A stretch of DNA of 64,000 bases from an uncultured Flavobacteriaceae bacterium (GTDB taxonomy: Bacteria > Bacteroidota > Bacteroidia > Flavobacteriales > Flavobacteriaceae), in the NCBI GenBank assembly GCA_947502975.1, contig CANNBV010000003.1, positions 186,001 through 250,000 on the forward strand, in the 5' to 3' direction. This document shows, one piece after another, positions 1 through 64,000 of the stretch. A model generated the notes under the pieces. That model searched no databases, had not been told where the DNA came from, and saw nothing but the letters and a program-made list of their open reading frames with translations. The position numbers and the translations under genes are program-made. Numbering within the stretch: position 1 is the first letter of the stretch; every line of letters starts with the position of its first letter.

Positions 1-2
1 GC

Positions 3-452
3 TTTTTAAAAAATTATTTTCAAAAGATAAATGATCTAATAACAAAAAGCGAAAGTTATTGGTTGTTTGACAATGACTACAGTAAAAATATAGCTATTCT
101 GAAAGAAAAAACACTTTTAGTACCTATGTATATGTCTGAGAAGTACAAAAAAAATAGATCTAACATCCCAATCAGTATAGGAAAGGATATTAAATACCTC
201 GAAGAACTATTTTCTAATTATAATTATAAGTTTGAGTTTATTCCTGTAGGTGAATTAAGTGCTAGAATAGTATCTGGTGAAGATTGTATTTACTTAACCT
301 TCGTAAGGTCTTCAAGAGAAAAATTTATTCAAGTTGTCAATTCTAAGACAGGAGAAATATTATACAGAAATTATATTGCAGATTTTATGTCTTCAGTAAA
401 TTTAAAACCAAGACATATTAATGATATTAATAAAGCTATTCAAAAAAGATAA
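3..452 (+). CDS. Hypothetical protein, 5' end outside window
   Basis: The frame is open from the left edge, so the gene begins upstream; 149 residues are visible. A TTG at 63 could be called as a start, but the reading frame before it is uninterrupted and looks coding. The visible part is a mixed alpha/beta, lysine- and isoleucine-rich soluble domain with no signal peptide, membrane segment or motif that I recognise. It ends 15 bases before the VWA membrane protein and is probably co-transcribed with it. No function is assigned. Confidence 0.6.
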   Translation, partial: FLKNYFQKINDLITKSESYWLFDNDYSKNIAILKEKTLLVPMYMSEKYKKNRSNIPISIGKDIKYLEELFSNYNYKFEFIPVGELSARIVSGEDCIYLTFVRSSREKFIQVVNSKTGEILYRNYIADFMSSVNLKPRHINDINKAIQKR

Positions 453-467
453 AGGTTTGTAATAAAT

Positions 468-2498
468 ATGAGTTCAGAAACTCTTATATATATAATATTA
501 TCTGGAATAATAGCGCTACTCGTAGCGCTTTTTCAGTATAGATATAAATCAAAACTTAACGATAAATTATCTATAGCATTTACGTTTTTACGGTTCCTAT
601 CTATATTTGCAATTCTTTTGTTATTAATAAATCCAAAGTTTAATCAGACAACAACTTATACTGAGAAGCCTAAGCTCATTATAGCTGTAGATAATTCTAA
701 TTCTATAGAACATTTAAAACAAAATGAAAACGCATTAAATGCTTTAAATGATCTAAAGCAAAATTCTGAAATTAGCAAAACCTTCGATGTAGAAGTATTT
801 TCATTTGATGAAAATATTCAAGAATCTGATAGTATCGATTTTAAAGCAAAATCCAGCAATATTGATAAAGCGTTACGTCAAATTTCAGATATCTATAAAA
901 CTGATATAGCCCCCATAGTTTTAATTTCAGATGGGAATCAAACGTTTGGAAACGATTTTTCGGTTTCCAACACATATACTCAACCTGTTTATCCTATTAT
1001 CTTAGGAGATACAGTCACTTATACAGATATTAAAGTTCAGCAGCTTAATGTCAATAAATATGCCTTTCTAAAAAACAGATTTCCTGTTGAAGCTATTTTA
1101 GTATATCAAGGTAATGCATCTGTAAGTTCGACATTTACAATAGAGCAAGGAAACAGAGTGTTGTATACCAAGGCACTTAATTTTTCTAAAAATGATAATT
1201 CAAAAGTTATTTCACTTACGCTTCCAGCTAATAGTGTGGGTGTGAAGAGTTATAGTGCCAAATTGGTACCGCTTAGCAATGAAAAAAATGTTATAAATAA
1301 TACAAAGAACTTTGCTGTAGAAGTTATTGATCAAAAAACAAAAATTGCTTTAGTAAGTGATTTTCCGCATCCAGATATGGGCGCAATCAAAAAGAGTATA
1401 GAAAGTAATGAACAGCGCACAGTTGAAATTCTTGACCCTTATAGGATACTAGATAAAGTAAATGATTTTCAATTAGTTATTTTATACCAACCAAATAATA
1501 AATTTAAAAGGCTTTACGAACAAATAGAAATTGAAAATAAAAATACATTAACCATAGTTGGTACAAAAACAGATTTAAATTTCTTAAACACTAACAACAA
1601 AGCTTTTAGTATTGTAGCTACTGGACAAAACGAAGATTTTCAAGCCAATTTAAACTTGAATTACGCACCATTTCTCATAGAAGATATAAATTTTGAAGCT
1701 TTTCCTCCATTAAAAGGGCCATTTGGAGATGTCACGTTTAACAGTCCGTTTGAAACAATATTAGAAAAAACAGTATTGGGTATTTCAAAAAACCAACCTT
1801 TAGTTGCTACTCTAGATTATAATAGTAACAGACGCGGTGTTATTTTTGGAGAAAATATTTGGCAATGGCGTGCTCAAAGTTATTTAAATGAAGAATCTTT
1901 TAACCCATTTGATGATTTTACAGGGAAACTTGTGCAATATTTGGCATCAAACCGAAGAAAAAGTAGGCTTACTGTAGATTATGAATCGTTCTATACAGGT
2001 AACACTAATATCATATTAAAAGCGCAAACATTTGATAAAAACTATCAGTTTGATGATAGACAATCTTTAGAACTAATTCTTGAAAATGTGTCTTCTAAAG
2101 AAAAAAGCACACGTCCTTTTATTCTAAAAAATAATAATTATCAAATAGACCTAAGTGGCTTGGAGGCTTCAAAATATAATTTTACAGTACGCTCAAAGGG
2201 AGAAAACATATCAAAATCTGGTAGTTTTGAAGTTTTAGAATTTAATATTGAACAACAATTTTTAAATGCTGATGTAACTAAATTGATGCAATTAGCTACT
2301 AACACAAACGGTAAGAGCTATTTTACAGATAACTTGAGTGATTTAACTTCTGAGTTATCATCAAACGAAGGTTATAAACCAATTCAAAAAAGCAATAAAA
2401 ATACCGTACCTTTGATAGATTGGAAATACCTTTTAGGTTTGATTATTTTAACACTATCATCTGAATGGTTTTTAAGAAAATACAACGGATTAATTTAA
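468..2498 (+). CDS. Membrane-anchored von Willebrand factor A-like protein
   Basis: This is a 676-residue protein. Two N-terminal transmembrane segments (about residues 5-24 and 38-56) precede a VWA-like domain that starts near residue 68. The metal-site DxSxS motif is D75, S77 and S79, and a later stretch, IVLISDGNQT, is the usual second metal-site strand. A long extracytoplasmic region follows, and a last membrane helix lies at about 652-668. This architecture matches large Bacteroidota membrane proteins of the BatA/VWA type with a glutamine-amidotransferase-like middle region; that family link is inference. The gene sits 10 bases upstream of an SPFH protein, suggesting a joint membrane role. 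Confidence 0.75.
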   Translation: MSSETLIYIILSGIIALLVALFQYRYKSKLNDKLSIAFTFLRFLSIFAILLLLINPKFNQTTTYTEKPKLIIAVDNSNSIEHLKQNENALNALNDLKQNSEISKTFDVEVFSFDENIQESDSIDFKAKSSNIDKALRQISDIYKTDIAPIVLISDGNQTFGNDFSVSNTYTQPVYPIILGDTVTYTDIKVQQLNVNKYAFLKNRFPVEAILVYQGNASVSSTFTIEQGNRVLYTKALNFSKNDNSKVISLTLPANSVGVKSYSAKLVPLSNEKNVINNTKNFAVEVIDQKTKIALVSDFPHPDMGAIKKSIESNEQRTVEILDPYRILDKVNDFQLVILYQPNNKFKRLYEQIEIENKNTLTIVGTKTDLNFLNTNNKAFSIVATGQNEDFQANLNLNYAPFLIEDINFEAFPPLKGPFGDVTFNSPFETILEKTVLGISKNQPLVATLDYNSNRRGVIFGENIWQWRAQSYLNEESFNPFDDFTGKLVQYLASNRRKSRLTVDYESFYTGNTNIILKAQTFDKNYQFDDRQSLELILENVSSKEKSTRPFILKNNNYQIDLSGLEASKYNFTVRSKGENISKSGSFEVLEFNIEQQFLNADVTKLMQLATNTNGKSYFTDNLSDLTSELSSNEGYKPIQKSNKNTVPLIDWKYLLGLIILTLSSEWFLRKYNGLI

Positions 2499-2508
2499 AT
2501 AAAATATA

Positions 2509-3321
2509 ATGGAAAAATTACCAAAAATTGCATTCCCGATAATTGTTGTCGTGATTATATTATTTGTACTCATAGCTAAATCTGCTGTAACTATAGGACC
2601 TGGAGAAGGAGGAGTGTTGTTCGAACGGTTTGGAGAAGGTATAAACACTGAACATACATACGGAGAAGGGTTTCATATTGTTGCACCTTGGAATGATATG
2701 CTAATTTTTAAAGTGAGACAGCAATCTATTTCAGATAAAATGAATGTACTCTCAGTTGATGGATTGCAGGTTTCGGTAAATGGTACAATATGGTTTGAGC
2801 CAGAATACAGTAATCTAGGGAACTTAATTAAAACAAAAGGAAAAGATTTTGTTACTGAATTATTAGACCCAGCAATTAATTCCGCAGCAAGAAGTGTGGT
2901 TGGACGTTATACACCGGAGCAACTATATTCTAGTAAACGTGATGTTATAGAGCAAGAAATATTAGAAGAAGTACGAAAGGAACTCGATGGACAGTTTGTA
3001 AATGTTAAGCGAGTGTTGGTTGAAGATGTAACCCTGCCTGCATCAATTAAAGATGCAATTGAACGCAAGTTAAAGCAAGAGCAAGAGTCATTAGAGTATG
3101 AGTTTAGGTTGGTAACAGCAGAAAAAGAGGCTCAAAAACAAATAATAGAAGCGGAAGGAAAAGCTAAGTCTAATGAAATTCTAAGTGCATCCTTAACCGA
3201 TAAAATCCTTCAAGATAAAGGTATTGAAGCGACAATGAAATTATCAGAATCTCCAAACAGCAAGGTTATTGTTATTGGTTCTGGTGATAGTGGGCTACCA
3301 ATCATTTTAGGAAATCAATAA
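2509..3321 (+). CDS. Prohibitin-family SPFH-domain membrane protein
   Basis: This 270-residue protein has one N-terminal membrane helix (about residues 7-25). It is followed by an SPFH/Band 7 domain (about 28-200) starting VTIGPGEGGVLFERFG, and then an Ala/Glu/Lys-rich coiled coil (about 185-225, with EAQKQIIEAEGKAKS). This order is typical of bacterial prohibitin homologues, which form large membrane-associated rings and often act with proteases or membrane microdomains. It is separated from the VWA gene by only 10 bases and likely shares its transcript. No terminator is visible after it. Confidence 0.9.
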   Translation: MEKLPKIAFPIIVVVIILFVLIAKSAVTIGPGEGGVLFERFGEGINTEHTYGEGFHIVAPWNDMLIFKVRQQSISDKMNVLSVDGLQVSVNGTIWFEPEYSNLGNLIKTKGKDFVTELLDPAINSAARSVVGRYTPEQLYSSKRDVIEQEILEEVRKELDGQFVNVKRVLVEDVTLPASIKDAIERKLKQEQESLEYEFRLVTAEKEAQKQIIEAEGKAKSNEILSASLTDKILQDKGIEATMKLSESPNSKVIVIGSGDSGLPIILGNQ

Positions 3322-3398
3322 TTTATAATCAAGTCTTTTAATTATAATTTCTAAAATTGAATATTTCTTTCAATTATTTTGATAATTGTAAATTTAAT

Positions 3399-3430
3399 TT
3401 GGAATAATAAAGATAAATTATAGATATTTG
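3399..3430 (+). promoter_or_regulatory. Candidate promoter of the his leader and operon
   Basis: A TTG at 3399-3401 is followed after 21 bases by GATATTTG at 3423-3430. That matches the Bacteroidota -7 consensus TAnnTTTG at all but the first position. Transcription would start a few bases before the leader peptide ATG at 3446. Confidence 0.4.
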
Positions 3431-3445
3431 CATCAAATAAACGAC

Positions 3446-3499
3446 ATGAACATTACTCAAGTACATCATCATTTTTACATTTGCTCTCAAGCGAAGTAA
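3446..3499 (+). CDS. his operon leader peptide
   Basis: A 17-codon ORF encodes MNITQVHHHFYICSQAK, with three consecutive His codons (3464-3472). It lies about 110 bases upstream of hisG and just before a strong terminator hairpin, which is the standard layout of a ribosome-mediated His attenuator. In histidine shortage a ribosome would stall on the CAT codons and leave 3485-3493 free to pair with the terminator's left arm. The peptide itself presumably has no function. Confidence 0.85.
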   Translation: MNITQVHHHFYICSQAK

Positions 3500-3562
3500 A
3501 AATGTATTGAGTAAAATCAACATATATTTAAACCCGTTTGAGACTTATCAAGCGGGTTTTTT
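3455..3562 (+). promoter_or_regulatory. his attenuator: mutually exclusive RNA hairpins
   Basis: Three pairings can be read off. (1) Pre-emptor: 3455-3466 pairs with 3502-3512, 11 base pairs with G3461 bulged. (2) Antiterminator: TCTCAAGCG (3485-3493) pairs with CGTTTGAGA (3535-3543), 9 base pairs with one G-U. (3) Terminator: 3530-3539 pairs with 3550-3559, 10 base pairs with one G-U, followed by a T-run at 3557-3562. Pairings 2 and 3 share 3535-3539, so they cannot coexist. A ribosome finishing the leader at 3497-3499 would cover 3485-3493 and favour termination. Confidence 0.8.
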
Positions 3563-3607
3563 AATTTTAATTCAGCTTGGTGGTTTCAAACTCCGAAAAA
3601 CAAGAAA

Positions 3608-4465
3608 ATGAGTAAATTAAGAATTGCAGTACAGAAATCGGGTCGATTAAATGAAGATTCGATGAATTTATTAAAAAATATAGGGATTTCTATTGATAAC
3701 GGAAAAGACCAATTAAAAGCTTCTGCTAAAGGGTTTCCTGTAGAAGTATTCTATTTGAGAAATGGTGATATACCACAATACCTTAAAGATGGTGTTGTAG
3801 ATGCTGCCATTATTGGTGAGAATGTTTTAATAGAAAAAGGGGAAGGGATTACTATTGTAGAAAAACTAGGGTTTTCTTCTTGTCGAGTTTGTATTGCTGT
3901 ACCAAAAGCTGATAATTATAACAGCATTAAAGATTTAGAAGGAAAACGCATAGCTACGTCTTATCCAAATACGGTTCAAATGTTTTTAGATAAGAATGGT
4001 GTAAACGCCAACCTTCATATTATTAATGGCTCTGTTGAAATAGCACCAAACATTGGTTTAGCAGATGCAATTTGTGATATTGTTTCTAGCGGTAGTACTT
4101 TATTTAAAAACAACTTAAAAGAAGTTGATACGATTTTGAAATCTGAAGCTGTTTTGGCAGTATCTCCACAATTGGACGCAGAAAGACAAGCTATTTTAGA
4201 GAAAATACAGTTTAGAATTCAATCCGTTTTAAAAGGCAGAAACTCAAAATACATATTACTCAACGCACCAAATGATAAAGTTCAAGACATCATTAATGTG
4301 TTGCCAGGTATGAAAAGTCCAACGGTATTACCATTGGCAGAGAAAGGGTGGAGCTCAATTCATTCAGTTATCAGTAAAAATCAGTTTTGGGATGTTATTG
4401 ATGATCTTAAAGCTAAAGGTGCTCAGGGTATTCTAGTGTGTCCTATTGAAAAAATGGTGCTTTAA
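3608..4465 (+). CDS. hisG: ATP phosphoribosyltransferase, long form (HisG)
   Basis: This enzyme catalyses the first step of histidine synthesis, joining ATP and PRPP to give phosphoribosyl-ATP. The 285-residue protein has the periplasmic-binding-like catalytic fold (SKLRIAVQKSGRLNEDS at the N-terminus, DIVSSGSTLFKNNLKEV in the second lobe). It also carries a C-terminal ACT-like extension (about residues 210-285, with PTVLPLAEKGWSSIHSV), which is the feedback-sensing domain of the long form. That form does not need HisZ. It is the first enzyme gene after the attenuator. Confidence 0.97.
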   Translation: MSKLRIAVQKSGRLNEDSMNLLKNIGISIDNGKDQLKASAKGFPVEVFYLRNGDIPQYLKDGVVDAAIIGENVLIEKGEGITIVEKLGFSSCRVCIAVPKADNYNSIKDLEGKRIATSYPNTVQMFLDKNGVNANLHIINGSVEIAPNIGLADAICDIVSSGSTLFKNNLKEVDTILKSEAVLAVSPQLDAERQAILEKIQFRIQSVLKGRNSKYILLNAPNDKVQDIINVLPGMKSPTVLPLAEKGWSSIHSVISKNQFWDVIDDLKAKGAQGILVCPIEKMVL

Positions 4466-4470
4466 ATTTT

Positions 4471-4500
4471 TGTCACTCTGAACTTGTTTCAGAATCTCAT
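4471..4500. repeat. Dispersed intergenic repeat, copy 1 (half element)
   Basis: The hisG-hisD spacer contains TGTCACTCTGAACTTG followed by TTTCAGAATCTCAT. The core, CTGAACTTGTTTCAG (4478-4492), is a small hairpin. Closely related copies occur after hisIE (11376-11446) and between leuD and leuA (18885-18965), where they form longer inverted pairs. Confidence 0.6.
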
Positions 4501-4520
4501 TAAAAAATGAAGATATTATT

Positions 4521-5804
4521 ATGCAAATAATTAAAAATCCAAATAGAGAAACCTGGTCAGACATCCTAAAGCGTCCCACACAAACCGTTGGTGATATTGA
4601 AGGCATAGTAAATGAAATTTTTACTGATGTTTCAAAGCGAGGAGACTTGGCGATTAAGGAATACACAGCTAAGTTTGATGGTATAACTTTAGAATCTAAC
4701 AGTGTTACTTCTATAGAAATAGCTAACTCTATTCAGCAAGTTCCTGAAAAATTGCAGGATGCCATAAAGCAAGCGAAACAAAATATAGAAATGTTTCATA
4801 CTGCTCAAAAAACATCAAAGGTGACTGTGGAAACTACAAATGGGGTAGATTGTTGGCAGGAGAAACGACCAATTCAGAAAGTCGGATTATATATTCCTGG
4901 AGGCACAGCACCATTATTTTCAACAGTACTAATGTTGGCAATTCCAGCACAAATTGCAGGTTGTAAAGATATTGTATTATGTTCCCCACCTAATAAGCAA
5001 GGAGAATTAGCTCCAGAGATTTTATTTGCTGCACAACTTTGTGGTGTAACTAAAATTGTAAAAGTTGGTGGTATTCAAGCCATTGCTGGTTTAACTTTTG
5101 GTACAGAAACAATTCCAAAGGTATATAAGGTTTTTGGTCCAGGAAATCAGTATGTAACAGTAGCTAAACAACTGGCAACAAAATATGGTGTTGCTATAGA
5201 TATGCCAGCTGGCCCAAGTGAATTATTAGTTGTTGCTGATGAAACTGCTAATGCTTCATATATAGCATCAGATTTGCTAAGTCAAGCAGAACACGGTACT
5301 GATAGTCAGGTGATTTTGGTATCTACATCAAAAGATATTATAAATAAAGTTTCTGATGAAGTTGAGAAGCAACTTGATGTGTTACCTCGAAAGGAAATAG
5401 CAAAAGAGGCTATCGCAAATTCAAAATTAATTTATGTTGCAAATGATGTTACTGCTATACAAATGATTGATGAATATGGCCCAGAACATTATATTATCTG
5501 TTGTAAAAATGAAGATCTTTATATAGATAATATAAATAATGCAGGTTCCGTATTTATAGGAGATTACACACCAGAAAGTGCAGGCGATTATGCCTCAGGC
5601 ACAAATCATACTTTGCCAACTAATGGATTTTCAAAAGCATATTCTGGTGTTAATTTGGATAGCTTTATGAAGAGTATGACATTTCAAAAAATATCTAAAG
5701 AAGGGCTTTTGAATATCGGAGAAACTATCGAACTAATGGCAGAAGCAGAAGGTTTACAAGCACACAAAAATGCAGTAAGCATACGTTTAAAGGATTTAAA
5801 ATAA
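4521..5804 (+). CDS. hisD: Histidinol dehydrogenase (HisD)
   Basis: HisD oxidises L-histidinol to L-histidine in two NAD-dependent steps, the last of the pathway. The 427-residue length is normal. Family signatures are visible: the nucleotide-binding stretch KVGGIQAIAGLTFGTETIP, the PAGPSELLVVADETANA segment, the zinc-site region SQAEHGTDSQ, and the late motif EYGPEHYI with GSVFIGDYTPESAGDYASG. The stop overlaps the hisC start by one base (TAATG), so translation is probably coupled. Confidence 0.97.
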   Translation: MQIIKNPNRETWSDILKRPTQTVGDIEGIVNEIFTDVSKRGDLAIKEYTAKFDGITLESNSVTSIEIANSIQQVPEKLQDAIKQAKQNIEMFHTAQKTSKVTVETTNGVDCWQEKRPIQKVGLYIPGGTAPLFSTVLMLAIPAQIAGCKDIVLCSPPNKQGELAPEILFAAQLCGVTKIVKVGGIQAIAGLTFGTETIPKVYKVFGPGNQYVTVAKQLATKYGVAIDMPAGPSELLVVADETANASYIASDLLSQAEHGTDSQVILVSTSKDIINKVSDEVEKQLDVLPRKEIAKEAIANSKLIYVANDVTAIQMIDEYGPEHYIICCKNEDLYIDNINNAGSVFIGDYTPESAGDYASGTNHTLPTNGFSKAYSGVNLDSFMKSMTFQKISKEGLLNIGETIELMAEAEGLQAHKNAVSIRLKDLK

Positions 5805-6838
5805 TGAACATTCAAGATTTAATACGACCAACAGTTAAGGCATTAAAACCCTATTCATCTGCAAGAGATGAGTATCAGGGTAATAGTGATGCTATGGTGT
5901 TTTTAGATGCTAATGAAAATCCTTTTGAAAATGGAGTGAATCGTTATCCAGACCCGCAACAACGAACGGTGAAATCATTGCTTTCAGAAATTAAAAGTAT
6001 TCCTCAAAAAAACATTCTATTAGGAAATGGTAGCGATGAGGTGTTAGATTTAATTTATCGTGCTTTTTGTGAACCTAATCAAGATAATATCATCACATTA
6101 CCACCAACCTATGGTATGTATAGTGTATTAGCAAATATCAACGCTATTGCAATAAAAAGTGTGCAGCTGGATGAAAAATTTCAACCTAAAGTCGATAAGA
6201 TTCTAGAAATAGCAGATGTAAATTCGAAAGTATTGTTTTTATGCTCACCAAACAATCCAACAGGAAATAGTTTTGAAGCTAAATCAATAGAAAAGATGAT
6301 AAAACAATTTAAAGGTGTCGTGGTAATTGATGAAGCCTATATCGATTTTTCTAATGAAGAAAGTTGGTTGAGTAGATTGAAGGAATTCCCTAATTTAATA
6401 GTGACACAAACACTATCTAAAGCTTATGGAATGGCTGGAATTAGACTAGGGATTTGTTATGCTTCCGAAGAAATTATTTCGATTTTAAATCGTATTAAGC
6501 CACCGTATAATGTAAATGAACTAACACAACAAAAGGCTATTGAACAACTAGAACAAAATGAGCTTACAAATCAACAAGTTGCTAATATTTTGAATGAACG
6601 TAACATCTTGATAGAAAAATTGAACGGTATAGATTTTATTTCTAAAATTTATCCATCAGATGCGAATTTTATCTTGGCTAAAGTAGACAATGCCACAAAG
6701 CGCTACGATGAGTTAATACAAAAAGGAATAGTCATTAGAAATAGAACTACTCAACCTGGATGTGAAAACTGTTTGCGATTTACTGTAGGAACGCCACAGG
6801 AAAATAAAATATTAATAGATGCTTTAAATTCAATATAA
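5804..6838 (+). CDS. hisC: Histidinol-phosphate aminotransferase (HisC)
   Basis: This is a PLP-dependent aminotransferase that transfers an amino group from glutamate to imidazole-acetol phosphate. The 344-residue class-II fold has NENPFE near the N-terminus, [13 protein letters not shown], the CSPNNPTGN turn and the PLP aspartate region [10 protein letters not shown]. The cofactor lysine lies in [14 protein letters not shown], and the conserved arginine near the end in CLRFTVGTP. It overlaps hisD and hisB by one base on each side. Confidence 0.97.
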
Positions 6839-7974
6839 TGAAGAAGGTATTATTTATAGATAGAGATGGAACTTTGGTGCTTGAACCACCTGTAGATTAT
6901 CAATTAGATAGCCTAGAGAAATTAGAATACTACCCAAAAGTATTTCAATATATGGCTAAAATAGCTAGTGAATTGGATTACGAATTGGTGATGGTGACTA
7001 ATCAAGATGGTTTGGGTACAGAATCATTTCCAGAAGATACATTTTGGCCAGCTCAAAACAAGATCATCGATGCCTTTAAGAAAGAAGGTGTTGAGTTTTC
7101 TGCTATCTATATAGATAAAACATTTCCACATGAAAATGCAGATACACGCAAACCAAGAACTGGACTGTTAACAAAATACCTTTCTGAAGATTATGACTTA
7201 GAAAATTCGTTTGTTCTAGGTGATCGTATTACCGATATGGAATTAGCGAAAAACTTAGGTGCAAAAGGTGTTTATTTATCAGAAGATCCTGAGTTGGGCG
7301 CTGATGAAATAGAATCCTCTAAACAAGAGATTTTGGATTCTATTGCATTAACAAGTACAGATTGGGCTAAGATTTATGAGTTTTTAAAATTAGAAGATAG
7401 AGTAGCAGAGATTACACGTAATACCAATGAAACACAGATTTACATTAAGCTCAATTTAGATGGTTCAGGGAAAAATGATATCAATACAGGTTTATCTTTT
7501 TTTGATCATATGTTAGATCAAATTGGTCGACATGGAGCCATGGATTTAACTATTAAAGTTGATGGTGATTTAGAAGTAGATGAACACCACACCATTGAAG
7601 ATACTATGATAGCTTTTGGAGAGTTGTTTCACAAGGCTTTAGGGAATAAGTTAGGAATTGAACGTTATGGCTTCTGTTTGCCTATGGACGATTGTTTAGC
7701 TCAGGTAGCTGTTGATTTTGGTGGTAGAAACTGGTTGGAATGGGATGCAGAATTTAAGCGTGAAAAAATTGGAGATATGCCTACCGAAATGTTTTTTCAT
7801 TTGTTCAAATCGTTTACCGATGGTGCTAAGTGTAACCTAAATATTAAGGCGGAAGGTACTAACGAACACCATAAGATAGAAGGCATTTTTAAGGCCTTTG
7901 CAAAAGCGATGAAAATGGCTGTTAAAAGAGACGCGAATAAGATGTTTTTACCATCAACAAAAGGCATGCTATAA
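6838..7974 (+). CDS. hisB: Bifunctional histidinol phosphatase / imidazoleglycerol-phosphate dehydratase (HisB)
   Basis: The 378-residue fusion has two parts. The N-terminal HAD phosphatase (about residues 1-165; nucleophile and acid in FIDRDGTL, D8 and D10) removes phosphate from histidinol phosphate. The C-terminal dehydratase (about 185-378) has the metal-binding pairs DEHHTIED and NEHHKIEG. The fused form is usual in Bacteroidota and enterobacteria. It follows hisC with a one-base overlap, and a 55-base spacer with a short inverted repeat separates it from hisH. Confidence 0.97.
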
Positions 7975-7982
7975 ATAAAGTC

Positions 7983-8012
7983 TATCACTTCGAGTGATTT
8001 CGAAGTATGATA
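7983..8012. repeat. Short inverted repeat in hisB-hisH spacer
   Basis: TATCACTTCGA (7983-7993) faces TCGAAGTATGATA (8000-8012), an imperfect inverted repeat. It resembles the CACTTCGA-type palindromes scattered in flavobacterial intergenic DNA and is related in style to the longer element at 12778-12841. No T-run follows. Confidence 0.4.
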
Positions 8013-8029
8013 AGTTGAATTGAGAAGAA

Positions 8030-8611
8030 ATGAAATTAGTTATAATAAATTACGGTGCAGGTAATATAAAAAGTATTCAGTTTGCTTTCAAGCGATTGGG
8101 AGTGGATGCTGTGCTTTCTAATGACCCGGAAGAAATTATTGCGGCAGATAAGATAATTTTTCCAGGTGTAGGCGAAGCAGCGTCTGCCATGAAAATGCTC
8201 AAAACAAGTGGTTTGGATAAGTTAATTCCAACCTTAAAACAGCCGGTGTTAGGTATTTGTTTGGGAATGCAATTGCTTTGTAAATCAACAGAAGAAGGCA
8301 ATACAAAAGGATTAGGTATATTTCAAACTGATGTAAAGCGTTTTTCAAATAATTTGAAAGTGCCTCAGATGGGATGGAATGTCATAAAGGATTTGAAATC
8401 GGAACTATTTAAAGATGTGCCCGAAAGTGCATATATGTATTTGGTGCATAGTTATTATGCTGAGCATTGTAATGAAACCATAGCTAAAACAGATTATGGC
8501 ATTAATTATGCTTCTGCATTGCAACATGAAAATTTCTATGGCGTACAATTTCATCCAGAAAAGAGTAGTACTGATGGCGCAAAGATTTTGAAGAATTTTT
8601 TAAATCTTTAA
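8030..8611 (+). CDS. hisH: Imidazole glycerol phosphate synthase glutaminase subunit (HisH)
   Basis: HisH is the class-I glutamine amidotransferase subunit that supplies ammonia to HisF. The 193-residue protein carries the full triad: Cys77 in GICLGMQLL, and His175 and Glu177 in FHPEKS. The N-terminal NYGAGNIKS motif is standard. It is separated from its partner hisF by a cupin gene and hisA. Confidence 0.97.
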   Translation: MKLVIINYGAGNIKSIQFAFKRLGVDAVLSNDPEEIIAADKIIFPGVGEAASAMKMLKTSGLDKLIPTLKQPVLGICLGMQLLCKSTEEGNTKGLGIFQTDVKRFSNNLKVPQMGWNVIKDLKSELFKDVPESAYMYLVHSYYAEHCNETIAKTDYGINYASALQHENFYGVQFHPEKSSTDGAKILKNFLNL

Positions 8612-8613
8612 TC

Positions 8614-8937
8614 ATGGAAAAATTGGATGTTATTGAGTTAACCAAAGATATTACTGAGGATTGGAAAAATTTTTCAGTTAGTGATATTAATGACCATACA
8701 GTACGATTAAGTGTTTTAAAAAAAGACTTCCATTGGCATAAACACGCAAAAAGTGATGAGTTGTTTTATGTTGTTGAAGGTGAATTATTTGTTGATTTTG
8801 AAGATAAAACTGAAGTTTTAACAGAGAAGCAGATGATTAAAGTACCGAAGAATGTAATGCATAGAACACGTTCTAACATAAGAACTACAATATTGTGTTT
8901 TGAGACTAAGGATAATGATGTAAGTGGAGATAAATAA
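8614..8937 (+). CDS. Cupin-domain protein inside the his operon
   Basis: This 107-residue single-domain cupin shows the first cupin box as FHWHKHAKSDELFYVVEGE, with the metal-type histidines and glutamate. The second box is weaker (VPKNVMHRTRS). No catalytic identity can be read. It begins two bases after hisH stops and ends nine bases before hisA, so it is transcribed with the pathway, but no histidine enzyme is missing that it would replace. Its role (metal or sugar-phosphate binding, or an accessory sensor) is unknown. Confidence 0.85.
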   Translation: MEKLDVIELTKDITEDWKNFSVSDINDHTVRLSVLKKDFHWHKHAKSDELFYVVEGELFVDFEDKTEVLTEKQMIKVPKNVMHRTRSNIRTTILCFETKDNDVSGDK

Positions 8938-8946
8938 TTTATAAAA

Positions 8947-9681
8947 ATGAGAATAATACCAGCCATAGATATTATAGAAGGTAAATGTGTTCGCCTTACA
9001 AAAGGAGATTACGACACCAAAAAAGTATATAATGAAAACCCTTTGGAGGTCGCTAAGATGTTTGAAGGTTCAGGCATTGAATATTTGCATTTGGTGGATT
9101 TAGATGGCGCCAAGGCAAAACACATAGTCAATTATAAAGTATTAGAACAGATTGCCTCTAAAACAAAGTTGAAGATTGATTTCGGTGGCGGATTAAAATC
9201 TAATGAAGATTTGCATATTGCTTTCAATTCTGGAGCAAAGCAAATCACTGGAGGAAGTATCGCCGTAAAAGATCCCAAAACGTTTAATGGTTGGATTGAT
9301 AAATACGGTAGTGAGAAAATCATTTTAGGAGCTGATAGTAATGATAATAAAATAGCTATAAGTGGTTGGCAAGAAGAAAGTACTGAAGAAGTTATTCCAT
9401 TTATTAAAGAGTATCAAAAAAAGGGCATTCAGTATGTTATTTGCACAGATATTTCTAAGGACGGTATGTTAGAAGGGCCTTCATTTGAATTATACAAAGA
9501 CATTATAACTAATTGTTCAAATAATAGTAGTGGTCAATCCATAAAATTAATAGCCTCAGGTGGTATTTCTCATATTGATGAATTGCCAAAATTAATAGAG
9601 TTGGGGTGCGAAGGTGTAATTATAGGCAAAGCCATTTATGAAAATAGAATCAGTTTGTATCAACTAGAAAAATTTGTGTAA
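8947..9681 (+). CDS. hisA: Phosphoribosyl-formimino-AICAR ribotide isomerase (HisA)
   Basis: HisA is the (beta/alpha)8-barrel isomerase converting ProFAR to PRFAR. The 244-residue protein has the catalytic base Asp8 in [13 protein letters not shown] and the second catalytic aspartate in [13 protein letters not shown]. Phosphate-binding loops are DFGGGLKS and [10 protein letters not shown]. The stop overlaps the hisF start by one base. Confidence 0.97.
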
Positions 9682-10436
9682 TGCTTACTAAGAGAATCAT
9701 ACCTTGTTTGGATATTAAAAACGGGCGTACCGTAAAAGGTGTTAATTTTGTGGATTTACGCGATGCCGGAGATCCTGTAGAGCTAGCAAAGCAGTATGCT
9801 GAAATGGGAGCTGATGAGCTAGTTTTCCTTGATATCTCTGCCACTTTAGAAAATCGCGGAACAACTTTAGAGATGGTTTTACACGTTGCAGAACAGGTAA
9901 ACATACCATTTACTGTAGGAGGCGGTATTTCTAGTATAGAACATGTTGATGCGCTATTACAATGTGGAGCTGATAAAGTATCAGTTAACTCTTCTGCCGT
10001 TAAACGACCAGAATTAATTAATGAATTAGCTGATAAGTTTGGAAGTCAGTGCGTTGTTGTTGCCATCGATGCGAAACAAGTTGATGGTGAATGGTTTGTC
10101 CATCTTGCGGGCGGAACGATTCCAACAGAAATCAAGTTATTTGATTGGGCCAAAGAAGTTGAAGCACGTGGCGCTGGAGAAATTTTGTTTACCTCTATGG
10201 ATCATGATGGCACTAAAAATGGATTTGCAAATAAAGCCCTAGCAAAATTATCAACGGAACTTAATATTCCTATTATAGCTTCGGGCGGCGCAGGTAATGT
10301 ACAGCATTTTGTAGATACATTTAAAGAAGGAAAATCTGATGCGGCTTTGGCTGCAAGCGTGTTTCATTTTGGCGAAATTCCTATTCCAGAATTGAAAAAA
10401 GAATTAAAGGAACATAATATTGAAGTGCGATTATGA
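9681..10436 (+). CDS. hisF: Imidazole glycerol phosphate synthase cyclase subunit (HisF)
   Basis: HisF forms imidazole glycerol phosphate and AICAR from PRFAR and HisH-derived ammonia. The 251-residue barrel has the catalytic pair Asp11 ([15 protein letters not shown]) and Asp130 ([12 protein letters not shown]). Phosphate loops are VGGGISS and ASGGAGN. The gene overlaps the following small receiver-like gene by four bases (ATGA), indicating coupled translation. Confidence 0.97.
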
Positions 10437-10768
10437 AAAAGCTATTTCTAGATGATGTTAGAGAAATAGAAATGGTTTATGATAAGTTTATGGAGAGTGA
10501 ATTTCACATCGTGAGAACTTATGATGCTTTTGTTGAATACATTCAAAAAAATGGACTACCTAATTTTATTAGTTTTGATAATGATTTAGGACTTGATGAT
10601 AATAATAATTTAGCTCCAGATGGTTATGCTGCTGCGAAATGGTTAGTGTATGAATCAGGTCTAGACTTGAGTAACCTTAAGTTCAAAGTACATTCTGCAA
10701 ATCCAGTAGCGGCCGAACAAATAAAAGGGTTATTAAATAACTATATAAACTATCTTAATAAGAAATAA
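10433..10768 (+). CDS. Receiver-like protein of the cyclic-phosphate-processing (cREC) type
   Basis: This 111-residue protein begins [10 protein letters not shown], followed by a conserved [10 protein letters not shown] segment, [10 protein letters not shown], an [12 protein letters not shown] helix and the signature [15 protein letters not shown]. That pattern fits the receiver-fold family predicted to process cyclic phosphates, not a normal phosphorylated response regulator. The family name is from memory. It overlaps hisF by four bases and ends one base before hisIE, so it is embedded in the operon. No his enzyme is missing that it would replace. Confidence 0.7.
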
Positions 10769-10769
10769 G

Positions 10770-11363
10770 ATGACGATAAAATACGACGATAAGGGATTAG
10801 TGCCAGCAATCATACAAGATACAACAACAAAGAATGTCTTGATGTTAGGGTATATGAATGAAGAAGCGTATCAAAAAACAGTTGATACAAAACAAGTCAC
10901 TTTTTTTAGTAGAAGTAAGCAACGTCTGTGGACAAAAGGAGAAGAAAGCGGCAACTTTTTAAACCTTGTCGATATTAAAAATGACTGTGATAACGATTCT
11001 CTGTTAATTCAAGTAAATCCCGTTGGGCCAACATGCCATACAGGAACTGATACGTGTTGGAAAGAAGAAAACAAATCATCCTATGGTTTCTTTTCAACTT
11101 TAGAAGATGTCATTGCAGAGCGCGTTGCAAATAAAGACACATCAAAATCTTATGTGGCGAGTTTATTTTCTAAAGGCATTAATAAAGTGGCTCAAAAAGT
11201 AGGAGAGGAGGCAGTTGAGACTGTTATAGAAGCTATGGATGATAATGATGAGTTATTCTTATACGAATCAGCAGATTTATTATTTCACTATCTAATGTTG
11301 TTACAAGCTAAAGGTTTTACTTTAAAGGATATAGAAGAAGAACTTAAGGGAAGACATAAATAG
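10770..11363 (+). CDS. hisI: Bifunctional phosphoribosyl-AMP cyclohydrolase / phosphoribosyl-ATP pyrophosphatase (HisIE)
   Basis: This 197-residue fusion catalyses the second and third steps of histidine synthesis. The HisI half (about residues 1-105) has VLMLGYMNEEA, FFSRSKQRLWTKGEESGN and the zinc/magnesium motifs DCDNDS and GPTCHTGTDTCW. The HisE half (about 108-197) is the helical pyrophosphohydrolase with KVGEEAVETVIEA. It is the last gene of the operon, and an inverted repeat follows. Confidence 0.97.
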   Translation: MTIKYDDKGLVPAIIQDTTTKNVLMLGYMNEEAYQKTVDTKQVTFFSRSKQRLWTKGEESGNFLNLVDIKNDCDNDSLLIQVNPVGPTCHTGTDTCWKEENKSSYGFFSTLEDVIAERVANKDTSKSYVASLFSKGINKVAQKVGEEAVETVIEAMDDNDELFLYESADLLFHYLMLLQAKGFTLKDIEEELKGRHK

Positions 11364-11375
11364 TTTTCTCGATAC

Positions 11376-11446
11376 TGTCATTCTTAACTTGTTTCAGAAT
11401 CTCACTTTTTAATAGTTTGAGACCCTGAAACAAGTTCATGGTGACA
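11376..11446. repeat. Dispersed intergenic repeat, copy 2 (inverted pair after hisIE)
   Basis: AACTTGTTTCAG (11386-11397) and CTGAAACAAGTT (11425-11436) form a perfect 12-base-pair stem. It lies inside a longer element flanked by TGTCATTC at the left and GGTGACA at the right. It lies between convergent genes and could end transcription of hisIE, although no clean T-run follows the stem. It belongs to the same family as 4471-4500 and 18885-18965. Confidence 0.65.
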
Positions 11447-11457
11447 AGCAGTATCTT

Positions 11458-11877
11458 TTACGACAACCAACCATTAGCTTCAGATTTTCTGGCAAACCAT
11501 ACAAATAAGAAAGCAAAAACAATAATCATAATGGTCATTACCATACTAGAAGCATATCCGTTTATCAGAGTATAGCCCATTTGTATGATAACAGCTAGAA
11601 GAGATAATAGCCAAAGTTTAACAGACCAAGATTTTCTAAGTAATAATCCTATGGCTGCCAATGCACCAGCAAAAACTGCAATAGCAAAAGCTGCAGTAAT
11701 CCAAGCAGGAGCATTTGAATCAATTTCGATTTGTTCAGGCGTATACATGGCACGGTAAGTTTCCGTATTATAGGCTTGATCTAAGTAAGCTTTCACACCC
11801 ATACCGTTCCAAACAAGAGCAATAACACTGATAATCCAAAACCAAATAGGTGGTTTATTTGATGAAGAATTCGACAT
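11458..11877 (-). CDS. Small four-helix integral membrane protein
   Basis: The 139-residue protein has four predicted membrane helices: about residues 10-30, 58-80, 88-107 and 112-130. A periplasmic or cytoplasmic loop, YNTETYRAMYTPEQ, lies between the first two. It resembles conserved short membrane proteins of flavobacteria that I cannot assign to a function. It is a stand-alone gene, convergent with the his operon and divergent from the truA-like gene. Confidence 0.75.
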   Translation of the reverse strand: MSNSSSNKPPIWFWIISVIALVWNGMGVKAYLDQAYNTETYRAMYTPEQIEIDSNAPAWITAAFAIAVFAGALAAIGLLLRKSWSVKLWLLSLLAVIIQMGYTLINGYASSMVMTIMIIVFAFLFVWFARKSEANGWLS

Positions 11878-11974
11878 AATTTTAAAGTTTTTAGTTAGTA
11901 AATTGAATTACAATTTATAAATTTTTTGTCACAATCTATAAATAGACTACTTTCCGTTTTTCTTTTTATAATAG

Positions 11975-12751
11975 ATGAAAAAGTACTTTTACGTTATAAA
12001 TATCCAGTATTTAGGCTATCGTTTTCATGGTTGGCAAAAGCAACCAAATCTCAAAACGCTGCATTTAATGGTAGATAGAACCTTCAACTATATATTGGAA
12101 GGAAAATATTTTAAAACGCTAACATCTGGTAGAACCGACGCTATGGTTTCTGCTGAATGTGCTGCTTTTGAATTGTTTTTAAAAGAACCTATAGAAGATG
12201 AAGTGGCCTTTCTAGAATTATTTAATTACAATCTCCCACAAGATATTAGGGCGCTTAATATTCGGGAAGTAGATGCCGAATTCAACATTATACAGCATTC
12301 TAAAATAAAGGAATATCTCTATATTTTTACGTTTGGCGAAAAATGCCATCCGTTTTGTGCACCTATAATGACAACGATTTTAGATGATTTAGATATTGAC
12401 ATCATGAAAAAAGGCGCAAAACTTTTTGAAGGTAAAAATTATTTGTGGAGCTATTGCTACAAGCCCACTGAAAATGGAATTTATACTAGAGACATTTTAC
12501 AATGCGAATTAATAGAGAATGATATGTATAAAGCTAATTATTTTCCTGAAAAATCGTATGTATTGAGAGTAAAAGGTAAAGGTTTTATGAGGAACCAGAT
12601 AAGATTGATGATGGGAACACTTATAGATTTAGGAAAAGGAAAATTATCATTAGAAGATATTCAAAATAGCCTGGTACCAGATAGCAGGGTAAAAATGGAT
12701 TATATAGCACCTGCATCAGGTTTAATTCTAAATAGCATAGAATTCGAATAA
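11975..12751 (+). CDS. TruA-family tRNA pseudouridine synthase, divergent
   Basis: The 258-residue protein has the TruA fold: YLGYRFHGWQKQP at the N-terminus, the catalytic aspartate D55 in TSGRTDAMVSAE, and the later FMRNQIRLMMGTL motif. TruA modifies U38-U40 in tRNA anticodon arms. The motif after the catalytic Asp normally reads GRTDAGVHA; here Gly-Val-His is replaced by Met-Val-Ser. It may therefore be a second, specialised paralogue, so I leave the symbol blank. Alternatively it is the only TruA of a divergent lineage. Confidence 0.85.
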   Translation: MKKYFYVINIQYLGYRFHGWQKQPNLKTLHLMVDRTFNYILEGKYFKTLTSGRTDAMVSAECAAFELFLKEPIEDEVAFLELFNYNLPQDIRALNIREVDAEFNIIQHSKIKEYLYIFTFGEKCHPFCAPIMTTILDDLDIDIMKKGAKLFEGKNYLWSYCYKPTENGIYTRDILQCELIENDMYKANYFPEKSYVLRVKGKGFMRNQIRLMMGTLIDLGKGKLSLEDIQNSLVPDSRVKMDYIAPASGLILNSIEFE

Positions 12752-12752
12752 G

Positions 12753-12841
12753 TATTTGGGCGTGCCCCCTCCTAACACTTCGACTCCGCTCAGTGCTAGC
12801 GCCGAGGTTGGATCTGGAGTTTACCCTGAGCGCAGTCGAAG
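12753..12841. repeat. Palindromic intergenic element with tail of the 45-kb structured element
   Basis: CTTCGACTCCGCTCAG (12778-12793) faces CTGAGCGCAGTCGAAG (12826-12841), 15 of 16 positions complementary. On the minus strand the left part (12753-12781) reads GAAGTGTTAGG, then GGGGGCACGCCCAAATA. This resembles the two ends of the structured element at 45051-45210 joined together. The base composition is visibly richer in G+C than the surroundings. Confidence 0.6.
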
Positions 12842-12922
12842 GGTAATGTTAAGGTTTATTAATTAACCCTAAGTAATCGTTAACTTTTTGTATTTTGGAT
12901 GCTCAATTTATCACATACTATA

Positions 12923-13606
12923 ATGAGCGTATCTATACCAAAATCCGTTTTTACATTTTTTAAAAAATTAGAGAAGAACAATAACCGCGATTGGTTTAAC
13001 GAAAATAAACCAGAGTTTAAAGCTATAGAAGGTGAAGTAAAATTATTTTACAATGCCATTTTAGAAAATCTAAACACACACGATGAGATTGATAAACTGA
13101 AAATCTTCAGAATTTATAGAGATGTGCGCTTCTCAAAAAACAAATTACCCTATAAAACACATTTTGGAGGCTCATTTCATCGCACAAAACCAAGATTAAG
13201 AGGTGGCTACTATTTGCATATTCAGCCTAACAATGAAAGTTTTCTTGCCACAGGATTTTGGGAACCAGCACCTGCTGATTTATTGCGTATTCGTAAAGAA
13301 TTTGAAATGGATGATTCTGAAATTCGAGATATTCTAGCAAATAAAAAATTTAATTCCGTTTGGGGGAATTCGTTTGAAGGTGATGAAGTTAAAACCGCTC
13401 CAAAAGGTTTTAGTAAAGAGCATAAGGCTATAGATTTAATAAAAAAGAAACAATATATTTTCACTAAAAAGTATACAGACAAAGAAGTATTGGATGCTAA
13501 CTTTTTAAGTGAAATAGACAAATCCTTTAAAGCAATTCGCCCATTTTTTGATTATATGAGTGATGTGTTAACTACAGATTTGAATGGGGTTTCTTTGATT
13601 GATTAG
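12923..13606 (+). CDS. DUF2461-family protein
   Basis: This 227-residue soluble protein has the family pattern: FFKKLEKNNNRDWFNENKPEF near the N-terminus, FRIYRDVRFSKNKLPYKTHFG in the middle, then GGYYLHIQPN and a late KAPKGF-like segment. The function of the family is unknown. I chose the ATG at 12923 because the domain pattern starts directly after it; an in-frame ATG at 12899 would add eight residues without domain content. It is single, followed by a repeat-like spacer. Confidence 0.85.
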   Translation: MSVSIPKSVFTFFKKLEKNNNRDWFNENKPEFKAIEGEVKLFYNAILENLNTHDEIDKLKIFRIYRDVRFSKNKLPYKTHFGGSFHRTKPRLRGGYYLHIQPNNESFLATGFWEPAPADLLRIRKEFEMDDSEIRDILANKKFNSVWGNSFEGDEVKTAPKGFSKEHKAIDLIKKKQYIFTKKYTDKEVLDANFLSEIDKSFKAIRPFFDYMSDVLTTDLNGVSLID

Positions 13607-13617
13607 CCTTACCATAT

Positions 13618-13682
13618 CATTCCGACGATAGGAAGAACCTCAATTCATTAGGCTGAGATGTCCCACATACGTTCGACATCAC
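13618..13682. repeat. Candidate palindromic intergenic repeat
   Basis: The spacer after the DUF2461 gene has TCATTCCGACGATAGGAAG and a GATGTC...GACATC pair (13657-13662 and 13675-13680). The sequence style matches short repeats common between flavobacterial genes, but there is no second copy in this window, so the repeat status is inferred. Confidence 0.3.
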
Positions 13683-13701
13683 AATTAAAGAAGATAAAAA
13701 A

Positions 13702-14118
13702 CTAAACCGCCACCAAAACCTCAGGCTTTTCAAACAACTGAATATTACTAATCAAACGCTGCTTTACAATATTCATCATACGTTTATTCAAAGCAGATGA
13801 ATTCTGAATGTAGATTTCATATTCTTCAACAGTGAATAATCCAATAATCATCCCCTTCATAGAATTACGCAATTTCATATCTTTTTGAACAGCATTTTCA
13901 ATATAATCTATTCGTTTTTCGATAGATAAGTCATAAAAAACCGATTTGTGTTTTTTGATATAATTTTTAAAAACGGCAATCAATAAATCATTTTGAAATT
14001 TAATAATTGGGCGTAATACCATATTCTGAAAACGTTCGTCAGCGCTCATATTTTCAGAGATTGTTGCATTTGAAATTTCAGGTCTGATATTTTTTAAAAG
14101 AGATTGTCTAGAGTCCAT
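13702..14118 (-). CDS. Conserved flavobacterial protein of unknown function
   Basis: This 138-residue soluble, mostly helical protein has conserved-looking segments FQNMVLRPIIKFQNDLL, FKNYIKKHKSVFYDL and KDMKLRNSMKGMIIGLFT. I do not see a signal peptide or catalytic motif. Homologues are sometimes labelled glyoxalase in my recollection, but none of the metal ligands of that fold are evident here. It is a single gene. Confidence 0.7.
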   Translation of the reverse strand: MDSRQSLLKNIRPEISNATISENMSADERFQNMVLRPIIKFQNDLLIAVFKNYIKKHKSVFYDLSIEKRIDYIENAVQKDMKLRNSMKGMIIGLFTVEEYEIYIQNSSALNKRMMNIVKQRLISNIQLFEKPEVLVAV

Positions 14119-14204
14119 GAGAAGTCGATTTGGACTTAAAAATATCGAATTAAAAAAACTGATGTTAACAATTCACTTATAGTTATGAACCTATTTATTA
14201 ACAA

Positions 14205-14236
14205 AAAAGGTTGATATCACTGTATACCAACCTTTT
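14205..14236 (-). terminator. Terminator of the SDR gene
   Basis: On the minus strand AAAAGGTTG (14236-14228) pairs with CAACCTTTT (14213-14205), a 9-base-pair stem, followed by further Ts and AT-rich sequence. It lies 26 bases after the SDR stop codon. Confidence 0.7.
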
Positions 14237-14261
14237 ACAATTTCACAATACTTAGAATGAA

Positions 14262-15011
14262 TTATATCTGACTCATTCCACCATCAACTTCAATTTCAAT
14301 ACCATTAACAAAAGAAGCATCATCTGAAGCTAAAAATAAAGCTGTATTGGCTATTTCTTCAGAAGTACCAAATCTGCCTAAAGGTATTTGTTGTCCAAAT
14401 TCTTCTCCTAATCCTTCTATAACATCTTGTGGTAATCCCATTTTTCCATAAATAGGTGTTTCTATTGGTCCTGGAGCTATTGAATTCACTCTAATACCTC
14501 TTGATTTTACTTCAGAAGTCAACACTCTAGCATAAGAGCGCAATGCACCCTTACTCGCCGAATAGACTCCAAAACCATCAAATCCTTTTTGACTGACAAT
14601 AGAAGTTGTAAATAATATCGAACCGCCATCATTTATATTTGGCAGCGCTTCTTTCACGGCTAAAATTGGTCCCTTTACGTTTATGTTGAATATCTCGTCA
14701 TAATGATCAACAGTTACATCAGTAGTTGGAGTAGGAGGCGCTATACCAGCGTTTAAGAATAAAATATCAATATTACCATATTTTGCTTTTGCAGTTTGGA
14801 TTAAGTTAATATTATCTTCTGGTTTTCCGACATCAGCTAAAACTGTAATAAAATCACCTTCTAAATTTTTAGAAACTTCATCCAATGCTTCTTGCCGCCT
14901 TCCTGAAAGTACTACTTTTGCACCTTCTTTTAAAAAAAGTTTAGCTGTTGCTAATCCTATTCCACTATTTGCACCTGTGATTACAGCTACTTTATTTTCT
15001 AGTTTACTCAT
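14262..15011 (-). CDS. Short-chain dehydrogenase/reductase (SDR)
   Basis: This 249-residue classical SDR has the NAD(P)-binding motif TGANSGIG (residues 13-20), the NAG motif in LFLNAGIAPP, the catalytic Ser in LFTTSIVSQKG, and YSASKGALRSYA holding the catalytic Tyr-Lys pair. The late loop SIAPGPIETP and the C-terminus NGIEIEVDGGMSQI are typical. The substrate is unknown. It follows the TetR gene with 52 bases between, which contain an operator-like palindrome, so it is the likely repressed target. Confidence 0.93.
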   Translation of the reverse strand: MSKLENKVAVITGANSGIGLATAKLFLKEGAKVVLSGRRQEALDEVSKNLEGDFITVLADVGKPEDNINLIQTAKAKYGNIDILFLNAGIAPPTPTTDVTVDHYDEIFNINVKGPILAVKEALPNINDGGSILFTTSIVSQKGFDGFGVYSASKGALRSYARVLTSEVKSRGIRVNSIAPGPIETPIYGKMGLPQDVIEGLGEEFGQQIPLGRFGTSEEIANTALFLASDDASFVNGIEIEVDGGMSQI

Positions 15012-15027
15012 AATAGTTGTTGTTTTA

Positions 15028-15047
15028 TTTGAAACAATCGTTTCAAA
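15028..15047. promoter_or_regulatory. Operator-like palindrome upstream of the SDR gene
   Basis: TTTGAAACAATCGTTTCAAA is a 20-base palindrome with a single central mismatch pair. It lies 17 bases before the SDR start. It is nearly identical to the site at the TetR gene start (15651-15670), so both are probably bound by the TetR protein. Confidence 0.8.
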
Positions 15048-15063
15048 TTGATTTAAAAAAAAT

Positions 15064-15645
15064 TTATTGTAATGTTTGTATAATCGTGTTTTTGATACTT
15101 TCTAATTTAGATGTGTCAGAAATTAAAATACCTGTCATTCTAAACCCTTGCATATTAGAATAAAGGTATAAGGCATAGTTAGTAGCATCTCGTTTTGTAT
15201 TTATTAAATTATTTTCTTGTCCTTTTTTCACCAAACCTTCTAATAAGCTTAGCATATCATTTTGATTTTTTTGTAAAAAATTAGTGATAGATATATCATG
15301 ATTTGCCATTTCTGATGCACAATTCACCAACAAACAGCCTTTATCTTGTTCTTCTTTACTCATTTCAGCTATATAAATATCAAAGATTAAACCAATAGAT
15401 TCTAATGCATTTTTTGTTTGATTTAGCTTCTCTGATAGAATAGTATTGCATTTGCTTTTATAGTTTTTTAAACATTCTAGAAATAAGTTATGTTTGTTTT
15501 CAAACGAATTATAGATACTAGATCTGTTTAAACCAGTAGCATCTACAATATCTTGCATAGACGTAGCATTAAAACCTTTGTCATGAAATACTTCAGTCAC
15601 TTGTGCAATTATTAAATCTTTATCGAATGTTTCTACTTTTGGCAT
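15064..15645 (-). CDS. TetR/AcrR-family transcriptional repressor
   Basis: The 193-residue protein has an N-terminal helix-turn-helix: VFHDKGFNATSMQDIVDATG, then NRSSIYNSFENKHNLF. A helical ligand-binding domain follows (with KGCLLVNCASEMANHD and LYLYSNMQGFRMTG). I place the start at the ATG ending at 15645. A longer TTG-initiated frame to 15669 would run through the operator. The gene is upstream of the SDR on the same strand, and both carry the same palindrome, suggesting self-repression and control of the SDR by a small molecule. Confidence 0.92.
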   Translation of the reverse strand: MPKVETFDKDLIIAQVTEVFHDKGFNATSMQDIVDATGLNRSSIYNSFENKHNLFLECLKNYKSKCNTILSEKLNQTKNALESIGLIFDIYIAEMSKEEQDKGCLLVNCASEMANHDISITNFLQKNQNDMLSLLEGLVKKGQENNLINTKRDATNYALYLYSNMQGFRMTGILISDTSKLESIKNTIIQTLQ

Positions 15646-15650
15646 TTTTA

Positions 15651-15670
15651 TTTGAAATGATCGTTTCAAA
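15651..15670. promoter_or_regulatory. Operator-like palindrome at the TetR gene start
   Basis: TTTGAAATGATCGTTTCAAA is a near-perfect 20-base palindrome ending five bases before the TetR start codon. It differs from the 15028-15047 site at two positions. It lies about 40 bases upstream of the -7 element (15710-15717) of the divergent DUF72 gene, so it could affect that gene too. Confidence 0.8.
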
Positions 15671-15709
15671 ATTAAAAATTATTCTGAAACTAGAATGTTA
15701 AAATTTAGT

Positions 15710-15717
15710 TATTTTTG
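15710..15717 (+). promoter_or_regulatory. Promoter -7 element of the DUF72 gene
   Basis: TATTTTTG matches the Bacteroidota -7 consensus TAnnTTTG exactly and lies 16 bases before the ATG. No clear -33 TTG is present. Confidence 0.45.
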
Positions 15718-15733
15718 AAGAAAGAGCTGTTTT

Positions 15734-16624
15734 ATGAAATTTGGAAGCGTTGATCATCCTGAATTAATAGATTTTACTTTACCAAAAGACCACGTAGATA
15801 CTAATCGTGTTTTAAATGCAGTAAAAGATGATAATATTCCTGAAATATATGTGGGTTGTGCTAAATGGAATAGGGCAGATTTAAAAGGTTTTTATCCCAG
15901 AGGTACTAAAGATGAATTGGGTTATTATTCATCTCAATTTAATTCTATTGAGATGAACGCTACATTTTACAGAATCTTTCCAGCCGAACAATTTTCAACC
16001 TGGTATGATAAAACACCTGAAGGGTTCAAGTTTTTTCCGAAGTTAAACCAAGAAATTAGCCATTGGAAGCGATTGAATGAAACGCAATCTGTAGTCGAGA
16101 ATTATCTATATAATGCATCAAATCTTAAAGAAAAATTAGGAACTATATTTTTACAAATGCACAGTAATTTTGCGCCAAAAGATTTTAATAGAGTTATTTC
16201 ATTTGTAGAAAATTGGCCAAAAGAAATCCCTTTGGCTGTAGAATTCAGACATACAAATTGGTATAATGATCAAGCAATAGCTGAAGATCTATATCAACTT
16301 TTGGAAGCAAACAATATATCTAACGTTATTGTTGATACAGCTGGGAGGCGTGATTTAATGCACATGAGGCTGACCAATGCTACAGCCTTTGTACGTTATG
16401 TTGGTGCAAATCATGAAAGTGATTATACACGCTTGGATGATTGGGTAAAACGACTGAAACTCTGGAAAGATCAAGGCATTAAAGAAATAGACTTTTTTAT
16501 TCACCAAAACATTGAAAAAGAATCCCCTTTATTATCGGCTTATTTCATTAAAAAACTAAACTCCGAATTGGGATATAGCCTCAAAATCCCTAATGAAGAA
16601 GATCAGCAACAGACGCTTTTTTAA
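15734..16624 (+). CDS. DUF72-family TIM-barrel protein
   Basis: This 296-residue protein has the family pattern YVGCAKWNRADLKGFYP, then NSIEMNATFYR, FFPKLNQEISHWKRL, an AVEFRHTNWY strand and a late VRYVGAN segment. DUF72 (YecE-like) proteins adopt a TIM barrel of unknown reaction, sometimes next to Fe-S genes. It is a single gene, divergent from the TetR repressor. Confidence 0.9.
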   Translation: MKFGSVDHPELIDFTLPKDHVDTNRVLNAVKDDNIPEIYVGCAKWNRADLKGFYPRGTKDELGYYSSQFNSIEMNATFYRIFPAEQFSTWYDKTPEGFKFFPKLNQEISHWKRLNETQSVVENYLYNASNLKEKLGTIFLQMHSNFAPKDFNRVISFVENWPKEIPLAVEFRHTNWYNDQAIAEDLYQLLEANNISNVIVDTAGRRDLMHMRLTNATAFVRYVGANHESDYTRLDDWVKRLKLWKDQGIKEIDFFIHQNIEKESPLLSAYFIKKLNSELGYSLKIPNEEDQQQTLF

Positions 16625-16765
16625 ACCGATGAATTTACCTTTCAAAAATTATAACCAAAAAAATGTTTTCATTGCATAAAATGCAATTTATATGATGTTC
16701 ATTGTATATTTTGTAAAAATAAAATAACAATACACTCTAAACTTTCAATTAAATGTAATTAAATA

Positions 16766-16773
16766 TAACTTTG
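16766..16773 (+). promoter_or_regulatory. Promoter -7 element of the leu operon
   Basis: TAACTTTG matches TAnnTTTG exactly, 75 bases before the leuC start. No convincing -33 TTG is present, and the leader between it and leuC has no Leu-rich ORF or terminator hairpin. Confidence 0.4.
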
Positions 16774-16848
16774 TGTACTGTAGTAACTTCATTAGACTAA
16801 ATTTATACATTTTTGAGGTTATTTCAACAAAACAAACCTATATTATTT

Positions 16849-18255
16849 ATGAGTAAGACATTATTTGACAAGGTGTGGGATTCGCATGTTGTTAGAAAAA
16901 TAGAAGATGGACCTGATGTGTTTTTTATAGACCGTCATTTTATACATGAAGTTACTAGTCCTGTAGCTTTTGTTGGATTGAGAAGTCGTGGCATTGGTGT
17001 TATGTATCCTGAGCGTACGTTCGCTACAGCTGATCATAACACTCCTACTTGGAATCAACATTTACCAGTTGCCGACCCTTTATCTGCAAACCAATTAGAA
17101 GCTTTAGCTAATAATGCTGCGGAATATGGAATTTCGCATTGGGGATTAGGACACAGAAACAATGGTATTGTTCATATTGTAGGACCTGAAAACGGTATTA
17201 CACTTCCTGGATCTACGATTGTTTGTGGTGATTCGCATACATCTACACATGGTGCTTTTGGTGCTATTGCTTTTGGTATTGGGACTTCTGAGGTTGAAAT
17301 GGTATTGTCTACACAATGTATCATGCAACCTAAGCCCAAGAAAATGCGTATTAACGTAAATGGTGCATTAGGTTTTGGTGTTACTCCAAAGGATGTAGCC
17401 TTATATATAATTTCTCAACAAACCACTTCTGGTGCAACAGGATACTTTGTAGAATATGCTGGAGATGTTTTTGAAGATATGTCTATGGAAGGCCGTATGA
17501 CAGTGTGTAACTTATCTATTGAGATGGGAGCACGCGGTGGTATGATTGCTCCAGATGAAAAGACTTTTGAATATATTAAAGACAGAAAGCACACACCAAA
17601 AGGTGCAGATTGGGATAAAGCCATGGCTTATTGGAAAACGCTTTATACTGAAGCTGATGCCGAATTTGATGTAGAATTTAACTACAATGCTTCCGATATA
17701 GAGCCAATGATTACTTACGGAACCAACCCTGGAATGGGTATGGGTGTAACGCAATCTATTCCAATGGCAGAAGATGTTCAAGGAGGTGTTGCGACGTATA
17801 AGAAGTCATTAGGCTACATGAAGTTTGGTGAAGGAGACAACATGATTGGTAAGCAAGTAGATTATGTGTTCTTAGGGTCTTGTACAAATGGACGTATAGA
17901 AGATTTTAGAGCATTTTGTTCTATTGTTGAAGGGCGTCAGAAAGCAGAGAATATTACAGCTTGGTTAGTTCCAGGTTCACACAAGGTAGTAGACCAAATA
18001 AAAGAAGAAGGTTTAGATAAGATACTAGAAGCTGCTGGATTTGTTTTAAGAGAACCAGGGTGTTCAGCTTGTTTAGCAATGAATGATGATAAAGTACCTG
18101 CAGGAAAACTTGCAGTATCTACATCTAATCGTAATTTTGAAGGACGTCAAGGTCCAGGATCAAGAACCTTATTAGCGTCTCCACTAGTAGCCGCAGCCAC
18201 TGCGGTTGAGGGCGTGGTGACAGATCCAAGAACATTAATTAAAGAAACAGCTTAA
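16849..18255 (+). CDS. leuC: 3-isopropylmalate dehydratase large subunit (LeuC)
   Basis: LeuC is the aconitase-family [4Fe-4S] subunit that isomerises 2- to 3-isopropylmalate. The 468-residue protein shows [25 protein letters not shown], the cluster cysteines in [10 protein letters not shown] and [10 protein letters not shown], and [16 protein letters not shown] use the ATG at 16849 ([10 protein letters not shown]). A non-ATG frame 12 codons upstream lies in leader sequence. It is first in leuC-D-A-B. Confidence 0.97.
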
Positions 18256-18266
18256 AAGTAACGACA

Positions 18267-18866
18267 ATGGCTTACGATAAATTTGAAGTATTAACAAGTA
18301 CCGCTTATCCATTACCAATTGAAAATGTGGATACCGATCAAATTATACCTGCACGTTTCTTAAAAGCAACAGAGCGTAAAGGGTTTGGGGATAATTTTTT
18401 CCGAGATTGGAGATATGACTCTGAAGGAAATCCAATAGCAGATTTCCCATTAAATGACACAAAATACGAAGGATCAAAGATCTTAGTAGGAGGTAAGAAT
18501 TTTGGTTCTGGGTCTTCAAGAGAACATGCTGCGTGGTCAGTATATGATTTTGGATTACGTTGCGTAATTTCATCATTCTTTGCAGATATATTTAGAAATA
18601 ACTGTTTAAATATTGGTGTATTGCCAGTACAAGTATCTGCTGAATTTGCTCAAAAATTATTTGATGCAATTGATGCAGACCCTAAAGCAGAAATAAAAGT
18701 AGATTTACCAAACCAAACTGTAACATTATTATCAACAGGAGAATCTGAGTCCTTTGATATTAATGGTTATAAGAAAGAAAATATGTTAAATGGTTTTGAT
18801 GATATAGATTATCTTCAAAATATAAAGGAAGAGGTATCTGCTTTTGCCGAAACAAGACCTTTCTAA
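18267..18866 (+). CDS. leuD: 3-isopropylmalate dehydratase small subunit (LeuD)
   Basis: The 199-residue swivel-domain partner of LeuC has the conserved segments VDTDQIIPARFLK and GKNFGSGSSREHAAWSVYDFG. The latter loop completes the active site of the heterodimer. It starts 11 bases after leuC. Confidence 0.97.
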   Translation: MAYDKFEVLTSTAYPLPIENVDTDQIIPARFLKATERKGFGDNFFRDWRYDSEGNPIADFPLNDTKYEGSKILVGGKNFGSGSSREHAAWSVYDFGLRCVISSFFADIFRNNCLNIGVLPVQVSAEFAQKLFDAIDADPKAEIKVDLPNQTVTLLSTGESESFDINGYKKENMLNGFDDIDYLQNIKEEVSAFAETRPF

Positions 18867-18884
18867 TTTAACAAAAAATGCAAT

Positions 18885-18965
18885 TGTTAACCTGAACTTG
18901 TTTCAGGTTCTCTTGTTTTAAGTAAATGGCTTTTGCAGATTCTGAAATAAGTTCAGAATGACAAG
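18885..18965. repeat. Dispersed intergenic repeat, copy 3 (leuD-leuA spacer)
   Basis: CCTGAACTTGTTTCAGG (18891-18907) is a small hairpin. The inverted second half is AGATTCTGAAATAAGTTCAG followed by AATGACAAG, running to 18965. Together they form a long imperfect stem between leuD and leuA, and the right end abuts the leuA start region. It is the same family as the two copies in the his operon. Confidence 0.6.
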
Positions 18966-18981
18966 AATAAATTTTACCTCA

Positions 18982-20502
18982 ATGGCTAAAAGAAGAATAG
19001 AAATAATGGATACGACATTACGGGACGGAGAACAAACCTCCACCGTATCGTTTTCATCATCTGAGAAATTAACTATTGCAAAACTTTTACTAGAAGAATT
19101 GAAGGTGGACCGTATTGAAATTGCTTCGGCACGTGTGTCTGAAGGAGAATTTCAAGCGGTAAAAAATATCACAGATTGGGCAGCTGAACATGATTATTTG
19201 GATAAAGTTGAAGTATTGACTTTTGTAGATAAAGGTGTGTCTATTGACTGGATGGTTGAGTCAGGAGCAAAGGTTCAAAATTTATTGACTAAGGGTTCAT
19301 TAAATCATTTAACTCATCAACTTAAAAAAACACCTAATCAGCATTTTAAAGCAGTTAAGGAGGTTATTGATTTAGCAACTGATAAAGGTATTGCTACCAA
19401 TGTTTATTTAGAAGATTGGAGTAATGGTATGCGTAATTCTAAAGACTATGTTTATGAGTTTTTAGAGTTTTTAAACACACAAAATGTAGCTAGAATTATG
19501 TTGCCAGATACTTTAGGGATTTTAACTCCTGAAGAATCATATGGTTTCGTAAAAGAAATAAAAGATAAATATCCAAAATTACACTTCGATTTTCATGCTC
19601 ATAATGATTATGATTTAGGAGTTTCTAATGCTATGGAAGGCTTAAAAGCTGGTGCAGATGGTTTGCATTTAACTGTAAATGGCATGGGAGAACGTGCAGG
19701 AAATGCACCAATGAGTAGTACTATTGCTGTGATAAATGATTTTATGCCCAATATAGAAATGGGTGTAAATGAAAAGATGTTGTATACAGTAAGTAAATTG
19801 GTGGAGAATTTTTCAGGAGTTATGATTCCTGCAAATAAGCCTATTGTTGGGGCTAATGTATTTACACAAACTGCTGGTATACATGCTGATGGCGATAATA
19901 AAAAGAATTTGTATTTCAGTGACTTAATGCCAGAACGTTTTGGTAGAAAACGTCAGTATGCTTTAGGAAAGTCATCTGGAAAAGCCAATATCCAAAAGAA
20001 CTTGCAGCAATTAGGACTACAACTGAATGAAGAGGACTTGAAAAAAGTTACTCAGCGTATTATTGAATTAGGCGATAAAAAGCAAGTTGTTACAAAAGAG
20101 GATTTACCTTATATCATTTCGGATGTTTTAGATAGAACGTATGAAGAAAAGGTAACTGTAAATTCTTATGTGTTAACACATTCTAAAGGTTTAAAGCCTT
20201 CAACCACAGTATCTATTACTATTGAAGGCGAGAATTTTGAGGAGCATGCACAAGGAGATGGACAGTATGATGCCTTTATGAATGCAGTGAAAACCATATT
20301 TAAAAGAAAGAAAATTACATTACCCAATTTAATTGATTATGCGGTAAGGATTCCTCCTGGAAGTAATTCAGATGCACTTTGTGAAACTATTATTACCTGG
20401 AAGAATACGGAGAAGGAGTTTAAAACGAGAGGTTTAGATAGTGACCAAACGGTTTCAGCTATTAAAGCGACAGAAAAAATGTTAAATATTATTGTTAATT
20501 AA
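18982..20502 (+). CDS. leuA: 2-isopropylmalate synthase-type enzyme (LeuA/CimA superfamily)
   Basis: This 506-residue DRE-TIM metallolyase joins acetyl-CoA and a 2-oxoacid. It has the metal-binding motif DTTLRDGEQT at the N-terminus, the HxH metal ligands in HFDFHAHNDYDLG, GMGERAGN, and a C-terminal LeuA-dimer regulatory domain (about residues 375-506). Its overall pattern is closer to the CimA-like branch than to the classical enterobacterial LeuA. Its place between leuD and leuB argues for 2-isopropylmalate synthesis. The ATG at 18982 is preferred; an upstream ATG-less extension falls in the repeat. Confidence 0.88.
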   Translation: MAKRRIEIMDTTLRDGEQTSTVSFSSSEKLTIAKLLLEELKVDRIEIASARVSEGEFQAVKNITDWAAEHDYLDKVEVLTFVDKGVSIDWMVESGAKVQNLLTKGSLNHLTHQLKKTPNQHFKAVKEVIDLATDKGIATNVYLEDWSNGMRNSKDYVYEFLEFLNTQNVARIMLPDTLGILTPEESYGFVKEIKDKYPKLHFDFHAHNDYDLGVSNAMEGLKAGADGLHLTVNGMGERAGNAPMSSTIAVINDFMPNIEMGVNEKMLYTVSKLVENFSGVMIPANKPIVGANVFTQTAGIHADGDNKKNLYFSDLMPERFGRKRQYALGKSSGKANIQKNLQQLGLQLNEEDLKKVTQRIIELGDKKQVVTKEDLPYIISDVLDRTYEEKVTVNSYVLTHSKGLKPSTTVSITIEGENFEEHAQGDGQYDAFMNAVKTIFKRKKITLPNLIDYAVRIPPGSNSDALCETIITWKNTEKEFKTRGLDSDQTVSAIKATEKMLNIIVN

Positions 20503-20519
20503 GAATACAAACTAAACAA

Positions 20520-21575
20520 ATGAAATTAAATATAGCTCTTTTAGCGGGAGACGGTATAGGTCCTGAAGTGATAGATCAAGCTGTAAAAGTAAGTGATGCG
20601 GTTGCTGAAAAATTTGGACATGAAATTAATTGGAAGCCTGCATTAACAGGTGCTGCAGCAATCGATGCAGTTGGTGAACCATATCCAGATGAAACACATG
20701 AAATTTGTAAAAGTTCTGATGCTGTTTTATTTGGTGCTATTGGTCATCCAAAATTTGATAACGATCCATCTGCTAAGGTGCGTCCAGAGCAAGGGTTATT
20801 AAAAATGCGTAAGGCGTTAGGGTTATTTGCTAATGTTAGACCAACGTTTACGTTTCCATCATTATTAGATAAGTCACCATTAAAGAAAGAAAGAATAGAA
20901 GGTACAGACTTGGTGTTTTTACGCGAGTTGACTGGTGGTATCTATTTTGGAGAAAAGGGTAGAAGAGAAGAAGGTGAAACGGCTTTTGACAATTGTGTAT
21001 ACACCAGAGTTGAAGTACAACGTTTAGCGAAAAAAGGATTTGAATTAGCCATGACACGTGGTAAGAAATTATGTTGTGTAGATAAAGCTAATGTTTTAGA
21101 AACGTCTAGACTTTGGAGAGAAACAGTTCAGGCTATGGAGAAAGATTACCCAGAAGTTGAAGTGTCTTATGAATTTGTAGATGCAGTGGCAATGCGTTTG
21201 GTACAATGGCCAAATAGTTATGATGTATTAATTACTGAAAACTTATTTGGAGATATTTTAACAGATGAGGCCTCTGTAATTTCAGGATCTATGGGATTAA
21301 TGCCTTCTGCGTCTTTGGGATCAGATATTGGATTGTTTGAGCCAATTCACGGGTCTTATCCGCAAGCAACAGGATTAAATATTGCTAACCCAATGGCAAC
21401 GGTATTGTCAGCAGCAATGATGTTTGAAAACTTTGGTTTACAAGATGAAGGTAAAGCAATTAGAGATGCAGTTAATAGTGCTTTAGAGAAAGGCATTGTT
21501 ACTGAAGATTTAGCTGATGGCGGTACATCTTATGGCACTAAAGAAGTTGGAGACTGGTTGGCTTCTAATATATAA
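20520..21575 (+). CDS. leuB: 3-isopropylmalate dehydrogenase (LeuB)
   Basis: LeuB oxidises and decarboxylates 3-isopropylmalate with NAD. The 351-residue protein shows LLAGDGIGPEV, the substrate arginines in RPEQGLLKMRKALGLFANVRP, RELTGGIYFGEKG, and VDKANVLETSRLWRE. The metal aspartates are in ITENLFGDILTDEASVI, and the NAD loop is EPIHGSYPQATGLNIANP. It is the last gene of the leu operon, followed by a terminator. Confidence 0.97.
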   Translation: MKLNIALLAGDGIGPEVIDQAVKVSDAVAEKFGHEINWKPALTGAAAIDAVGEPYPDETHEICKSSDAVLFGAIGHPKFDNDPSAKVRPEQGLLKMRKALGLFANVRPTFTFPSLLDKSPLKKERIEGTDLVFLRELTGGIYFGEKGRREEGETAFDNCVYTRVEVQRLAKKGFELAMTRGKKLCCVDKANVLETSRLWRETVQAMEKDYPEVEVSYEFVDAVAMRLVQWPNSYDVLITENLFGDILTDEASVISGSMGLMPSASLGSDIGLFEPIHGSYPQATGLNIANPMATVLSAAMMFENFGLQDEGKAIRDAVNSALEKGIVTEDLADGGTSYGTKEVGDWLASNI

Positions 21576-21598
21576 TTAACATGTTGATTTAAAAATAT

Positions 21599-21634
21599 AA
21601 AACCTGTTAAACAGTATGCTTAACAGGTTTTTTT
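21599..21634 (+). terminator. Terminator of the leu operon
   Basis: AACCTGTTAA (21601-21610) pairs with TTAACAGGTT (21620-21629), a 10-base-pair stem with a 9-base loop, followed by a run of Ts to 21634. The complementary strand also ends in a T-rich tract, so it can serve the convergent minus-strand gene as well. Confidence 0.9.
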
Positions 21635-21640
21635 ATTAAC

Positions 21641-22945
21641 CTATTTAGATTTATCTAACTGTCTTTTTATTTTTTTAATTGCAACTTCAATAGATTTTTC
21701 TGGTTCAATAATATTATGCTTTCCCCAGAATTTAGTATCATAAAAACCAGCTATTTTGTCAGTTAAAATAACAGACGGCTTTAATTTTTGCTTTTGCTTA
21801 AGTTTATCTTTTTGTGCATTAGTTTTCCAGTCGGTTATAGCCATTTCTGCAACCATTGAATAGTTTGAATTAAAAAGTTTATTAGACCAATTAACCTTAA
21901 ACTCTAAGTAAGCACTACTGTAACCATAATACCATTTGCCATTTTTTTCTCGATAATCAACTTTGTAATTTATTTTTTTTGGCCATACATTAGCCCTGCC
22001 TGGTTTTTTTCTAATAAATATTTTTGAAGCCAGTTCCTTATTTGTGATATTTAAAGCATAATCTGCACTAATAAGTACTTTGTTTTTAGCGTCAATATAT
22101 AGATTGCCTTCATATAAAGGAGCTTTAATGTTTTCTTTTTGTTTAAATGATATAACCGATATACGCTTATTATTTATTATGGTTGGATAATTATATGTAA
22201 AGTTATAATCATTAACACCATCTTCAGAAAATATATACTCTGGATACTTCATAATATCTATTAGTAATGTATTAAATGGTCCTCCTTGCAATTTCATAGC
22301 CAATGTATCTAATCTAGAGTAATCGGTACTTTTTCTCGATTTAAATAATTCTACATGATCATTTTCAGCTGAATCATATGGACTTTTGTAAATATTAATA
22401 ATAGCTTCGGAAAGAGATACATTTTTACGTCTTTTTTTTATAGTTTCTCTGTAAAAAGCCGTCATAATAGTTGGATTGACCAAATAATTATCTTTAATCT
22501 TATTAAATACCTCTTTCACCAAATTTGTAGCATCTGAAATAACATTAATATCTATTTCTGCTAATTCTGTAACTAAACTTTTTAGAGTAATAAGGTTCTT
22601 TTTATCTTTTAGTTCAGTTAGTAAAACGTGTTTTGTTTTATAGCCTAAAAACGAAATAATTATAGTCTTGTTGATACTTGTTCTTGGTACTTTTATTATA
22701 AAGTTGCCTTCAGAATTGGTTATTGTACTTATGTTAGAATCTTCAACTAGTATAGTTGCCAATGCTAAAGGTTTTTTATTTTCTTCATCAATCACCTTTC
22801 CTTGAAATTCTTGATATTCTGTAGATTCTAAAAAATTGTCTTGAAAGTATGTTGTCGCTTTAGCACTTTTGCTAATAATTAAGCTTATCAATACGACTAA
22901 TAATCGTATTGAATTATTTATTTTTTTTATTTCTGATGTTTCCAT
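21641..22945 (-). CDS. Carboxypeptidase-like regulatory-domain protein, outer-membrane type
   Basis: This is a 434-residue exported protein with an N-terminal hydrophobic segment (about residues 10-28). It has a carboxypeptidase-regulatory-like beta-sandwich (about 45-125, starting FQGKVIDEENKKPLALATILVEDS) as found at the start of TonB-dependent receptors. A beta-rich remainder contains TAFYRETIKKRRK. There is no TonB-dependent barrel. Proteins of this type are common in Bacteroidota with unknown function. It starts seven bases after the lectin lipoprotein and is probably co-transcribed. Confidence 0.75.
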   Translation of the reverse strand: METSEIKKINNSIRLLVVLISLIISKSAKATTYFQDNFLESTEYQEFQGKVIDEENKKPLALATILVEDSNISTITNSEGNFIIKVPRTSINKTIIISFLGYKTKHVLLTELKDKKNLITLKSLVTELAEIDINVISDATNLVKEVFNKIKDNYLVNPTIMTAFYRETIKKRRKNVSLSEAIINIYKSPYDSAENDHVELFKSRKSTDYSRLDTLAMKLQGGPFNTLLIDIMKYPEYIFSEDGVNDYNFTYNYPTIINNKRISVISFKQKENIKAPLYEGNLYIDAKNKVLISADYALNITNKELASKIFIRKKPGRANVWPKKINYKVDYREKNGKWYYGYSSAYLEFKVNWSNKLFNSNYSMVAEMAITDWKTNAQKDKLKQKQKLKPSVILTDKIAGFYDTKFWGKHNIIEPEKSIEVAIKKIKRQLDKSK

Positions 22946-22952
22946 AATACTA

Positions 22953-23822
22953 TTAATTATTGTATTCTATAACAAAGTAAAGTTTATTGTTTTGATGATT
23001 AACATCATTCCATTGACTAGCAATTCCTAAATGTCCTGACCCTAGTGGCCATTGCGTCAATGCTAATGCTAATCCATCTTGTGCACTTTGGAAATCGTCA
23101 GGTTCATTTCCCCAGTTATTATACAAATTACCAATAGCGCTGCCATTAGCTTTTCCTTCCCAAAACTGTGTTGAAACACCATCATTATTTCCATTCCAAA
23201 TCCAAATACCCTCTTGAGCAATATCATTACCGCCGATCCATAAATAAGAGGCACCACCGCCATCACCAGCTGAAGTTTTGCTTAATGTAATTGAGGCATT
23301 ACTCATAGCTTCATCAAAAATTGTGGTATTTTCTGTGACATTGTTAATTTCTGCAAGATAACCGCCTCTTTGTGAAGCAAATGCTGCAGCTTCTATCCAT
23401 GTTTTATTCTCTCTAACAATTTCATATTTTTTATTGTTATGCATAAATTGATATATGTTTTCATTGGTTTCTACTTCAACAGTAACTACATATTGTTGTG
23501 AGCTATTATCTTCAGCAGTAACTGTATATGTTACTGGTTTTGTAAAATCTTGTTCTGTATTAGAAGCTGGATTTATAGTGGCTTTTTCTGAAATTATAAT
23601 GGTTGGAGATAATTTTGTAGGATCTGTCCCTTCTGGTAAAATTATATTTATAGTGTTATCTGAATAATTAATATCTGCAACGATATTTAAAATTGTAAAT
23701 TTTGAAATGCCCTTTTTTGCACTTAATTTTTCACTTTCACAGGCACTAAAAAATGTAAATAGTAGCATGAATAGTAATCCAATTTTAATATTTAAAGCTT
23801 GGTCTTTGTTGATTTTCCTCAT
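22953..23822 (-). CDS. Lipoprotein with C-type-lectin-like domain
   Basis: The 289-residue lipoprotein has a signal ending in LFTFFSACES, with the lipid-acceptor Cys at about residue 28. A beta-sandwich follows (about 35-120; PEGTDPTKLSPTIIIS and TVTAEDNSSQQYVVTV). A C-type-lectin-like domain (about 125-289) shows the fold's landmarks: TWIEAAAFASQRGGYLAEI, YLWIGGNDIAQEGIWIWNG, NLYNNWGNEPDDFQ and QWNDVNHQNNKLYFVIEY. It is likely surface-exposed, perhaps binding sugar. It lies directly downstream of a LytTR two-component pair. Confidence 0.85.
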   Translation of the reverse strand: MRKINKDQALNIKIGLLFMLLFTFFSACESEKLSAKKGISKFTILNIVADINYSDNTINIILPEGTDPTKLSPTIIISEKATINPASNTEQDFTKPVTYTVTAEDNSSQQYVVTVEVETNENIYQFMHNNKKYEIVRENKTWIEAAAFASQRGGYLAEINNVTENTTIFDEAMSNASITLSKTSAGDGGGASYLWIGGNDIAQEGIWIWNGNNDGVSTQFWEGKANGSAIGNLYNNWGNEPDDFQSAQDGLALALTQWPLGSGHLGIASQWNDVNHQNNKLYFVIEYNN

Positions 23823-23921
23823 AATTGTTTAAGAATTTAGTTTGAATTAATTCATTACAATTTAGAGGTGTAACCGTGAGTTTTAATGATGTTTATATAT
23901 GAATGAAAATAAAAATCGATA

Positions 23922-23940
23922 AACGATAATTATTATCGTT
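23922..23940. promoter_or_regulatory. AT-rich perfect inverted repeat after the response-regulator gene
   Basis: AACGATAAT (23922-23930) and ATTATCGTT (23932-23940) are perfect 9-base arms around one T. Read on the minus strand they are followed by a T-rich tract, so the hairpin could end the two-component transcript. The ATCGTTA-like half sites also resemble loose LytTR target sequences, and the lectin gene starts about 100 bases downstream. The sequence does not decide between these. Confidence 0.45.
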
Positions 23941-23947
23941 AAGTAAA

Positions 23948-24670
23948 TTAAGCCTTATACTTGTTTAAGAATTTCGAAGTATATCTCTGGCTCATTTGGA
24001 AGTATTGCTTTATGTTTTTTAAATATACTTTGCATGTGTTATTAAAGCTTTTTTCTATTTTAGAAACAAACTCAAGGTTAATAATAGTGCTACGATGAAT
24101 ACGTTCAAAATGTGTGTTTGGTAGAAGTTTTTCCCACTCTAACATTGATTTTAATATTAATTTTTTTGAACCATTACTTAAATGTAAACACGTATAGTCC
24201 CCATCTGCAGTGATAGACACAATTTCATTTATAGAAATAAGTTTATATTCATTTTTTTCTGTTATGATTATTCTATCCGAATATTTGTATTCTAATGTTT
24301 TAGGCTTTTCTGGACTAATGTTCAATTTAAACCTTTTAATAGCTTTCTCTAAACGAGGTTGTAAAACTGGTTTTAGTAAATAATCTAGTGCATTTATTTC
24401 AAAAGCTCGAGTAGCAAACTCATCATAAGCAGTAACAAAAATTATATGAGTTTTTACTTTTATAAGCTCCAAAATAGAGAATGCGTTATGCTCTTTTAAT
24501 TGAATATCCAGAAAAACTATATCTGGTTTGGTCTTATTAATAACTTCTATAGCTTTTTCAATTGATCTTGCAGTAGCACATACATCTACATCATCAAATT
24601 TAGATAGTAGCATATGTAGTTCATCAATAGCTAATTGTTCATCATCAATAATACAAACTCTAATATTCAA
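23948..24670 (-). CDS. LytTR-family response regulator
   Basis: The 240-residue protein has a receiver domain (acidic pair D9/D10, phospho-acceptor D55 in DIVFLDIQL, Thr in IIFVTAYDEFA, and the conserved Lys in YLLKPV). A C-terminal LytTR DNA-binding domain (about residues 140-240) contains ITADGDYTCLHLSNG, FERIHRSTIINLEFVSKIEK and KLFNKYK-like ends. It starts four bases after the kinase gene stops and is its cognate regulator by position. Confidence 0.93.
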   Translation of the reverse strand: MNIRVCIIDDEQLAIDELHMLLSKFDDVDVCATARSIEKAIEVINKTKPDIVFLDIQLKEHNAFSILELIKVKTHIIFVTAYDEFATRAFEINALDYLLKPVLQPRLEKAIKRFKLNISPEKPKTLEYKYSDRIIITEKNEYKLISINEIVSITADGDYTCLHLSNGSKKLILKSMLEWEKLLPNTHFERIHRSTIINLEFVSKIEKSFNNTCKVYLKNIKQYFQMSQRYTSKFLNKYKA

Positions 24671-24674
24671 AAGG

Positions 24675-25706
24675 CTATAATTTAATAGTTATGTTAGAGT
24701 AAACTTTGTTATTATTTTCTTTTACTTCGAAAATTGCATTATCACCATATAACAAATCTAAACGCTTTATTATATTACTATTGCCTCCCATTTCGTTTTT
24801 ACTTAGATTAGATAATTCACCATTATTACTAATAGAAATCAATAGCACATTGTTTTTCTTTGCCATACAAATTTTAACTGTAAGTATTTCGTTAGATTTC
24901 ATACCATGCTTAATAGCATTTTCAGCTAGTGGTTGAAGTACTAAGCTTGGCATTTTAAGTCCTAAAACATCACTATTAATGTCTTTTTCTATAACCAAAT
25001 CATTTCCCCACCTAATTTTTTGAATGTTTAAATAATTATCTAAAATAGCTACTTCTTCAGAAATAAGCTTGGTTGTAGCACTATTGTTTAGCAGAGATTC
25101 TCTTAAAAATTCAGAAATATAGTTAACCATATTTCTCGCCTTTTGGGTATCAGAACTTATTAAACTCCTTAAAGAATTTAAGGTATTAAATAAAAAGTGA
25201 GGATTTATTTGTTGTTGTAGCAATTGAAGCTGAGATTCTACTGCCAATTTTTGGGCATTTATAGCTGCCTTCTTTTGATGTTGAAGTTCCTTCAAATTCC
25301 TAATCATGAAGAATAATGTGGTAAAACCAGTTAAATAAATTATTTTTTGTAAAACATTGATAAATATATTGTGTAGATCTAACAATGGGTTAGCAGCATT
25401 TACTATAAAAGCATAAAACAGCGAATTACATATAACAGTTATTACCGAAAAAAATATAATAGCTACTGTATAAATTAAAAACCTTAAGCCACTTTTAATT
25501 TTTATTTTTTGAATACCTAAAAACATCTGGACCAGCACTAAATTAAATATTAGTGCTACCGCCATTTGTACTAACTTTACATTAATAACTTTAGAGTATA
25601 GTATTTTTTGGTTGTAGTATTTCCAGGATACTACTTCAGAAATAGCCCAAAAAAACCATGCGAGACCTAAGACAATATATTCTTTTTTTATTTTTTTTTG
25701 TAGCAA
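24675..25706 (-). CDS. LytS/YehU-type sensor histidine kinase
   Basis: This is a 343-residue membrane kinase. Four hydrophobic segments (roughly residues 8-30, 45-68, 77-103 and 115-135) precede a short coiled coil and a His_kinase domain. The phospho-accepting His is in QQINPHFLFNTLNSLRSLI, and the ATP-binding N-box is in LQPLAENAIKHGM. It lacks an extracytoplasmic sensor domain. It pairs with the downstream LytTR regulator. Confidence 0.92.
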   Translation of the reverse strand: MLQKKIKKEYIVLGLAWFFWAISEVVSWKYYNQKILYSKVINVKLVQMAVALIFNLVLVQMFLGIQKIKIKSGLRFLIYTVAIIFFSVITVICNSLFYAFIVNAANPLLDLHNIFINVLQKIIYLTGFTTLFFMIRNLKELQHQKKAAINAQKLAVESQLQLLQQQINPHFLFNTLNSLRSLISSDTQKARNMVNYISEFLRESLLNNSATTKLISEEVAILDNYLNIQKIRWGNDLVIEKDINSDVLGLKMPSLVLQPLAENAIKHGMKSNEILTVKICMAKKNNVLLISISNNGELSNLSKNEMGGNSNIIKRLDLLYGDNAIFEVKENNNKVYSNITIKL

Positions 25707-25769
25707 AATATACTTTTAGAAGCAATAAAAGTAGTGAAATATTTCTCTAAGCTTAAGATAATGTTTAAG

Positions 25770-25882
25770 GCAACTCAAAATCTGAGGGTTATATACAGTG
25801 CATCGTGCAATATATTTTGATCTAAATTTTTTGTTTAACACTAATACAAATTTGAATATTATCAACCTATTTTTTGAGTTGC
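25770..25882. repeat. 11-base perfect inverted repeat upstream of the kinase gene
   Basis: GCAACTCAAAA (25770-25780) and TTTTGAGTTGC (25872-25882) flank 91 AT-rich bases. The 225-base spacer otherwise holds no gene. I see no transposase remnants or target duplications, so this may be a hairpin or binding sites, not a mobile element. Confidence 0.35.
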
Positions 25883-25931
25883 TCAAACTATCTATTAAGG
25901 CACATTAAGTTTATTGCATACTTTACTAGTA

Positions 25932-26981
25932 TTATTTATATTGATAAATAAATTCAATCACTTTATCTGCAAATAAATCGGGTTCACTAAACATAGGTGA
26001 GTGCCCGGATCTTTCAAAAATTACTAATTCTTTTTCACTACTTCCTAAATTATCATAAGCTTCTTGGGCAAATCCTATGGGAACTACCATATCATGCTTT
26101 CCCCACAACACCAAAGATGGAATTGTGATTTCTGAAAGTCTATCTGTAAATGTTAAATTTTCAAAAAGATTTCTATCTAGTATAGATTGTACTTTTAATA
26201 AATTCCAAATCAATGTTAAAATATTATATTTAAAAATAACTTTACCGTCTATATCTTCGGGTTTATTGATAACATTCGAGGCCTCGAGTTGTAATTCGGC
26301 TTCAAAAGCTTCATTGTTCAAAGTATACATGTCATCGATATCAGTATATTGTTGGGGTACACTATTTACAAAATCAATTACAGAATTCCAGTACTCAACA
26401 TTATTTTCTAGATCGATTTGTTCTGCAGCTACTCTTCTAAAATTTGCAATATATTCTTCATATAATCCTTTAGTATTGTGTGATCCATCAACATCTATCC
26501 ATCCTAAAAAATCACTTTGATCTTTCAATAATGTCGCTGGCCCCAGGGTGCCACCCCAGCTATGGCCCATTAAGAACAATTTTGAGTCCTCTCCATATTT
26601 ATGTTTAATCACCTTCGATAGCGCTAAAACATCTTCAGCCATAATATCAATGCTTACACCACTTTCAGAGTAATTACCCTGTGACATCCCTGAACCCCTT
26701 TGATCAAAATAGACAACCGCACATTCTTTTTCAATTTCACTCTTAATAGTAGCACCTCTGTAGTTTAAACCAAAGCCTCCTGGTCCACCATGAAGTATGA
26801 TAAGGAATACCTTTTCTGAAGCATTGCCATGAATATATGCAGGCATATCAGCATTCTTATGCCGTACAAAGAGTGTGTCATTTAAGTTGCTAAGATTATC
26901 ATCTTCAGAACAAGAAACCGAAGTGCATAGAACAACTGCTAAAACTAGTATTTTTGTATATATGTTAATTAATTTCTTCAT
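25932..26981 (-). CDS. Alpha/beta-hydrolase lipoprotein, proline-iminopeptidase-like
   Basis: The 349-residue protein has a lipoprotein signal ending in VVLCTSVSCSED. It then carries an alpha/beta-hydrolase domain: the oxyanion stretch LILHGGPGGFGLNYR, VVYFDQRGSGMS, the nucleophile elbow GHSWGGT, the acid in LWGKHDMVVP and the catalytic His in ERSGHSPMF. The HGGPGG and DQRGSGMS motifs are those of prolyl-aminopeptidase-like enzymes; the substrate is unproven. Its 5' end overlaps the upstream gene by 17 bases. Confidence 0.87.
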   Translation of the reverse strand: MKKLINIYTKILVLAVVLCTSVSCSEDDNLSNLNDTLFVRHKNADMPAYIHGNASEKVFLIILHGGPGGFGLNYRGATIKSEIEKECAVVYFDQRGSGMSQGNYSESGVSIDIMAEDVLALSKVIKHKYGEDSKLFLMGHSWGGTLGPATLLKDQSDFLGWIDVDGSHNTKGLYEEYIANFRRVAAEQIDLENNVEYWNSVIDFVNSVPQQYTDIDDMYTLNNEAFEAELQLEASNVINKPEDIDGKVIFKYNILTLIWNLLKVQSILDRNLFENLTFTDRLSEITIPSLVLWGKHDMVVPIGFAQEAYDNLGSSEKELVIFERSGHSPMFSEPDLFADKVIEFIYQYK

Positions 26982-27621
26982 TTCTTTTTTTCTTTTTTAA
27001 ATTAAAACGGAAGCCATATTGTAAATTGAAAGTTGGTAAATTTCCAGCATTATAAGGTGTTCGTAACATGAAGTTTATATTAAAATATCTACCAGTAATT
27101 TTTTTTCCTGGTCGTTGTTTACCAATGCCAACAGAAAGCGATGGTGCATAGTAGCTTCTACCAGGAAGAAATACCTTTTCTACATTATTACCATTTACTT
27201 CATAAGTTTCAGGAAGGAACGAGCGATAGTATCCAAAAGGGTTAAATTCAATACTAAATTGCTTACCCTTTTTGTTTGTTCGCCGCCAAGTAATTCCTAC
27301 GTTAGTAAAGATTCCTGTATCTGTTGAAGTCGAGAAATTTGTAGTGAAGCCTAAATTACCATTTAAAAGGAATTGGTGTGTGTTGCTCCTTTCCTCACCT
27401 CTTCTGTTTTTAGTTTTAATAGTTTCTTTTAGGACATATTCAGCACCAAAATTTAAGCCGTTGTTCCAAAATATACTTCCTGAATAGGCAACTTTAAATT
27501 CTGTTCTTTCTAAAAAAGATTTTGAGGAAAGGTTAGGTGGTTTTTTAGTTGGTTCAATGTTTTGTGTAAATGCAGTTTTCGTGAAGACTACTAAACATAG
27601 CGTGCATAGTTTTAATTTCAT
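26965..27621 (-). CDS. Putative outer-membrane beta-barrel-like protein
   Basis: This 218-residue protein has a signal peptide (about residues 1-19, ending TAFTQ) and alternating polar/aromatic strands: EFKVAYSGSIFWNNGLNFGAEY, GNLGFTTNFS, FNPFGYYRSF and a last strand FNLQYGFRFNL. This suggests a small outer-membrane barrel. It overlaps the hydrolase lipoprotein start by 17 bases, so the two are translationally linked. No family is recognised with confidence. Confidence 0.6.
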   Translation of the reverse strand: MKLKLCTLCLVVFTKTAFTQNIEPTKKPPNLSSKSFLERTEFKVAYSGSIFWNNGLNFGAEYVLKETIKTKNRRGEERSNTHQFLLNGNLGFTTNFSTSTDTGIFTNVGITWRRTNKKGKQFSIEFNPFGYYRSFLPETYEVNGNNVEKVFLPGRSYYAPSLSVGIGKQRPGKKITGRYFNINFMLRTPYNAGNLPTFNLQYGFRFNLKKKKRNEEIN

Positions 27622-27764
27622 AAATATAAGTTATTGATTGAAGGGGGTAAAACTATCTCTATAACTTATTTTTCTCTGTTAAAGTATGTCTAATTAATAA
27701 TTAATGAAATCACAAAAGACTGGGTGTTTTAGAGGTATTATGATAAATTAACTTAATGAAACGT

Positions 27765-29048
27765 TTAGTTTTTTGGGAATTTAGTGGGGAATTCAAAAAT
27801 TTCTAAATCAAAATATGGAACAGCTGCTAGTACATGATCAAATATATCAGCCATCACATATTCGTAATTTACCCATCGTTTATCGCTACTAAAAGCATAG
27901 ATTTCTATAGGCAAACCTTCTGAAGTTGGAGCCAATTGACGCACCATAATTGTCATATCTTTATTTATAGCCGAATGGTTTTCAATGTATTCCTGAACAT
28001 ACTTTCTAAAAACTCCAATATTAGTAAGATTTCTTCCATTTAAAGGTATCTCTTTATTTATGTCATTTGAAGTATTGAAAGTTGAGATGTCTTTTTGACT
28101 TGCTTCTAAATATGGTTTTATCAAATCAATTTTCTTAAGTGATTCTATATCAATATCAGAAAGGCATTTAATAGTATCTTGCTTGATATTTAGAGAGCGT
28201 TTTATTCGTCTTCCGTCAGAATTAGTCATACCTCTCCAATTCTTAAAAGATTCTGAAATTAAAGCATAAGTCGGAATGGTAGTGATGGTTTTATCAAAGT
28301 TTTGAACTTTTACTGTAGCCAGTGTAATTTCAATAACATCGCCATCTGCACCGTATTTTTCAAAAGTTATCCAGTCTCCAATACGAACCATATCGTTAAT
28401 AGATACTTGAATGCTAGCAACAAAGCCAAGTATAGTGTCTTTAAAAACTAAAATAATTACTGCTGAAATAGCGCCTAAGCCTGTGAGGAATTTTAAAAAT
28501 GGTATACCAGTAATAATGGCGATTGCAGACATAATACCTCCCAACCATGCAAAAATCATAAATACCTGGATATAGCTATCTATTGGTTTGTCTTTGAGTC
28601 TAGGTAGCGTTTTTAGGTAATCTTTTACTGTATTTAGTAAGCTTCTTGCAATCCACAAGGTTAATACTATGGCAAAAACCTTCAATCCTTTTTCTACAAT
28701 AATTTCAAAGTTATAGAAGTCAGCTAATACATCAGGCACAAATTCTAAAGCAATTAAAAGCGGAACAATATGTGCTATATTTCTAGGCACTTTATTTGAG
28801 ATTAGAAGATCATCAAAGTTTGTTTTAGAACGTTTAGCAAATTGGGTAAACGCACCAATTAAAATTTTCCTTATGATAACGTCTACAATAAAAATGATAA
28901 TGAGTAAACCTACAAGAAGAATAATCATGTTAAGGTATTCAGCAGCTTGTTCAGAAACTCCATATTCTATAAGCTTATCAAAAACCCAATGTTTTAATGT
29001 AGTAGCCTTTTCAGAGGTGATATTTATAGTGTCCTCAGATTGTATCAT
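27765..29048 (-). CDS. MscS-family mechanosensitive channel
   Basis: This 427-residue membrane protein has four to five N-terminal helices (about residues 35-60, 105-125 and 145-195) and the MscS pore-lining/beta-domain signature: GLGAISAVIILVFKDTILGF, then SINDMVRIGDWITFEKYGADGDV and TIPTYALISESFKNW. A long C-terminal cytoplasmic domain is typical of the YbdG-like branch. The start overlaps the preceding DUF3817 gene by four bases. Confidence 0.93.
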   Translation of the reverse strand: MIQSEDTINITSEKATTLKHWVFDKLIEYGVSEQAAEYLNMIILLVGLLIIIFIVDVIIRKILIGAFTQFAKRSKTNFDDLLISNKVPRNIAHIVPLLIALEFVPDVLADFYNFEIIVEKGLKVFAIVLTLWIARSLLNTVKDYLKTLPRLKDKPIDSYIQVFMIFAWLGGIMSAIAIITGIPFLKFLTGLGAISAVIILVFKDTILGFVASIQVSINDMVRIGDWITFEKYGADGDVIEITLATVKVQNFDKTITTIPTYALISESFKNWRGMTNSDGRRIKRSLNIKQDTIKCLSDIDIESLKKIDLIKPYLEASQKDISTFNTSNDINKEIPLNGRNLTNIGVFRKYVQEYIENHSAINKDMTIMVRQLAPTSEGLPIEIYAFSSDKRWVNYEYVMADIFDHVLAAVPYFDLEIFEFPTKFPKN

Positions 29049-29341
29049 TTAGCAATTTTTAAATATTTTCTATCAATATAAAATGTACCAAAAGGAATAA
29101 TTGCAGCTAAAAGTATCATACTGAAAGTTTTATTATCCCATTTGAATTCTGGCTTTATAAGTATTGCAATAGCTATATAGGCCACAAATAATAAACCGTG
29201 AGGCATTCCCAACAATTTCACATATTGCTCATCGTTTCCTATGTATTTAATAGGCATTGCAACAAATAACAAAAGCAGATATGAAACCCCTTCTAAAAAG
29301 GCAACTATTCTAAAAATATTTATGAATGAAAACATAGTCAT
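29045..29341 (-). CDS. DUF3817 membrane protein
   Basis: The 98-residue protein has three membrane helices and the DUF3817 pattern: RIVAFLEGVSYLLLLFVAMPIKY, then VKLLGMPHGLLFVAYI. The function of the family is unknown. It is joined to the MscS channel gene by an ATGA overlap, suggesting shared expression. Confidence 0.85.
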   Translation of the reverse strand: MTMFSFINIFRIVAFLEGVSYLLLLFVAMPIKYIGNDEQYVKLLGMPHGLLFVAYIAIAILIKPEFKWDNKTFSMILLAAIIPFGTFYIDRKYLKIAK

Positions 29342-29398
29342 TTATTTTCTGCAAAAGTAGAACAGAACAACAACAAAATACTATGATTTAAGATTTTT

Positions 29399-30016
29399 TT
29401 ACAATGCGTTAAAAATAACGATTCCATAAATTACAAAGCGTAATAAACGTAAAGTTCCAAACAGTGCTACAACTTTAAATGGGAACTTAATAATACCCGC
29501 AGCAATACACGATATAGAAAAGGGAAGTGGAAGTAATGCACCTACAATAATTAAAAATCCACCCCATTTTCTAGAGTTTTTTAATTGTTTTTGCATTTTT
29601 ATTTCTAGATAATTGTGGACAGAAGGGATTTTAGTAATCATTCTTCCCATATGATATGCTAATAAGCCTGCAGAATAGGATAGTATAGCTAAGATACTTA
29701 AATAGCCCCAAGGATTTGGCATTTTCCCTGACCAAGCGATAAATATTTCAGGTGGAATTAGCCCTAATAATGTTTCAGAAACAAAGAAAAAACTTAGCAC
29801 ACCTTGTGAAGGTAATATCTCTGTTAACTTGATTAAAGCATCATTGATATTAAAAAAATGATTTATAGTGTAGATCGCTATTACTGCGCCAATAATATAT
29901 GGTAAAGCCTTTTTTACTGCTTGCCATACAAACGTGTAGAAACCAGTATAACTATAATACTGATGTAGTAATTGAAATCGGGATTTACCGTTTTTAACTT
30001 TAGGTTTCGGTTTCAT
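29399..30016 (-). CDS. VTT-domain (DedA/YqaA-type) membrane protein
   Basis: The 205-residue protein has about five hydrophobic segments and the VTT-domain landmarks SETLLGLIPPEIFIAWSG and GALLPLPFSISCIAAGIIKFPF. This fold is found in DedA-type transporters and lipid scramblases. The exact substrate cannot be read. It lies between the MscS group and the end of the thr operon. Confidence 0.8.
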   Translation of the reverse strand: MKPKPKVKNGKSRFQLLHQYYSYTGFYTFVWQAVKKALPYIIGAVIAIYTINHFFNINDALIKLTEILPSQGVLSFFFVSETLLGLIPPEIFIAWSGKMPNPWGYLSILAILSYSAGLLAYHMGRMITKIPSVHNYLEIKMQKQLKNSRKWGGFLIIVGALLPLPFSISCIAAGIIKFPFKVVALFGTLRLLRFVIYGIVIFNAL

Positions 30017-30082
30017 TTCTTTAATTCAAGGCTAACAAATATAGCTTTGAATTGTAAAATTTAAAAATATTAAGTGTTAATT

Positions 30083-30121
30083 AGTGATTATTTAACTTTT
30101 CATCGATGAAATATAATCACT
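30083..30121 (-). terminator. Nested hairpin at the end of thrC
   Basis: AGTGATTAT (30083-30091) pairs with ATAATCACT (30113-30121), enclosing a perfect 14-base palindrome, TTTCATCGATGAAA (30098-30111). The structure overlaps the thrC stop codon. There is no long T-run on the minus strand, so its role as a terminator is likely but not certain. Confidence 0.45.
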
Positions 30122-31409
30122 GTAACAAAAAATTCTTCAAATTTTCATAATCAGAAATAATGGTAGAAACCTTTTCTTTTCCCATTACAGATTGAATTTG
30201 CCTAGGTAATGGTTGTTCTTGCTTTACAACATCTTCGACTACATCCAAGAATTTAGTTGGATGTGCCGTTTCCAAGAATACACAATGTGCATTGGGGTTA
30301 TCGTTTAAATAAGATTTACAGCCTAAATATCCAACTGCCCCATGAGGATCTGCAACATAATTGTAGTTATTATAAATCTCCAACATGGCATCTTTAGTTT
30401 CTTCATCTGTAAAACTGTAGGAAGATATGTTTTCTTTTAGAACTTCAAACTGATTTTTATAAATCTCTTGAATACGAATAAAGTTACTTGGTGCACCCAC
30501 GTCCATAGCATTACTTATGGTCTGAATGGATGGCTTTGGCTCGTATAATTGAGAGATTAGATAACGTGTTACCACATTATTCATATTATTTGAAGCTACA
30601 AAATGCTTAATGGGTAATCCCAATTTTTGTGCCATCATACCTGCACATATATTTCCAAAGTTCCCACTAGGAACGGAAAAGACAATATCATCATGTTGTT
30701 TATGCAATTGTTTGTATGCAAACATAAAATAGAAGAGTTGTGGTAACCAACGTGCTACATTTATAGAGTTTGCAGATGTTAACTGCATTTTACTGGTCAA
30801 TTCCTCGTCAAGAAATGCAGTTTTTACCATCGCTTGGCAATCATCAAATGTACCATTAACCTCAAGAGCTTTTATATTTTTACCAAGTGTAGTTAATTGC
30901 TTTTCTTGAATATCACTTACTTTTCCGCTCGGATAGAGTATGACAACATTTACACCTTTGACACCTAAAAACCCATTAGCTACGGCACCTCCAGTATCTC
31001 CAGATGTAGCTACTAAAACGGTAACTTCTCTATCATTATTTTGATTGAAATACCCAAGGCAACGTGCCATAAAACGTGCTCCAACATCTTTAAATGCCAT
31101 AGTTGGACCATGAAACAACTCAAGTGTAGAAATATTATCATTTAGCTTTACTACAGGAAAATCAAAAGACAATGTTTCTTCAACTATCGTTTTTAAAATG
31201 TCTTCAGGAATTTCAGAAGACACAAATTGTTTGATGGCTTCAAAAGCAATTTCTGAATAAGACAAATTATCAAAATTATCCCAAAACGATTGCGGTAAAG
31301 GCGTAATGCTTTCTGGAAAGTATAATCCTTTGTCAGGCGCCAATCCTTTGATTACAGCATTTTTAAATGATGAATTTGGTGCTTTTTTATTTAATGAATA
31401 GTAGTGCAT
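30117..31409 (-). CDS. thrC: Threonine synthase (ThrC)
   Basis: ThrC is the PLP enzyme converting O-phosphohomoserine to threonine. The 430-residue protein begins YYSLNKKAPNSSFKNAV. The PLP lysine is K107 in ELFHGPTMAFKDVGARFM, followed by VATSGDTGGAVANGF and VPSGNFGNICAGM. It follows thrB by two bases and closes the thrA-B-C operon. Confidence 0.97.
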   Translation of the reverse strand: MHYYSLNKKAPNSSFKNAVIKGLAPDKGLYFPESITPLPQSFWDNFDNLSYSEIAFEAIKQFVSSEIPEDILKTIVEETLSFDFPVVKLNDNISTLELFHGPTMAFKDVGARFMARCLGYFNQNNDREVTVLVATSGDTGGAVANGFLGVKGVNVVILYPSGKVSDIQEKQLTTLGKNIKALEVNGTFDDCQAMVKTAFLDEELTSKMQLTSANSINVARWLPQLFYFMFAYKQLHKQHDDIVFSVPSGNFGNICAGMMAQKLGLPIKHFVASNNMNNVVTRYLISQLYEPKPSIQTISNAMDVGAPSNFIRIQEIYKNQFEVLKENISSYSFTDEETKDAMLEIYNNYNYVADPHGAVGYLGCKSYLNDNPNAHCVFLETAHPTKFLDVVEDVVKQEQPLPRQIQSVMGKEKVSTIISDYENLKNFLLQ

Positions 31410-31411
31410 TC

Positions 31412-32335
31412 TTAATTTAATATTTTAACACCTTCAGTGTTAATTTTTGATACATGAATGTCAAAATCTATATCTGTTACGGTATATATGTTTTGCATTA
31501 CTTCTTTTATCTTTTCTGCTTGTTCTTGTCCTTTACTTAAAGTGAAAATGGAAGGGCCAGAACCAGAAATACCTGCGCCTAAAGCTCCAGCATCTATTGA
31601 AGCCGTTTTAACTTTGTCAAATAAAGGAATCAATTTACTTCTATGTGGTTCGACAACTACATCATTTAAAGAACTTTTAATCAAATCGTAATCACCAGTG
31701 TGAAGTGCATGTATTAAACTTCCTAAGTTTGCCCATTGTGTAATCGCATCACTTAAATCCACTTGCTTAGGGAGTATAGCTCTAGATTCTGATGTTTTTA
31801 TCTCAATCTGCGGATGAATAATAGTTGCATATAAGTCATCTGGAGTTGGTATTTCCAAAACTTGTAGTGGTGCTACACTTTTTACTAAGGTAAATCCTCC
31901 AAAAAGAGCAGGAGCAAGGTTATCAGCATGCTCACACTTACTTGCTAGAGCTTCTCCTTTTATGGCAAACTCTGTTAATTGTGTTTTATCAAATGGCCTT
32001 CCAATGAGTTCATTCATACCAAAAACACTACCAACAGCACTTGCTGCGCTACTACCAATTCCGCTACCAGGTTTTATGTTTTTATAGATTTCAATTTCAA
32101 ACCCGAAATCAACATCTAAAGTATCATACATTGCTAATGCAGAAACTCCAGCAACGTTTAATTCAGTTTTATATGGTAAATCAAAACCTTCAATATGAGT
32201 AATAAAAATTCCTTTTTTATCGATTTTTCGAATTACCATTTCGTCACCCACATTATCAAGGCAAAAACCCATAACATCAAAGCCGCAAGATACATTTGCC
32301 ACTGTTGCTGGTGAAAATATTTTTATTTCGTTCAT
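31412..32335 (-). CDS. thrB: Homoserine kinase (ThrB)
   Basis: This 307-residue GHMP kinase phosphorylates homoserine. It has IKIFSPATVANVSCGFD at the N-terminus, the ATP-binding loop PGSGIGSSAASAVG, and the C-terminal GAGISGSGPSIF. I place the start at the ATG ending at 32335 because the family pattern begins immediately after it. A longer frame from 32401, just after the thrA stop, adds 22 residues with no family similarity; it cannot be excluded. Confidence 0.95.
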   Translation of the reverse strand: MNEIKIFSPATVANVSCGFDVMGFCLDNVGDEMVIRKIDKKGIFITHIEGFDLPYKTELNVAGVSALAMYDTLDVDFGFEIEIYKNIKPGSGIGSSAASAVGSVFGMNELIGRPFDKTQLTEFAIKGEALASKCEHADNLAPALFGGFTLVKSVAPLQVLEIPTPDDLYATIIHPQIEIKTSESRAILPKQVDLSDAITQWANLGSLIHALHTGDYDLIKSSLNDVVVEPHRSKLIPLFDKVKTASIDAGALGAGISGSGPSIFTLSKGQEQAEKIKEVMQNIYTVTDIDFDIHVSKINTEGVKILN

Positions 32336-32406
32336 TTTATCTATTAAATAGCCCTCGGCTGCACTACTGCAGGAAATAGAACTTTCTTTGTGTAATTCCA
32401 TTATAA

Positions 32407-34851
32407 TTAATCGTTACCTAACCTGATAATATCGGCAAATAATCCTGAAGCGGTAACATCTGCTCCAGCACCAGCACCTTTAATTATCATAGGTTGTTGC
32501 GAATAGCGCTCAGTGTAAAACATGACAATATTATCACTACCCTCTAAATTGTAAAATGGATGTCCCTCTGGAATTTCCTGTAAGCTAACACTTGCCTTAC
32601 CATTATCAAATTTAGCAACATATTTTAACTGACAATTATTTGACTTAGCAGAAGCATATAAACTTTGGTAATGTGCTTCATCAGCAATTAGTGTCTTATA
32701 AAATTCCTCTACGGTACCGCTTTCTATACCGGAAGGCGATAAAAACGATGTGTTTGCAATATCTTCTAAATTCATTTCTACACCACTTTCTCTAGCCAAA
32801 ATTAAAATCTTGCGAGCCACATCTACGCCACTTAAATCTATTCTTGGGTCTGGTTCTGTATAACCTTCGGCTCCAGCTTGTTTTACAACATCATAAAATT
32901 TAGTTGAATCATCAAAATTATTAAAGACAAAGTTTAAGCTTCCAGATAATACTGCTTGAATAGAGGTGACCTTATCACCTGATGCCACCAAATTATTTAA
33001 AGTATCTATTATTGGCAAACCTGCACCTACATTAGTTTCAAATAAAAATGGCGCATTATACTTAAGTGATAATCGCTTCAATTCTTTATAATTGGAAAAA
33101 TCACTTGAACATGCAATTTTATTACATGCAACAACTGCAATACTTTCACGTAAATATTTTTCATAAAGCCCGGCTACTTCAGTATTCGCAGTTACATCAA
33201 CAAAAATACTATTGCGTAAATTAAAAGCTTTGGCTTTTTCGAAGAAGCCATCTAGTGATGCAGTTTCTCCATCATTTAAAGCGGATTTCCAATCTTTTAA
33301 ATTTAATCCAGAATTATCAAAAACCATTTTACGAGAATTAGATAATCCAACTACCCGAAGATTGATTTTTAAATTTTCTTTTAAGTATTTTTTCTGTTGC
33401 TTTATTTGTTCAACCAAGCGCTCACCAACATTTCCAACACCAGTAATAAAAACATTAAGTTGTTTTGTAATGCTTTCAAAAAATTCTTCGTGTAATGTGT
33501 TTAATGCTTTTTTAACGTCATTTTCTTCAATTACTATTGAAATGTTTTTTTCTGAAGCACCTTGCGCAATAGCCCTAATATTGATATTGTTTTTTCCTAA
33601 GGAAGAAAACATTTTACCACTAATACCCTGATGGTTCTTCATGTTATCACCAACCAAAGCTACAATGGACAAATTAGTTTCTACAAGTATTGGGTCTATC
33701 TTATGAAGCGCAATTTCATTTTCAAAAGTGATATCAATTGCAGTTTTCGCAATTTCAACATCTTTTTCTTCAATACCTAAACATATAGAATGTTCTGATG
33801 ACGCTTGAGTAATTAAAATGATATTAATTTTTTCGTTAGAAAGTGTTTCAAATAAACGTTTAGAAAAGCCTGGAATACCAACCATTCCGCTACCTTGTAA
33901 AGTTAACAATGCTATGTTTGAGATGTTACTGATACCTTTTACTGGATTATTAGTAACCTCAGAACTATTAGAGATTATAGTGCCAACCGCTTCAGGCTCC
34001 ATTGTATTTTTAATGTGAATGGGAATATCTAAATCCAAAACAGGTTGCACAGTTGGTGGATATAAAACTTTAGCTCCAAAATGTGATAATTCCATAGCTT
34101 CTTGATACGAAATGCTTTGTATCGGTCGGGCTTGTTTTACCAATTTAGGGTTAGTAGTAAACATACCACTTACGTCTGTCCAAATTTCTAATTGCTCTAC
34201 ATTTAAAGACGCAGCAACAATGGCAGCAGTAAAATCTGAACCTCCACGACCTAATGTGGTTTGCTCTCCAAATGATGAATTTGCAATAAACCCAGGAAGT
34301 ATGGTTATATTCTCTTTAGCAGTATTAAAATATACTTTAAGATTTGAATTAGTAACATTATAGTCAACCTCAGCCTTTGTAAAGTTTGAATTTGTAACTA
34401 CTAATTCCTGAGAATTTTTTCTATTTGCAGATAAGCCTCTATTTTTCATTGTTTCGGCAATGATAAATGAGGATAATAATTCTCCAAAACTTACTAATTT
34501 GTCTGATGTTTTAGGGGATATTTCATTAATTAAGAAAATGCCATCCAATAAACTACCAAGCTCATTAAGTTTTTCTTCAGCATACTCTAAAATAGAACCA
34601 TTATTTTTTGGATTTAACTCTTCAATAATTGTTATGTGAGTATTTTTTATAAGTTCAAGAGTATCTTTAAAGCTATTATCTTTACTACGGGCTTGGCTAC
34701 CGGCTAACAATAATTTATCGGTTATACCACCAACAGCAGAAACCACACAAATTACTTTATTGTCTTGTGCATAAGCATCTAAAATGCTAATGACTTTATT
34801 TATATTTTTTGAAGAACCTACAGAAGTTCCTCCGAATTTTAAAACCTTCAT
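32407..34851 (-). CDS. thrA: Bifunctional aspartate kinase / homoserine dehydrogenase (ThrA)
   Basis: This 814-residue fusion has an N-terminal aspartokinase (MKVLKFGGTSVGSS, later TTLGRGGSDFTAA), two ACT regulatory domains (about residues 310-460) and a homoserine dehydrogenase. The dehydrogenase has the NAD(P) motif FITGVGNVGERLV and the catalytic region GLPIIDTLNNLVASGD with EPDPRIDLSGVDVARK. It catalyses the first and third steps of the aspartate pathway. It is the first structural gene of the thr operon, preceded by the leader peptide. Confidence 0.97.
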   Translation of the reverse strand: MKVLKFGGTSVGSSKNINKVISILDAYAQDNKVICVVSAVGGITDKLLLAGSQARSKDNSFKDTLELIKNTHITIIEELNPKNNGSILEYAEEKLNELGSLLDGIFLINEISPKTSDKLVSFGELLSSFIIAETMKNRGLSANRKNSQELVVTNSNFTKAEVDYNVTNSNLKVYFNTAKENITILPGFIANSSFGEQTTLGRGGSDFTAAIVAASLNVEQLEIWTDVSGMFTTNPKLVKQARPIQSISYQEAMELSHFGAKVLYPPTVQPVLDLDIPIHIKNTMEPEAVGTIISNSSEVTNNPVKGISNISNIALLTLQGSGMVGIPGFSKRLFETLSNEKINIILITQASSEHSICLGIEEKDVEIAKTAIDITFENEIALHKIDPILVETNLSIVALVGDNMKNHQGISGKMFSSLGKNNINIRAIAQGASEKNISIVIEENDVKKALNTLHEEFFESITKQLNVFITGVGNVGERLVEQIKQQKKYLKENLKINLRVVGLSNSRKMVFDNSGLNLKDWKSALNDGETASLDGFFEKAKAFNLRNSIFVDVTANTEVAGLYEKYLRESIAVVACNKIACSSDFSNYKELKRLSLKYNAPFLFETNVGAGLPIIDTLNNLVASGDKVTSIQAVLSGSLNFVFNNFDDSTKFYDVVKQAGAEGYTEPDPRIDLSGVDVARKILILARESGVEMNLEDIANTSFLSPSGIESGTVEEFYKTLIADEAHYQSLYASAKSNNCQLKYVAKFDNGKASVSLQEIPEGHPFYNLEGSDNIVMFYTERYSQQPMIIKGAGAGADVTASGLFADIIRLGND

Positions 34852-34890
34852 TTAGAAATGAATTGAAATTTAAACGTAAAATTTGAAAAT

Positions 34891-34968
34891 TTGTAATTGT
34901 AGAAATTACAAGAAAAGCCTGAATAATATATAACTAATAACCCCAAAGGGTTGTTGTATTTGTAATTT
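34891..34968 (-). promoter_or_regulatory. Alternative RNA pairings between thr leader peptide and thrA
   Basis: On the minus strand three segments can be paired two ways. Segment 1 (34968-34960, AAATTACAA, within the Thr codons) pairs with segment 2 (34911-34903, TTGTAATTT), 9 base pairs. Segment 2 also pairs with segment 3 (34898-34891, AATTACAA), 8 base pairs. They are mutually exclusive. All are A/T-rich, and there is no strong terminator stem, so which form blocks thrA expression is unclear. Confidence 0.5.
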
Positions 34969-35035
34969 TAGCAAAAATAGATGTAGTGTTTGCAGAACAC
35001 ACAGATAAAGTTATATTTCGGCTTAATTGAATCAT
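34934..35035 (-). CDS. thr operon leader peptide
   Basis: This 33-codon ORF starts with ATG and ends with TAG, 82 bases before thrA. Seven residues are threonine, including the run ITNTTTLWGY at the C-terminus (four Thr in five codons) and an earlier NTT. This is what a threonine-sensing attenuation leader looks like, and it sits in the 334-base gap upstream of thrA. A TACTTTTG promoter element lies 20 bases upstream of its ATG. Confidence 0.85.
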   Translation of the reverse strand: MIQLSRNITLSVCSANTTSIFAKITNTTTLWGY

Positions 35036-35055
35036 TTTCGTTATATAAAACATTT

Positions 35056-35089
35056 CAAAAGTATTACTTTTAGCCTAATAAAAAAACAA
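35056..35089 (-). promoter_or_regulatory. Promoter of the thr leader and operon
   Basis: On the minus strand TACTTTTG (35063-35056) matches the Bacteroidota -7 consensus exactly. TTG at 35089-35087 is 23 bases upstream, slightly longer than usual spacing. Confidence 0.55.
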
Positions 35090-35185
35090 AAACTATTTTT
35101 TTGCAATATTCTTACAATCGGTAAATTTTCGTTTAAAAAAAACGAGGAATACCCTTAAGAATTGAAAAATCAATAATACAGATTT

Positions 35186-36748
35186 ATGAAGATATTTTCT
35201 AAGGAGCAGATATATTTAGGTGATAAACTTACCGCAGAGCGACAAAACATTACATCAACGGAATTAATGGAGCGTGCTGGTACTCAAATTTTTAATTGGA
35301 TGCATATGCGAATGCAAGGTGCCCAAGTACCTGTTCATGTGTTTTGTGGTATAGGAAATAATGGAGGAGATGGTTTAGTTTTGGCTCGACATTTGGTAAC
35401 GCATGGCTATAATGTTCATACCTATGTTGTTAATTATAGTGATAAACGTTCTAAGGATTTTTTAATTAATTACGATCGCATTAAAAACACAACTAAAAAG
35501 TGGCCTACACTTTTAAAATGTACTGAAGATTTTCCAGAAATACATCCCAATGATATTATTGTTGATGCCGTTTTCGGTATTGGTCTGAACAGACCTGTGG
35601 ATGACTGGGTAAAAAAATTATTTCAACATTTTAGAGCAACTAAGGCATTCACCATGTCTATTGATATTCCTTCAGGGTTATATACTGATAAAGCAGTTGA
35701 AGACCCAGAAGCTATAGTATATGCTGGTTTTACGTTGAGTTTTGCCTCTCCTAAATTGGTGTTTTTTCTACCCGAAACGGCAAAATATACAGTGCAGTGG
35801 GAAATACTTGATATTGGTTTAGATCCTGAATATTTATACACAACTGAAACTGAAGTACAACTTATTGGAAAACATGAAGTACTACCCAACTATATGCCTA
35901 GAGATAAGTTTTCACACAAGGGGCAATTTGGGCATGCTTTAATAGTAGGAGGTAGCTATGGGAAAATTGGGGCAGTAATTTTAGCAGCTAGAGCAGTATT
36001 ATCTGCTGGAGCAGGCTTAGTATCTGCTTATGTACCAAAATGCGGTTATGTACCTTTACAAACAGCGTTTCCTGAAGCTATGGTAATTACTGATGAAGAT
36101 GAAAACATAGTTACTAATATAAATTTTGAAATTGAGCCTACAGTAGTTGGTTTTGGAGTAGGTTTAGGGACTGATTCAAAAACCATTTCAGCCATAGAAA
36201 CCTTATTAAAGTCTAATGAACCTCCTTTGGTAATTGATGCGGATGGCTTAAATATTCTAGCTAAAAAGAAGACACTTTTAAAACTCTTACCAGAGCATAC
36301 AATTTTAACACCACATCCTAAAGAATTAGAGCGCTTAATTGGGAGTTGGAAAAATGATTTTGATAAGCTTAAGAAAGTGAAAGCATTTTCAAAAAAATAC
36401 AAGTTAATAATTGTAATAAAAGGTGCAAACACGATTACCGTTTTTGATGAAAAACTATTTATAAATACTACAGGAAATCCAGGCTTATCAACCGCAGGAA
36501 GTGGCGATGTACTCACTGGAATTATAACTGGTTTGATTTCACAAGAGTATCATCCTTCTGTAGCAGCAATATTTGGAGTATACTTACATGGAAAGTCTGC
36601 TGATATTGCTGTGGAAGATTTTGGATATCAGAGCTTGATTGCAAGCCATGTGATAGATTATTTGGGAGAGGCATATATAGATTTATTTAAACAGCCTGAA
36701 CAACCACCACAACAGCAAGAGAATCAAGAAGAAACTCAAAAGCAATAA
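35186..36748 (+). CDS. nnrD: Bifunctional NAD(P)HX epimerase / ADP-dependent dehydratase
   Basis: The 520-residue fusion repairs hydrated NAD(P)H. The N-terminal epimerase domain (about residues 1-215) contains VFCGIGNNGGDGLVLARHL and DAVFGIGLNRPV. The C-terminal dehydratase (about 225-500) contains HALIVGGSYGKIGAVILAAR, ILTPHPKELERLIG and the signature NPGLSTAGSGDVLTGIITGL. A Gln/Glu-rich tail ends the protein. It is divergent from thrA and followed by a strong terminator. Confidence 0.95.
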   Translation: MKIFSKEQIYLGDKLTAERQNITSTELMERAGTQIFNWMHMRMQGAQVPVHVFCGIGNNGGDGLVLARHLVTHGYNVHTYVVNYSDKRSKDFLINYDRIKNTTKKWPTLLKCTEDFPEIHPNDIIVDAVFGIGLNRPVDDWVKKLFQHFRATKAFTMSIDIPSGLYTDKAVEDPEAIVYAGFTLSFASPKLVFFLPETAKYTVQWEILDIGLDPEYLYTTETEVQLIGKHEVLPNYMPRDKFSHKGQFGHALIVGGSYGKIGAVILAARAVLSAGAGLVSAYVPKCGYVPLQTAFPEAMVITDEDENIVTNINFEIEPTVVGFGVGLGTDSKTISAIETLLKSNEPPLVIDADGLNILAKKKTLLKLLPEHTILTPHPKELERLIGSWKNDFDKLKKVKAFSKKYKLIIVIKGANTITVFDEKLFINTTGNPGLSTAGSGDVLTGIITGLISQEYHPSVAAIFGVYLHGKSADIAVEDFGYQSLIASHVIDYLGEAYIDLFKQPEQPPQQQENQEETQKQ

Positions 36749-36776
36749 AAAAGCCGCAAATTGCGGCTTTTTTAAA
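36747..36776. terminator. Bidirectional terminator
   Basis: AAGCCGCA (36751-36758) pairs with TGCGGCTT (36762-36769), flanked by A and T runs. It lies between the convergent nnrD/E fusion gene and the TlpA-like gene and has T-runs on both strands. Confidence 0.9.
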
Positions 36777-38153
36777 TCATATTTTTAACTCTTTAAATAA
36801 GTTTATCAAATTAGGGTCTGAAGGTCTAGGTGCATTGGAATCTACAATATTTCCATTCGGATCAATTAATATAAACCTAGGAATACCTTGTATTTCATAA
36901 TCTTTAACAAATTTAGAATTCCAGTCGTTGTCTGCAAATAATTGAATGCCTCCTAATTCTTTATCATTTACCATGGTTTTCCATGTTTCAAAATCTTTTT
37001 CCTTATCAATTGAAACACTAACAAACTGTATGTTTTTATTATGATATTGCTCTTCGACCTTTTTTAAAGAGGGAATTTCTCTAATACATGGTCCACACCA
37101 AGTAGCCCAAACATCTATATAAGTGTACTTCCCTTTTAAGTCTTCAGACGACATTGTACCGCCTGCATGATTTTTATAATCTGTAAATGTAGGTGAGGGT
37201 TTTCCTTTTGATAAACCGGTAAGTTTATCATATCTTTCTTTTACAATAGCATTATTATCTTCATTATCAGAGTTCTCAGTATATAATTTGTAAAAGGTTT
37301 CAATGTCCTTTGCGTAGCTCATATTCGTACTTGCAAAAGAGAATAGCATATCATTTTTTATGTTTTTGTTTTCAATACTACTTAATGTTTTTAAATAAGC
37401 AATATCAGTAGCTATAGTATCACTCTCAGCTAATTTTTCAGCATCATTTCTATATTTACTCGTTAAAAGCGATTTATAGTTTTGAGAGAAGAAATAGTCT
37501 TTTTCATTAGTGTAATCAAAATTATCTAACTCACTTAAAAAGTCGTCAGATACTTTAAAACTATTATCCTTGGTTATATATTTACGATATTTTTCATACT
37601 CATTTATTCTAGCTAAATAATTAAAGTTTAAATCTCTTTTTGTCATTGTTTTAAATGCTTTTGATATGCCGTCAAAAGTTTCTAATAGACTATCATTGGA
37701 TTTTTTAATACTTTTGAATTTATCTTTGAATTCTGCTTCATCTAATTTATAAGCATCAAAGCGATTTTTAAGTAGTGCTTTTTCATTTTTATTTCTGGCT
37801 AGCAAATAAGAATTCTCATCAGCACCTTCTCCAGAAAATGTAAGTGTGTTTTCAAAATCATTAACATCATAAGCTACATTTAAGTTATATCCAGGTTCTA
37901 TATAGATAAATACCGGGTTAGTACCATCAAAAATCACATAGGAACTTTTATCAGTACTCAATGTATCTACAAAAGCACCATCAGCAGCAATATCTAGAGG
38001 CTCACTAAAGGTACGGTCGTAACTGTTGATAGTAACTACACCTTTTATATTGATGATTTTTCCTGATACAACAGCATAATCTAGGATAGTTTCTTCTTTT
38101 TTATCACAAGCAAAACATGCAACAAATATTAGGGAGAATATAATTTTTTTCAT
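36777..38153 (-). CDS. TlpA/ResA-like thioredoxin-fold lipoprotein
   Basis: The 458-residue lipoprotein has a signal ending in LIFVACFACDKKE. A long helical/beta domain follows (about residues 30-310), then a C-terminal thioredoxin fold (about 320-458) with the redox pair in DVWATWCGPCIREIPSLK and PRFILIDPNGNIVD. It is a probable periplasm-facing thiol-disulfide protein. The N-terminal half resembles the DUF4369-type region found in Bacteroidota homologues; that is inference. Confidence 0.88.
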   Translation of the reverse strand: MKKIIFSLIFVACFACDKKEETILDYAVVSGKIINIKGVVTINSYDRTFSEPLDIAADGAFVDTLSTDKSSYVIFDGTNPVFIYIEPGYNLNVAYDVNDFENTLTFSGEGADENSYLLARNKNEKALLKNRFDAYKLDEAEFKDKFKSIKKSNDSLLETFDGISKAFKTMTKRDLNFNYLARINEYEKYRKYITKDNSFKVSDDFLSELDNFDYTNEKDYFFSQNYKSLLTSKYRNDAEKLAESDTIATDIAYLKTLSSIENKNIKNDMLFSFASTNMSYAKDIETFYKLYTENSDNEDNNAIVKERYDKLTGLSKGKPSPTFTDYKNHAGGTMSSEDLKGKYTYIDVWATWCGPCIREIPSLKKVEEQYHNKNIQFVSVSIDKEKDFETWKTMVNDKELGGIQLFADNDWNSKFVKDYEIQGIPRFILIDPNGNIVDSNAPRPSDPNLINLFKELKI

Positions 38154-38240
38154 AATTAGGTTATTATTTTTTACGAAAATATATATTTGGAATTATACGA
38201 TGAATAAATTAACAATAGTTTATAGTGGTATTGAGAAATA

Positions 38241-39095
38241 TTACAGTTTATGGATTAAATCCTGATAATCAACTATTCTTGGGATAATATCCAGAGCTTT
38301 TAATTGCTTTTGAACATTCATGATAGTTGGTTTATCTATTAAATCTTGAGACCATTCAGTAATGGCTAGCCAATCTTGAACATCTTCTATTTGTTGCTCG
38401 TAACGATTAGCAATCATTCTATCGATACTTGGAATATCTTTAAATTCTGAAGTTGTAGCGTTTATAATCCTTAAAATTGTTTTAAGTTCCTCTTCATTAT
38501 TTTCGATAAAAGATTCTCTAACAGCAATAACAAAGCATGGCCAAGGTGATGGACAGTTATCTATTCTTCTGAATATACCATCATCTACAAGTGGTTTTGT
38601 GGTGTATTTTTCCCATAAAAAATAATCAGCTACACCTTTAGTTAAACCTTCAACAGCGCCATCTAAGTTTTTAATAACTTCAAAATCTAAATCCTTATCC
38701 AGATTCCAATTATGGTTCTGAGCGTTAATATATGCCATTAAATGCGAACCAGAACCGTACCTGCTGATTGCTGCTTTTGTGCCTTTTATATCATCAATCG
38801 TTTCGTATTTTGAATCATGTGCCACATGAATACCCCAAACAAGCGGTGTTTGCACAAAAGTTTGCACTATTTTACTTTGATTTCCTGCAATAATATCTTT
38901 AATAATGCCCTCTGTTAAAATCACAGCAATATCAATATCACCTTCTCGCAGTCCTTTGCTCATCGCTCCAGTGCCACCATAATAATCGCGCCATCTTAAG
39001 TTGATGCCTTCCTCTTTATATTCACCATTTTTAAGTGTTAAATACCATGCTAAATTAAAATGCTCAGGTACACCACCAATATGTATTGTCTTCAT
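38241..39095 (-). CDS. Periplasmic-binding-fold protein without signal peptide (ThiY/NMT1-like)
   Basis: The 284-residue two-lobed binding-protein fold has an N-terminal strand KTIHIGGVPEHFNLAW, GGTGAMSKGLREGDIDIAV, AAISRYGSGSHLMAYI and DYFLWEKYTTKPLVD. The pattern resembles ABC substrate-binding proteins for pyrimidine or taurine-like ligands, but there is no signal peptide or lipobox and no permease nearby. It is likely cytosolic. It starts on the base after the nucleoside phosphorylase stop, last in a four-gene operon. Confidence 0.75.
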   Translation of the reverse strand: MKTIHIGGVPEHFNLAWYLTLKNGEYKEEGINLRWRDYYGGTGAMSKGLREGDIDIAVILTEGIIKDIIAGNQSKIVQTFVQTPLVWGIHVAHDSKYETIDDIKGTKAAISRYGSGSHLMAYINAQNHNWNLDKDLDFEVIKNLDGAVEGLTKGVADYFLWEKYTTKPLVDDGIFRRIDNCPSPWPCFVIAVRESFIENNEEELKTILRIINATTSEFKDIPSIDRMIANRYEQQIEDVQDWLAITEWSQDLIDKPTIMNVQKQLKALDIIPRIVDYQDLIHKL

Positions 39096-39959
39096 TTAAA
39101 TTCTATCTAAAGTATAGGTAATTAAGTTCTCAATGGTTTTTTGCGGATTTTTACTAAAAGTACCATTTGCTCTATTTGCAATTATAGCATTCAACGAGAT
39201 AGCATGGTGACCTAATAGTTTGGAAAGACCATAAATACCTGAAGTTTCCATTTCGAGGTTAGTCACTTTTAATCCTTCAAAGTTAAAGCTATCCATTTTT
39301 TTATTTAACATCGAATCACTAACAGGAAGCCTTAAAACACGACCTTGTGGCCCATAGAATCCGTTAGCTGTGGCGGTTAGTCCATTTCTAGTTTGAGAGC
39401 TCTCAAATTTTGAAATTAATTGATCAGAACCTTTTATTATAAGCGGTTTAGCTTTATTAGAATTCCAATCTGTATGTGCAATAAAAGCCTCTTCAATTTT
39501 AGAGTTTGAAATGTGTTTTGTTAGATAGGAGTGAAGCATGCCACTAAGTTCCATACCATAAGCGCTAATTACAAAAGTGTCAACAGGAATATCTGGTTGT
39601 AAAGCTCCTGAAGTGCCAATTCTAATAAAATTTAGACTTCTGAGGTCTTCTCTAATTGTTCTTGTTTTTAAATCAATATTAGTTAACGCATCTAATTCGT
39701 TTATAACAATATCAATATTATCGGTACCTATACCTGTAGAAATAACAGATAGACGTTTACCATGTAAAGTACCTGTTTGAGTTTTAAACTCTCGTTTTTG
39801 AGTTTCAAATTCAATAGTATCGAAATGATTAGTTACTAAACTAACTCTGTCTGGGTCACCTACAAAGATTATAGTATCTGCAACATGTTCTGGCTTAAGA
39901 TTAAGATGGTAGATACTTCCATCAGGATTTAGTATTAATTCTGAATCTTTAATAGGCAT
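39096..39959 (-). CDS. Nucleoside phosphorylase (PNP/UDP family)
   Basis: This 287-residue enzyme of the PNP_UDP_1 family shows FVGDPDRVSLVTNHFD, VISTGIGTDNIDIVINEL, IRIGTSGALQPDIPVDTF and NLEMETSGIYGLSKLLGH, where the Met-Glu pair contacts ribose. It cleaves purine or uridine nucleosides with phosphate; the specificity cannot be told. Its start overlaps the upstream DUF1835 gene by 11 bases. Confidence 0.92.
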   Translation of the reverse strand: MPIKDSELILNPDGSIYHLNLKPEHVADTIIFVGDPDRVSLVTNHFDTIEFETQKREFKTQTGTLHGKRLSVISTGIGTDNIDIVINELDALTNIDLKTRTIREDLRSLNFIRIGTSGALQPDIPVDTFVISAYGMELSGMLHSYLTKHISNSKIEEAFIAHTDWNSNKAKPLIIKGSDQLISKFESSQTRNGLTATANGFYGPQGRVLRLPVSDSMLNKKMDSFNFEGLKVTNLEMETSGIYGLSKLLGHHAISLNAIIANRANGTFSKNPQKTIENLITYTLDRI

Positions 39960-40893
39960 TTAATGGCGACTTAATGAGTTTGTTTTCTGATTTATTAAAC
40001 TGGAAATTTAATTTTTTGATACCACCGAAAACCATATCGTTTTTAAATTCTCCTGATGCATTATGTTGTCCATGAATAGTTTCATAACCTTTGCGGTTTA
40101 ATTGAATTTTATCTTCGTTAACCGTATAGAAAGGACTTAAATTATCTATGATGCGTCGTAGTTGTAAATCTCCGTAACCGTAAAATCCTTGATAGTTTAA
40201 AGCATAACCTAATAAATGGTGCTTTGATTTGATATCGTTATCCTTAATGATTTTTAAAATGTTGGTTTCCAAAACATTTAATCCTGTGATGTTATTTGGA
40301 AAACGCTCTAAATGTGCCTTTAAACAATTACTTAAGTATTTAAATGAGGATGTTTGTACAATATAGGGTTTGAATAAATTATGGTCAACACCACAGTAAA
40401 TTCTCCATAATGTAATAGCTAGATCTACATCTACATTAGTTAACTGTATCTTCTCTTTATAATGTTTTAAGAGTTGTTCTGCGCTCAATTCAGGTAAACC
40501 TTTAAGTCCTTTAATTCCAGGAACTCTACCACTACAAACCAGATATTTAGGAAGGGTAATATTTTTCTGCTTAAGCATACTGATTACGGCCAACATGTTG
40601 ATATGGCAAAAAAGATCGTATTCAAACCAAAGTACAACTTCATCATAACGATCATTTGCATTATTTAATTGGGATAGGGCAAAATCAATCTTTTGTAAAT
40701 CAATTTCAATATCATAAAATTCTTTTAAAAATTTATCTCTTGCTTCAATCAGTGCGCTAGTATGAATAACTTCTTGTGTAGGGCCTTCACATAACATTTC
40801 TTGCCATGTAACAATTTCGCCTTCTACCTGTAATTCTTTTAAGTAAGACGTTAGTACACCTCCATTGGTGATATGTAATATATGCTTACTCAT
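39949..40893 (-). CDS. DUF1835-family protein
   Basis: The 314-residue protein has an N-terminal DUF1835 domain: HILHITNGGVLTSYLKEL, VTWQEMLCEGPTQE and VVLWFEYDLFCHINMLAVI. A helical C-terminal part contains GYGDLQLRRIIDNLSPFYT. The function is unknown. It starts three bases after the eIF1-like gene and overlaps the nucleoside phosphorylase. Confidence 0.85.
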   Translation of the reverse strand: MSKHILHITNGGVLTSYLKELQVEGEIVTWQEMLCEGPTQEVIHTSALIEARDKFLKEFYDIEIDLQKIDFALSQLNNANDRYDEVVLWFEYDLFCHINMLAVISMLKQKNITLPKYLVCSGRVPGIKGLKGLPELSAEQLLKHYKEKIQLTNVDVDLAITLWRIYCGVDHNLFKPYIVQTSSFKYLSNCLKAHLERFPNNITGLNVLETNILKIIKDNDIKSKHHLLGYALNYQGFYGYGDLQLRRIIDNLSPFYTVNEDKIQLNRKGYETIHGQHNASGEFKNDMVFGGIKKLNFQFNKSENKLIKSPLNAY

Positions 40894-40896
40894 TAA

Positions 40897-41226
40897 TTAT
40901 CCTCCTACGCGTTTAACTTTAAAACCTTTCTCTTTTAATATCTGCATGATTTTATCCCTGTAGTCGCCTTGTATGATAATTTTATCATCTTTAAAGCTAC
41001 CACCAACACTAAGGGTTGTTTTAATTTCTTTTGCCAAGGCTTTAAAATCTTCTGTGGCTCCCGTATAACCGTCTAGAATTGTAGTGGGTTTGCCTATTCG
41101 TTTTTCATACTTGCAAAGTATTGGCTCGTCTTGCATCCAGATAGATGTGTCTTCCGAAGTGTTACTTTCTATTTCTTCAGGTACATGCTCTGGAAAAAGA
41201 TTTTTTAATTGCTCTTGTAAATCCAT
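40897..41226 (-). CDS. eIF1/SUI1-like translation factor (YciH-type)
   Basis: The 109-residue protein has a disordered acidic N-terminus (about residues 1-35) and a SUI1 domain with GKPTTILDGYTGATED, LSVGGSFKDDKIIIQGDYRDKI and a basic end GFKVKRVGG. Bacterial YciH homologues are thought to influence start-codon fidelity. It is the first gene of the minus-strand operon leading to the DUF1835 gene. Confidence 0.92.
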   Translation of the reverse strand: MDLQEQLKNLFPEHVPEEIESNTSEDTSIWMQDEPILCKYEKRIGKPTTILDGYTGATEDFKALAKEIKTTLSVGGSFKDDKIIIQGDYRDKIMQILKEKGFKVKRVGG

Positions 41227-41299
41227 GAATTTAGTATTCAGTCTCAGTAATCAGTCTCAGTGTAATCATGTTTTTTGATAACTAAGGCTGTACTAAGGA

Positions 41300-42250
41300 C
41301 TATTTCTTAATAAGTCCCAATTCAATTAAACGTTCGGTTAAAAATTCTCCCGCAGTAGTGTCTTCAAATTGCTTTGGATGTTCCTCGTCTATACAATTAT
41401 CTAAAACATTTAGTTTCATATCACTTACAGGATGCATAAAGAAAGGGATAGAGTATCTTGAAGTGCCCCAAAGTTCTTTCGGTGGATTTACCACACGATG
41501 TATCGTAGATTTTAGTTTGTTATTAGTATGTCTTGATAACATATCTCCAACATTAATCATTAATTCGTCCGGTTGCGCAATTGCGTCCAACCATTCGCCT
41601 TTATGGTTTTGTACTTGTAACCCTCGTCCTTGGGCCCCCATTAAAAGCGTAATTAAATTAATGTCTCCATGTGCTGCCGCTCTAACTGCTTCTTTTGGCT
41701 CTTCTTTTATAGGAGGGTAGTGAATCGGTCTTAAAATTGAATTTCCATTTTGGATATAGTTATCGAAATAGGTTTCTTCAAGACCAAGATGTAATGCCAA
41801 AGCTCTCAATACGAACTTTGCAGTTTTCTCAAGCATTTGATACGTTTTTTTACCTATTTCATTAAATCTGGGAAGTTCTTCAACAAGTACATTATCTGGA
41901 TACCCGTATTTTAATTTCTCTTCTTTATCCACATATTGCCCAAAATGCCAAAACTCTTTTAAGTCACCTTCTTTTTTACCTTTAGCACTTTCCTTTCCAA
42001 ACGACACATAACCTCTTTGTCCAGCGATTTCAGGGATTTCATATTTCTGTTTTATATCAACAGGTAAATCAAAAAAGTTTTTGACTTCATCATAAAGACT
42101 TTTAACTAAGTTCTCATCTAAAAAATGACCTTTAAGTGCTACAAAACCAATCTCTTCGTATGCTTTTCCAATGGCATCAACGAATTTTTGTCTTCTCTTG
42201 GGGTCTTCTGAAATAAAATCGTGTAAATCTACACTCGGTATGCTATTCAT
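41300..42250 (-). CDS. Isopenicillin-N-synthase-type 2-oxoglutarate/Fe(II) oxygenase
   Basis: This 316-residue enzyme has the double-stranded-helix iron site: His and Asp in AAAHGDINLITLLMG, a distal His in LKSTIHRVVNPP, and the 2-oxoglutarate-binding RYSIPFF. The N-terminus (IPSVDLHDF and IGFVALKGHFL) is family-typical. The product is unknown; no beta-lactam or ethylene genes are nearby. It is divergent from the E1 dehydrogenase. Confidence 0.93.
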   Translation of the reverse strand: MNSIPSVDLHDFISEDPKRRQKFVDAIGKAYEEIGFVALKGHFLDENLVKSLYDEVKNFFDLPVDIKQKYEIPEIAGQRGYVSFGKESAKGKKEGDLKEFWHFGQYVDKEEKLKYGYPDNVLVEELPRFNEIGKKTYQMLEKTAKFVLRALALHLGLEETYFDNYIQNGNSILRPIHYPPIKEEPKEAVRAAAHGDINLITLLMGAQGRGLQVQNHKGEWLDAIAQPDELMINVGDMLSRHTNNKLKSTIHRVVNPPKELWGTSRYSIPFFMHPVSDMKLNVLDNCIDEEHPKQFEDTTAGEFLTERLIELGLIKK

Positions 42251-42352
42251 GGGTTTATTACTATAAAGTGATGTTCACAAATGTACAAAAACATTCAATT
42301 GAATATTTATTGAATTATATGTAATTTTCTAATACATAATATCTAATTACAG

Positions 42353-42360
42353 TATATTTG
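42353..42360 (+). promoter_or_regulatory. Promoter -7 element of the E1 gene
   Basis: TATATTTG fits TAnnTTTG exactly and is 22 bases before the E1 start. No good -33 TTG is visible. Confidence 0.45.
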
Positions 42361-42382
42361 ATAGTAAAATAAGTGCTTTTTT

Positions 42383-44386
42383 ATGAAAACCTCAAAAACA
42401 CAGGTTAATTTACAATACGACTCTTATGATTTGAGCGCAGATGTTTTAAAGCAACTCTATACAAGTATGCTGCAACCTCGATTAATTGAGGAGAAAATGC
42501 TAGTGCTATTACGTCAAGGAAAAATCAGTAAATGGTTTTCTGGAATAGGGCAAGAGGCTATAGCTGTTGGGGTGACAATGTCATTAGACAAAGATGAATA
42601 TATTTTGCCAATGCATCGCAATTTGGGTGTTTTTACTACTAGAAATATTCCACTATACCGTTTGTTTGCACAATGGCAAGGCAAAGCTTCTGGCTTTACT
42701 AAGGGTAGAGACCGTTCGTTTCATTTTGGAACGCAACAGTATAAAATTATTGGAATGATTTCTCATCTTGGCCCTCAATTAGGTGTTGCAGATGGTATTG
42801 CATTAGCATCAAAATTGAAAAATAAAAGGCAAGTCACAGCGGTCTTTACAGGTGAAGGCGGTACAAGTGAAGGCGATTTTCACGAAGCACTTAATGTAGC
42901 TTCTGTTTGGCAACTACCAGTTATGTTTTGTATAGAAAATAATGGTTATGGCTTATCAACGCCAACGACAGAGCAGTATAATTGCGAAAATTTAGCTGAT
43001 AAAGGATTAGGGTATGGCATGGAATCTCACATAATTGATGGCAATAATATTCTAGAAGTTTATACTAAAGTAAGTGAAATTACCGAAAGTATGCGTCAAA
43101 ATCCGCGTCCAGTTTTGATTGAATTTAAAACCTTTAGAATGCGCGGACACGAAGAGGCGAGTGGTACAAAATACGTTCCTAAAGATATCATGGATGTTTG
43201 GGCAAAGAAAGACCCTATAGAAAATTTCCAAAGCTATCTAAAGAATGAAGCTATTATAGATGATACGTTTGAAGCTGAAATCAAAGCCAAAATAACACAT
43301 AAAATAAACGAACATTTGGATGTTGCTTTTAATGAAGATGATATAACTCCAAATTTAACTAATGAATTAAATGACATATACAAACCATTTGATTACTTGA
43401 AAGTTAACTCAAATTCTGAATTAAAAGAAATACGTTTAGTCGACGCAATATCTGAAGGGTTAAAGCAAAGCATGGCGCATTATGATGATCTTGTAATTAT
43501 GGGACAAGATGTAGCAGAATATGGTGGTGTATTTAAAATTACTGAAGGATTTGTAGAGCAGTTTGGCAAGGAGCGAGTGAGAAATACTCCTATATGTGAA
43601 TCGGCTATAGTTGAAACCGCAATGGGGTTATCTATTGCTGGTATGAAGTGCGTCATGGAAATGCAATTTGCAGATTTTGTATCCTCAGGTTTTAACCCAA
43701 TTGTTAATTATTTAGCAAAGTCTCATTACCGTTGGGGACAAGCAGCAGATGTGGTCATACGCATGCCTTGTGGTGGAGATGTTGGTGCGGGACCGTTTCA
43801 TTCGCAAACAAACGAAGCTTGGTTTACTAAAACCCCTGGCTTAAAAGTAGTGTATCCTGCATTCCCATACGATGCCAAAGGTTTGTTGAATACAGCTATC
43901 ACCGATCCAAACCCAGTATTGTTTTTTGAACATAAAGGGTTATATAGAAGTATACGTCAAGATGTGCCAATAGATTATTATACACTACCTTTTGGGAAAG
44001 CTAGTTTGATTAAAGGTGGAAATGATATATCTATTATAACGTATGGTGCAGGTGTGCATTGGGCTTTAGAAACTTTAAAAACTCATTCTGATGTCTCGGC
44101 AGATGTTATCGACTTGAGAACACTTCAACCTTTAGATACTGAAACTATTTATAATTCAGTGAGGAAAACAGGTAAAGCCATTATTCTTCAAGAAGATTCT
44201 ATGTTTGGTGGTATAGCTAGTGATATTTCTGCATTGATAATGGAACATTGTTTTGAATATTTAGACGCGCCTGTAAAACGTGTAGCTAGCATAGAAACCC
44301 CAATACCTTTTGCTAAAAATTTAGAAGCGCAATATTTACCAAAAAATCGATTTGAAAACGAATTGTTGGGATTATTGGAATATTAA
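42383..44386 (+). CDS. Fused alpha/beta E1 component of a branched-chain 2-oxoacid dehydrogenase
   Basis: The 667-residue protein has an alpha part (about residues 1-330) with TSMLQPRLIEEKMLVLLRQG, the thiamine-diphosphate motif GEGGTSEGDFHEA ending in ENNGYGLS, and MRGHEEASGTKYVP. A beta part (about 345-667) has VIMGQDVAEYGGVFKITEGF, PICESAIVETAMGLSIAG and VIDLRTLQPLDTETI. E1 is normally two subunits; here they are joined, as in several Bacteroidota. No E2 or E3 gene is adjacent. Confidence 0.94.
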   Translation: MKTSKTQVNLQYDSYDLSADVLKQLYTSMLQPRLIEEKMLVLLRQGKISKWFSGIGQEAIAVGVTMSLDKDEYILPMHRNLGVFTTRNIPLYRLFAQWQGKASGFTKGRDRSFHFGTQQYKIIGMISHLGPQLGVADGIALASKLKNKRQVTAVFTGEGGTSEGDFHEALNVASVWQLPVMFCIENNGYGLSTPTTEQYNCENLADKGLGYGMESHIIDGNNILEVYTKVSEITESMRQNPRPVLIEFKTFRMRGHEEASGTKYVPKDIMDVWAKKDPIENFQSYLKNEAIIDDTFEAEIKAKITHKINEHLDVAFNEDDITPNLTNELNDIYKPFDYLKVNSNSELKEIRLVDAISEGLKQSMAHYDDLVIMGQDVAEYGGVFKITEGFVEQFGKERVRNTPICESAIVETAMGLSIAGMKCVMEMQFADFVSSGFNPIVNYLAKSHYRWGQAADVVIRMPCGGDVGAGPFHSQTNEAWFTKTPGLKVVYPAFPYDAKGLLNTAITDPNPVLFFEHKGLYRSIRQDVPIDYYTLPFGKASLIKGGNDISIITYGAGVHWALETLKTHSDVSADVIDLRTLQPLDTETIYNSVRKTGKAIILQEDSMFGGIASDISALIMEHCFEYLDAPVKRVASIETPIPFAKNLEAQYLPKNRFENELLGLLEY

Positions 44387-44416
44387 AATATTGCTTCACC
44401 TTTTAAAATTAAGTAT

Positions 44417-45010
44417 TTGCGAAAAACTAAGTTTTACATATTATTCATGTCTCTCATTCTGAATGTTTGTTGTAAAAATGAACCTAAAGAAAAGGTTGAT
44501 GAATTAGTAAATATAGACTTAATGAAAACTACTGAACTAATTACTCAAATTCTAAATGATGAAAAAAACAATTATTTATCTTCTACTTGCATAAGTGAAA
44601 AACCTTGGGCAGTTCTTTTTCCAATGGTTTCAGATTTTGATAGTTATGTAAAAGAACACGTAAATATTGTTGATAGTATTCATCTTAGCATTCAAATGGA
44701 GTTGTTTAATAATTTCAAATTAACTAAAACACTTGTTTCTGATAAAAAGATAATTACAAATTCTGATTTTGAAGAGCTAAAGGAACAATCAAAACAAGGC
44801 AATTTTGGATTTTGGGAATGGTTAAATGAAAATTGTATTAATGGGTATTGTTCGATCTCCAAACCTATTTTTAATGAAACATTTGATTTAGCCTACGTTC
44901 AAATAGGTACTGTTTGTGGAGACTTATGTGGTGGTGGAGAAGAAAGAATTTATGAGTATAAAGAAGACAAGTGGACAGAAAAAGAACATCTTGGAAGCTG
45001 GGTAAATTGA
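44417..45010 (+). CDS. Hypothetical lipoprotein
   Basis: This 197-residue protein appears to start at TTG (44417), because a signal with a Cys lipobox follows (YILFMSLILNVCCKNE). The first ATG would leave too short a signal. The rest is acidic with six Cys, including NENCINGYCSIS and VQIGTVCGDLCGGGEE, which could form disulfides. There is no recognisable family. It is followed by a structured intergenic element. Confidence 0.6.
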   Translation: MRKTKFYILFMSLILNVCCKNEPKEKVDELVNIDLMKTTELITQILNDEKNNYLSSTCISEKPWAVLFPMVSDFDSYVKEHVNIVDSIHLSIQMELFNNFKLTKTLVSDKKIITNSDFEELKEQSKQGNFGFWEWLNENCINGYCSISKPIFNETFDLAYVQIGTVCGDLCGGGEERIYEYKEDKWTEKEHLGSWVN

Positions 45011-45050
45011 GTTTCATAAAATAATCCAATTTAAGATGAATTTACCTGAA

Positions 45051-45210
45051 GAAGTGCGTTAGGGATTGAAACGGCATCCTTTTGTTTTTATTAATGAAAA
45101 AACCTTTAAATTAGTAAATGGCGTTTCACTAGTAATTGATTCCTGCTTTCAGAGGAATAACAAAAAACAAAAGATATAGTGGAAAGCCTGACCCTTTAGG
45201 GTAACGCCCA
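45051..45210. ncRNA. Structured intergenic element (candidate RNA)
   Basis: The 200-base gap after the lipoprotein gene holds a folded sequence. GCGTTA (45056-45061) pairs with TAACGC (45202-45207), closing a domain. CTTTTGTTTTT (45079-45089) pairs perfectly with AAAAACAAAAG (45163-45173), 11 base pairs. CCCT/AGGG (45192-45201) is a terminal hairpin. Strings such as GGGATTGAAACGGCATCC and AGATATAGTGGAAAGCC look like conserved core sequence. I recall similar elements between genes of other flavobacteria, but cannot name a family. Confidence 0.5.
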
Positions 45211-45217
45211 AATATAT

Positions 45218-45634
45218 ATGAAAATTATTTTGAAATATCTATGTGTTATTTGCTTTGCAGCTTTTTTTAATTGCAAAAAAGTAGTTGATGAAGTGCCAGA
45301 TATGTACAATTGGCACTCAAGGATGGTTACTGCTACAGCCTATAATTCGTTAGCATATCAAACAGATTCTAACCCAAACATTACAGCTTTTGGAGATAGT
45401 TTGCATCCAGGGTTAAAATACATTGCAGTGTCTAGAGATTTGTTGACTCTTGGTTTGAAACACAATACCCCAGTAATCATTGAAGGATTAGAAGGGGTAT
45501 ATTTGGTAAAGGATAAAATGCATTCGCGTTGGAAAAACCGTATTGATGTCTACATGGGTGTCGATGTAAAAGCCGCTAAGATTTGGGGCAAAAAGCGGGT
45601 TTGTATTGATTATGGAATCTCTGTAGACGACTAG
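45218..45634 (+). CDS. 3D-domain (double-psi-barrel) lipoprotein
   Basis: The 138-residue protein has a lipoprotein signal (ICFAAFFNCKKV) and a 3D/RlpA-like domain: VTATAYNSLAYQTDS, AFGDSLHPGLKYIAVS, VIIEGLEGVYLVKDKMHSRWKNRIDVYMG and a C-terminal AAKIWGKKRV. The conserved aspartates (GDS, VKDKM and IDVYM) are the 3D motif of lytic or glycan-binding proteins. Its precise activity is unknown. It starts eight bases after the structured element. Confidence 0.85.
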   Translation: MKIILKYLCVICFAAFFNCKKVVDEVPDMYNWHSRMVTATAYNSLAYQTDSNPNITAFGDSLHPGLKYIAVSRDLLTLGLKHNTPVIIEGLEGVYLVKDKMHSRWKNRIDVYMGVDVKAAKIWGKKRVCIDYGISVDD

Positions 45635-46192
45635 TTATCTGGTTTCAGCTTCTGAAATGATAAACGGGTACGCGTCTTTTAATTCTTGTAATTCGGCTTC
45701 ATTTAGCTTATCTACTGTCTTTTTTAAAACGGTTTTGCAATAAGACTCTCGTAATTCATAGTAAGCTTTGGTGAGTTCGTCTTGTACTTCAATAAACTGA
45801 TTGTATTTTGAGTTTCTATCCGATTGTAATGAGATCACAGCTTTCGAAGGATTGTCTGATGATGTCGCTGTTTTACCACCATTGCAATACGCACAGCTAC
45901 CATCGCCATTATTATCAATAAAAGCTTTTGCTAAATCTTTTACTTCAGATAATGTCACGATGTCCTCGTCTACCATAATTTCATTTTTTGAATTAATGGC
46001 GATTTTTAAAATATTTCTTTCTGGAATAGGAGAAGTACAGTCTTCGCCTGGAGGGCATTCATTTGGTAGCTTTCTATAAATGCCTTGGTCTTTAGGAATT
46101 ACAGCCGTTACTAAGAAAAAAATTAATAATAAAAATGCGATGTCAGCCATAGACCCCGCATTTACTTCTGGGCGTTCTTTTGTTCGTCTCAT
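45635..46192 (-). CDS. ExbD/TolR-family energy-transducing protein
   Basis: This 185-residue protein has a short basic N-terminus, one membrane helix (about residues 13-35, SMADIAFLLLIFFLVTAVIP, with the conserved Asp17) and a periplasmic domain. ExbD works with ExbB and TonB to power outer-membrane receptors. Unusually, the periplasmic part has Cys pairs, NECPPGEDCTSP and GSCAYCNGGK, and no exbB or tonB is adjacent. Its stop abuts the preceding plus-strand gene. The tiny-ORF cluster lies immediately upstream on the same strand. Confidence 0.9.
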   Translation of the reverse strand: MRRTKERPEVNAGSMADIAFLLLIFFLVTAVIPKDQGIYRKLPNECPPGEDCTSPIPERNILKIAINSKNEIMVDEDIVTLSEVKDLAKAFIDNNGDGSCAYCNGGKTATSSDNPSKAVISLQSDRNSKYNQFIEVQDELTKAYYELRESYCKTVLKKTVDKLNEAELQELKDAYPFIISEAETR

Positions 46193-46259
46193 GATTTTTA
46201 TGTTATTGTTAATGGAGTATTAAATCACAAAAACAATACCATAAAAACTGAGTACTATA

Positions 46260-46391
46260 TTAACGCATGTGGTGGTGTAGGCGTTTCCAAGAGGTTTGAT
46301 CGGTTGGAAAGCTCAAGATACGTTTGTTAGAAAATAAATTTTCTTCCGTGATGCCTTTAAGATGTTCTGATATTTTGATGATTGATTTCAT
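46260..46391 (-). CDS. Tiny ORF A: 43-residue peptide
   Basis: An ATG-TAA ORF encodes 43 residues with an amphipathic start (MKSIIKISEHLKGITEENLF), a middle SNKRILSFPTDQ and a basic C-terminus TSWKRLHHHMR. It lies 67 bases before exbD on the same strand. Its leader contains the same 17-base string (minus strand TTCATCAATCAAAAAAA, 46399-46415) that precedes ORF B. The end (Trp followed by basic residues) recalls the C-termini of ORFs B and C, though overall similarity is low. No function is known. Confidence 0.6.
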   Translation of the reverse strand: MKSIIKISEHLKGITEENLFSNKRILSFPTDQTSWKRLHHHMR

Positions 46392-46437
46392 TTTTTGATT
46401 TTTTTGATTGATGAATGATGATTTTAAAGAGACGTTA

Positions 46438-46524
46438 TTATCTGTAACGCCTCTTACTGTTCCATGTGTTAGTTTTTGTACCGTTTAATGTTTGAGTTAA
46501 TTGATTTGTGTTTAAAGTTCTCAT
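46438..46524 (-). CDS. Tiny ORF B: 28-residue peptide, paralogue of C
   Basis: The 28-residue ORF begins MRTLNTNQLTQTLN and ends in NTWNSKRRYR. It matches ORF C at 20 of 28 residues. The last eight residues (WNSKRRYR) are identical in both while four codons differ synonymously (AAC/AAT, AGT/AGC, AAG/AAA, AGG/AGA), a signature of selection on a peptide. The peptide is strongly basic at its end with no membrane segment. It is separated from ORF A by 46 bases. Confidence 0.7.
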   Translation of the reverse strand: MRTLNTNQLTQTLNGTKTNTWNSKRRYR

Positions 46525-46575
46525 GATTATATTTTTTTTGATTGATGAATTAAATTGATGAAATAAAAGTTATTA

Positions 46576-46662
46576 CTATCTGTAACGTCTTTTGCTATTC
46601 CATACGTTAGATTTTGTACTTTGTAATGTTTCTGTTACTGTGTTACTGTTTAAAGTTCTCAT
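46576..46662 (-). CDS. Tiny ORF C: 28-residue peptide, paralogue of B
   Basis: The 28-residue ORF begins MRTLNSNTVTETLQ and ends in NVWNSKRRYR, with TAG as stop. It is the first of the three in transcription order, 51 bases before ORF B. Residue changes relative to B are conservative (Thr/Ser, Leu/Val, Gln/Glu and similar) and the basic tail is invariant. Both start with ATG AGA ACT TTA AAC. Confidence 0.7.
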   Translation of the reverse strand: MRTLNSNTVTETLQSTKSNVWNSKRRYR

Positions 46663-46921
46663 AATTGTTGTTTTTTAATTGATTATACTAAATAGACGAC
46701 AGAGAATTAATTTTGTTACAGTACTATGCATAACAAAGTAATAAATTAACTAATTTTAACATATTTTGATGTTTTCTGATAGGAGTGGAGCATTATAAAG
46801 ACTATTTAGGTACAGTTATTGTTAAATAGTTATAAAATATAGAGTTGTAGACTTATGTTTTGATAGAAAAAAATATCTTTGAACCATATTTCTATACTTT
46901 TAACCCTTAGTTAGAGGATAC
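46663..46921. other. Divergent spacer with promoter elements
   Basis: This 259-base AT-rich region separates the minus-strand tiny ORFs from the plus-strand gene at 46922. On the plus strand TATCTTTG (46874-46881) matches the -7 consensus. An imperfect inverted pair, TGTTACAG...ATAACA, lies near 46714-46736 and could be a binding site for the minus-strand transcript. I see no other gene in it. Confidence 0.5.
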
Positions 46922-47593
46922 ATGAGATTTTTATTTACATGCTTTTTCATTTTTGCATTTTGTACGGTGCATGCGCAAATTGACTCTAAAAAGAAGTCGG
47001 GGAAAATAATTCCTGCTATTGAAGCCCCTAAAGATTCAACTGACAGTAAAAAGATATTACCTAAAAAACCAGAACAAAATGACCAATTTAGTGGGGTGAA
47101 ATCTCCAACAGTTATTGGAAAGTTAGAGTTGCCTAAAAAGGAGTTTTCTATGTTTCCACAAGAAGAGTTTGGAAACCCTGGGGAGTTATACACTAAAAAA
47201 TTAGATAAAATTGAAAAAACGCTGCTACCTGAAGGGCATGGAGAAAATGCTGGATTAAAGGAAGATGCATATTGGGGTGATTACAAAACAACTTCTAAAT
47301 CTATAAGGGTGCTTTATAGAGATTATTCAGCTATAGACGGCGATTTATTACGAGTTTATGTTAATGATGATATTATTCAGCCAAGAGTATACCTAACTCA
47401 AGGTTTTAGTGGTTTTAAATTAGACTTAAAGGACGGTTTTAATGAAATTAAATTTCAAGCTATAAATACTGGTGCATCTGGCCCTAACACAGCAGAGTAT
47501 AAAATAGTTGATGAAAACAACAAAGTAATTTCAAGTAAGGTTTGGGCACTTGCCGTTGGTGTGAAAGTAACTGTTGTGATTGTTAAGGAATGA
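46922..47593 (+). CDS. Secreted protein of unknown function
   Basis: The 223-residue exported protein has a signal peptide (about residues 1-19, ending CTVHAQ). A Lys/Pro-rich linker follows (about 20-100), then a beta-rich domain with SKSIRVLYRDYSAIDGDLLRVYVNDD, GFSGFKLDLKDGFNEIKFQAIN and VKVTVVIVKE at the end. The domain looks like a beta-sandwich but I do not recognise it. Its stop lies directly next to the convergent aldo/keto reductase stop. Confidence 0.7.
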   Translation: MRFLFTCFFIFAFCTVHAQIDSKKKSGKIIPAIEAPKDSTDSKKILPKKPEQNDQFSGVKSPTVIGKLELPKKEFSMFPQEEFGNPGELYTKKLDKIEKTLLPEGHGENAGLKEDAYWGDYKTTSKSIRVLYRDYSAIDGDLLRVYVNDDIIQPRVYLTQGFSGFKLDLKDGFNEIKFQAINTGASGPNTAEYKIVDENNKVISSKVWALAVGVKVTVVIVKE

Positions 47594-48607
47594 TTATTTC
47601 GTAATCTTATCGATCATTATCAATTCTTCATCAGTAAAACTCAAATTATCTAAAGCTTTTATATTTTCCTTCAATTGATTTGCTGAACTAGCACCAATTA
47701 AAACAGAAGCTACTTGTTTATGTCTCAAGATCCAAGCTATTGCCATTTGCGATAATTTTTGGCCACGTTTTTGAGCAATAGCATTCAAACTTTGAATTTT
47801 AGATATATTAGCATTAACCGTGTCTTTGTCTAAATACGTTAGACTTTTTGCTGCTCTTGAATCTTTTGGAATACCGTTTAAATATTTATCTGTAAGCATC
47901 CCTTGTGCTAAAGGTGAGAAGGTAATACAGCCAACACCATTTTGTTCTAGTGTTTCTAATAGACCGTCTTCTATCCAACGATCAAACATAGAATAACGTG
48001 CTTGATGTAATATAAATGGCGTATTTGAGGCTTTTAAAAGTTCAGCAGCTTTTTGTGTTTCTTCTGGTTGATAATTAGAAATCGCTACATACAATGCTTT
48101 TCCTTGTCGTACGATATCTGATAGTGCTCCCATAGTTTCTTCCAACGGCGTATCTGGGTCCGGTCTGTGATGGTAAAATACATCTACATAGTCAAGCCCC
48201 ATACGCTTTAAGCTTTGGTCTAAACTAGCTATTAGATATTTGCGAGAACCTAGATTACCATAAGGCCCAGGCCACATATCATAGCCTGCTTTGCTAGCGA
48301 TAAACAATTCATCACGATAGGATTTGAAATCTTTTTTTAAAATCGTACCAAAATTTTCTTCAGCCGAACCATATGGAGGTCCATAATTATTAGCTAAATC
48401 AAAATGTGTAATACCCAAATCGAAAGCACAACGTAACACCTCTCTTGCATTTTGAATGCTATCTACAAATCCGAAATTATGCCATAAACCCAATGATATA
48501 GCCGGTAGTAGCACACCGCTTTTCCCGGTTCTCTTATACGTCATTGTATCATAACGTTTGTCTGACGCTAGATAATCTGTAGTTCCTGATTTATCGTTGA
48601 TTTGCAT
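47594..48607 (-). CDS. Aldo/keto reductase, YghZ/glyceraldehyde-3-phosphate reductase-like
   Basis: The 337-residue TIM-barrel reductase has the catalytic tetrad: Asp and Tyr in HFDLANNYGPPYGSAEENFG, Lys in FIASKAGYDMWPGPYG, and His in DYVDVFYHHRPDP. The late NADP loop is SVLIGASSANQLKENIKAL. The MWPGPYG stretch is typical of the YghZ-like branch that reduces methylglyoxal and L-glyceraldehyde 3-phosphate. I use the ATG ending at 48607; a GTG seven codons upstream is less likely. Confidence 0.92.
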   Translation of the reverse strand: MQINDKSGTTDYLASDKRYDTMTYKRTGKSGVLLPAISLGLWHNFGFVDSIQNAREVLRCAFDLGITHFDLANNYGPPYGSAEENFGTILKKDFKSYRDELFIASKAGYDMWPGPYGNLGSRKYLIASLDQSLKRMGLDYVDVFYHHRPDPDTPLEETMGALSDIVRQGKALYVAISNYQPEETQKAAELLKASNTPFILHQARYSMFDRWIEDGLLETLEQNGVGCITFSPLAQGMLTDKYLNGIPKDSRAAKSLTYLDKDTVNANISKIQSLNAIAQKRGQKLSQMAIAWILRHKQVASVLIGASSANQLKENIKALDNLSFTDEELIMIDKITK

Positions 48608-48651
48608 GATTTCAAATTTAAGAGACACAAATGTAGCTTATAAAAAGACAT

Positions 48652-48680
48652 AAAAAAAGCCATTTGAATGAACAAATGGC
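48652..48680 (-). terminator. Terminator of the S9 peptidase gene
   Basis: On the minus strand GCCATTTG (48680-48673) pairs with CAAATGGC (48666-48659), followed by a run of seven Ts (48658-48652). It lies 25 bases after the peptidase stop. Confidence 0.9.
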
Positions 48681-48704
48681 CTTAATCTAGTAATAAGTTA
48701 ATTA

Positions 48705-51011
48705 TTAATCTTTTATTGGCTGCTTTATTTCAGGTTTTAAATGTTTTGCATAAAAGCCCATCATTGATTCATATAATGCAATTCTGTTTTCTTCTTTTCC
48801 AAAACCATGTCCTTCATCATATTTTACCATGTATGGTACATCTACACCTTTAGCTCTTAATCCAGCAACAATTTGATCTGACTCGTTAATATTTACCCTA
48901 GGATCGTTGGCACCTTGTACTACAAATAATGGCTTTTTAATCTTGTCTATATGATTTACGGGAGATACTTCTTCCATAATTGCTTTTTCTTCAGGTACAT
49001 CAGGATCGTACCAAATCTCCTTTACTATTTTTAAGTAAGGCTTCCAATATTCTGGCATACTATCCATAAATGTAAATAAGTTAGAAACACCAACATAATC
49101 CACACCACATGCATATAAATCTGGTGTTTTAGTTAAACCTCTTAACACTGCATAACCGCCATGGCTTCCACCATAAATGGCTGCATTATCTTTATCTACC
49201 CAACCTTGATCAATTACATATTGCAATCCATCTTCAACATCATCCATGGCCTTTCTACCTATTTGTTTAAACCCTGCTTCTAAAAATTCTTTACCGTAGC
49301 CTCCAGAAATTCTAAAGTTTACTTGTAACGTAGCATAACCACGGCTTGCAAATAACTGCGCTTCAGGATTGAATCCCCAAGAATCTCTAATGCCTTGCGG
49401 GCCTCCATGTACGTTTACAATTACTGGAACTTTTTCTCCTTTTAAGGCAGCTTCAGGTAGCGTGATATAACCATGAATGGTTTTACCATCTCTACTTTTG
49501 AATGTAATTGGACGCATTTCTGACATATCTTTTTCAACTAAATTTGGCATTAAATTGTAAAGTAATTTGAATTCTTCAGTTTTTGCATCATAAGAATAAT
49601 AAGTGCCATATAGTTTATCACTTTGTATAAAAACTAAATATTTACTTTCATCATCAGTCGCATCTGGAATGGAGTAGTTATATCCTGGAAATTTCTTCGT
49701 GATTTTCTTGTGTAATTTCTTGTAGTACTTGCTTACTGGCACAATAACTTGTTTGTCGCCTTCATAATAAAAATAATCGAGTTCATACCCTCTGTTTCTA
49801 GATAGGCTTAAACCAGAAACATCAAAATTATCATTAGAAAACAACTTTTCAATAATTTTATCTTCTTTCAAATCGTATAAATATACTTCAGCTTTATCAC
49901 TTTCTAAATTAGAAATTACATAAGCGTCGTGAGGATAATTCGTAGCATAATTAAATGAAGATATACTAAAACTATCTTTCCAACTTAATTCTTTTTTTAT
50001 CTCATAATTTTCTCCATCTTCAGTGTAATACATATCAATATTTACACCATCACGCAATCTTGCAAAACCTCTAAGATTCCCATCTTTATCAAATTCATAG
50101 CTATTAATTGGGTTTGCTGCATCATCGTTTTTATAAAGTTGAACTAATTCGCCAGTATTAATATTTATTTTGTATGGTTCAAAGATTTGTGGATTATTTT
50201 GGTTCATAGAAATAATCATATGGGCTTTATCTTCTTTTAAACCATTTAAAATATTCACTTTCACACCTTCAAAAGGAGTTAGCTCTTTTTGATTCGAACC
50301 ATCGATATCTACAGCAAATAGGTGGTAATCTTCATTCCCGCCTTTATCCATGACATAAATTAGTCGATTATCATTAGCCCAACCATAGCCTCTAATCAAT
50401 TCTTCTTTTTCTTCAATAACACGTGTTACTTCATCAGTTTTGGTGTTTTTAACATAGACGTGATTTTTAGCGTTTTCATCTTTTTCTCTGTAAGATAAAT
50501 ATGTGCCATCGGGTGAGAATTGAAATGATCTTGCTTTTGGTCGTGCAAAATAATCTGCTACGGAGTATTTATAATTCGTTGGATTCCAATTAGCAAGTTT
50601 TACTAAATCTGCATCTGATGTTGGTAAAGCAGTATCGCCAGGTAATGTTTTTACTGTTTTTGCTAATTTCAATGGAAACTCCATACCACCTTGATAAAAT
50701 GTTCCAGATAATGCATTGTCTTTTAATGTAGCGACATATTTTATACCAGCTTGATTAAATTTTATGGTAAGATTACTATCTGCAAAAGTGGTTTCATCCA
50801 TGGGAATACCTGTTGCACCTTGAGATGGGCTATCCATAGTAGATGAATATGCTTCACCCTCACTTTTTATATCAAAAATCAAGGGCACTTCAGTGCCTTG
50901 AACTGATAATGTTCCTTTCCAAGAGCCTTCGATATCTTGAGCATTCATCTGAGTAGTCATACCTAAAAATAAGAATAAAGCACTACCTAATTTTAAAATT
51001 GAAGTTTTCAT
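48705..51011 (-). CDS. S9-family (prolyl oligopeptidase-type) secreted peptidase
   Basis: The 768-residue protein has a signal peptide ending near MNAQDIEG and a small N-terminal beta domain (about residues 25-110, SWKGTLSVQGTEVPLIF). A beta-propeller follows (about 150-500), then the catalytic domain. The latter has the nucleophile elbow YGGSHGGYAVL, an Asp in VQGANDPRVNINES and a His in DEGHGFGKEENR. It probably trims peptides in the periplasm. The ATG ending at 51011 is used; the longer frame begins at TTG. Confidence 0.93.
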   Translation of the reverse strand: MKTSILKLGSALFLFLGMTTQMNAQDIEGSWKGTLSVQGTEVPLIFDIKSEGEAYSSTMDSPSQGATGIPMDETTFADSNLTIKFNQAGIKYVATLKDNALSGTFYQGGMEFPLKLAKTVKTLPGDTALPTSDADLVKLANWNPTNYKYSVADYFARPKARSFQFSPDGTYLSYREKDENAKNHVYVKNTKTDEVTRVIEEKEELIRGYGWANDNRLIYVMDKGGNEDYHLFAVDIDGSNQKELTPFEGVKVNILNGLKEDKAHMIISMNQNNPQIFEPYKININTGELVQLYKNDDAANPINSYEFDKDGNLRGFARLRDGVNIDMYYTEDGENYEIKKELSWKDSFSISSFNYATNYPHDAYVISNLESDKAEVYLYDLKEDKIIEKLFSNDNFDVSGLSLSRNRGYELDYFYYEGDKQVIVPVSKYYKKLHKKITKKFPGYNYSIPDATDDESKYLVFIQSDKLYGTYYSYDAKTEEFKLLYNLMPNLVEKDMSEMRPITFKSRDGKTIHGYITLPEAALKGEKVPVIVNVHGGPQGIRDSWGFNPEAQLFASRGYATLQVNFRISGGYGKEFLEAGFKQIGRKAMDDVEDGLQYVIDQGWVDKDNAAIYGGSHGGYAVLRGLTKTPDLYACGVDYVGVSNLFTFMDSMPEYWKPYLKIVKEIWYDPDVPEEKAIMEEVSPVNHIDKIKKPLFVVQGANDPRVNINESDQIVAGLRAKGVDVPYMVKYDEGHGFGKEENRIALYESMMGFYAKHLKPEIKQPIKD

Positions 51012-51201
51012 GTTTAACAATTAAGGTTTTAAATTTTTAACTAATAATTCTTTGTGTTGTGTGCATTAGAGTTAAATTTAACTGGTTTGTTACAGTTTTT
51101 TAAAAGTTTTATTTTTTTTTAACATTTTATATTCAGTTTATTATTAACAATAGTTTGGATAACTTTAAATAAAACCTCTTTAAAAAACCCAAGAAAGGTG
51201 T

Positions 51202-51209
51202 TATTTTTG
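51202..51209 (+). promoter_or_regulatory. Promoter -7 element of the helicase gene
   Basis: TATTTTTG fits TAnnTTTG and lies 20 bases before the helicase start. There is no clear -33 element. Confidence 0.4.
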
Positions 51210-51229
51210 CATTTTACTAAACCAAACGC

Positions 51230-52783
51230 ATGTCAATTTCTAAAACTGAATTACTAGAAAGGAAAACTGGTAAAGAGTTATATAGCTATCAAAAAGGTGC
51301 CATAGATAAAATTTTCACCGCTTTTGAAGAATCACCAGCCGATTATCATTTGTTATATCAATTACCAACAGGAGGAGGGAAAACTGTAATCTTTTCAGAA
51401 ATTGTAAGACAGTATCTTAATACCAAAAAGAAAAAGGTTTTGGTAATGACGCACCGTATAGAATTGTGTAAGCAAACTTCAAATATGCTTACTGAATTTG
51501 GTGTAATAAATAAGGTTATAGATAGTAAAGCGGATTTAAGCGATCAAAAAGAATTCAGTTGTTTCGTAGCAATGGTAGAAACTTTGAATAATCGTTTAAA
51601 TGATGATAAACTTGACATTTCAGATATTGGATTGGTAATTATTGATGAGGCGCATTATAACTCATTTACAAAATTATTTAAGTTCTTCAGTCAATCGTTT
51701 ATACTTGGCGTAACGGCAACACCTTTAAGTTCTAGCATGGAACTGCCAATGACTGATAATTATGATGAGCTTATAGTTGGGGAATCTATAGAATCTTTAA
51801 TTGGTCGTGGCTTTTTGGCACGTGCTGAAATGTTTAGTTATAACGTTGGCTTAACAAGTCTGGTGGTTGGAGCAAATGGCGATTATACCGTAAAGTCGTC
51901 TGAAGATTTATACACAGATGATAACATGTTAACTAAACTTTTGCGGGCATATGAGGAGCGTGCAAAAGGTAAAAAAACATTGATTTTCAATAATGGTATT
52001 AATACTTCTTTACATGTATATGATACTTTTAGAAGAGCTGGATATCCTGTAGCGCATTTGGATAACACCAATACCAAGAAAGAAAGAGCCATGATTTTAA
52101 AATGGTTTAAGAAAACACCAGATGCCATTTTAACTTCTGTGAGTATTTTAACAACTGGGTTTGATGAGCCGACTGTTGAAAGTATTATTCTGAATAGAGC
52201 AACAAAGTCATTGACACTATATTATCAAATGATTGGTCGCGGTTCTCGTGTATTGGAAAATAAAGACACATTTCAAGTTATTGACTTGGGGAACAACTTC
52301 CACAGATTTGGTCCATGGGGCGATAACCTTGATTGGCAACGTATTTTTAAATCACCAAATTATTATTTAGATTCTTTGTTGAGTGATGAAGAGTTAGAAA
52401 GTAATTTTAGGTATGAAATGCCTGATGATTTACGTGCAGAGTTTGGAAACTCTGAGGATGTGTATTTTGATATTCAGAAAACCTATGTGAGTGCAGTTAG
52501 GGCAGGAGAGTCTACAAAAGTAGTACTGGAGCGCTCTATTGCGCAACATGCAAAAATATGTATTGAAAATAGCGAAGATGTTTATGACGCTATTGCTCTA
52601 GCTAAAAAATTGGGAGACGATATAGATTTCAGAATAAAACGATATACTAAATGTATAAGCAAAAGTACTCATAATTTTGTGGAATGGTTACGTGGCGACT
52701 ACCGTAAAAAATTGAATTCGTATCTCCGTGCAAATTTTGAAGAAGTATTTGAAGAAATCCATGGGTATGCACCCAAAGAGTAA
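51230..52783 (+). CDS. DEAD/DEAH-box helicase (superfamily 2)
   Basis: The 517-residue protein has Q-region YQKGAIDKIF, Walker A LPTGGGKTVIF, motif II IIDEAHYN, motif III GVTATPL, and the C-terminal motifs ILTTGFDEPTVE and YYQMIGRGSRVLE. The motif pattern is that of a UvrB/RecG-like or type-III-restriction-like SF2 helicase; no partner methylase or nuclease is adjacent. The C-terminal region (about residues 375-517) has no domain that I recognise. It begins a plus-strand cluster. Confidence 0.9.
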   Translation: MSISKTELLERKTGKELYSYQKGAIDKIFTAFEESPADYHLLYQLPTGGGKTVIFSEIVRQYLNTKKKKVLVMTHRIELCKQTSNMLTEFGVINKVIDSKADLSDQKEFSCFVAMVETLNNRLNDDKLDISDIGLVIIDEAHYNSFTKLFKFFSQSFILGVTATPLSSSMELPMTDNYDELIVGESIESLIGRGFLARAEMFSYNVGLTSLVVGANGDYTVKSSEDLYTDDNMLTKLLRAYEERAKGKKTLIFNNGINTSLHVYDTFRRAGYPVAHLDNTNTKKERAMILKWFKKTPDAILTSVSILTTGFDEPTVESIILNRATKSLTLYYQMIGRGSRVLENKDTFQVIDLGNNFHRFGPWGDNLDWQRIFKSPNYYLDSLLSDEELESNFRYEMPDDLRAEFGNSEDVYFDIQKTYVSAVRAGESTKVVLERSIAQHAKICIENSEDVYDAIALAKKLGDDIDFRIKRYTKCISKSTHNFVEWLRGDYRKKLNSYLRANFEEVFEEIHGYAPKE

Positions 52784-52820
52784 TCATCTTACACTAATCT
52801 AATTTAAACACTTAAATTTT

Positions 52821-53663
52821 TTGGAGCTTAGAAATGCTATAACATTCATGATTATTAGCACTTTGTCATTTGCTTGTATGAATGGTATTGTAAAACATTT
52901 AGTGCATATGAATGCATTTCAAATTGTTTTTTTTAGATCCTTTAGTTGTCTCTTCTTTACTTTTGGTTTCCTGCTTAAAAATAAAATATCAATATTCGGA
53001 AAACGTAAAAATTTGTTGGTATTACGTGGATTAGTAGGGGTTACTTCTATGGCATTATTTTTTATGTCCACCAAATACTTGCCAATTGGCACTGCAGTTT
53101 CTTTAAGGTATATGGCACCAATTTTTGCTGCAATTTTTGCTGTCATTTTATTAAAAGAAAAAATATACCCTTTACAATGGTTGTTTTTTATAGTTGCGTT
53201 TTCTGGTGTAATTATCTTAAAGGGCTTTGACGCTTCTTTAAGTAGTTATGGTTTACTACTGATTTTCATTTCTGCTATTTTCAGTGGATTAGTTTTTGTG
53301 GTTATAAGTAAGATAGGTAAAAGTGAACACCCTGTAGTCATTGTCAATTATTTTATGGTAGTGTCTACAATTGTGGGAGGTATTTTTTCTATAAACAATT
53401 GGATACAACCACAAGGTAAAGAGTGGTTGCTATTATTTGGATTAGGGTGTTTCGGATATTTTGGACAAGTTTATATGACCAAGGCATTTCAAATAGTAAA
53501 AACTACAAAAATAGCACCTTTTAAGTATATGGAAGTTATTTTCACTTTACTACTAGGTGTTACACTATTTAGCGAAGTATATACATTTTGGAGTTTATTG
53601 GGTATCGCTCTAATAATTATAGGACTAGTTTTAAATGTTGTTTATAAATCTAAAGTCAAATAA
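52821..53663 (+). CDS. DMT-superfamily (EamA) membrane transporter
   Basis: The 280-residue protein has ten predicted membrane helices in two EamA repeats (around residues 5-130 and 140-275; signatures LRGLVGVTSMALFFMSTKYLP and APFKYMEVIFTLLLGV). The start is probably TTG at 52821, since the first helix (NAITFMIISTLSFACMNG) begins immediately afterwards; an ATG at 52848 would cut it. The substrate is unknown. It lies 37 bases after the helicase gene. Confidence 0.9.
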   Translation: MELRNAITFMIISTLSFACMNGIVKHLVHMNAFQIVFFRSFSCLFFTFGFLLKNKISIFGKRKNLLVLRGLVGVTSMALFFMSTKYLPIGTAVSLRYMAPIFAAIFAVILLKEKIYPLQWLFFIVAFSGVIILKGFDASLSSYGLLLIFISAIFSGLVFVVISKIGKSEHPVVIVNYFMVVSTIVGGIFSINNWIQPQGKEWLLLFGLGCFGYFGQVYMTKAFQIVKTTKIAPFKYMEVIFTLLLGVTLFSEVYTFWSLLGIALIIIGLVLNVVYKSKVK

Positions 53664-53668
53664 GTATA

Positions 53669-53700
53669 TTGATATTTTACTAGTGGATTGTATATATTTG
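53669..53700 (+). promoter_or_regulatory. Promoter upstream of the GT9 gene
   Basis: TTG at 53669-53671, a 21-base spacer and TATATTTG (53693-53700) form a full Bacteroidota promoter 64 bases before the GT9 start. Confidence 0.6.
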
Positions 53701-53764
53701 ACGTGAAATTTTATATAACATCAATAGCTGTTTTTATTCCAAATAAAATCATATTCAAGATAAA

Positions 53765-54820
53765 ATGAGTTTTAAAAGTTGGATTAACCAAAAACGACGT
53801 ATAGTAATGTACAATATTACTAAGCGTGTTGGAAGTTCTTATTTAGAGCCAACGGTAGAGGTTGGTAAAAGTATTGTTGTAAAAAAAGTATTGATAATCA
53901 GACCAAATCATCGCCTAGGCAATCAGTTACTAACCACGCCTCTTGTGCTAGAGGTAGAAAACACTTTTCCTGATTGTAAAATAGATTTATTTGTAAAAGG
54001 TGGTGTCGCTTATCCAGTTTTTGAGCGCTATGATTCTATTGATAAAATTTACCAATTACCAAGAAAACCATTTAGCAATTTGATTAAATATGTTATGTGT
54101 TGGGTCTCCATCAAAAGAAAACGATATGATATGGTAATTAATGGTGATAAAGACTCTTCTTCCGGCAGATTATTGACAAACTTAGCAAAAGCACCTTTAA
54201 AGGTTTTTGGTGATGTACATGAAGACATACAGGCTAAGTATGAAGATTACCTTCATATTTCTAAATATCCCGTTTATAATCTAAGATGGTATCTTTCCAA
54301 ATTAGGATATCCTGAAAACAACAATCCACTTCCAGTTTTAAACCTTAAATTATCAGAATCAGAAATAATAAGTGGTAAGAAAGTTTTATGGGATTTAATT
54401 AAAAATGAAAAGCCAACCATTTGTATATACACTAATGCTACTGGAAACAAGTGTTATTCTGAAGAATGGTGGGAATCATTTTATAAAAAATTAAAGGATA
54501 ATTTCTCTGAAACATATAATATTATTGAGATGTTACCGATTGAAAACATCTCAAAAATAAATTTTCAAGCTCCGAATTTTTACAGTAAGGACATTCGTGA
54601 AATGGGAGGCATAATAGCAAATACATCTGTTTTTATAGCTGCCGATAATGGTGTAATGCATTTGGCAAGTGCAGCCTTAACACCAACTGTAGGCTTGTTC
54701 TCAAGAGACAACCAGTCTATTTATGGGCCTTATGGTAATGGCAGCTTGGCACTACATACAAAAATTAAATCTCAAGAAGACTGTATAACTGGAGTTGAAG
54801 CAGTATTGTCTTCAATTTAA
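53765..54820 (+). CDS. Glycosyltransferase family 9 (heptosyltransferase-like)
   Basis: This 351-residue enzyme has the GT9 pattern: VLIIRPNHRLGNQLLTTPLV near the N-terminus, an IDLFVKGGVAYPVF strand, MVINGDKDSSSGRL, and late motifs MGGIIANTSVFIAADNGVMHLASA and VGLFSRDNQSIYGPYG. Such enzymes add heptose or similar sugars to lipopolysaccharide core. The acceptor in this organism is unknown. It is monocistronic, with its own promoter. Confidence 0.88.
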   Translation: MSFKSWINQKRRIVMYNITKRVGSSYLEPTVEVGKSIVVKKVLIIRPNHRLGNQLLTTPLVLEVENTFPDCKIDLFVKGGVAYPVFERYDSIDKIYQLPRKPFSNLIKYVMCWVSIKRKRYDMVINGDKDSSSGRLLTNLAKAPLKVFGDVHEDIQAKYEDYLHISKYPVYNLRWYLSKLGYPENNNPLPVLNLKLSESEIISGKKVLWDLIKNEKPTICIYTNATGNKCYSEEWWESFYKKLKDNFSETYNIIEMLPIENISKINFQAPNFYSKDIREMGGIIANTSVFIAADNGVMHLASAALTPTVGLFSRDNQSIYGPYGNGSLALHTKIKSQEDCITGVEAVLSSI

Positions 54821-54918
54821 TCTGGATTTTTTATTCTTCTCAAAATTCCCAAAATTAACATTTGTTAATTTTCAAATTATTTTTTGTAATATTGAATGCC
54901 CAATTCTATTAAATAATA

Positions 54919-57900
54919 ATGAAGTTAATTTACACGTTCGTTTTTTTGGTGTTTTCTATATGCACAAGTGGTATAGCGCAAACTACTGTTGTCTCTGATG
55001 CCAACTTTGAGCAAGAATTAATAGCTTTAGGTATAGATACTAATGGCGCTAACGGAAATATTTTAAATACTGATGCGCAAGCAGTAACTAGTTTAAATCT
55101 TTCAGGAGCAACAAACATTGTTGACATTACAGGTATTGATGCATTTGTCAATCTTATTGATTTAAACTTAGGCAATAATCAAATAGCTAATTTTCAATTA
55201 ACTGCACTAACCCAACTTGTAAATTTCACATCAAATAATAATGATGCTTTAGCTTTAGCAGATTTTAGTCAAAACACACTTTTAGAAACTGTATATATTG
55301 AAAGTCAGATAAGTAATAGTGTTTTTCCACCGATAACAGTACTTGACTTTTCTCAAAACCTCAATTTGGTTAAGTTAAATATCCATCATCTTAGTAATTT
55401 GACAGATTTAATTTTACCGGTTGCCAATACATTAACTTCAGTTGAAACCAGAAGTTTAGCAGATGCAGATTTAGATTTCTCATTATTAGCTGGCCTACAA
55501 AATGTTACGGTAAGGAGTAGTGTTGCTAATAATACTCAAATCACATTACCAAACGAAGCTAATGTTTTGGAAAATGTTCATTTTAGTAGTATTGATTTTA
55601 ATACGCCAATTGACTTATCAAAGTATATCAATTTGGTACGTGTAGATTTATTTAGTACTGAACCTGAAGAATTGATTTTGCCAACAACTAATACATTTAA
55701 AAGCCTAATTGTTTGGGGACATAATTTTTTAACTCCATTTTCTTTAGCAAGTGTCCCTGAAGTAGAATATGTTGATATACGTGGGTTTAGCAATACGATA
55801 CCTTTAGTTATTGATTTATTAAGTAACCCAAAGATTAAAACACTATGGTTAACAGGTAACGAAATGACTTCAGTAGACCTAACTAATATCACTGATTTGC
55901 ATACACTTTATATTTATGATAATGAACTCACGGTATTGGACTTAACTCAAAATATAGATTTACAAACATTGGACGCTAGTCGAAATCTTTTACCATCAAT
56001 AGATTTAGCCCAAAATATAGATTTACAATTTTTAACATTAAGTAGTAATCAATTACCAACTATAGATGTAACACAAAATATAAATTTAAGTTCTATTAAT
56101 ATAAGTCATAATTTATTTACAGGATCTGGTTTAGATTTAACCCAAAATACTAGTTTAAGTTCAATAAACATCTCAAATAATCAAGTAGAAACTTTGGATA
56201 TTACCCAAAACGTAAACTTATGGTCTTTTAATTTATCGTTTAATCTTTTTCCGGGTAATGACATTTTAAGTCAGTTTGCAACAATAGTTACAAATAGAGG
56301 TAGGCTAGGAGGTCAACTCATAGCCAATAATAATATGCTATTTGGACCAATACCAGATTTTTATGGATTATATGATCCAACGATACAAACCAGACGCTTT
56401 GAATTATATATAAATGAAAATAGATTTCATTTTGGAGATTTTGAAAGTCAGCATTTGGGATTAGTAGACTTAACAACTACAATGTCTATTGGTCCATCAC
56501 CAGATGTAGTAATTAGAAATTATTGGTATGCACCTCAAGCTAAAGTAAATGCAATTGAGAATTTTACTAGAAACGCAGGGGATGACATAACGCTCACTAC
56601 CACAGTTCGAGGTGCCCAAAATCATTATGTATGGTTTAAAGATGGTGCACCTATTCCTGGCGCGCCAGATGCACCTGCATATACTATTATTGGCATTAAT
56701 ACTTGTGATGAAGGAGTATACCATTGTGAAATAACAAGCGATCTAGTACCATTTGAGAATGGTAACCCACCAGGGACAAATGGAAAGAATCTTTTGTTGA
56801 TAAGAAACGATATTACATTAAATGTCAACAGTCCTGCAGAGAGCTGTACATCATTAACATCACCTACAAATGGGAGTGTAAATGTTGCGCTTAATGAAGT
56901 GTTGACTTGGACAGAAAGCCTTGGGGCTTGTGGATATTATTTAAACGTAGGAACTACATCTGGTGGTACAGATATTTTAAATAATGTACAGGTTGAAGAT
57001 GCTAACACCTATATTTTACCAAGTAATTTACCAGCAAACACTCAAGTTTATGTAACTATTACACCATACTTTTCTAGTGGTAATGTTTTAACTTGTACAG
57101 AAGAAACTTTTACTACGGGCACCAATACAAATCCTATTTTGTGTACAGCACTAAACGCGCCATTAGATGGAAGTACCGATGTCTCAGTGGATGCTAATAT
57201 TTCATGGCATGTTAGTGCCGGAGCAACAGGTTACTATATTACAATAGGTACTACATCAGGAGGTACAGATATTGCAAATAATGAAGATGTTGGAAACACC
57301 ACTACTTATAATCCTACAGCTGATTTTTCTGAAGGTGATACAATATATGTTTTGATTGTACCGTATGATGGATCTGGAAATGCTACAGGTTGTGTAGAGG
57401 AAAGTTTTGTTGTTGAAAGTTTACTGCCTAGTTGTTCCAACTTAAGCACACCACTAAACGGTGCAACCAATGTTTCAGTAAGTTCAAATATTTCATGGAA
57501 TGCTGTTGGAAATGCCACAGGATATTTTATTTCCATTGGAACAACCTCAGGCGGAACAGAGATTACAAATACAGAAGACGTTGGCAATACAACGACTTAT
57601 AATCCCGCAGCGGATTTACCAGCTGACACAGAGATTTTTGTAACAATTACGCCTTATAATTCGGCAGGAAATGCCTCAGGGTGTTCAGAAGAACATTTTA
57701 GAACGGAAGTTATAACTCCAGTTTGTACCAACTTAAGTGCACCATCAAACGGGGCAACTAATGTTTTAATAAGTTCAAACATTTCTTGGAATACAGTTTC
57801 AAATGCTACAGGATATTTTATTTCCATCGGAACAACATCTGGCGGAACAGAGATTACAAATACAGAAGACGTTGGCAATGCAACAACTTATAATCCTGCA

Positions 57901-59718
57901 GCAGATTTACCAGCTGACACAGAGATTTTCGTAAAAATTACGCCTTATAATTCGGCAGGAAATGCCTCAGGGTGTTCAGAAGAACGCTTTAGAACGGAAG
58001 TTATAACTCCAGTTTGTACCAATCTTAGCTCTCCATTAAACGGTGCAACTAATGTTTTAATAAGTTCAAACATTTCTTGGAATGCTATTGGAAATACCAC
58101 AGGATATCTTATATCTATTGGAACTACTTCGGGCGGAATTGATATAGCAAATGCAGAAGATGTTGGCAATACAACGACGTATAATCCTGCAGCAGATTTA
58201 CCAGATGATACAGAAATTTTTGTAACAGTTACGCCTTATAATACAGCAGGAAATGCCGCAGGCTGTTCAGAAGAAAGTTTTAGAACTGAAGTTGTAACTC
58301 CAGTTTGTACTACATTAAATTCCCCACTAAATGGTACAACTAACGTTTCAATAAGTTCAAATATTACCTGGAATGCTATTGGAAACGCCACAGGATATTT
58401 TATATCTATTGGAACTACTTCGGGAGGAACTGATATAACAAATGCAGAAGATGTTGGCAATACCACGACGTATAATCCTGTAGCAGATTTACCAGCTGAT
58501 ACAGAGATTTTTGTAACAATTACACCTTACAATACAGCAGGAAATGCCTCGGGCTGTTCAGAAGAACGTTTTAGAACGGAAATTGTGACTCCAGTTTGTA
58601 CTAACTTAAGAACACCATCAAACGGGGCAACTAATGTTTTAATAAGTTCAAACATTTCTTGGAATGCTGTTAGAAATACCACAGGATATCTTATATCTAT
58701 TGGAACTACTTCGGGCGGAACTGATATAGCAAATGCAGAAGATGTTGGTAATACCACGACGTATAATCCTGCAGCAGATTTACCAGATGATACAGAAATT
58801 TTTGTAACAATCGCGCCTTATAATACGGCGGGTAATGCTATAGGTTGTTCTGAAGAACGTTTTAGAACTGAAATTATAATTCCAGTTTGTACAAGGTTAA
58901 TTAGTCCGATTAATGGTGCAACAAATATAGCTTTAGATGCAAGTATTTCTTGGAACCCTATTCCAAACGCAACAGGGTATTTGATTTCTATGGGAACATC
59001 CTCTGGAGCTTCAGATATAGTTAATAGTTTTGATGTTGGGAACACTACAACATTCACTCCTTTGGAAGATTTTCCAGATGAAACAGAAATTTTTGTAACA
59101 ATAATACCTTATAATACAGCAGGCAATGCTAATGCTTGTCAAGAAGAACGTTTCACAACTGAGGTGGTTGTACCTATTTGCGCAAACCTTGTTTTACCTT
59201 CTAATGGAGCTATTGATGTGCCTGTAGATACAAATATTACTTGGGATTTTATTACGAATGCAGATGGCTATAAAATATCTATTGGAACCTCTTCGGGAAA
59301 TTCAGATATACTAAATGATTTGGATGTTGGTTTAATTAATTCTTATAACCCTTCTAGTGATTTCCCTGATGGTATTGATGTTTATGTGCAAATTACGCCT
59401 TATAACTCAGCTGGAGACGCTATTGGGTGTGAAGAATTTAGTTTTAAACTTGAGAATAGATCAGTATTCGTTCCTCAGTTTTTTACACCTAATAATGATG
59501 GTTATAACGACATTTGGAAAGTAACAGATCCTAAAAACGAAATTAAGCGTATTTACATCTACGATAGATATGGCAAACTCATAAAAACTATTGCAGATAC
59601 TTCAATAGGATGGAATGGGTATGTATCAGGGCTGCTGCTTCCAACTAACGATTATTGGTGTGTCATCGAATTTTTTGATAGGGCTCCATTACGAAAACAT
59701 TTTACCCTAAAACGTTAA
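54919..59718 (+). CDS. Giant T9SS type-B cargo protein with LRR-like, Ig-like and nine fibronectin-type repeats
   Basis: The 1599-residue protein has a signal peptide (1-21, ending GIAQ). An LRR-like region follows (about 25-510) with motifs such as LDLTQNIDLQTLDASRNLL. An Ig-like domain (about 545-635) contains DDITLTTTVRG and YVWFKDGAPIP. Nine about 97-residue repeats begin at Cys 643, 742, 839, 936, 1033, 1130, 1227, 1324 and 1421. A T9SS type-B C-terminal domain (about 1517-1599) contains VFVPQFFTPNNDGYNDIWKV and YDRYGKLIKTI. It should be exported and cell-surface or secreted, perhaps adhesive. Confidence 0.92.
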   Translation: MKLIYTFVFLVFSICTSGIAQTTVVSDANFEQELIALGIDTNGANGNILNTDAQAVTSLNLSGATNIVDITGIDAFVNLIDLNLGNNQIANFQLTALTQLVNFTSNNNDALALADFSQNTLLETVYIESQISNSVFPPITVLDFSQNLNLVKLNIHHLSNLTDLILPVANTLTSVETRSLADADLDFSLLAGLQNVTVRSSVANNTQITLPNEANVLENVHFSSIDFNTPIDLSKYINLVRVDLFSTEPEELILPTTNTFKSLIVWGHNFLTPFSLASVPEVEYVDIRGFSNTIPLVIDLLSNPKIKTLWLTGNEMTSVDLTNITDLHTLYIYDNELTVLDLTQNIDLQTLDASRNLLPSIDLAQNIDLQFLTLSSNQLPTIDVTQNINLSSINISHNLFTGSGLDLTQNTSLSSINISNNQVETLDITQNVNLWSFNLSFNLFPGNDILSQFATIVTNRGRLGGQLIANNNMLFGPIPDFYGLYDPTIQTRRFELYINENRFHFGDFESQHLGLVDLTTTMSIGPSPDVVIRNYWYAPQAKVNAIENFTRNAGDDITLTTTVRGAQNHYVWFKDGAPIPGAPDAPAYTIIGINTCDEGVYHCEITSDLVPFENGNPPGTNGKNLLLIRNDITLNVNSPAESCTSLTSPTNGSVNVALNEVLTWTESLGACGYYLNVGTTSGGTDILNNVQVEDANTYILPSNLPANTQVYVTITPYFSSGNVLTCTEETFTTGTNTNPILCTALNAPLDGSTDVSVDANISWHVSAGATGYYITIGTTSGGTDIANNEDVGNTTTYNPTADFSEGDTIYVLIVPYDGSGNATGCVEESFVVESLLPSCSNLSTPLNGATNVSVSSNISWNAVGNATGYFISIGTTSGGTEITNTEDVGNTTTYNPAADLPADTEIFVTITPYNSAGNASGCSEEHFRTEVITPVCTNLSAPSNGATNVLISSNISWNTVSNATGYFISIGTTSGGTEITNTEDVGNATTYNPAADLPADTEIFVKITPYNSAGNASGCSEERFRTEVITPVCTNLSSPLNGATNVLISSNISWNAIGNTTGYLISIGTTSGGIDIANAEDVGNTTTYNPAADLPDDTEIFVTVTPYNTAGNAAGCSEESFRTEVVTPVCTTLNSPLNGTTNVSISSNITWNAIGNATGYFISIGTTSGGTDITNAEDVGNTTTYNPVADLPADTEIFVTITPYNTAGNASGCSEERFRTEIVTPVCTNLRTPSNGATNVLISSNISWNAVRNTTGYLISIGTTSGGTDIANAEDVGNTTTYNPAADLPDDTEIFVTIAPYNTAGNAIGCSEERFRTEIIIPVCTRLISPINGATNIALDASISWNPIPNATGYLISMGTSSGASDIVNSFDVGNTTTFTPLEDFPDETEIFVTIIPYNTAGNANACQEERFTTEVVVPICANLVLPSNGAIDVPVDTNITWDFITNADGYKISIGTSSGNSDILNDLDVGLINSYNPSSDFPDGIDVYVQITPYNSAGDAIGCEEFSFKLENRSVFVPQFFTPNNDGYNDIWKVTDPKNEIKRIYIYDRYGKLIKTIADTSIGWNGYVSGLLLPTNDYWCVIEFFDRAPLRKHFTLKR
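57142..59469 (+). repeat. Eight in-frame 291-bp tandem repeats within the T9SS cargo gene
   Basis: The conserved Cys codons (TGT/TGC) fall at 57142, 57433, 57724, 58015, 58306, 58597, 58888 and 59179, exactly 291 bases apart, and the first, shorter unit begins at 56845. Units 3 to 7 (57433-58887) share long stretches of DNA identity, including runs across synonymous sites, indicating recent duplication or gene conversion. Units 8 and 9 have drifted. Confidence 0.9.
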
Positions 59719-59806
59719 TACTGCAAATAGAGTTTCTTATTACTTTTAACTATTTTTTATTAGAATGGTGTTTATCTATTTTGTAAATTGAGTAAAAAAT
59801 AAGGTT

Positions 59807-60367
59807 ATGCATAGGTTTTGGTTTTATTCAGTATTGCTTGCTTTAGTTGTAGTTGGATGTAAGTCTTCAAAAGATACAGTTTCTCCAGCTCAAATAGAAT
59901 CATTCAATAATTTAGTAAATTCTAAAAAATTTACTATTGAATCAGATTGGGCTTATCCGCAGGTTACTAATGCCATGTCTCAAGTTTTATCAGGTCAATT
60001 ATTACCGCCTGGAAGTAATGCTAACGCTATTAATTTAATAGGAAACTCTAATTTTCTAACCATAAAAGGTGATAGCATAACATCGTATTTGCCGTATTTT
60101 GGAGAACGACAAATGCAAGTAGCGTATGGGGGAAGAGACGGTGCTATTCAATTTAATGGCATTATGGAAGATGTAGAGATTAAAGAAGAAAAAAATAACA
60201 GAAAAGTGATTACATTTAAAGCGAATAGCAATTCTGAAAATTTTAATGTTATTATTACCCTTTTTCCAAATATGAAAAGTCAAATTATGTTAAGAGGGTC
60301 TTCACGATTTTTCATTCAATACTCAGGTAAATTTGAACCAATTGACCCAAAGAAAAGCGAATCTTAA
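59807..60367 (+). CDS. DUF4251-family lipoprotein
   Basis: The 186-residue lipoprotein has a signal ending in ALVVVGCKSSKD. The body has NKFTIESDWAYPQ-like and YLPYFGERQMQVAYGGRDGAIQFNG segments, then a beta-rich end, FNVIITLFPNMKSQIMLRGSSRFFIQYSG. The family pattern is DUF4251, of unknown function. It is a single gene. Confidence 0.82.
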   Translation: MHRFWFYSVLLALVVVGCKSSKDTVSPAQIESFNNLVNSKKFTIESDWAYPQVTNAMSQVLSGQLLPPGSNANAINLIGNSNFLTIKGDSITSYLPYFGERQMQVAYGGRDGAIQFNGIMEDVEIKEEKNNRKVITFKANSNSENFNVIITLFPNMKSQIMLRGSSRFFIQYSGKFEPIDPKKSES

Positions 60368-60410
60368 ATTTTCTGCGGTTGTTTTTCTTTGTTAAATACA
60401 TTTCAACAAG

Positions 60411-60483
60411 TGTCATTTTGACATTTTTCCAAGCCAAAAACATGTCATTTTGACCTGTTTTAATTGTTTTCAAGTCAGATTGC
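60411..60483 (+). promoter_or_regulatory. Three phased TGTCA...TGACA operator-like repeats before hsp20
   Basis: TGTCATTTTGACA (60411-60423) is a perfect 5-base inverted pair around TTT. TGTCATTTTGACC (60443-60455) is a near copy 32 bases downstream. A decayed copy, AGTCAGATTGCCT (60473-60485), follows after another 30 bases and overlaps the -33 TTG of the hsp20 promoter. The spacing of about three helical turns suggests same-face binding. Confidence 0.65.
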
Positions 60484-60509
60484 CTCAAAATCCTCAGATT
60501 TTACGTTTG
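60480..60509 (+). promoter_or_regulatory. Promoter of hsp20
   Basis: TTG at 60480-60482, a 19-base spacer and TACGTTTG (60502-60509) match both Bacteroidota promoter elements exactly. The 5' untranslated region is about 75 bases. Confidence 0.75.
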
Positions 60510-60591
60510 GTATTTTATTTGTTTAATAGTTGGTGAAGTTTAAAAGAGCTTCAGAAAACATTAAAATTTAACTTTAAAAAATTATTATACT

Positions 60592-61071
60592 ATGAGCGCA
60601 TTAATGAATATTTCAAAAAATGGACACAATGCTAGAACTTATTCAAATGTATCACACAGAAACTGGTCAAATTGGATAGATGATTTATTTAATGTTGATG
60701 CATTTCCTTCAACATTTACAAATAATTTAACTCCTGAATTTTCTGTTCCTAAAGTAAATGTAAGAGAAACAAAAGACGATTATTTTGTGGATATGGCTGT
60801 TCCTGGAATGAAAAAAACCGATTTCAACATCGATTTAGACAACGAGTTATTGACAATTTCAGCAGAAGCTAAAGAAGAAAATGAAAACTCTGAAGATACT
60901 TTTACTCGTAGAGAGTTTGGTTATAAATCTTTTAAAAGAACGTTTACATTACCAGAATCTATTGATGAAAGCAAAATAAAGGCCAAGTATGAAGATGGTA
61001 TTTTGAGTATACAGTTACCAAAACGTGAAGACGCAAAGCCAAAACCTGCAAGAACAATTAAAATTTCCTAA
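60592..61071 (+). CDS. Hsp20/alpha-crystallin small heat-shock protein
   Basis: This is a 159-residue chaperone. The N-terminus (1-45) is variable. The alpha-crystallin domain (about 48-150) shows PKVNVRETKDDYFVDMAVPGM, RREFGYKSFKRTFTLPE, YEDGILSIQLPKRE and a C-terminal IxI-like tail, TIKIS. It holds unfolded proteins without ATP. A full promoter and three operator-like repeats lie upstream, and a terminator follows. Confidence 0.96.
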   Translation: MSALMNISKNGHNARTYSNVSHRNWSNWIDDLFNVDAFPSTFTNNLTPEFSVPKVNVRETKDDYFVDMAVPGMKKTDFNIDLDNELLTISAEAKEENENSEDTFTRREFGYKSFKRTFTLPESIDESKIKAKYEDGILSIQLPKREDAKPKPARTIKIS

Positions 61072-61095
61072 CATACGGTAGTGTGTTAAGTAATA

Positions 61096-61119
61096 AAAAG
61101 AGGCTTATAGGCCTCTTTT
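61096..61119 (+). terminator. Terminator of hsp20
   Basis: AAAAGAGGC (61096-61104) pairs with GCCTCTTTT (61111-61119), followed by more Ts. It ends 25 bases after the hsp20 stop. Confidence 0.9.
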
Positions 61120-61165
61120 TATTTTTATGTATTTAAATATTAATGACTTAACAATTCTACTTTTT

Positions 61166-61262
61166 TTGAAAAATTAATTTTTCAAGGCTTAAGTAGCTTT
61201 TAATCGTCATTTTTTGCAGTTCATATTAGTACTCGTTCAATGAACATGCGATTTTTGCAGTT
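61166..61262. repeat. Repeat-rich spacer: 20-base palindrome and direct repeat
   Basis: TTGAAAAATTAATTTTTCAA (61166-61185) is a perfect 20-base palindrome. TTTTTGCAGTT occurs at 61211-61221 and again at 61252-61262, on either side of GTTCAATGAAC (61235-61245), itself an inverted pair. The next gene starts at 61330. These could be regulator sites; no gene is seen here. Confidence 0.4.
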
Positions 61263-61297
61263 TTCCGATTTTTTATTCCGACAGCGAGGTAGTTAAT

Positions 61298-61305
61298 TAG
61301 TTTTG
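61298..61305 (+). promoter_or_regulatory. Promoter -7 element of the dioxygenase-like gene
   Basis: TAGTTTTG fits TAnnTTTG exactly and lies 24 bases before the start codon. Confidence 0.4.
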
Positions 61306-61329
61306 AGATGATTAAATAATTAATGCCCC

Positions 61330-61932
61330 ATGAAACGTATATTATCTACTTTAATTATCATACTGAGTTTAAGCTCTTTTTTAGGCTTAAATGCTCAAGA
61401 ATTTGTAAAAAACATAAAGAAACGTCACGCCTTTTACGGTTATTCAGACAACAACCTAAAAAATTCAGATACCATTTCTGGCTTTGGTGCAAAAGAAGAA
61501 AAGTTAAAAATTACTGGAGTAGTTTATGAAAGTGATGGCGTAACTCCTGCAAAAAATGTTATTCTTTATATATGTCAATCAGATGAATATGGAGATTATA
61601 ATCCAAAAAAAATAAACGGTAAGCGTGTTTTGGAACATCAAGGCTGGGTAAAAACCGATTCTGATGGAAAATATACATTCTTTACTTTTGTTCCAGGAAC
61701 GTATTGGCCATCAAAAAAAATACAACAGATTCATGGCATTATAAAAGCTCCTAATGCAGATGCATATCAAATAAATAATTTTGCTTTTGATAACGACCCG
61801 CTTTTAAGAGCATCGTGTAAACAAAAATTAGCAAAACGTGGGCTGAATAATGTTATAAAGTTAGAAAAGAAAGATGATTTGCTAATTGGAAAACGAGACA
61901 TTATTCTAAACCCAACCGCTCAAACTTATTAG
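61330..61932 (+). CDS. Secreted intradiol-dioxygenase-like beta-sandwich protein
   Basis: The 200-residue protein has a signal peptide (about residues 1-22, ending GLNAQ). Its domain matches protocatechuate-type intradiol dioxygenases: LKITGVVYESDGVTPAKNVILYICQ, HQGWVKTDSDGKYTFFTFVPGTY and QQIHGIIKAP. Catalytic iron ligands in that family are two Tyr and two His; only one His of the usual HIH is evident (QIH), so activity is doubtful. It may be a structural or altered homologue. Confidence 0.75.
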   Translation: MKRILSTLIIILSLSSFLGLNAQEFVKNIKKRHAFYGYSDNNLKNSDTISGFGAKEEKLKITGVVYESDGVTPAKNVILYICQSDEYGDYNPKKINGKRVLEHQGWVKTDSDGKYTFFTFVPGTYWPSKKIQQIHGIIKAPNADAYQINNFAFDNDPLLRASCKQKLAKRGLNNVIKLEKKDDLLIGKRDIILNPTAQTY

Positions 61933-61964
61933 TGTTAATTACAAATATATTAAAATGAAAGAGG

Positions 61965-61997
61965 TCCCCGAGTATAATGATACATCGGGGATTTTTT
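61965..61997 (+). terminator. Terminator of the dioxygenase-like gene
   Basis: TCCCCGA (61965-61971) pairs with TCGGGGA (61985-61991), followed by TTTTTT. It lies 33 bases after the stop codon, before the convergent GH2 gene. Confidence 0.88.
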
Positions 61998-62002
61998 ATG
62001 CA

Positions 62003-64000
62003 TTATTTTGATACTATAGTTATTGTATTAGAAATAGCACTTCCATTTAATGTAGCAGAAACCTTTATGTTACTAGCTTTTTTTTCAGATTGCACATATA
62101 TTACAGCACGTCCATTATGAGTAACTATTTCATTAATTTTATGTGACTGCACATTCATTTCCCAACCATTATCTACACCAATATTTTTTGCTTCACCTTC
62201 AATTGAGAATGTAATTTTGGTATCGGCATCAGTAATGGTAGTGCCATTTTCATCTAAAAGTTTGATATCTACAACAGCTACATCATAACCGTTTGCCAAT
62301 ACATCTGTTTTATTAGAATTGATTTCAATTTTTGAGACTGATTCTTGTGACTTTAAAACGTATTCATCAGCTTTGACTCCATTATTATAACCAACAACTT
62401 TTAGTTCTCCTTCAACATAGGGCACCATCCATTTTAAAATATGATCATCTTCTACAACATCAGAAAGCGATTGTTTTCCTAATGACTTACCATTTAAAAA
62501 TAATTCTGCAGCTTCACAATTTGTGTATGTTTGAACAACAATAGGCTCTTCAGTATTATAATTCCATTTTGGATATACTTTATACCATTCCCAAAGCCTA
62601 AGTTTATTCCAAACAGGTGGAGGTGTTAACTGCATTTCAAACTGCCAACCATCTTTTTCAGAATATGAAAATTCCGATTCATTAGCTGGTGTCGTAACCA
62701 TATAAACTTTAGGGTTGTCTTTCCATAGGGTTTCAAAAAAATGACCACGGGGTGTTTTAAATCCAGCAAAATCAAAAAGAGAAATATCTAAACCTTTTCT
62801 TGGCCAAGGCCCAGCTTCGCCTAAGTAGGCAAAACCTGTCCAAGTAAATATACCTGCAACAAAATCGCGTTCATTTATAGCTTTCCATTCAGAATACGCA
62901 TTCCAATTTTCTGAACCTAAAATCTTTAAATCTGGATATGCTTTGTGTGCAACATCATAATCAGATGCTCTATAATTAAAACCAAAAACATCAACAGTTG
63001 TTCCATAACCGCTTACCATACCAATAGATGGCAATACACTACCACAAACTGTTGGTCTAGTAGTATCTTCTTCTTTTACCCATGTTACTAATTTTTTAGC
63101 TATAGTAACCAAAGGATCTACATCCTCAATATTACTTTCAAAAGCTGCTTTTATTTTTTCAGCATCGTAAATAGGTACATACTCGTAACCCGCAGCAGAA
63201 GAATTTGGGTTAACATCATTAAATGTTTCCGAATAATGTGGATAGGTCCATTCTATTTCATTTCCAATACTCCACATAATCACTGAAGGGTGGTTATAAT
63301 CACGTTTTATCAAATCCTTCAAATCACGTTCTGCCCATTCGTTAAACACTTCAGGATATGCTCGAGAAGCTTCTTTTGACGCCGCATTATCACCCAAATA
63401 CACTTTACTTTTCCCTTTGGGTTTACTCCATTCATCAAACGCTTCATCCATTACTAGTAAGCCAATTTCATCACAAACTTCAAGCAATTCAGGTGAATGT
63501 GGATTGTGCGCCAAACGAATTGCATTAGTCCCTATGGATTTCAGTTGTTTTAACCTGAATTCCCAAATAGCTTTCGGCACAGCAGCACCTAAAGCACCAG
63601 CATCATGGTGTAAGTTTACACCCTTTATTTTTAAACGCTTTCTATTTAAAGAAAAGCCAGTATTAGCATCAAAATTAAAAGTTCGGATTCCAAAAGTCTC
63701 AATAGTATCATCTATCAACTTGTCATCTTCAAATACTTCTACTTTAAGTTGATATAGTTTAGGCGTTTCAGTAGACCAAAGTTTTGGATTGTTTAATATA
63801 ATCGTGTTTTCAGATATTGTATTGTCAACAGCTATGATTTCAGATGCAACACTATTTACACCGTCAATAATACTATACTTTAAAGTAATATTTTTTTCTT
63901 CAGAAATATTAGAACTATTAAGCTCCGTCTTAATATTGATACTTGCTGAAGCCTCAGATACTTCAGGTGTAGAAACCTTAACGCCCCATTGTTTGATATG
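62003..64000 (-). CDS. Glycoside hydrolase family 2 (beta-galactosidase-like), 5' end outside window
   Basis: The frame is open to the right edge, so the start lies outside; 665 residues are visible. It has a GH2 sandwich part, then the catalytic barrel with GVNLHHDAGALG, IRLAHNPHSPELLEVCDEIG, the acid/base Glu in WSIGNEIEW and the nucleophile region LGSENWNAYSEW. DUF4982 (about visible residue 490 on, with CEAAELFLNGKSLG) and an Ig-like C-terminal domain follow. It is probably a polysaccharide-degrading enzyme. No SusC/D genes are seen inside the window. Confidence 0.92.
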   Translation of the reverse strand, partial: HIKQWGVKVSTPEVSEASASINIKTELNSSNISEEKNITLKYSIIDGVNSVASEIIAVDNTISENTIILNNPKLWSTETPKLYQLKVEVFEDDKLIDDTIETFGIRTFNFDANTGFSLNRKRLKIKGVNLHHDAGALGAAVPKAIWEFRLKQLKSIGTNAIRLAHNPHSPELLEVCDEIGLLVMDEAFDEWSKPKGKSKVYLGDNAASKEASRAYPEVFNEWAERDLKDLIKRDYNHPSVIMWSIGNEIEWTYPHYSETFNDVNPNSSAAGYEYVPIYDAEKIKAAFESNIEDVDPLVTIAKKLVTWVKEEDTTRPTVCGSVLPSIGMVSGYGTTVDVFGFNYRASDYDVAHKAYPDLKILGSENWNAYSEWKAINERDFVAGIFTWTGFAYLGEAGPWPRKGLDISLFDFAGFKTPRGHFFETLWKDNPKVYMVTTPANESEFSYSEKDGWQFEMQLTPPPVWNKLRLWEWYKVYPKWNYNTEEPIVVQTYTNCEAAELFLNGKSLGKQSLSDVVEDDHILKWMVPYVEGELKVVGYNNGVKADEYVLKSQESVSKIEINSNKTDVLANGYDVAVVDIKLLDENGTTITDADTKITFSIEGEAKNIGVDNGWEMNVQSHKINEIVTHNGRAVIYVQSEKKASNIKVSATLNGSAISNTITIVSK

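Follow-up and report, generated by a model that had tools for sequence, protein, structure and literature searches.

Envelope stress in enterobacteria involves small proteins and small RNAs regulated by sigma-E, which are short products of an ECF regulon. The locus described here resembles these systems in that its short products appear to belong to an ECF regulon, and differs from them in that the products are tandem basic proteins; we know of no sequence relation between the enterobacterial small proteins and the present peptides, and to our knowledge the host group is without Hfq. Darobactin-type radical SAM cyclophane RiPPs are specified by a short gene with a segment rich in Trp and Lys. 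Both characteristics are seen in the present genes, whereas no radical SAM motif was detected in 79 loci.

In PSP-linked systems, a PadR-like regulator is found beside HAAS and PspC domains, and membrane-stress sensing has been proposed for this arrangement (PMC11237479). The genome under study has a similar gene run with PadR, PspC and a sub-threshold HAAS match; in contrast to the PSP-linked systems, for which the available part of that report describes no microprotein targets, the link seen here is a common operator only. In Flavobacterium psychrophilum, ECF-type SM6 promoters respond with induction both to freshwater and to agar very low in nutrients, and the selected genes include T9SS, Band-7 and others, with no such peptides named among the SM6 genes in the available part of the paper (PMC9723704). 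A paper on Zobellia names a PadR gene and, in its available part, holds nothing bearing on the arrays described below (PMC5613140). Literature searches, which included five tail and start strings, returned nothing on these peptides, the other papers being judged by title.

The window, i.e. the whole stretch of 64,000 nucleotides that was analysed, contains three ORFs on the minus strand, of 43 (A), 28 (B) and 28 (C) codons. As proposed in a preliminary description, they occupy a gap of approximately 730 bases that separates the exbD start (46192) from the following gene (46922) (Table 1). They apparently represent an undescribed class of bacterial microproteins in marine flavobacteria. The best overall explanation, to which we assign a probability of roughly 55%, is that C, B and A would form a stress-regulated microprotein unit acting through a common C-terminal tail.

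Table 1. Positions of the small genes and of the associated elements within the window.
Feature	Position	Strand	Description
exbD (ExbD/TolR)	45635..46192	-	PF02472, E 2.8e-19; same strand, downstream; read-through possible
Peptide A, 43 aa	46260..46391	-	Second-family member; HMM from 51 A peptides; dN/dS 0.21
Leader element before A	46399..46416	-	ATTCATCAATCAAAAAAA
Hairpin	46427..46455	-	11 bp with one G-U; covers the codons for K-R-R-Y and the stop codon of B, followed by a T-rich stretch; resembles a terminator or attenuator
Peptide B, second 28-aa copy	46438..46524	-	MRTLNTNQLTQTLNGTKTNTWNSKRRYR; ORF
Leader element before B	46533..46550	-	ATTCATCAATCAAAAAAA
Peptide C, first 28-aa copy	46576..46662	-	MRTLNSNTVTETLQSTKSNVWNSKRRYR; ORF; HMM family; dN/dS 0.23
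ECF-type promoter core	46683..46719	-	-35 GTAACA at 46714-46719; -10 CGTC at 46695-46698; GTAAC and CGTC spaced by N16; a conserved GTATAA follows
PadR-like operator (putative)	46720..46740	-	TACTTTGTTATGCATAGTACT; adjoins the -35 element
Direct repeat	46746..46760	-	GTTAA-N5-GTTAA; in 81 of 98 arrays, a count without shuffle control

Coding selection and distribution of the small genes

A protein-coding microprotein family is expected to show purifying selection on its encoded residues, and such selection was found here. B and C share 20 of their 28 residues, which bears out their paralogy, and their last eight residues are identical while four of the eight codons differ synonymously (AAC/AAT, AGT/AGC, AAG/AAA and AGG/AGA), as had been described. 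The dN/dS of the 28-residue family, which was computed, like the hairpin counts given below, from copies exactly 28 residues long (4000 sampled pairs, 154 distinct sequences), was 0.234 across codons 2-28 and as low as 0.074 in codons 21-28. In the latter, pS was 0.63 and Ser23 was present in both codon classes. These values support the coding selection that the preliminary description had claimed. The search for homologues in related genomes that it suggested was also successful, and the opposite case, in which frames are broken while an RNA structure is conserved, was looked for: the frames are kept, and a conserved hairpin is present, mainly after the last copy. The A family gave a dN/dS of 0.21 for 137 pairs with a nucleotide identity of at least 70%, and 0.34 when every one of the 1540 pairs from 56 sequences was included. 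Judged by these substitution patterns, B, C and A are conserved proteins under purifying selection, and the three ORFs almost certainly correspond to translated microproteins.

Of 299 Flavobacteriaceae genomes, 108 were matched by a 22-member profile of the 28-residue family at E ≤ 1e-4 and 129 at E ≤ 0.1, leaving 170 without a match at the latter threshold. In seven of the 11 other genomes of the same genus, the peptide is present as a pair and the first gene called downstream of it is exbD; 12 of 40 genomes (the own genome and relatives) gave a match at E ≤ 10. The occurrence in 7/11 same-genus genomes and in 108/299 family genomes is more than chance would produce. A search of the genomes of named species gave 275 confirmed stretches; the best 80 of these 275 correspond to 79 loci and come from Jejuia, Hyunsoonleella, Lacinutrix, Algibacter, Flaviramulus, Olleya, Aquimarina, Winogradskyella and other genera.

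The 159 distinct family matches included one histidine-kinase fragment, which was excluded from the arrays. Loci L009-L153 yielded 98 distinct arrays after the removal of duplicates (135 before); as the array loci are the best-scoring matches, this sample leans to closer relatives. The arrays consist of 39 single copies, 47 pairs, 8 triples, 2 arrays of four and 2 of five copies, separated by gaps of 33-114 nt with three exceptions (167, 231 and 261 nt). A member of the A family (43-44 aa) was detected downstream, within 450 nt, of 74 of the 98 arrays. ExbD, a 2-oxoacid dehydrogenase (recognised by eye) and an exported protein recur as neighbours.

Within the own genome, an 801-base stretch of the locus had four further partial DNA matches in three places. 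At C4:393868, a B relative lies ahead of histidine-kinase-like and response-regulator-like genes (named by eye); at C2:648535-648616, in two pieces, a shortened B relative is followed by an A-like ORF; and at C2:433799, the promoter is present without a peptide, ahead of a small exported protein. In a same-genus genome, a 36-aa ORF ending in WNSRRRYK (L033, 1498-1608, minus strand) without an ECF promoter is possibly a remote relative.

The view that the peptides belong to no described family held in Pfam (searched with single members), NCBIfam, PHROGs, PADLOC and PDB, where no curated match was obtained beyond isolated weak ones: E 0.014 for one of 22 B members, and 0.091 at best for single members of 68 A peptides. 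No relative was found in phages with the 801-base DNA query or in plasmids with one family member as the protein query, and none of 30 pattern stretches in viral contigs was confirmed. A mobile-element origin was rejected. In contrast to the conserved promoter block, the genes under its control have no match in any of the family libraries searched; should they be translated, they would represent a large unannotated stress-protein class in a major marine bacterial family. The family can further serve as a 28-codon positive control for small-gene finders.

Probable promoter, sigma gene and putative operator of the arrays

Alignment of nine genomes revealed a long conserved block upstream of the arrays, which was profiled on 89 arrays and is conserved over approximately 80 bases across many genera. 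In 89 of the 98 arrays, the element GTAAC-N16-CGTC is no further than 150 nt from the first copy, against a shuffled expectation of 0.01. The nine arrays that miss it are L018, where the ECF element is placed further up; L136, which is one base off; the own-genome outliers L032 and L037 (C4:393894 and C2:648549); and L033, the second array of L127, L133, L141 and L145.

Among the sigma loci of the own genome (30 examined of 35), the element precedes its own sigma gene only in L175. There, an ECF gene with sigma regions recognised by Pfam is followed by a protein called anti-sigma-like from its position and size, which no anti-sigma model matches, and then by DUF4252 (E 4.7e-28). Orthologues of this ECF gene were found in 55 of 60 genomes and all 30 examined carry the element within 200 nt (shuffled expectation 0.0), which argues strongly for membership of the arrays in its regulon. 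At the level of the DNA, the promoter-like element of the arrays is the element upstream of one conserved ECF sigma gene, and the arrays very probably belong to an ECF regulon, with possible overlap between ECFs. Near variants are found before the respective ECF genes in L156 (GTAAC-N17-CGTC) and L181 (GAAAC-N16-CGTC), which suggests that a second sigma could read the array promoters; in L167, an N16 match has no ORF after it. Since the ECF gene is present in 55/60 genomes and 170/299 genomes lack a peptide match, the sigma must have other duties.

A longer promoter pattern was present in 66 of the 299 genomes, against 0 for the reversed pattern. Thirty loci were fetched with it and their downstream genes were read by eye. 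The pattern lies ahead of B-type peptides in 16 loci, 37-aa peptides in three, other short peptides in two (L202, L209), an ECF gene in one (L196), an ankyrin-like exported protein in two (L207, L211; own counterpart C2:433803), an 84/85-aa protein in two (L195, L200) and other exported proteins in two (L208, L213), while L190 and L194 look like chance. At C2:433803 (L004, L008), where the small exported protein was judged ankyrin-like by eye, the ECF core is present and the PadR-like site is absent. The 84/85-aa proteins of L195 and L200 begin with MELxLTTxDLxPLPEP; in L195, more small proteins with a hydrophobic end follow.

Directly before the -35 element, the motif TACTTTG-N5-CATAGTACT was found, and CAWAGTACTGTAAC is present in 86 of the 98 arrays (reversed control 0). 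The nearest operator copy in the own genome differs at one position and is situated 63 nt ahead of a DUF4870-PadR-PspC gene run, in which PadR, DUF4870 and PspC were named by Pfam and the HAAS match in the last gene is below the cut-off. A like site is located upstream of 13 of 30 PadR orthologues, 84-1214 nt away (shuffles 0.1). A stricter operator pattern over 199 genomes matched the own genome alone, which weakens the PadR step; as a related palindrome is also found ahead of another winged-helix gene (L216, L217), PadR is only a candidate for the factor at the operator. We nevertheless favour, with some reserve, control of the arrays by PadR. The GTTAA-N5-GTTAA repeat is possibly a response-regulator site.

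C-terminal tail and proposed mode of action

The tail of B reads W-N-S-K-R-R-Y-R and that of A often W-K-G-T-K-R-Y-A-H. Of 71 distinct A tails, 48 fit the strict pattern and 23 miss it, W being kept in 66. The A of the window ends in WKRLHHHMR, a variant typical of its genus in which the KRY part is lost, whereas the A of many relatives carries W-K-G-x-K-R-Y-A-H. In L193, L199 and L203, from genomes of other genera without a B match, 37-aa peptides lie behind the same promoter and end in W-A-E-Y-R-N-Y-N-R or the like, and the 44-aa peptide behind this promoter in L209 has a tail resembling W-x3-[KR]-x-[YF]. Profile comparison gave no indication of homology between A and B (probability 3.5%), and the common tail would accordingly reflect convergence on one partner, an old undetectable relatedness or, in part, chance. 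The least certain step is that the peptides have a common C-terminal docking tail, W-x3-[KR]-x-[YF], and this we put forward only tentatively. As to the peptides themselves, the 37-aa forms (e.g. ...SKRVQWAEYRNYNR) are in tandem in L193 and L199, where TTCATCAATCAA is part of one coding start, and the AlphaFold model of A is middling, with two helices (pLDDT 73, pTM 0.33).

In the proposed stress-regulated unit, C, B and A would most likely be transcribed together, here perhaps into exbD, and yield small basic proteins. In unstressed cells, a PadR repressor from the DUF4870-PadR-HAAS/PspC gene run would sit on the operator at -35. Under envelope or nutrient stress, PadR would dissociate and the ECF sigma, once released by its anti-sigma, would drive strong transcription, the tandem copies and the hairpin giving many 28-mers and fewer 44-mers. 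The weakest step is the last: the proteins, with no hydrophobic stretch and with a net charge of +4 to +8 (137 distinct 28-mers), would be cytoplasmic, and their W-x3-[KR]-x-[YF] C-terminal linear motif may dock on one common partner or anionic surface. For experiments, the array would, if translated, offer a regulatory handle (ECF sigma, PadR-like operator), a mutable tail and peptides short enough for synthetic bait.

An extended version, in which microproteins of 28, 37 and 44 aa, mostly tandem and under one ECF promoter, converge on the docking tail and are subject to translational feedback via the CATCAATC leader, has the odds well against it. If true, such a convergent-tail programme would be a protein-based counterpart of the sigma-E small RNAs of Hfq-bearing bacteria.

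Leader element, hairpin and alternative explanations

A leader string common to A and B had been reported as 17 bases long; the string exists, and its longest form is 18 bases (ATTCATCAATCAAAAAAA). The element, as CATCAATC/ATCAATCAA, is present ahead of inner B copies in 55 of 77 cases and ahead of A genes in 55 of 74, at a variable distance from the ATG, compared with 1 of 386 control ORFs (≥200 aa, L075-L153), whose starts, set at the first ATG, may in part be incorrect. This distribution and the positive charge of the 28-mers are what would be expected of RNA-binding autoregulators, i.e. basic-aromatic peptides that bind the CATCAATC repeats (CATCAATCAAAA in the RNA) of their own mRNA, perhaps also other mRNAs, and thereby set translation under stress. 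However, TTTCATCAATCAAAAA-like leaders lie ahead of only 29 of the 98 first copies, and the element may simply help translation to begin in a phylum in which Shine-Dalgarno sequences are said not to be used. We regard autoregulation as unlikely, and retain the docking unit as the preferred reading.

The hairpin was considered together with the idea that the small ORFs are leader peptides whose translation controls exbD by attenuation or ribosome stalling. A stem of at least 7 occurs in 35 of 81 last copies versus 3 of 73 inner copies, its 5' arm being formed by the K-R-R-Y codons, and single positions vary as the pair types TA/TG/CG and AT/GT/GC in a compensatory manner. The hairpin thereby often lies between the 28-aa genes and the 44-aa gene. 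A leader peptide would fit such a hairpin behind the final 28-mer gene, the location of the small ORFs on the 5' side of a same-strand gene, tail residues at a near-fixed distance from the stop and the presence of exbD downstream in 49 of the 98 arrays. The adjacency to exbD described earlier, however, is only partly general: exbD is the next called same-strand gene in 43 of the 98 arrays. It lies within 1300 nt downstream in only 49/98, which indicates that the peptides are not simply exbD leader peptides. A regulated gene does not consistently follow, as 37/98 arrays are followed first by a called ORF on the opposite strand (at least two, L053 and L116, being calling artefacts over exbD), and exbD is upstream of the array in L019, L068 and L151. 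Furthermore, up to five tandem copies are present, and the hairpin tracks peptide A, being present in 34 of 65 arrays that have A and in 1 of 16 that lack it. Control of exbD by leader peptides is therefore very improbable, and it was set aside after testing, as were the three explanations that follow.

Tandem near-identical short genes are also seen in RiPP precursors, in which a conserved leader would precede a C-terminal core, W-N-S-K-R-R-Y, that an enzyme of the radical SAM or a similar type cyclises and that is exported. A core of Trp, Lys, Arg and Tyr resembles cyclophane or Arg-Tyr linked cores. Against this, the motif CxxxCx-hydrophobic/aromatic-C, sought as the sole motif type in the first half of frames of at least 200 aa, was found 0 times in 79 loci (760 kb, 11 loci being shorter than 10084 bases), and the recurrent neighbours are ExbD, the 2-oxoacid dehydrogenase and the exported protein; we consider a RiPP very improbable. 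Type I toxins or antimicrobial peptides would likewise be short, tandem and cationic, but the top 15-residue Kyte-Doolittle mean was -0.16 for 137 28-mers and 0.41 for 51 A peptides, i.e. no hydrophobic stretch, and no phage, plasmid, viral-contig or PADLOC match was obtained, which makes this reading highly improbable. A structured or base-pairing RNA with the frames as a by-product, to which the conserved hairpin, leader and start region would point, is refuted as the sole explanation by the tail dN/dS of 0.07 with its Ser codon-class switches, by inner copies that keep the peptide mostly without the hairpin, whose position mainly after the last copy leaves their conservation unexplained, and by the lack of any Rfam family at the tiny-ORF locus at gathering score.

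Two further features of the surroundings were observed. The divergent gene at 46922-47593 on the plus strand encodes an exported protein with no Pfam match and a weak phrog_12858 match, and a homologue of it lies upstream of 68 of the 98 arrays. An Rfam Flavo-1 RNA (RF01705, 49 bits) was located at 45040-45197 on the plus strand, between two genes near exbD.
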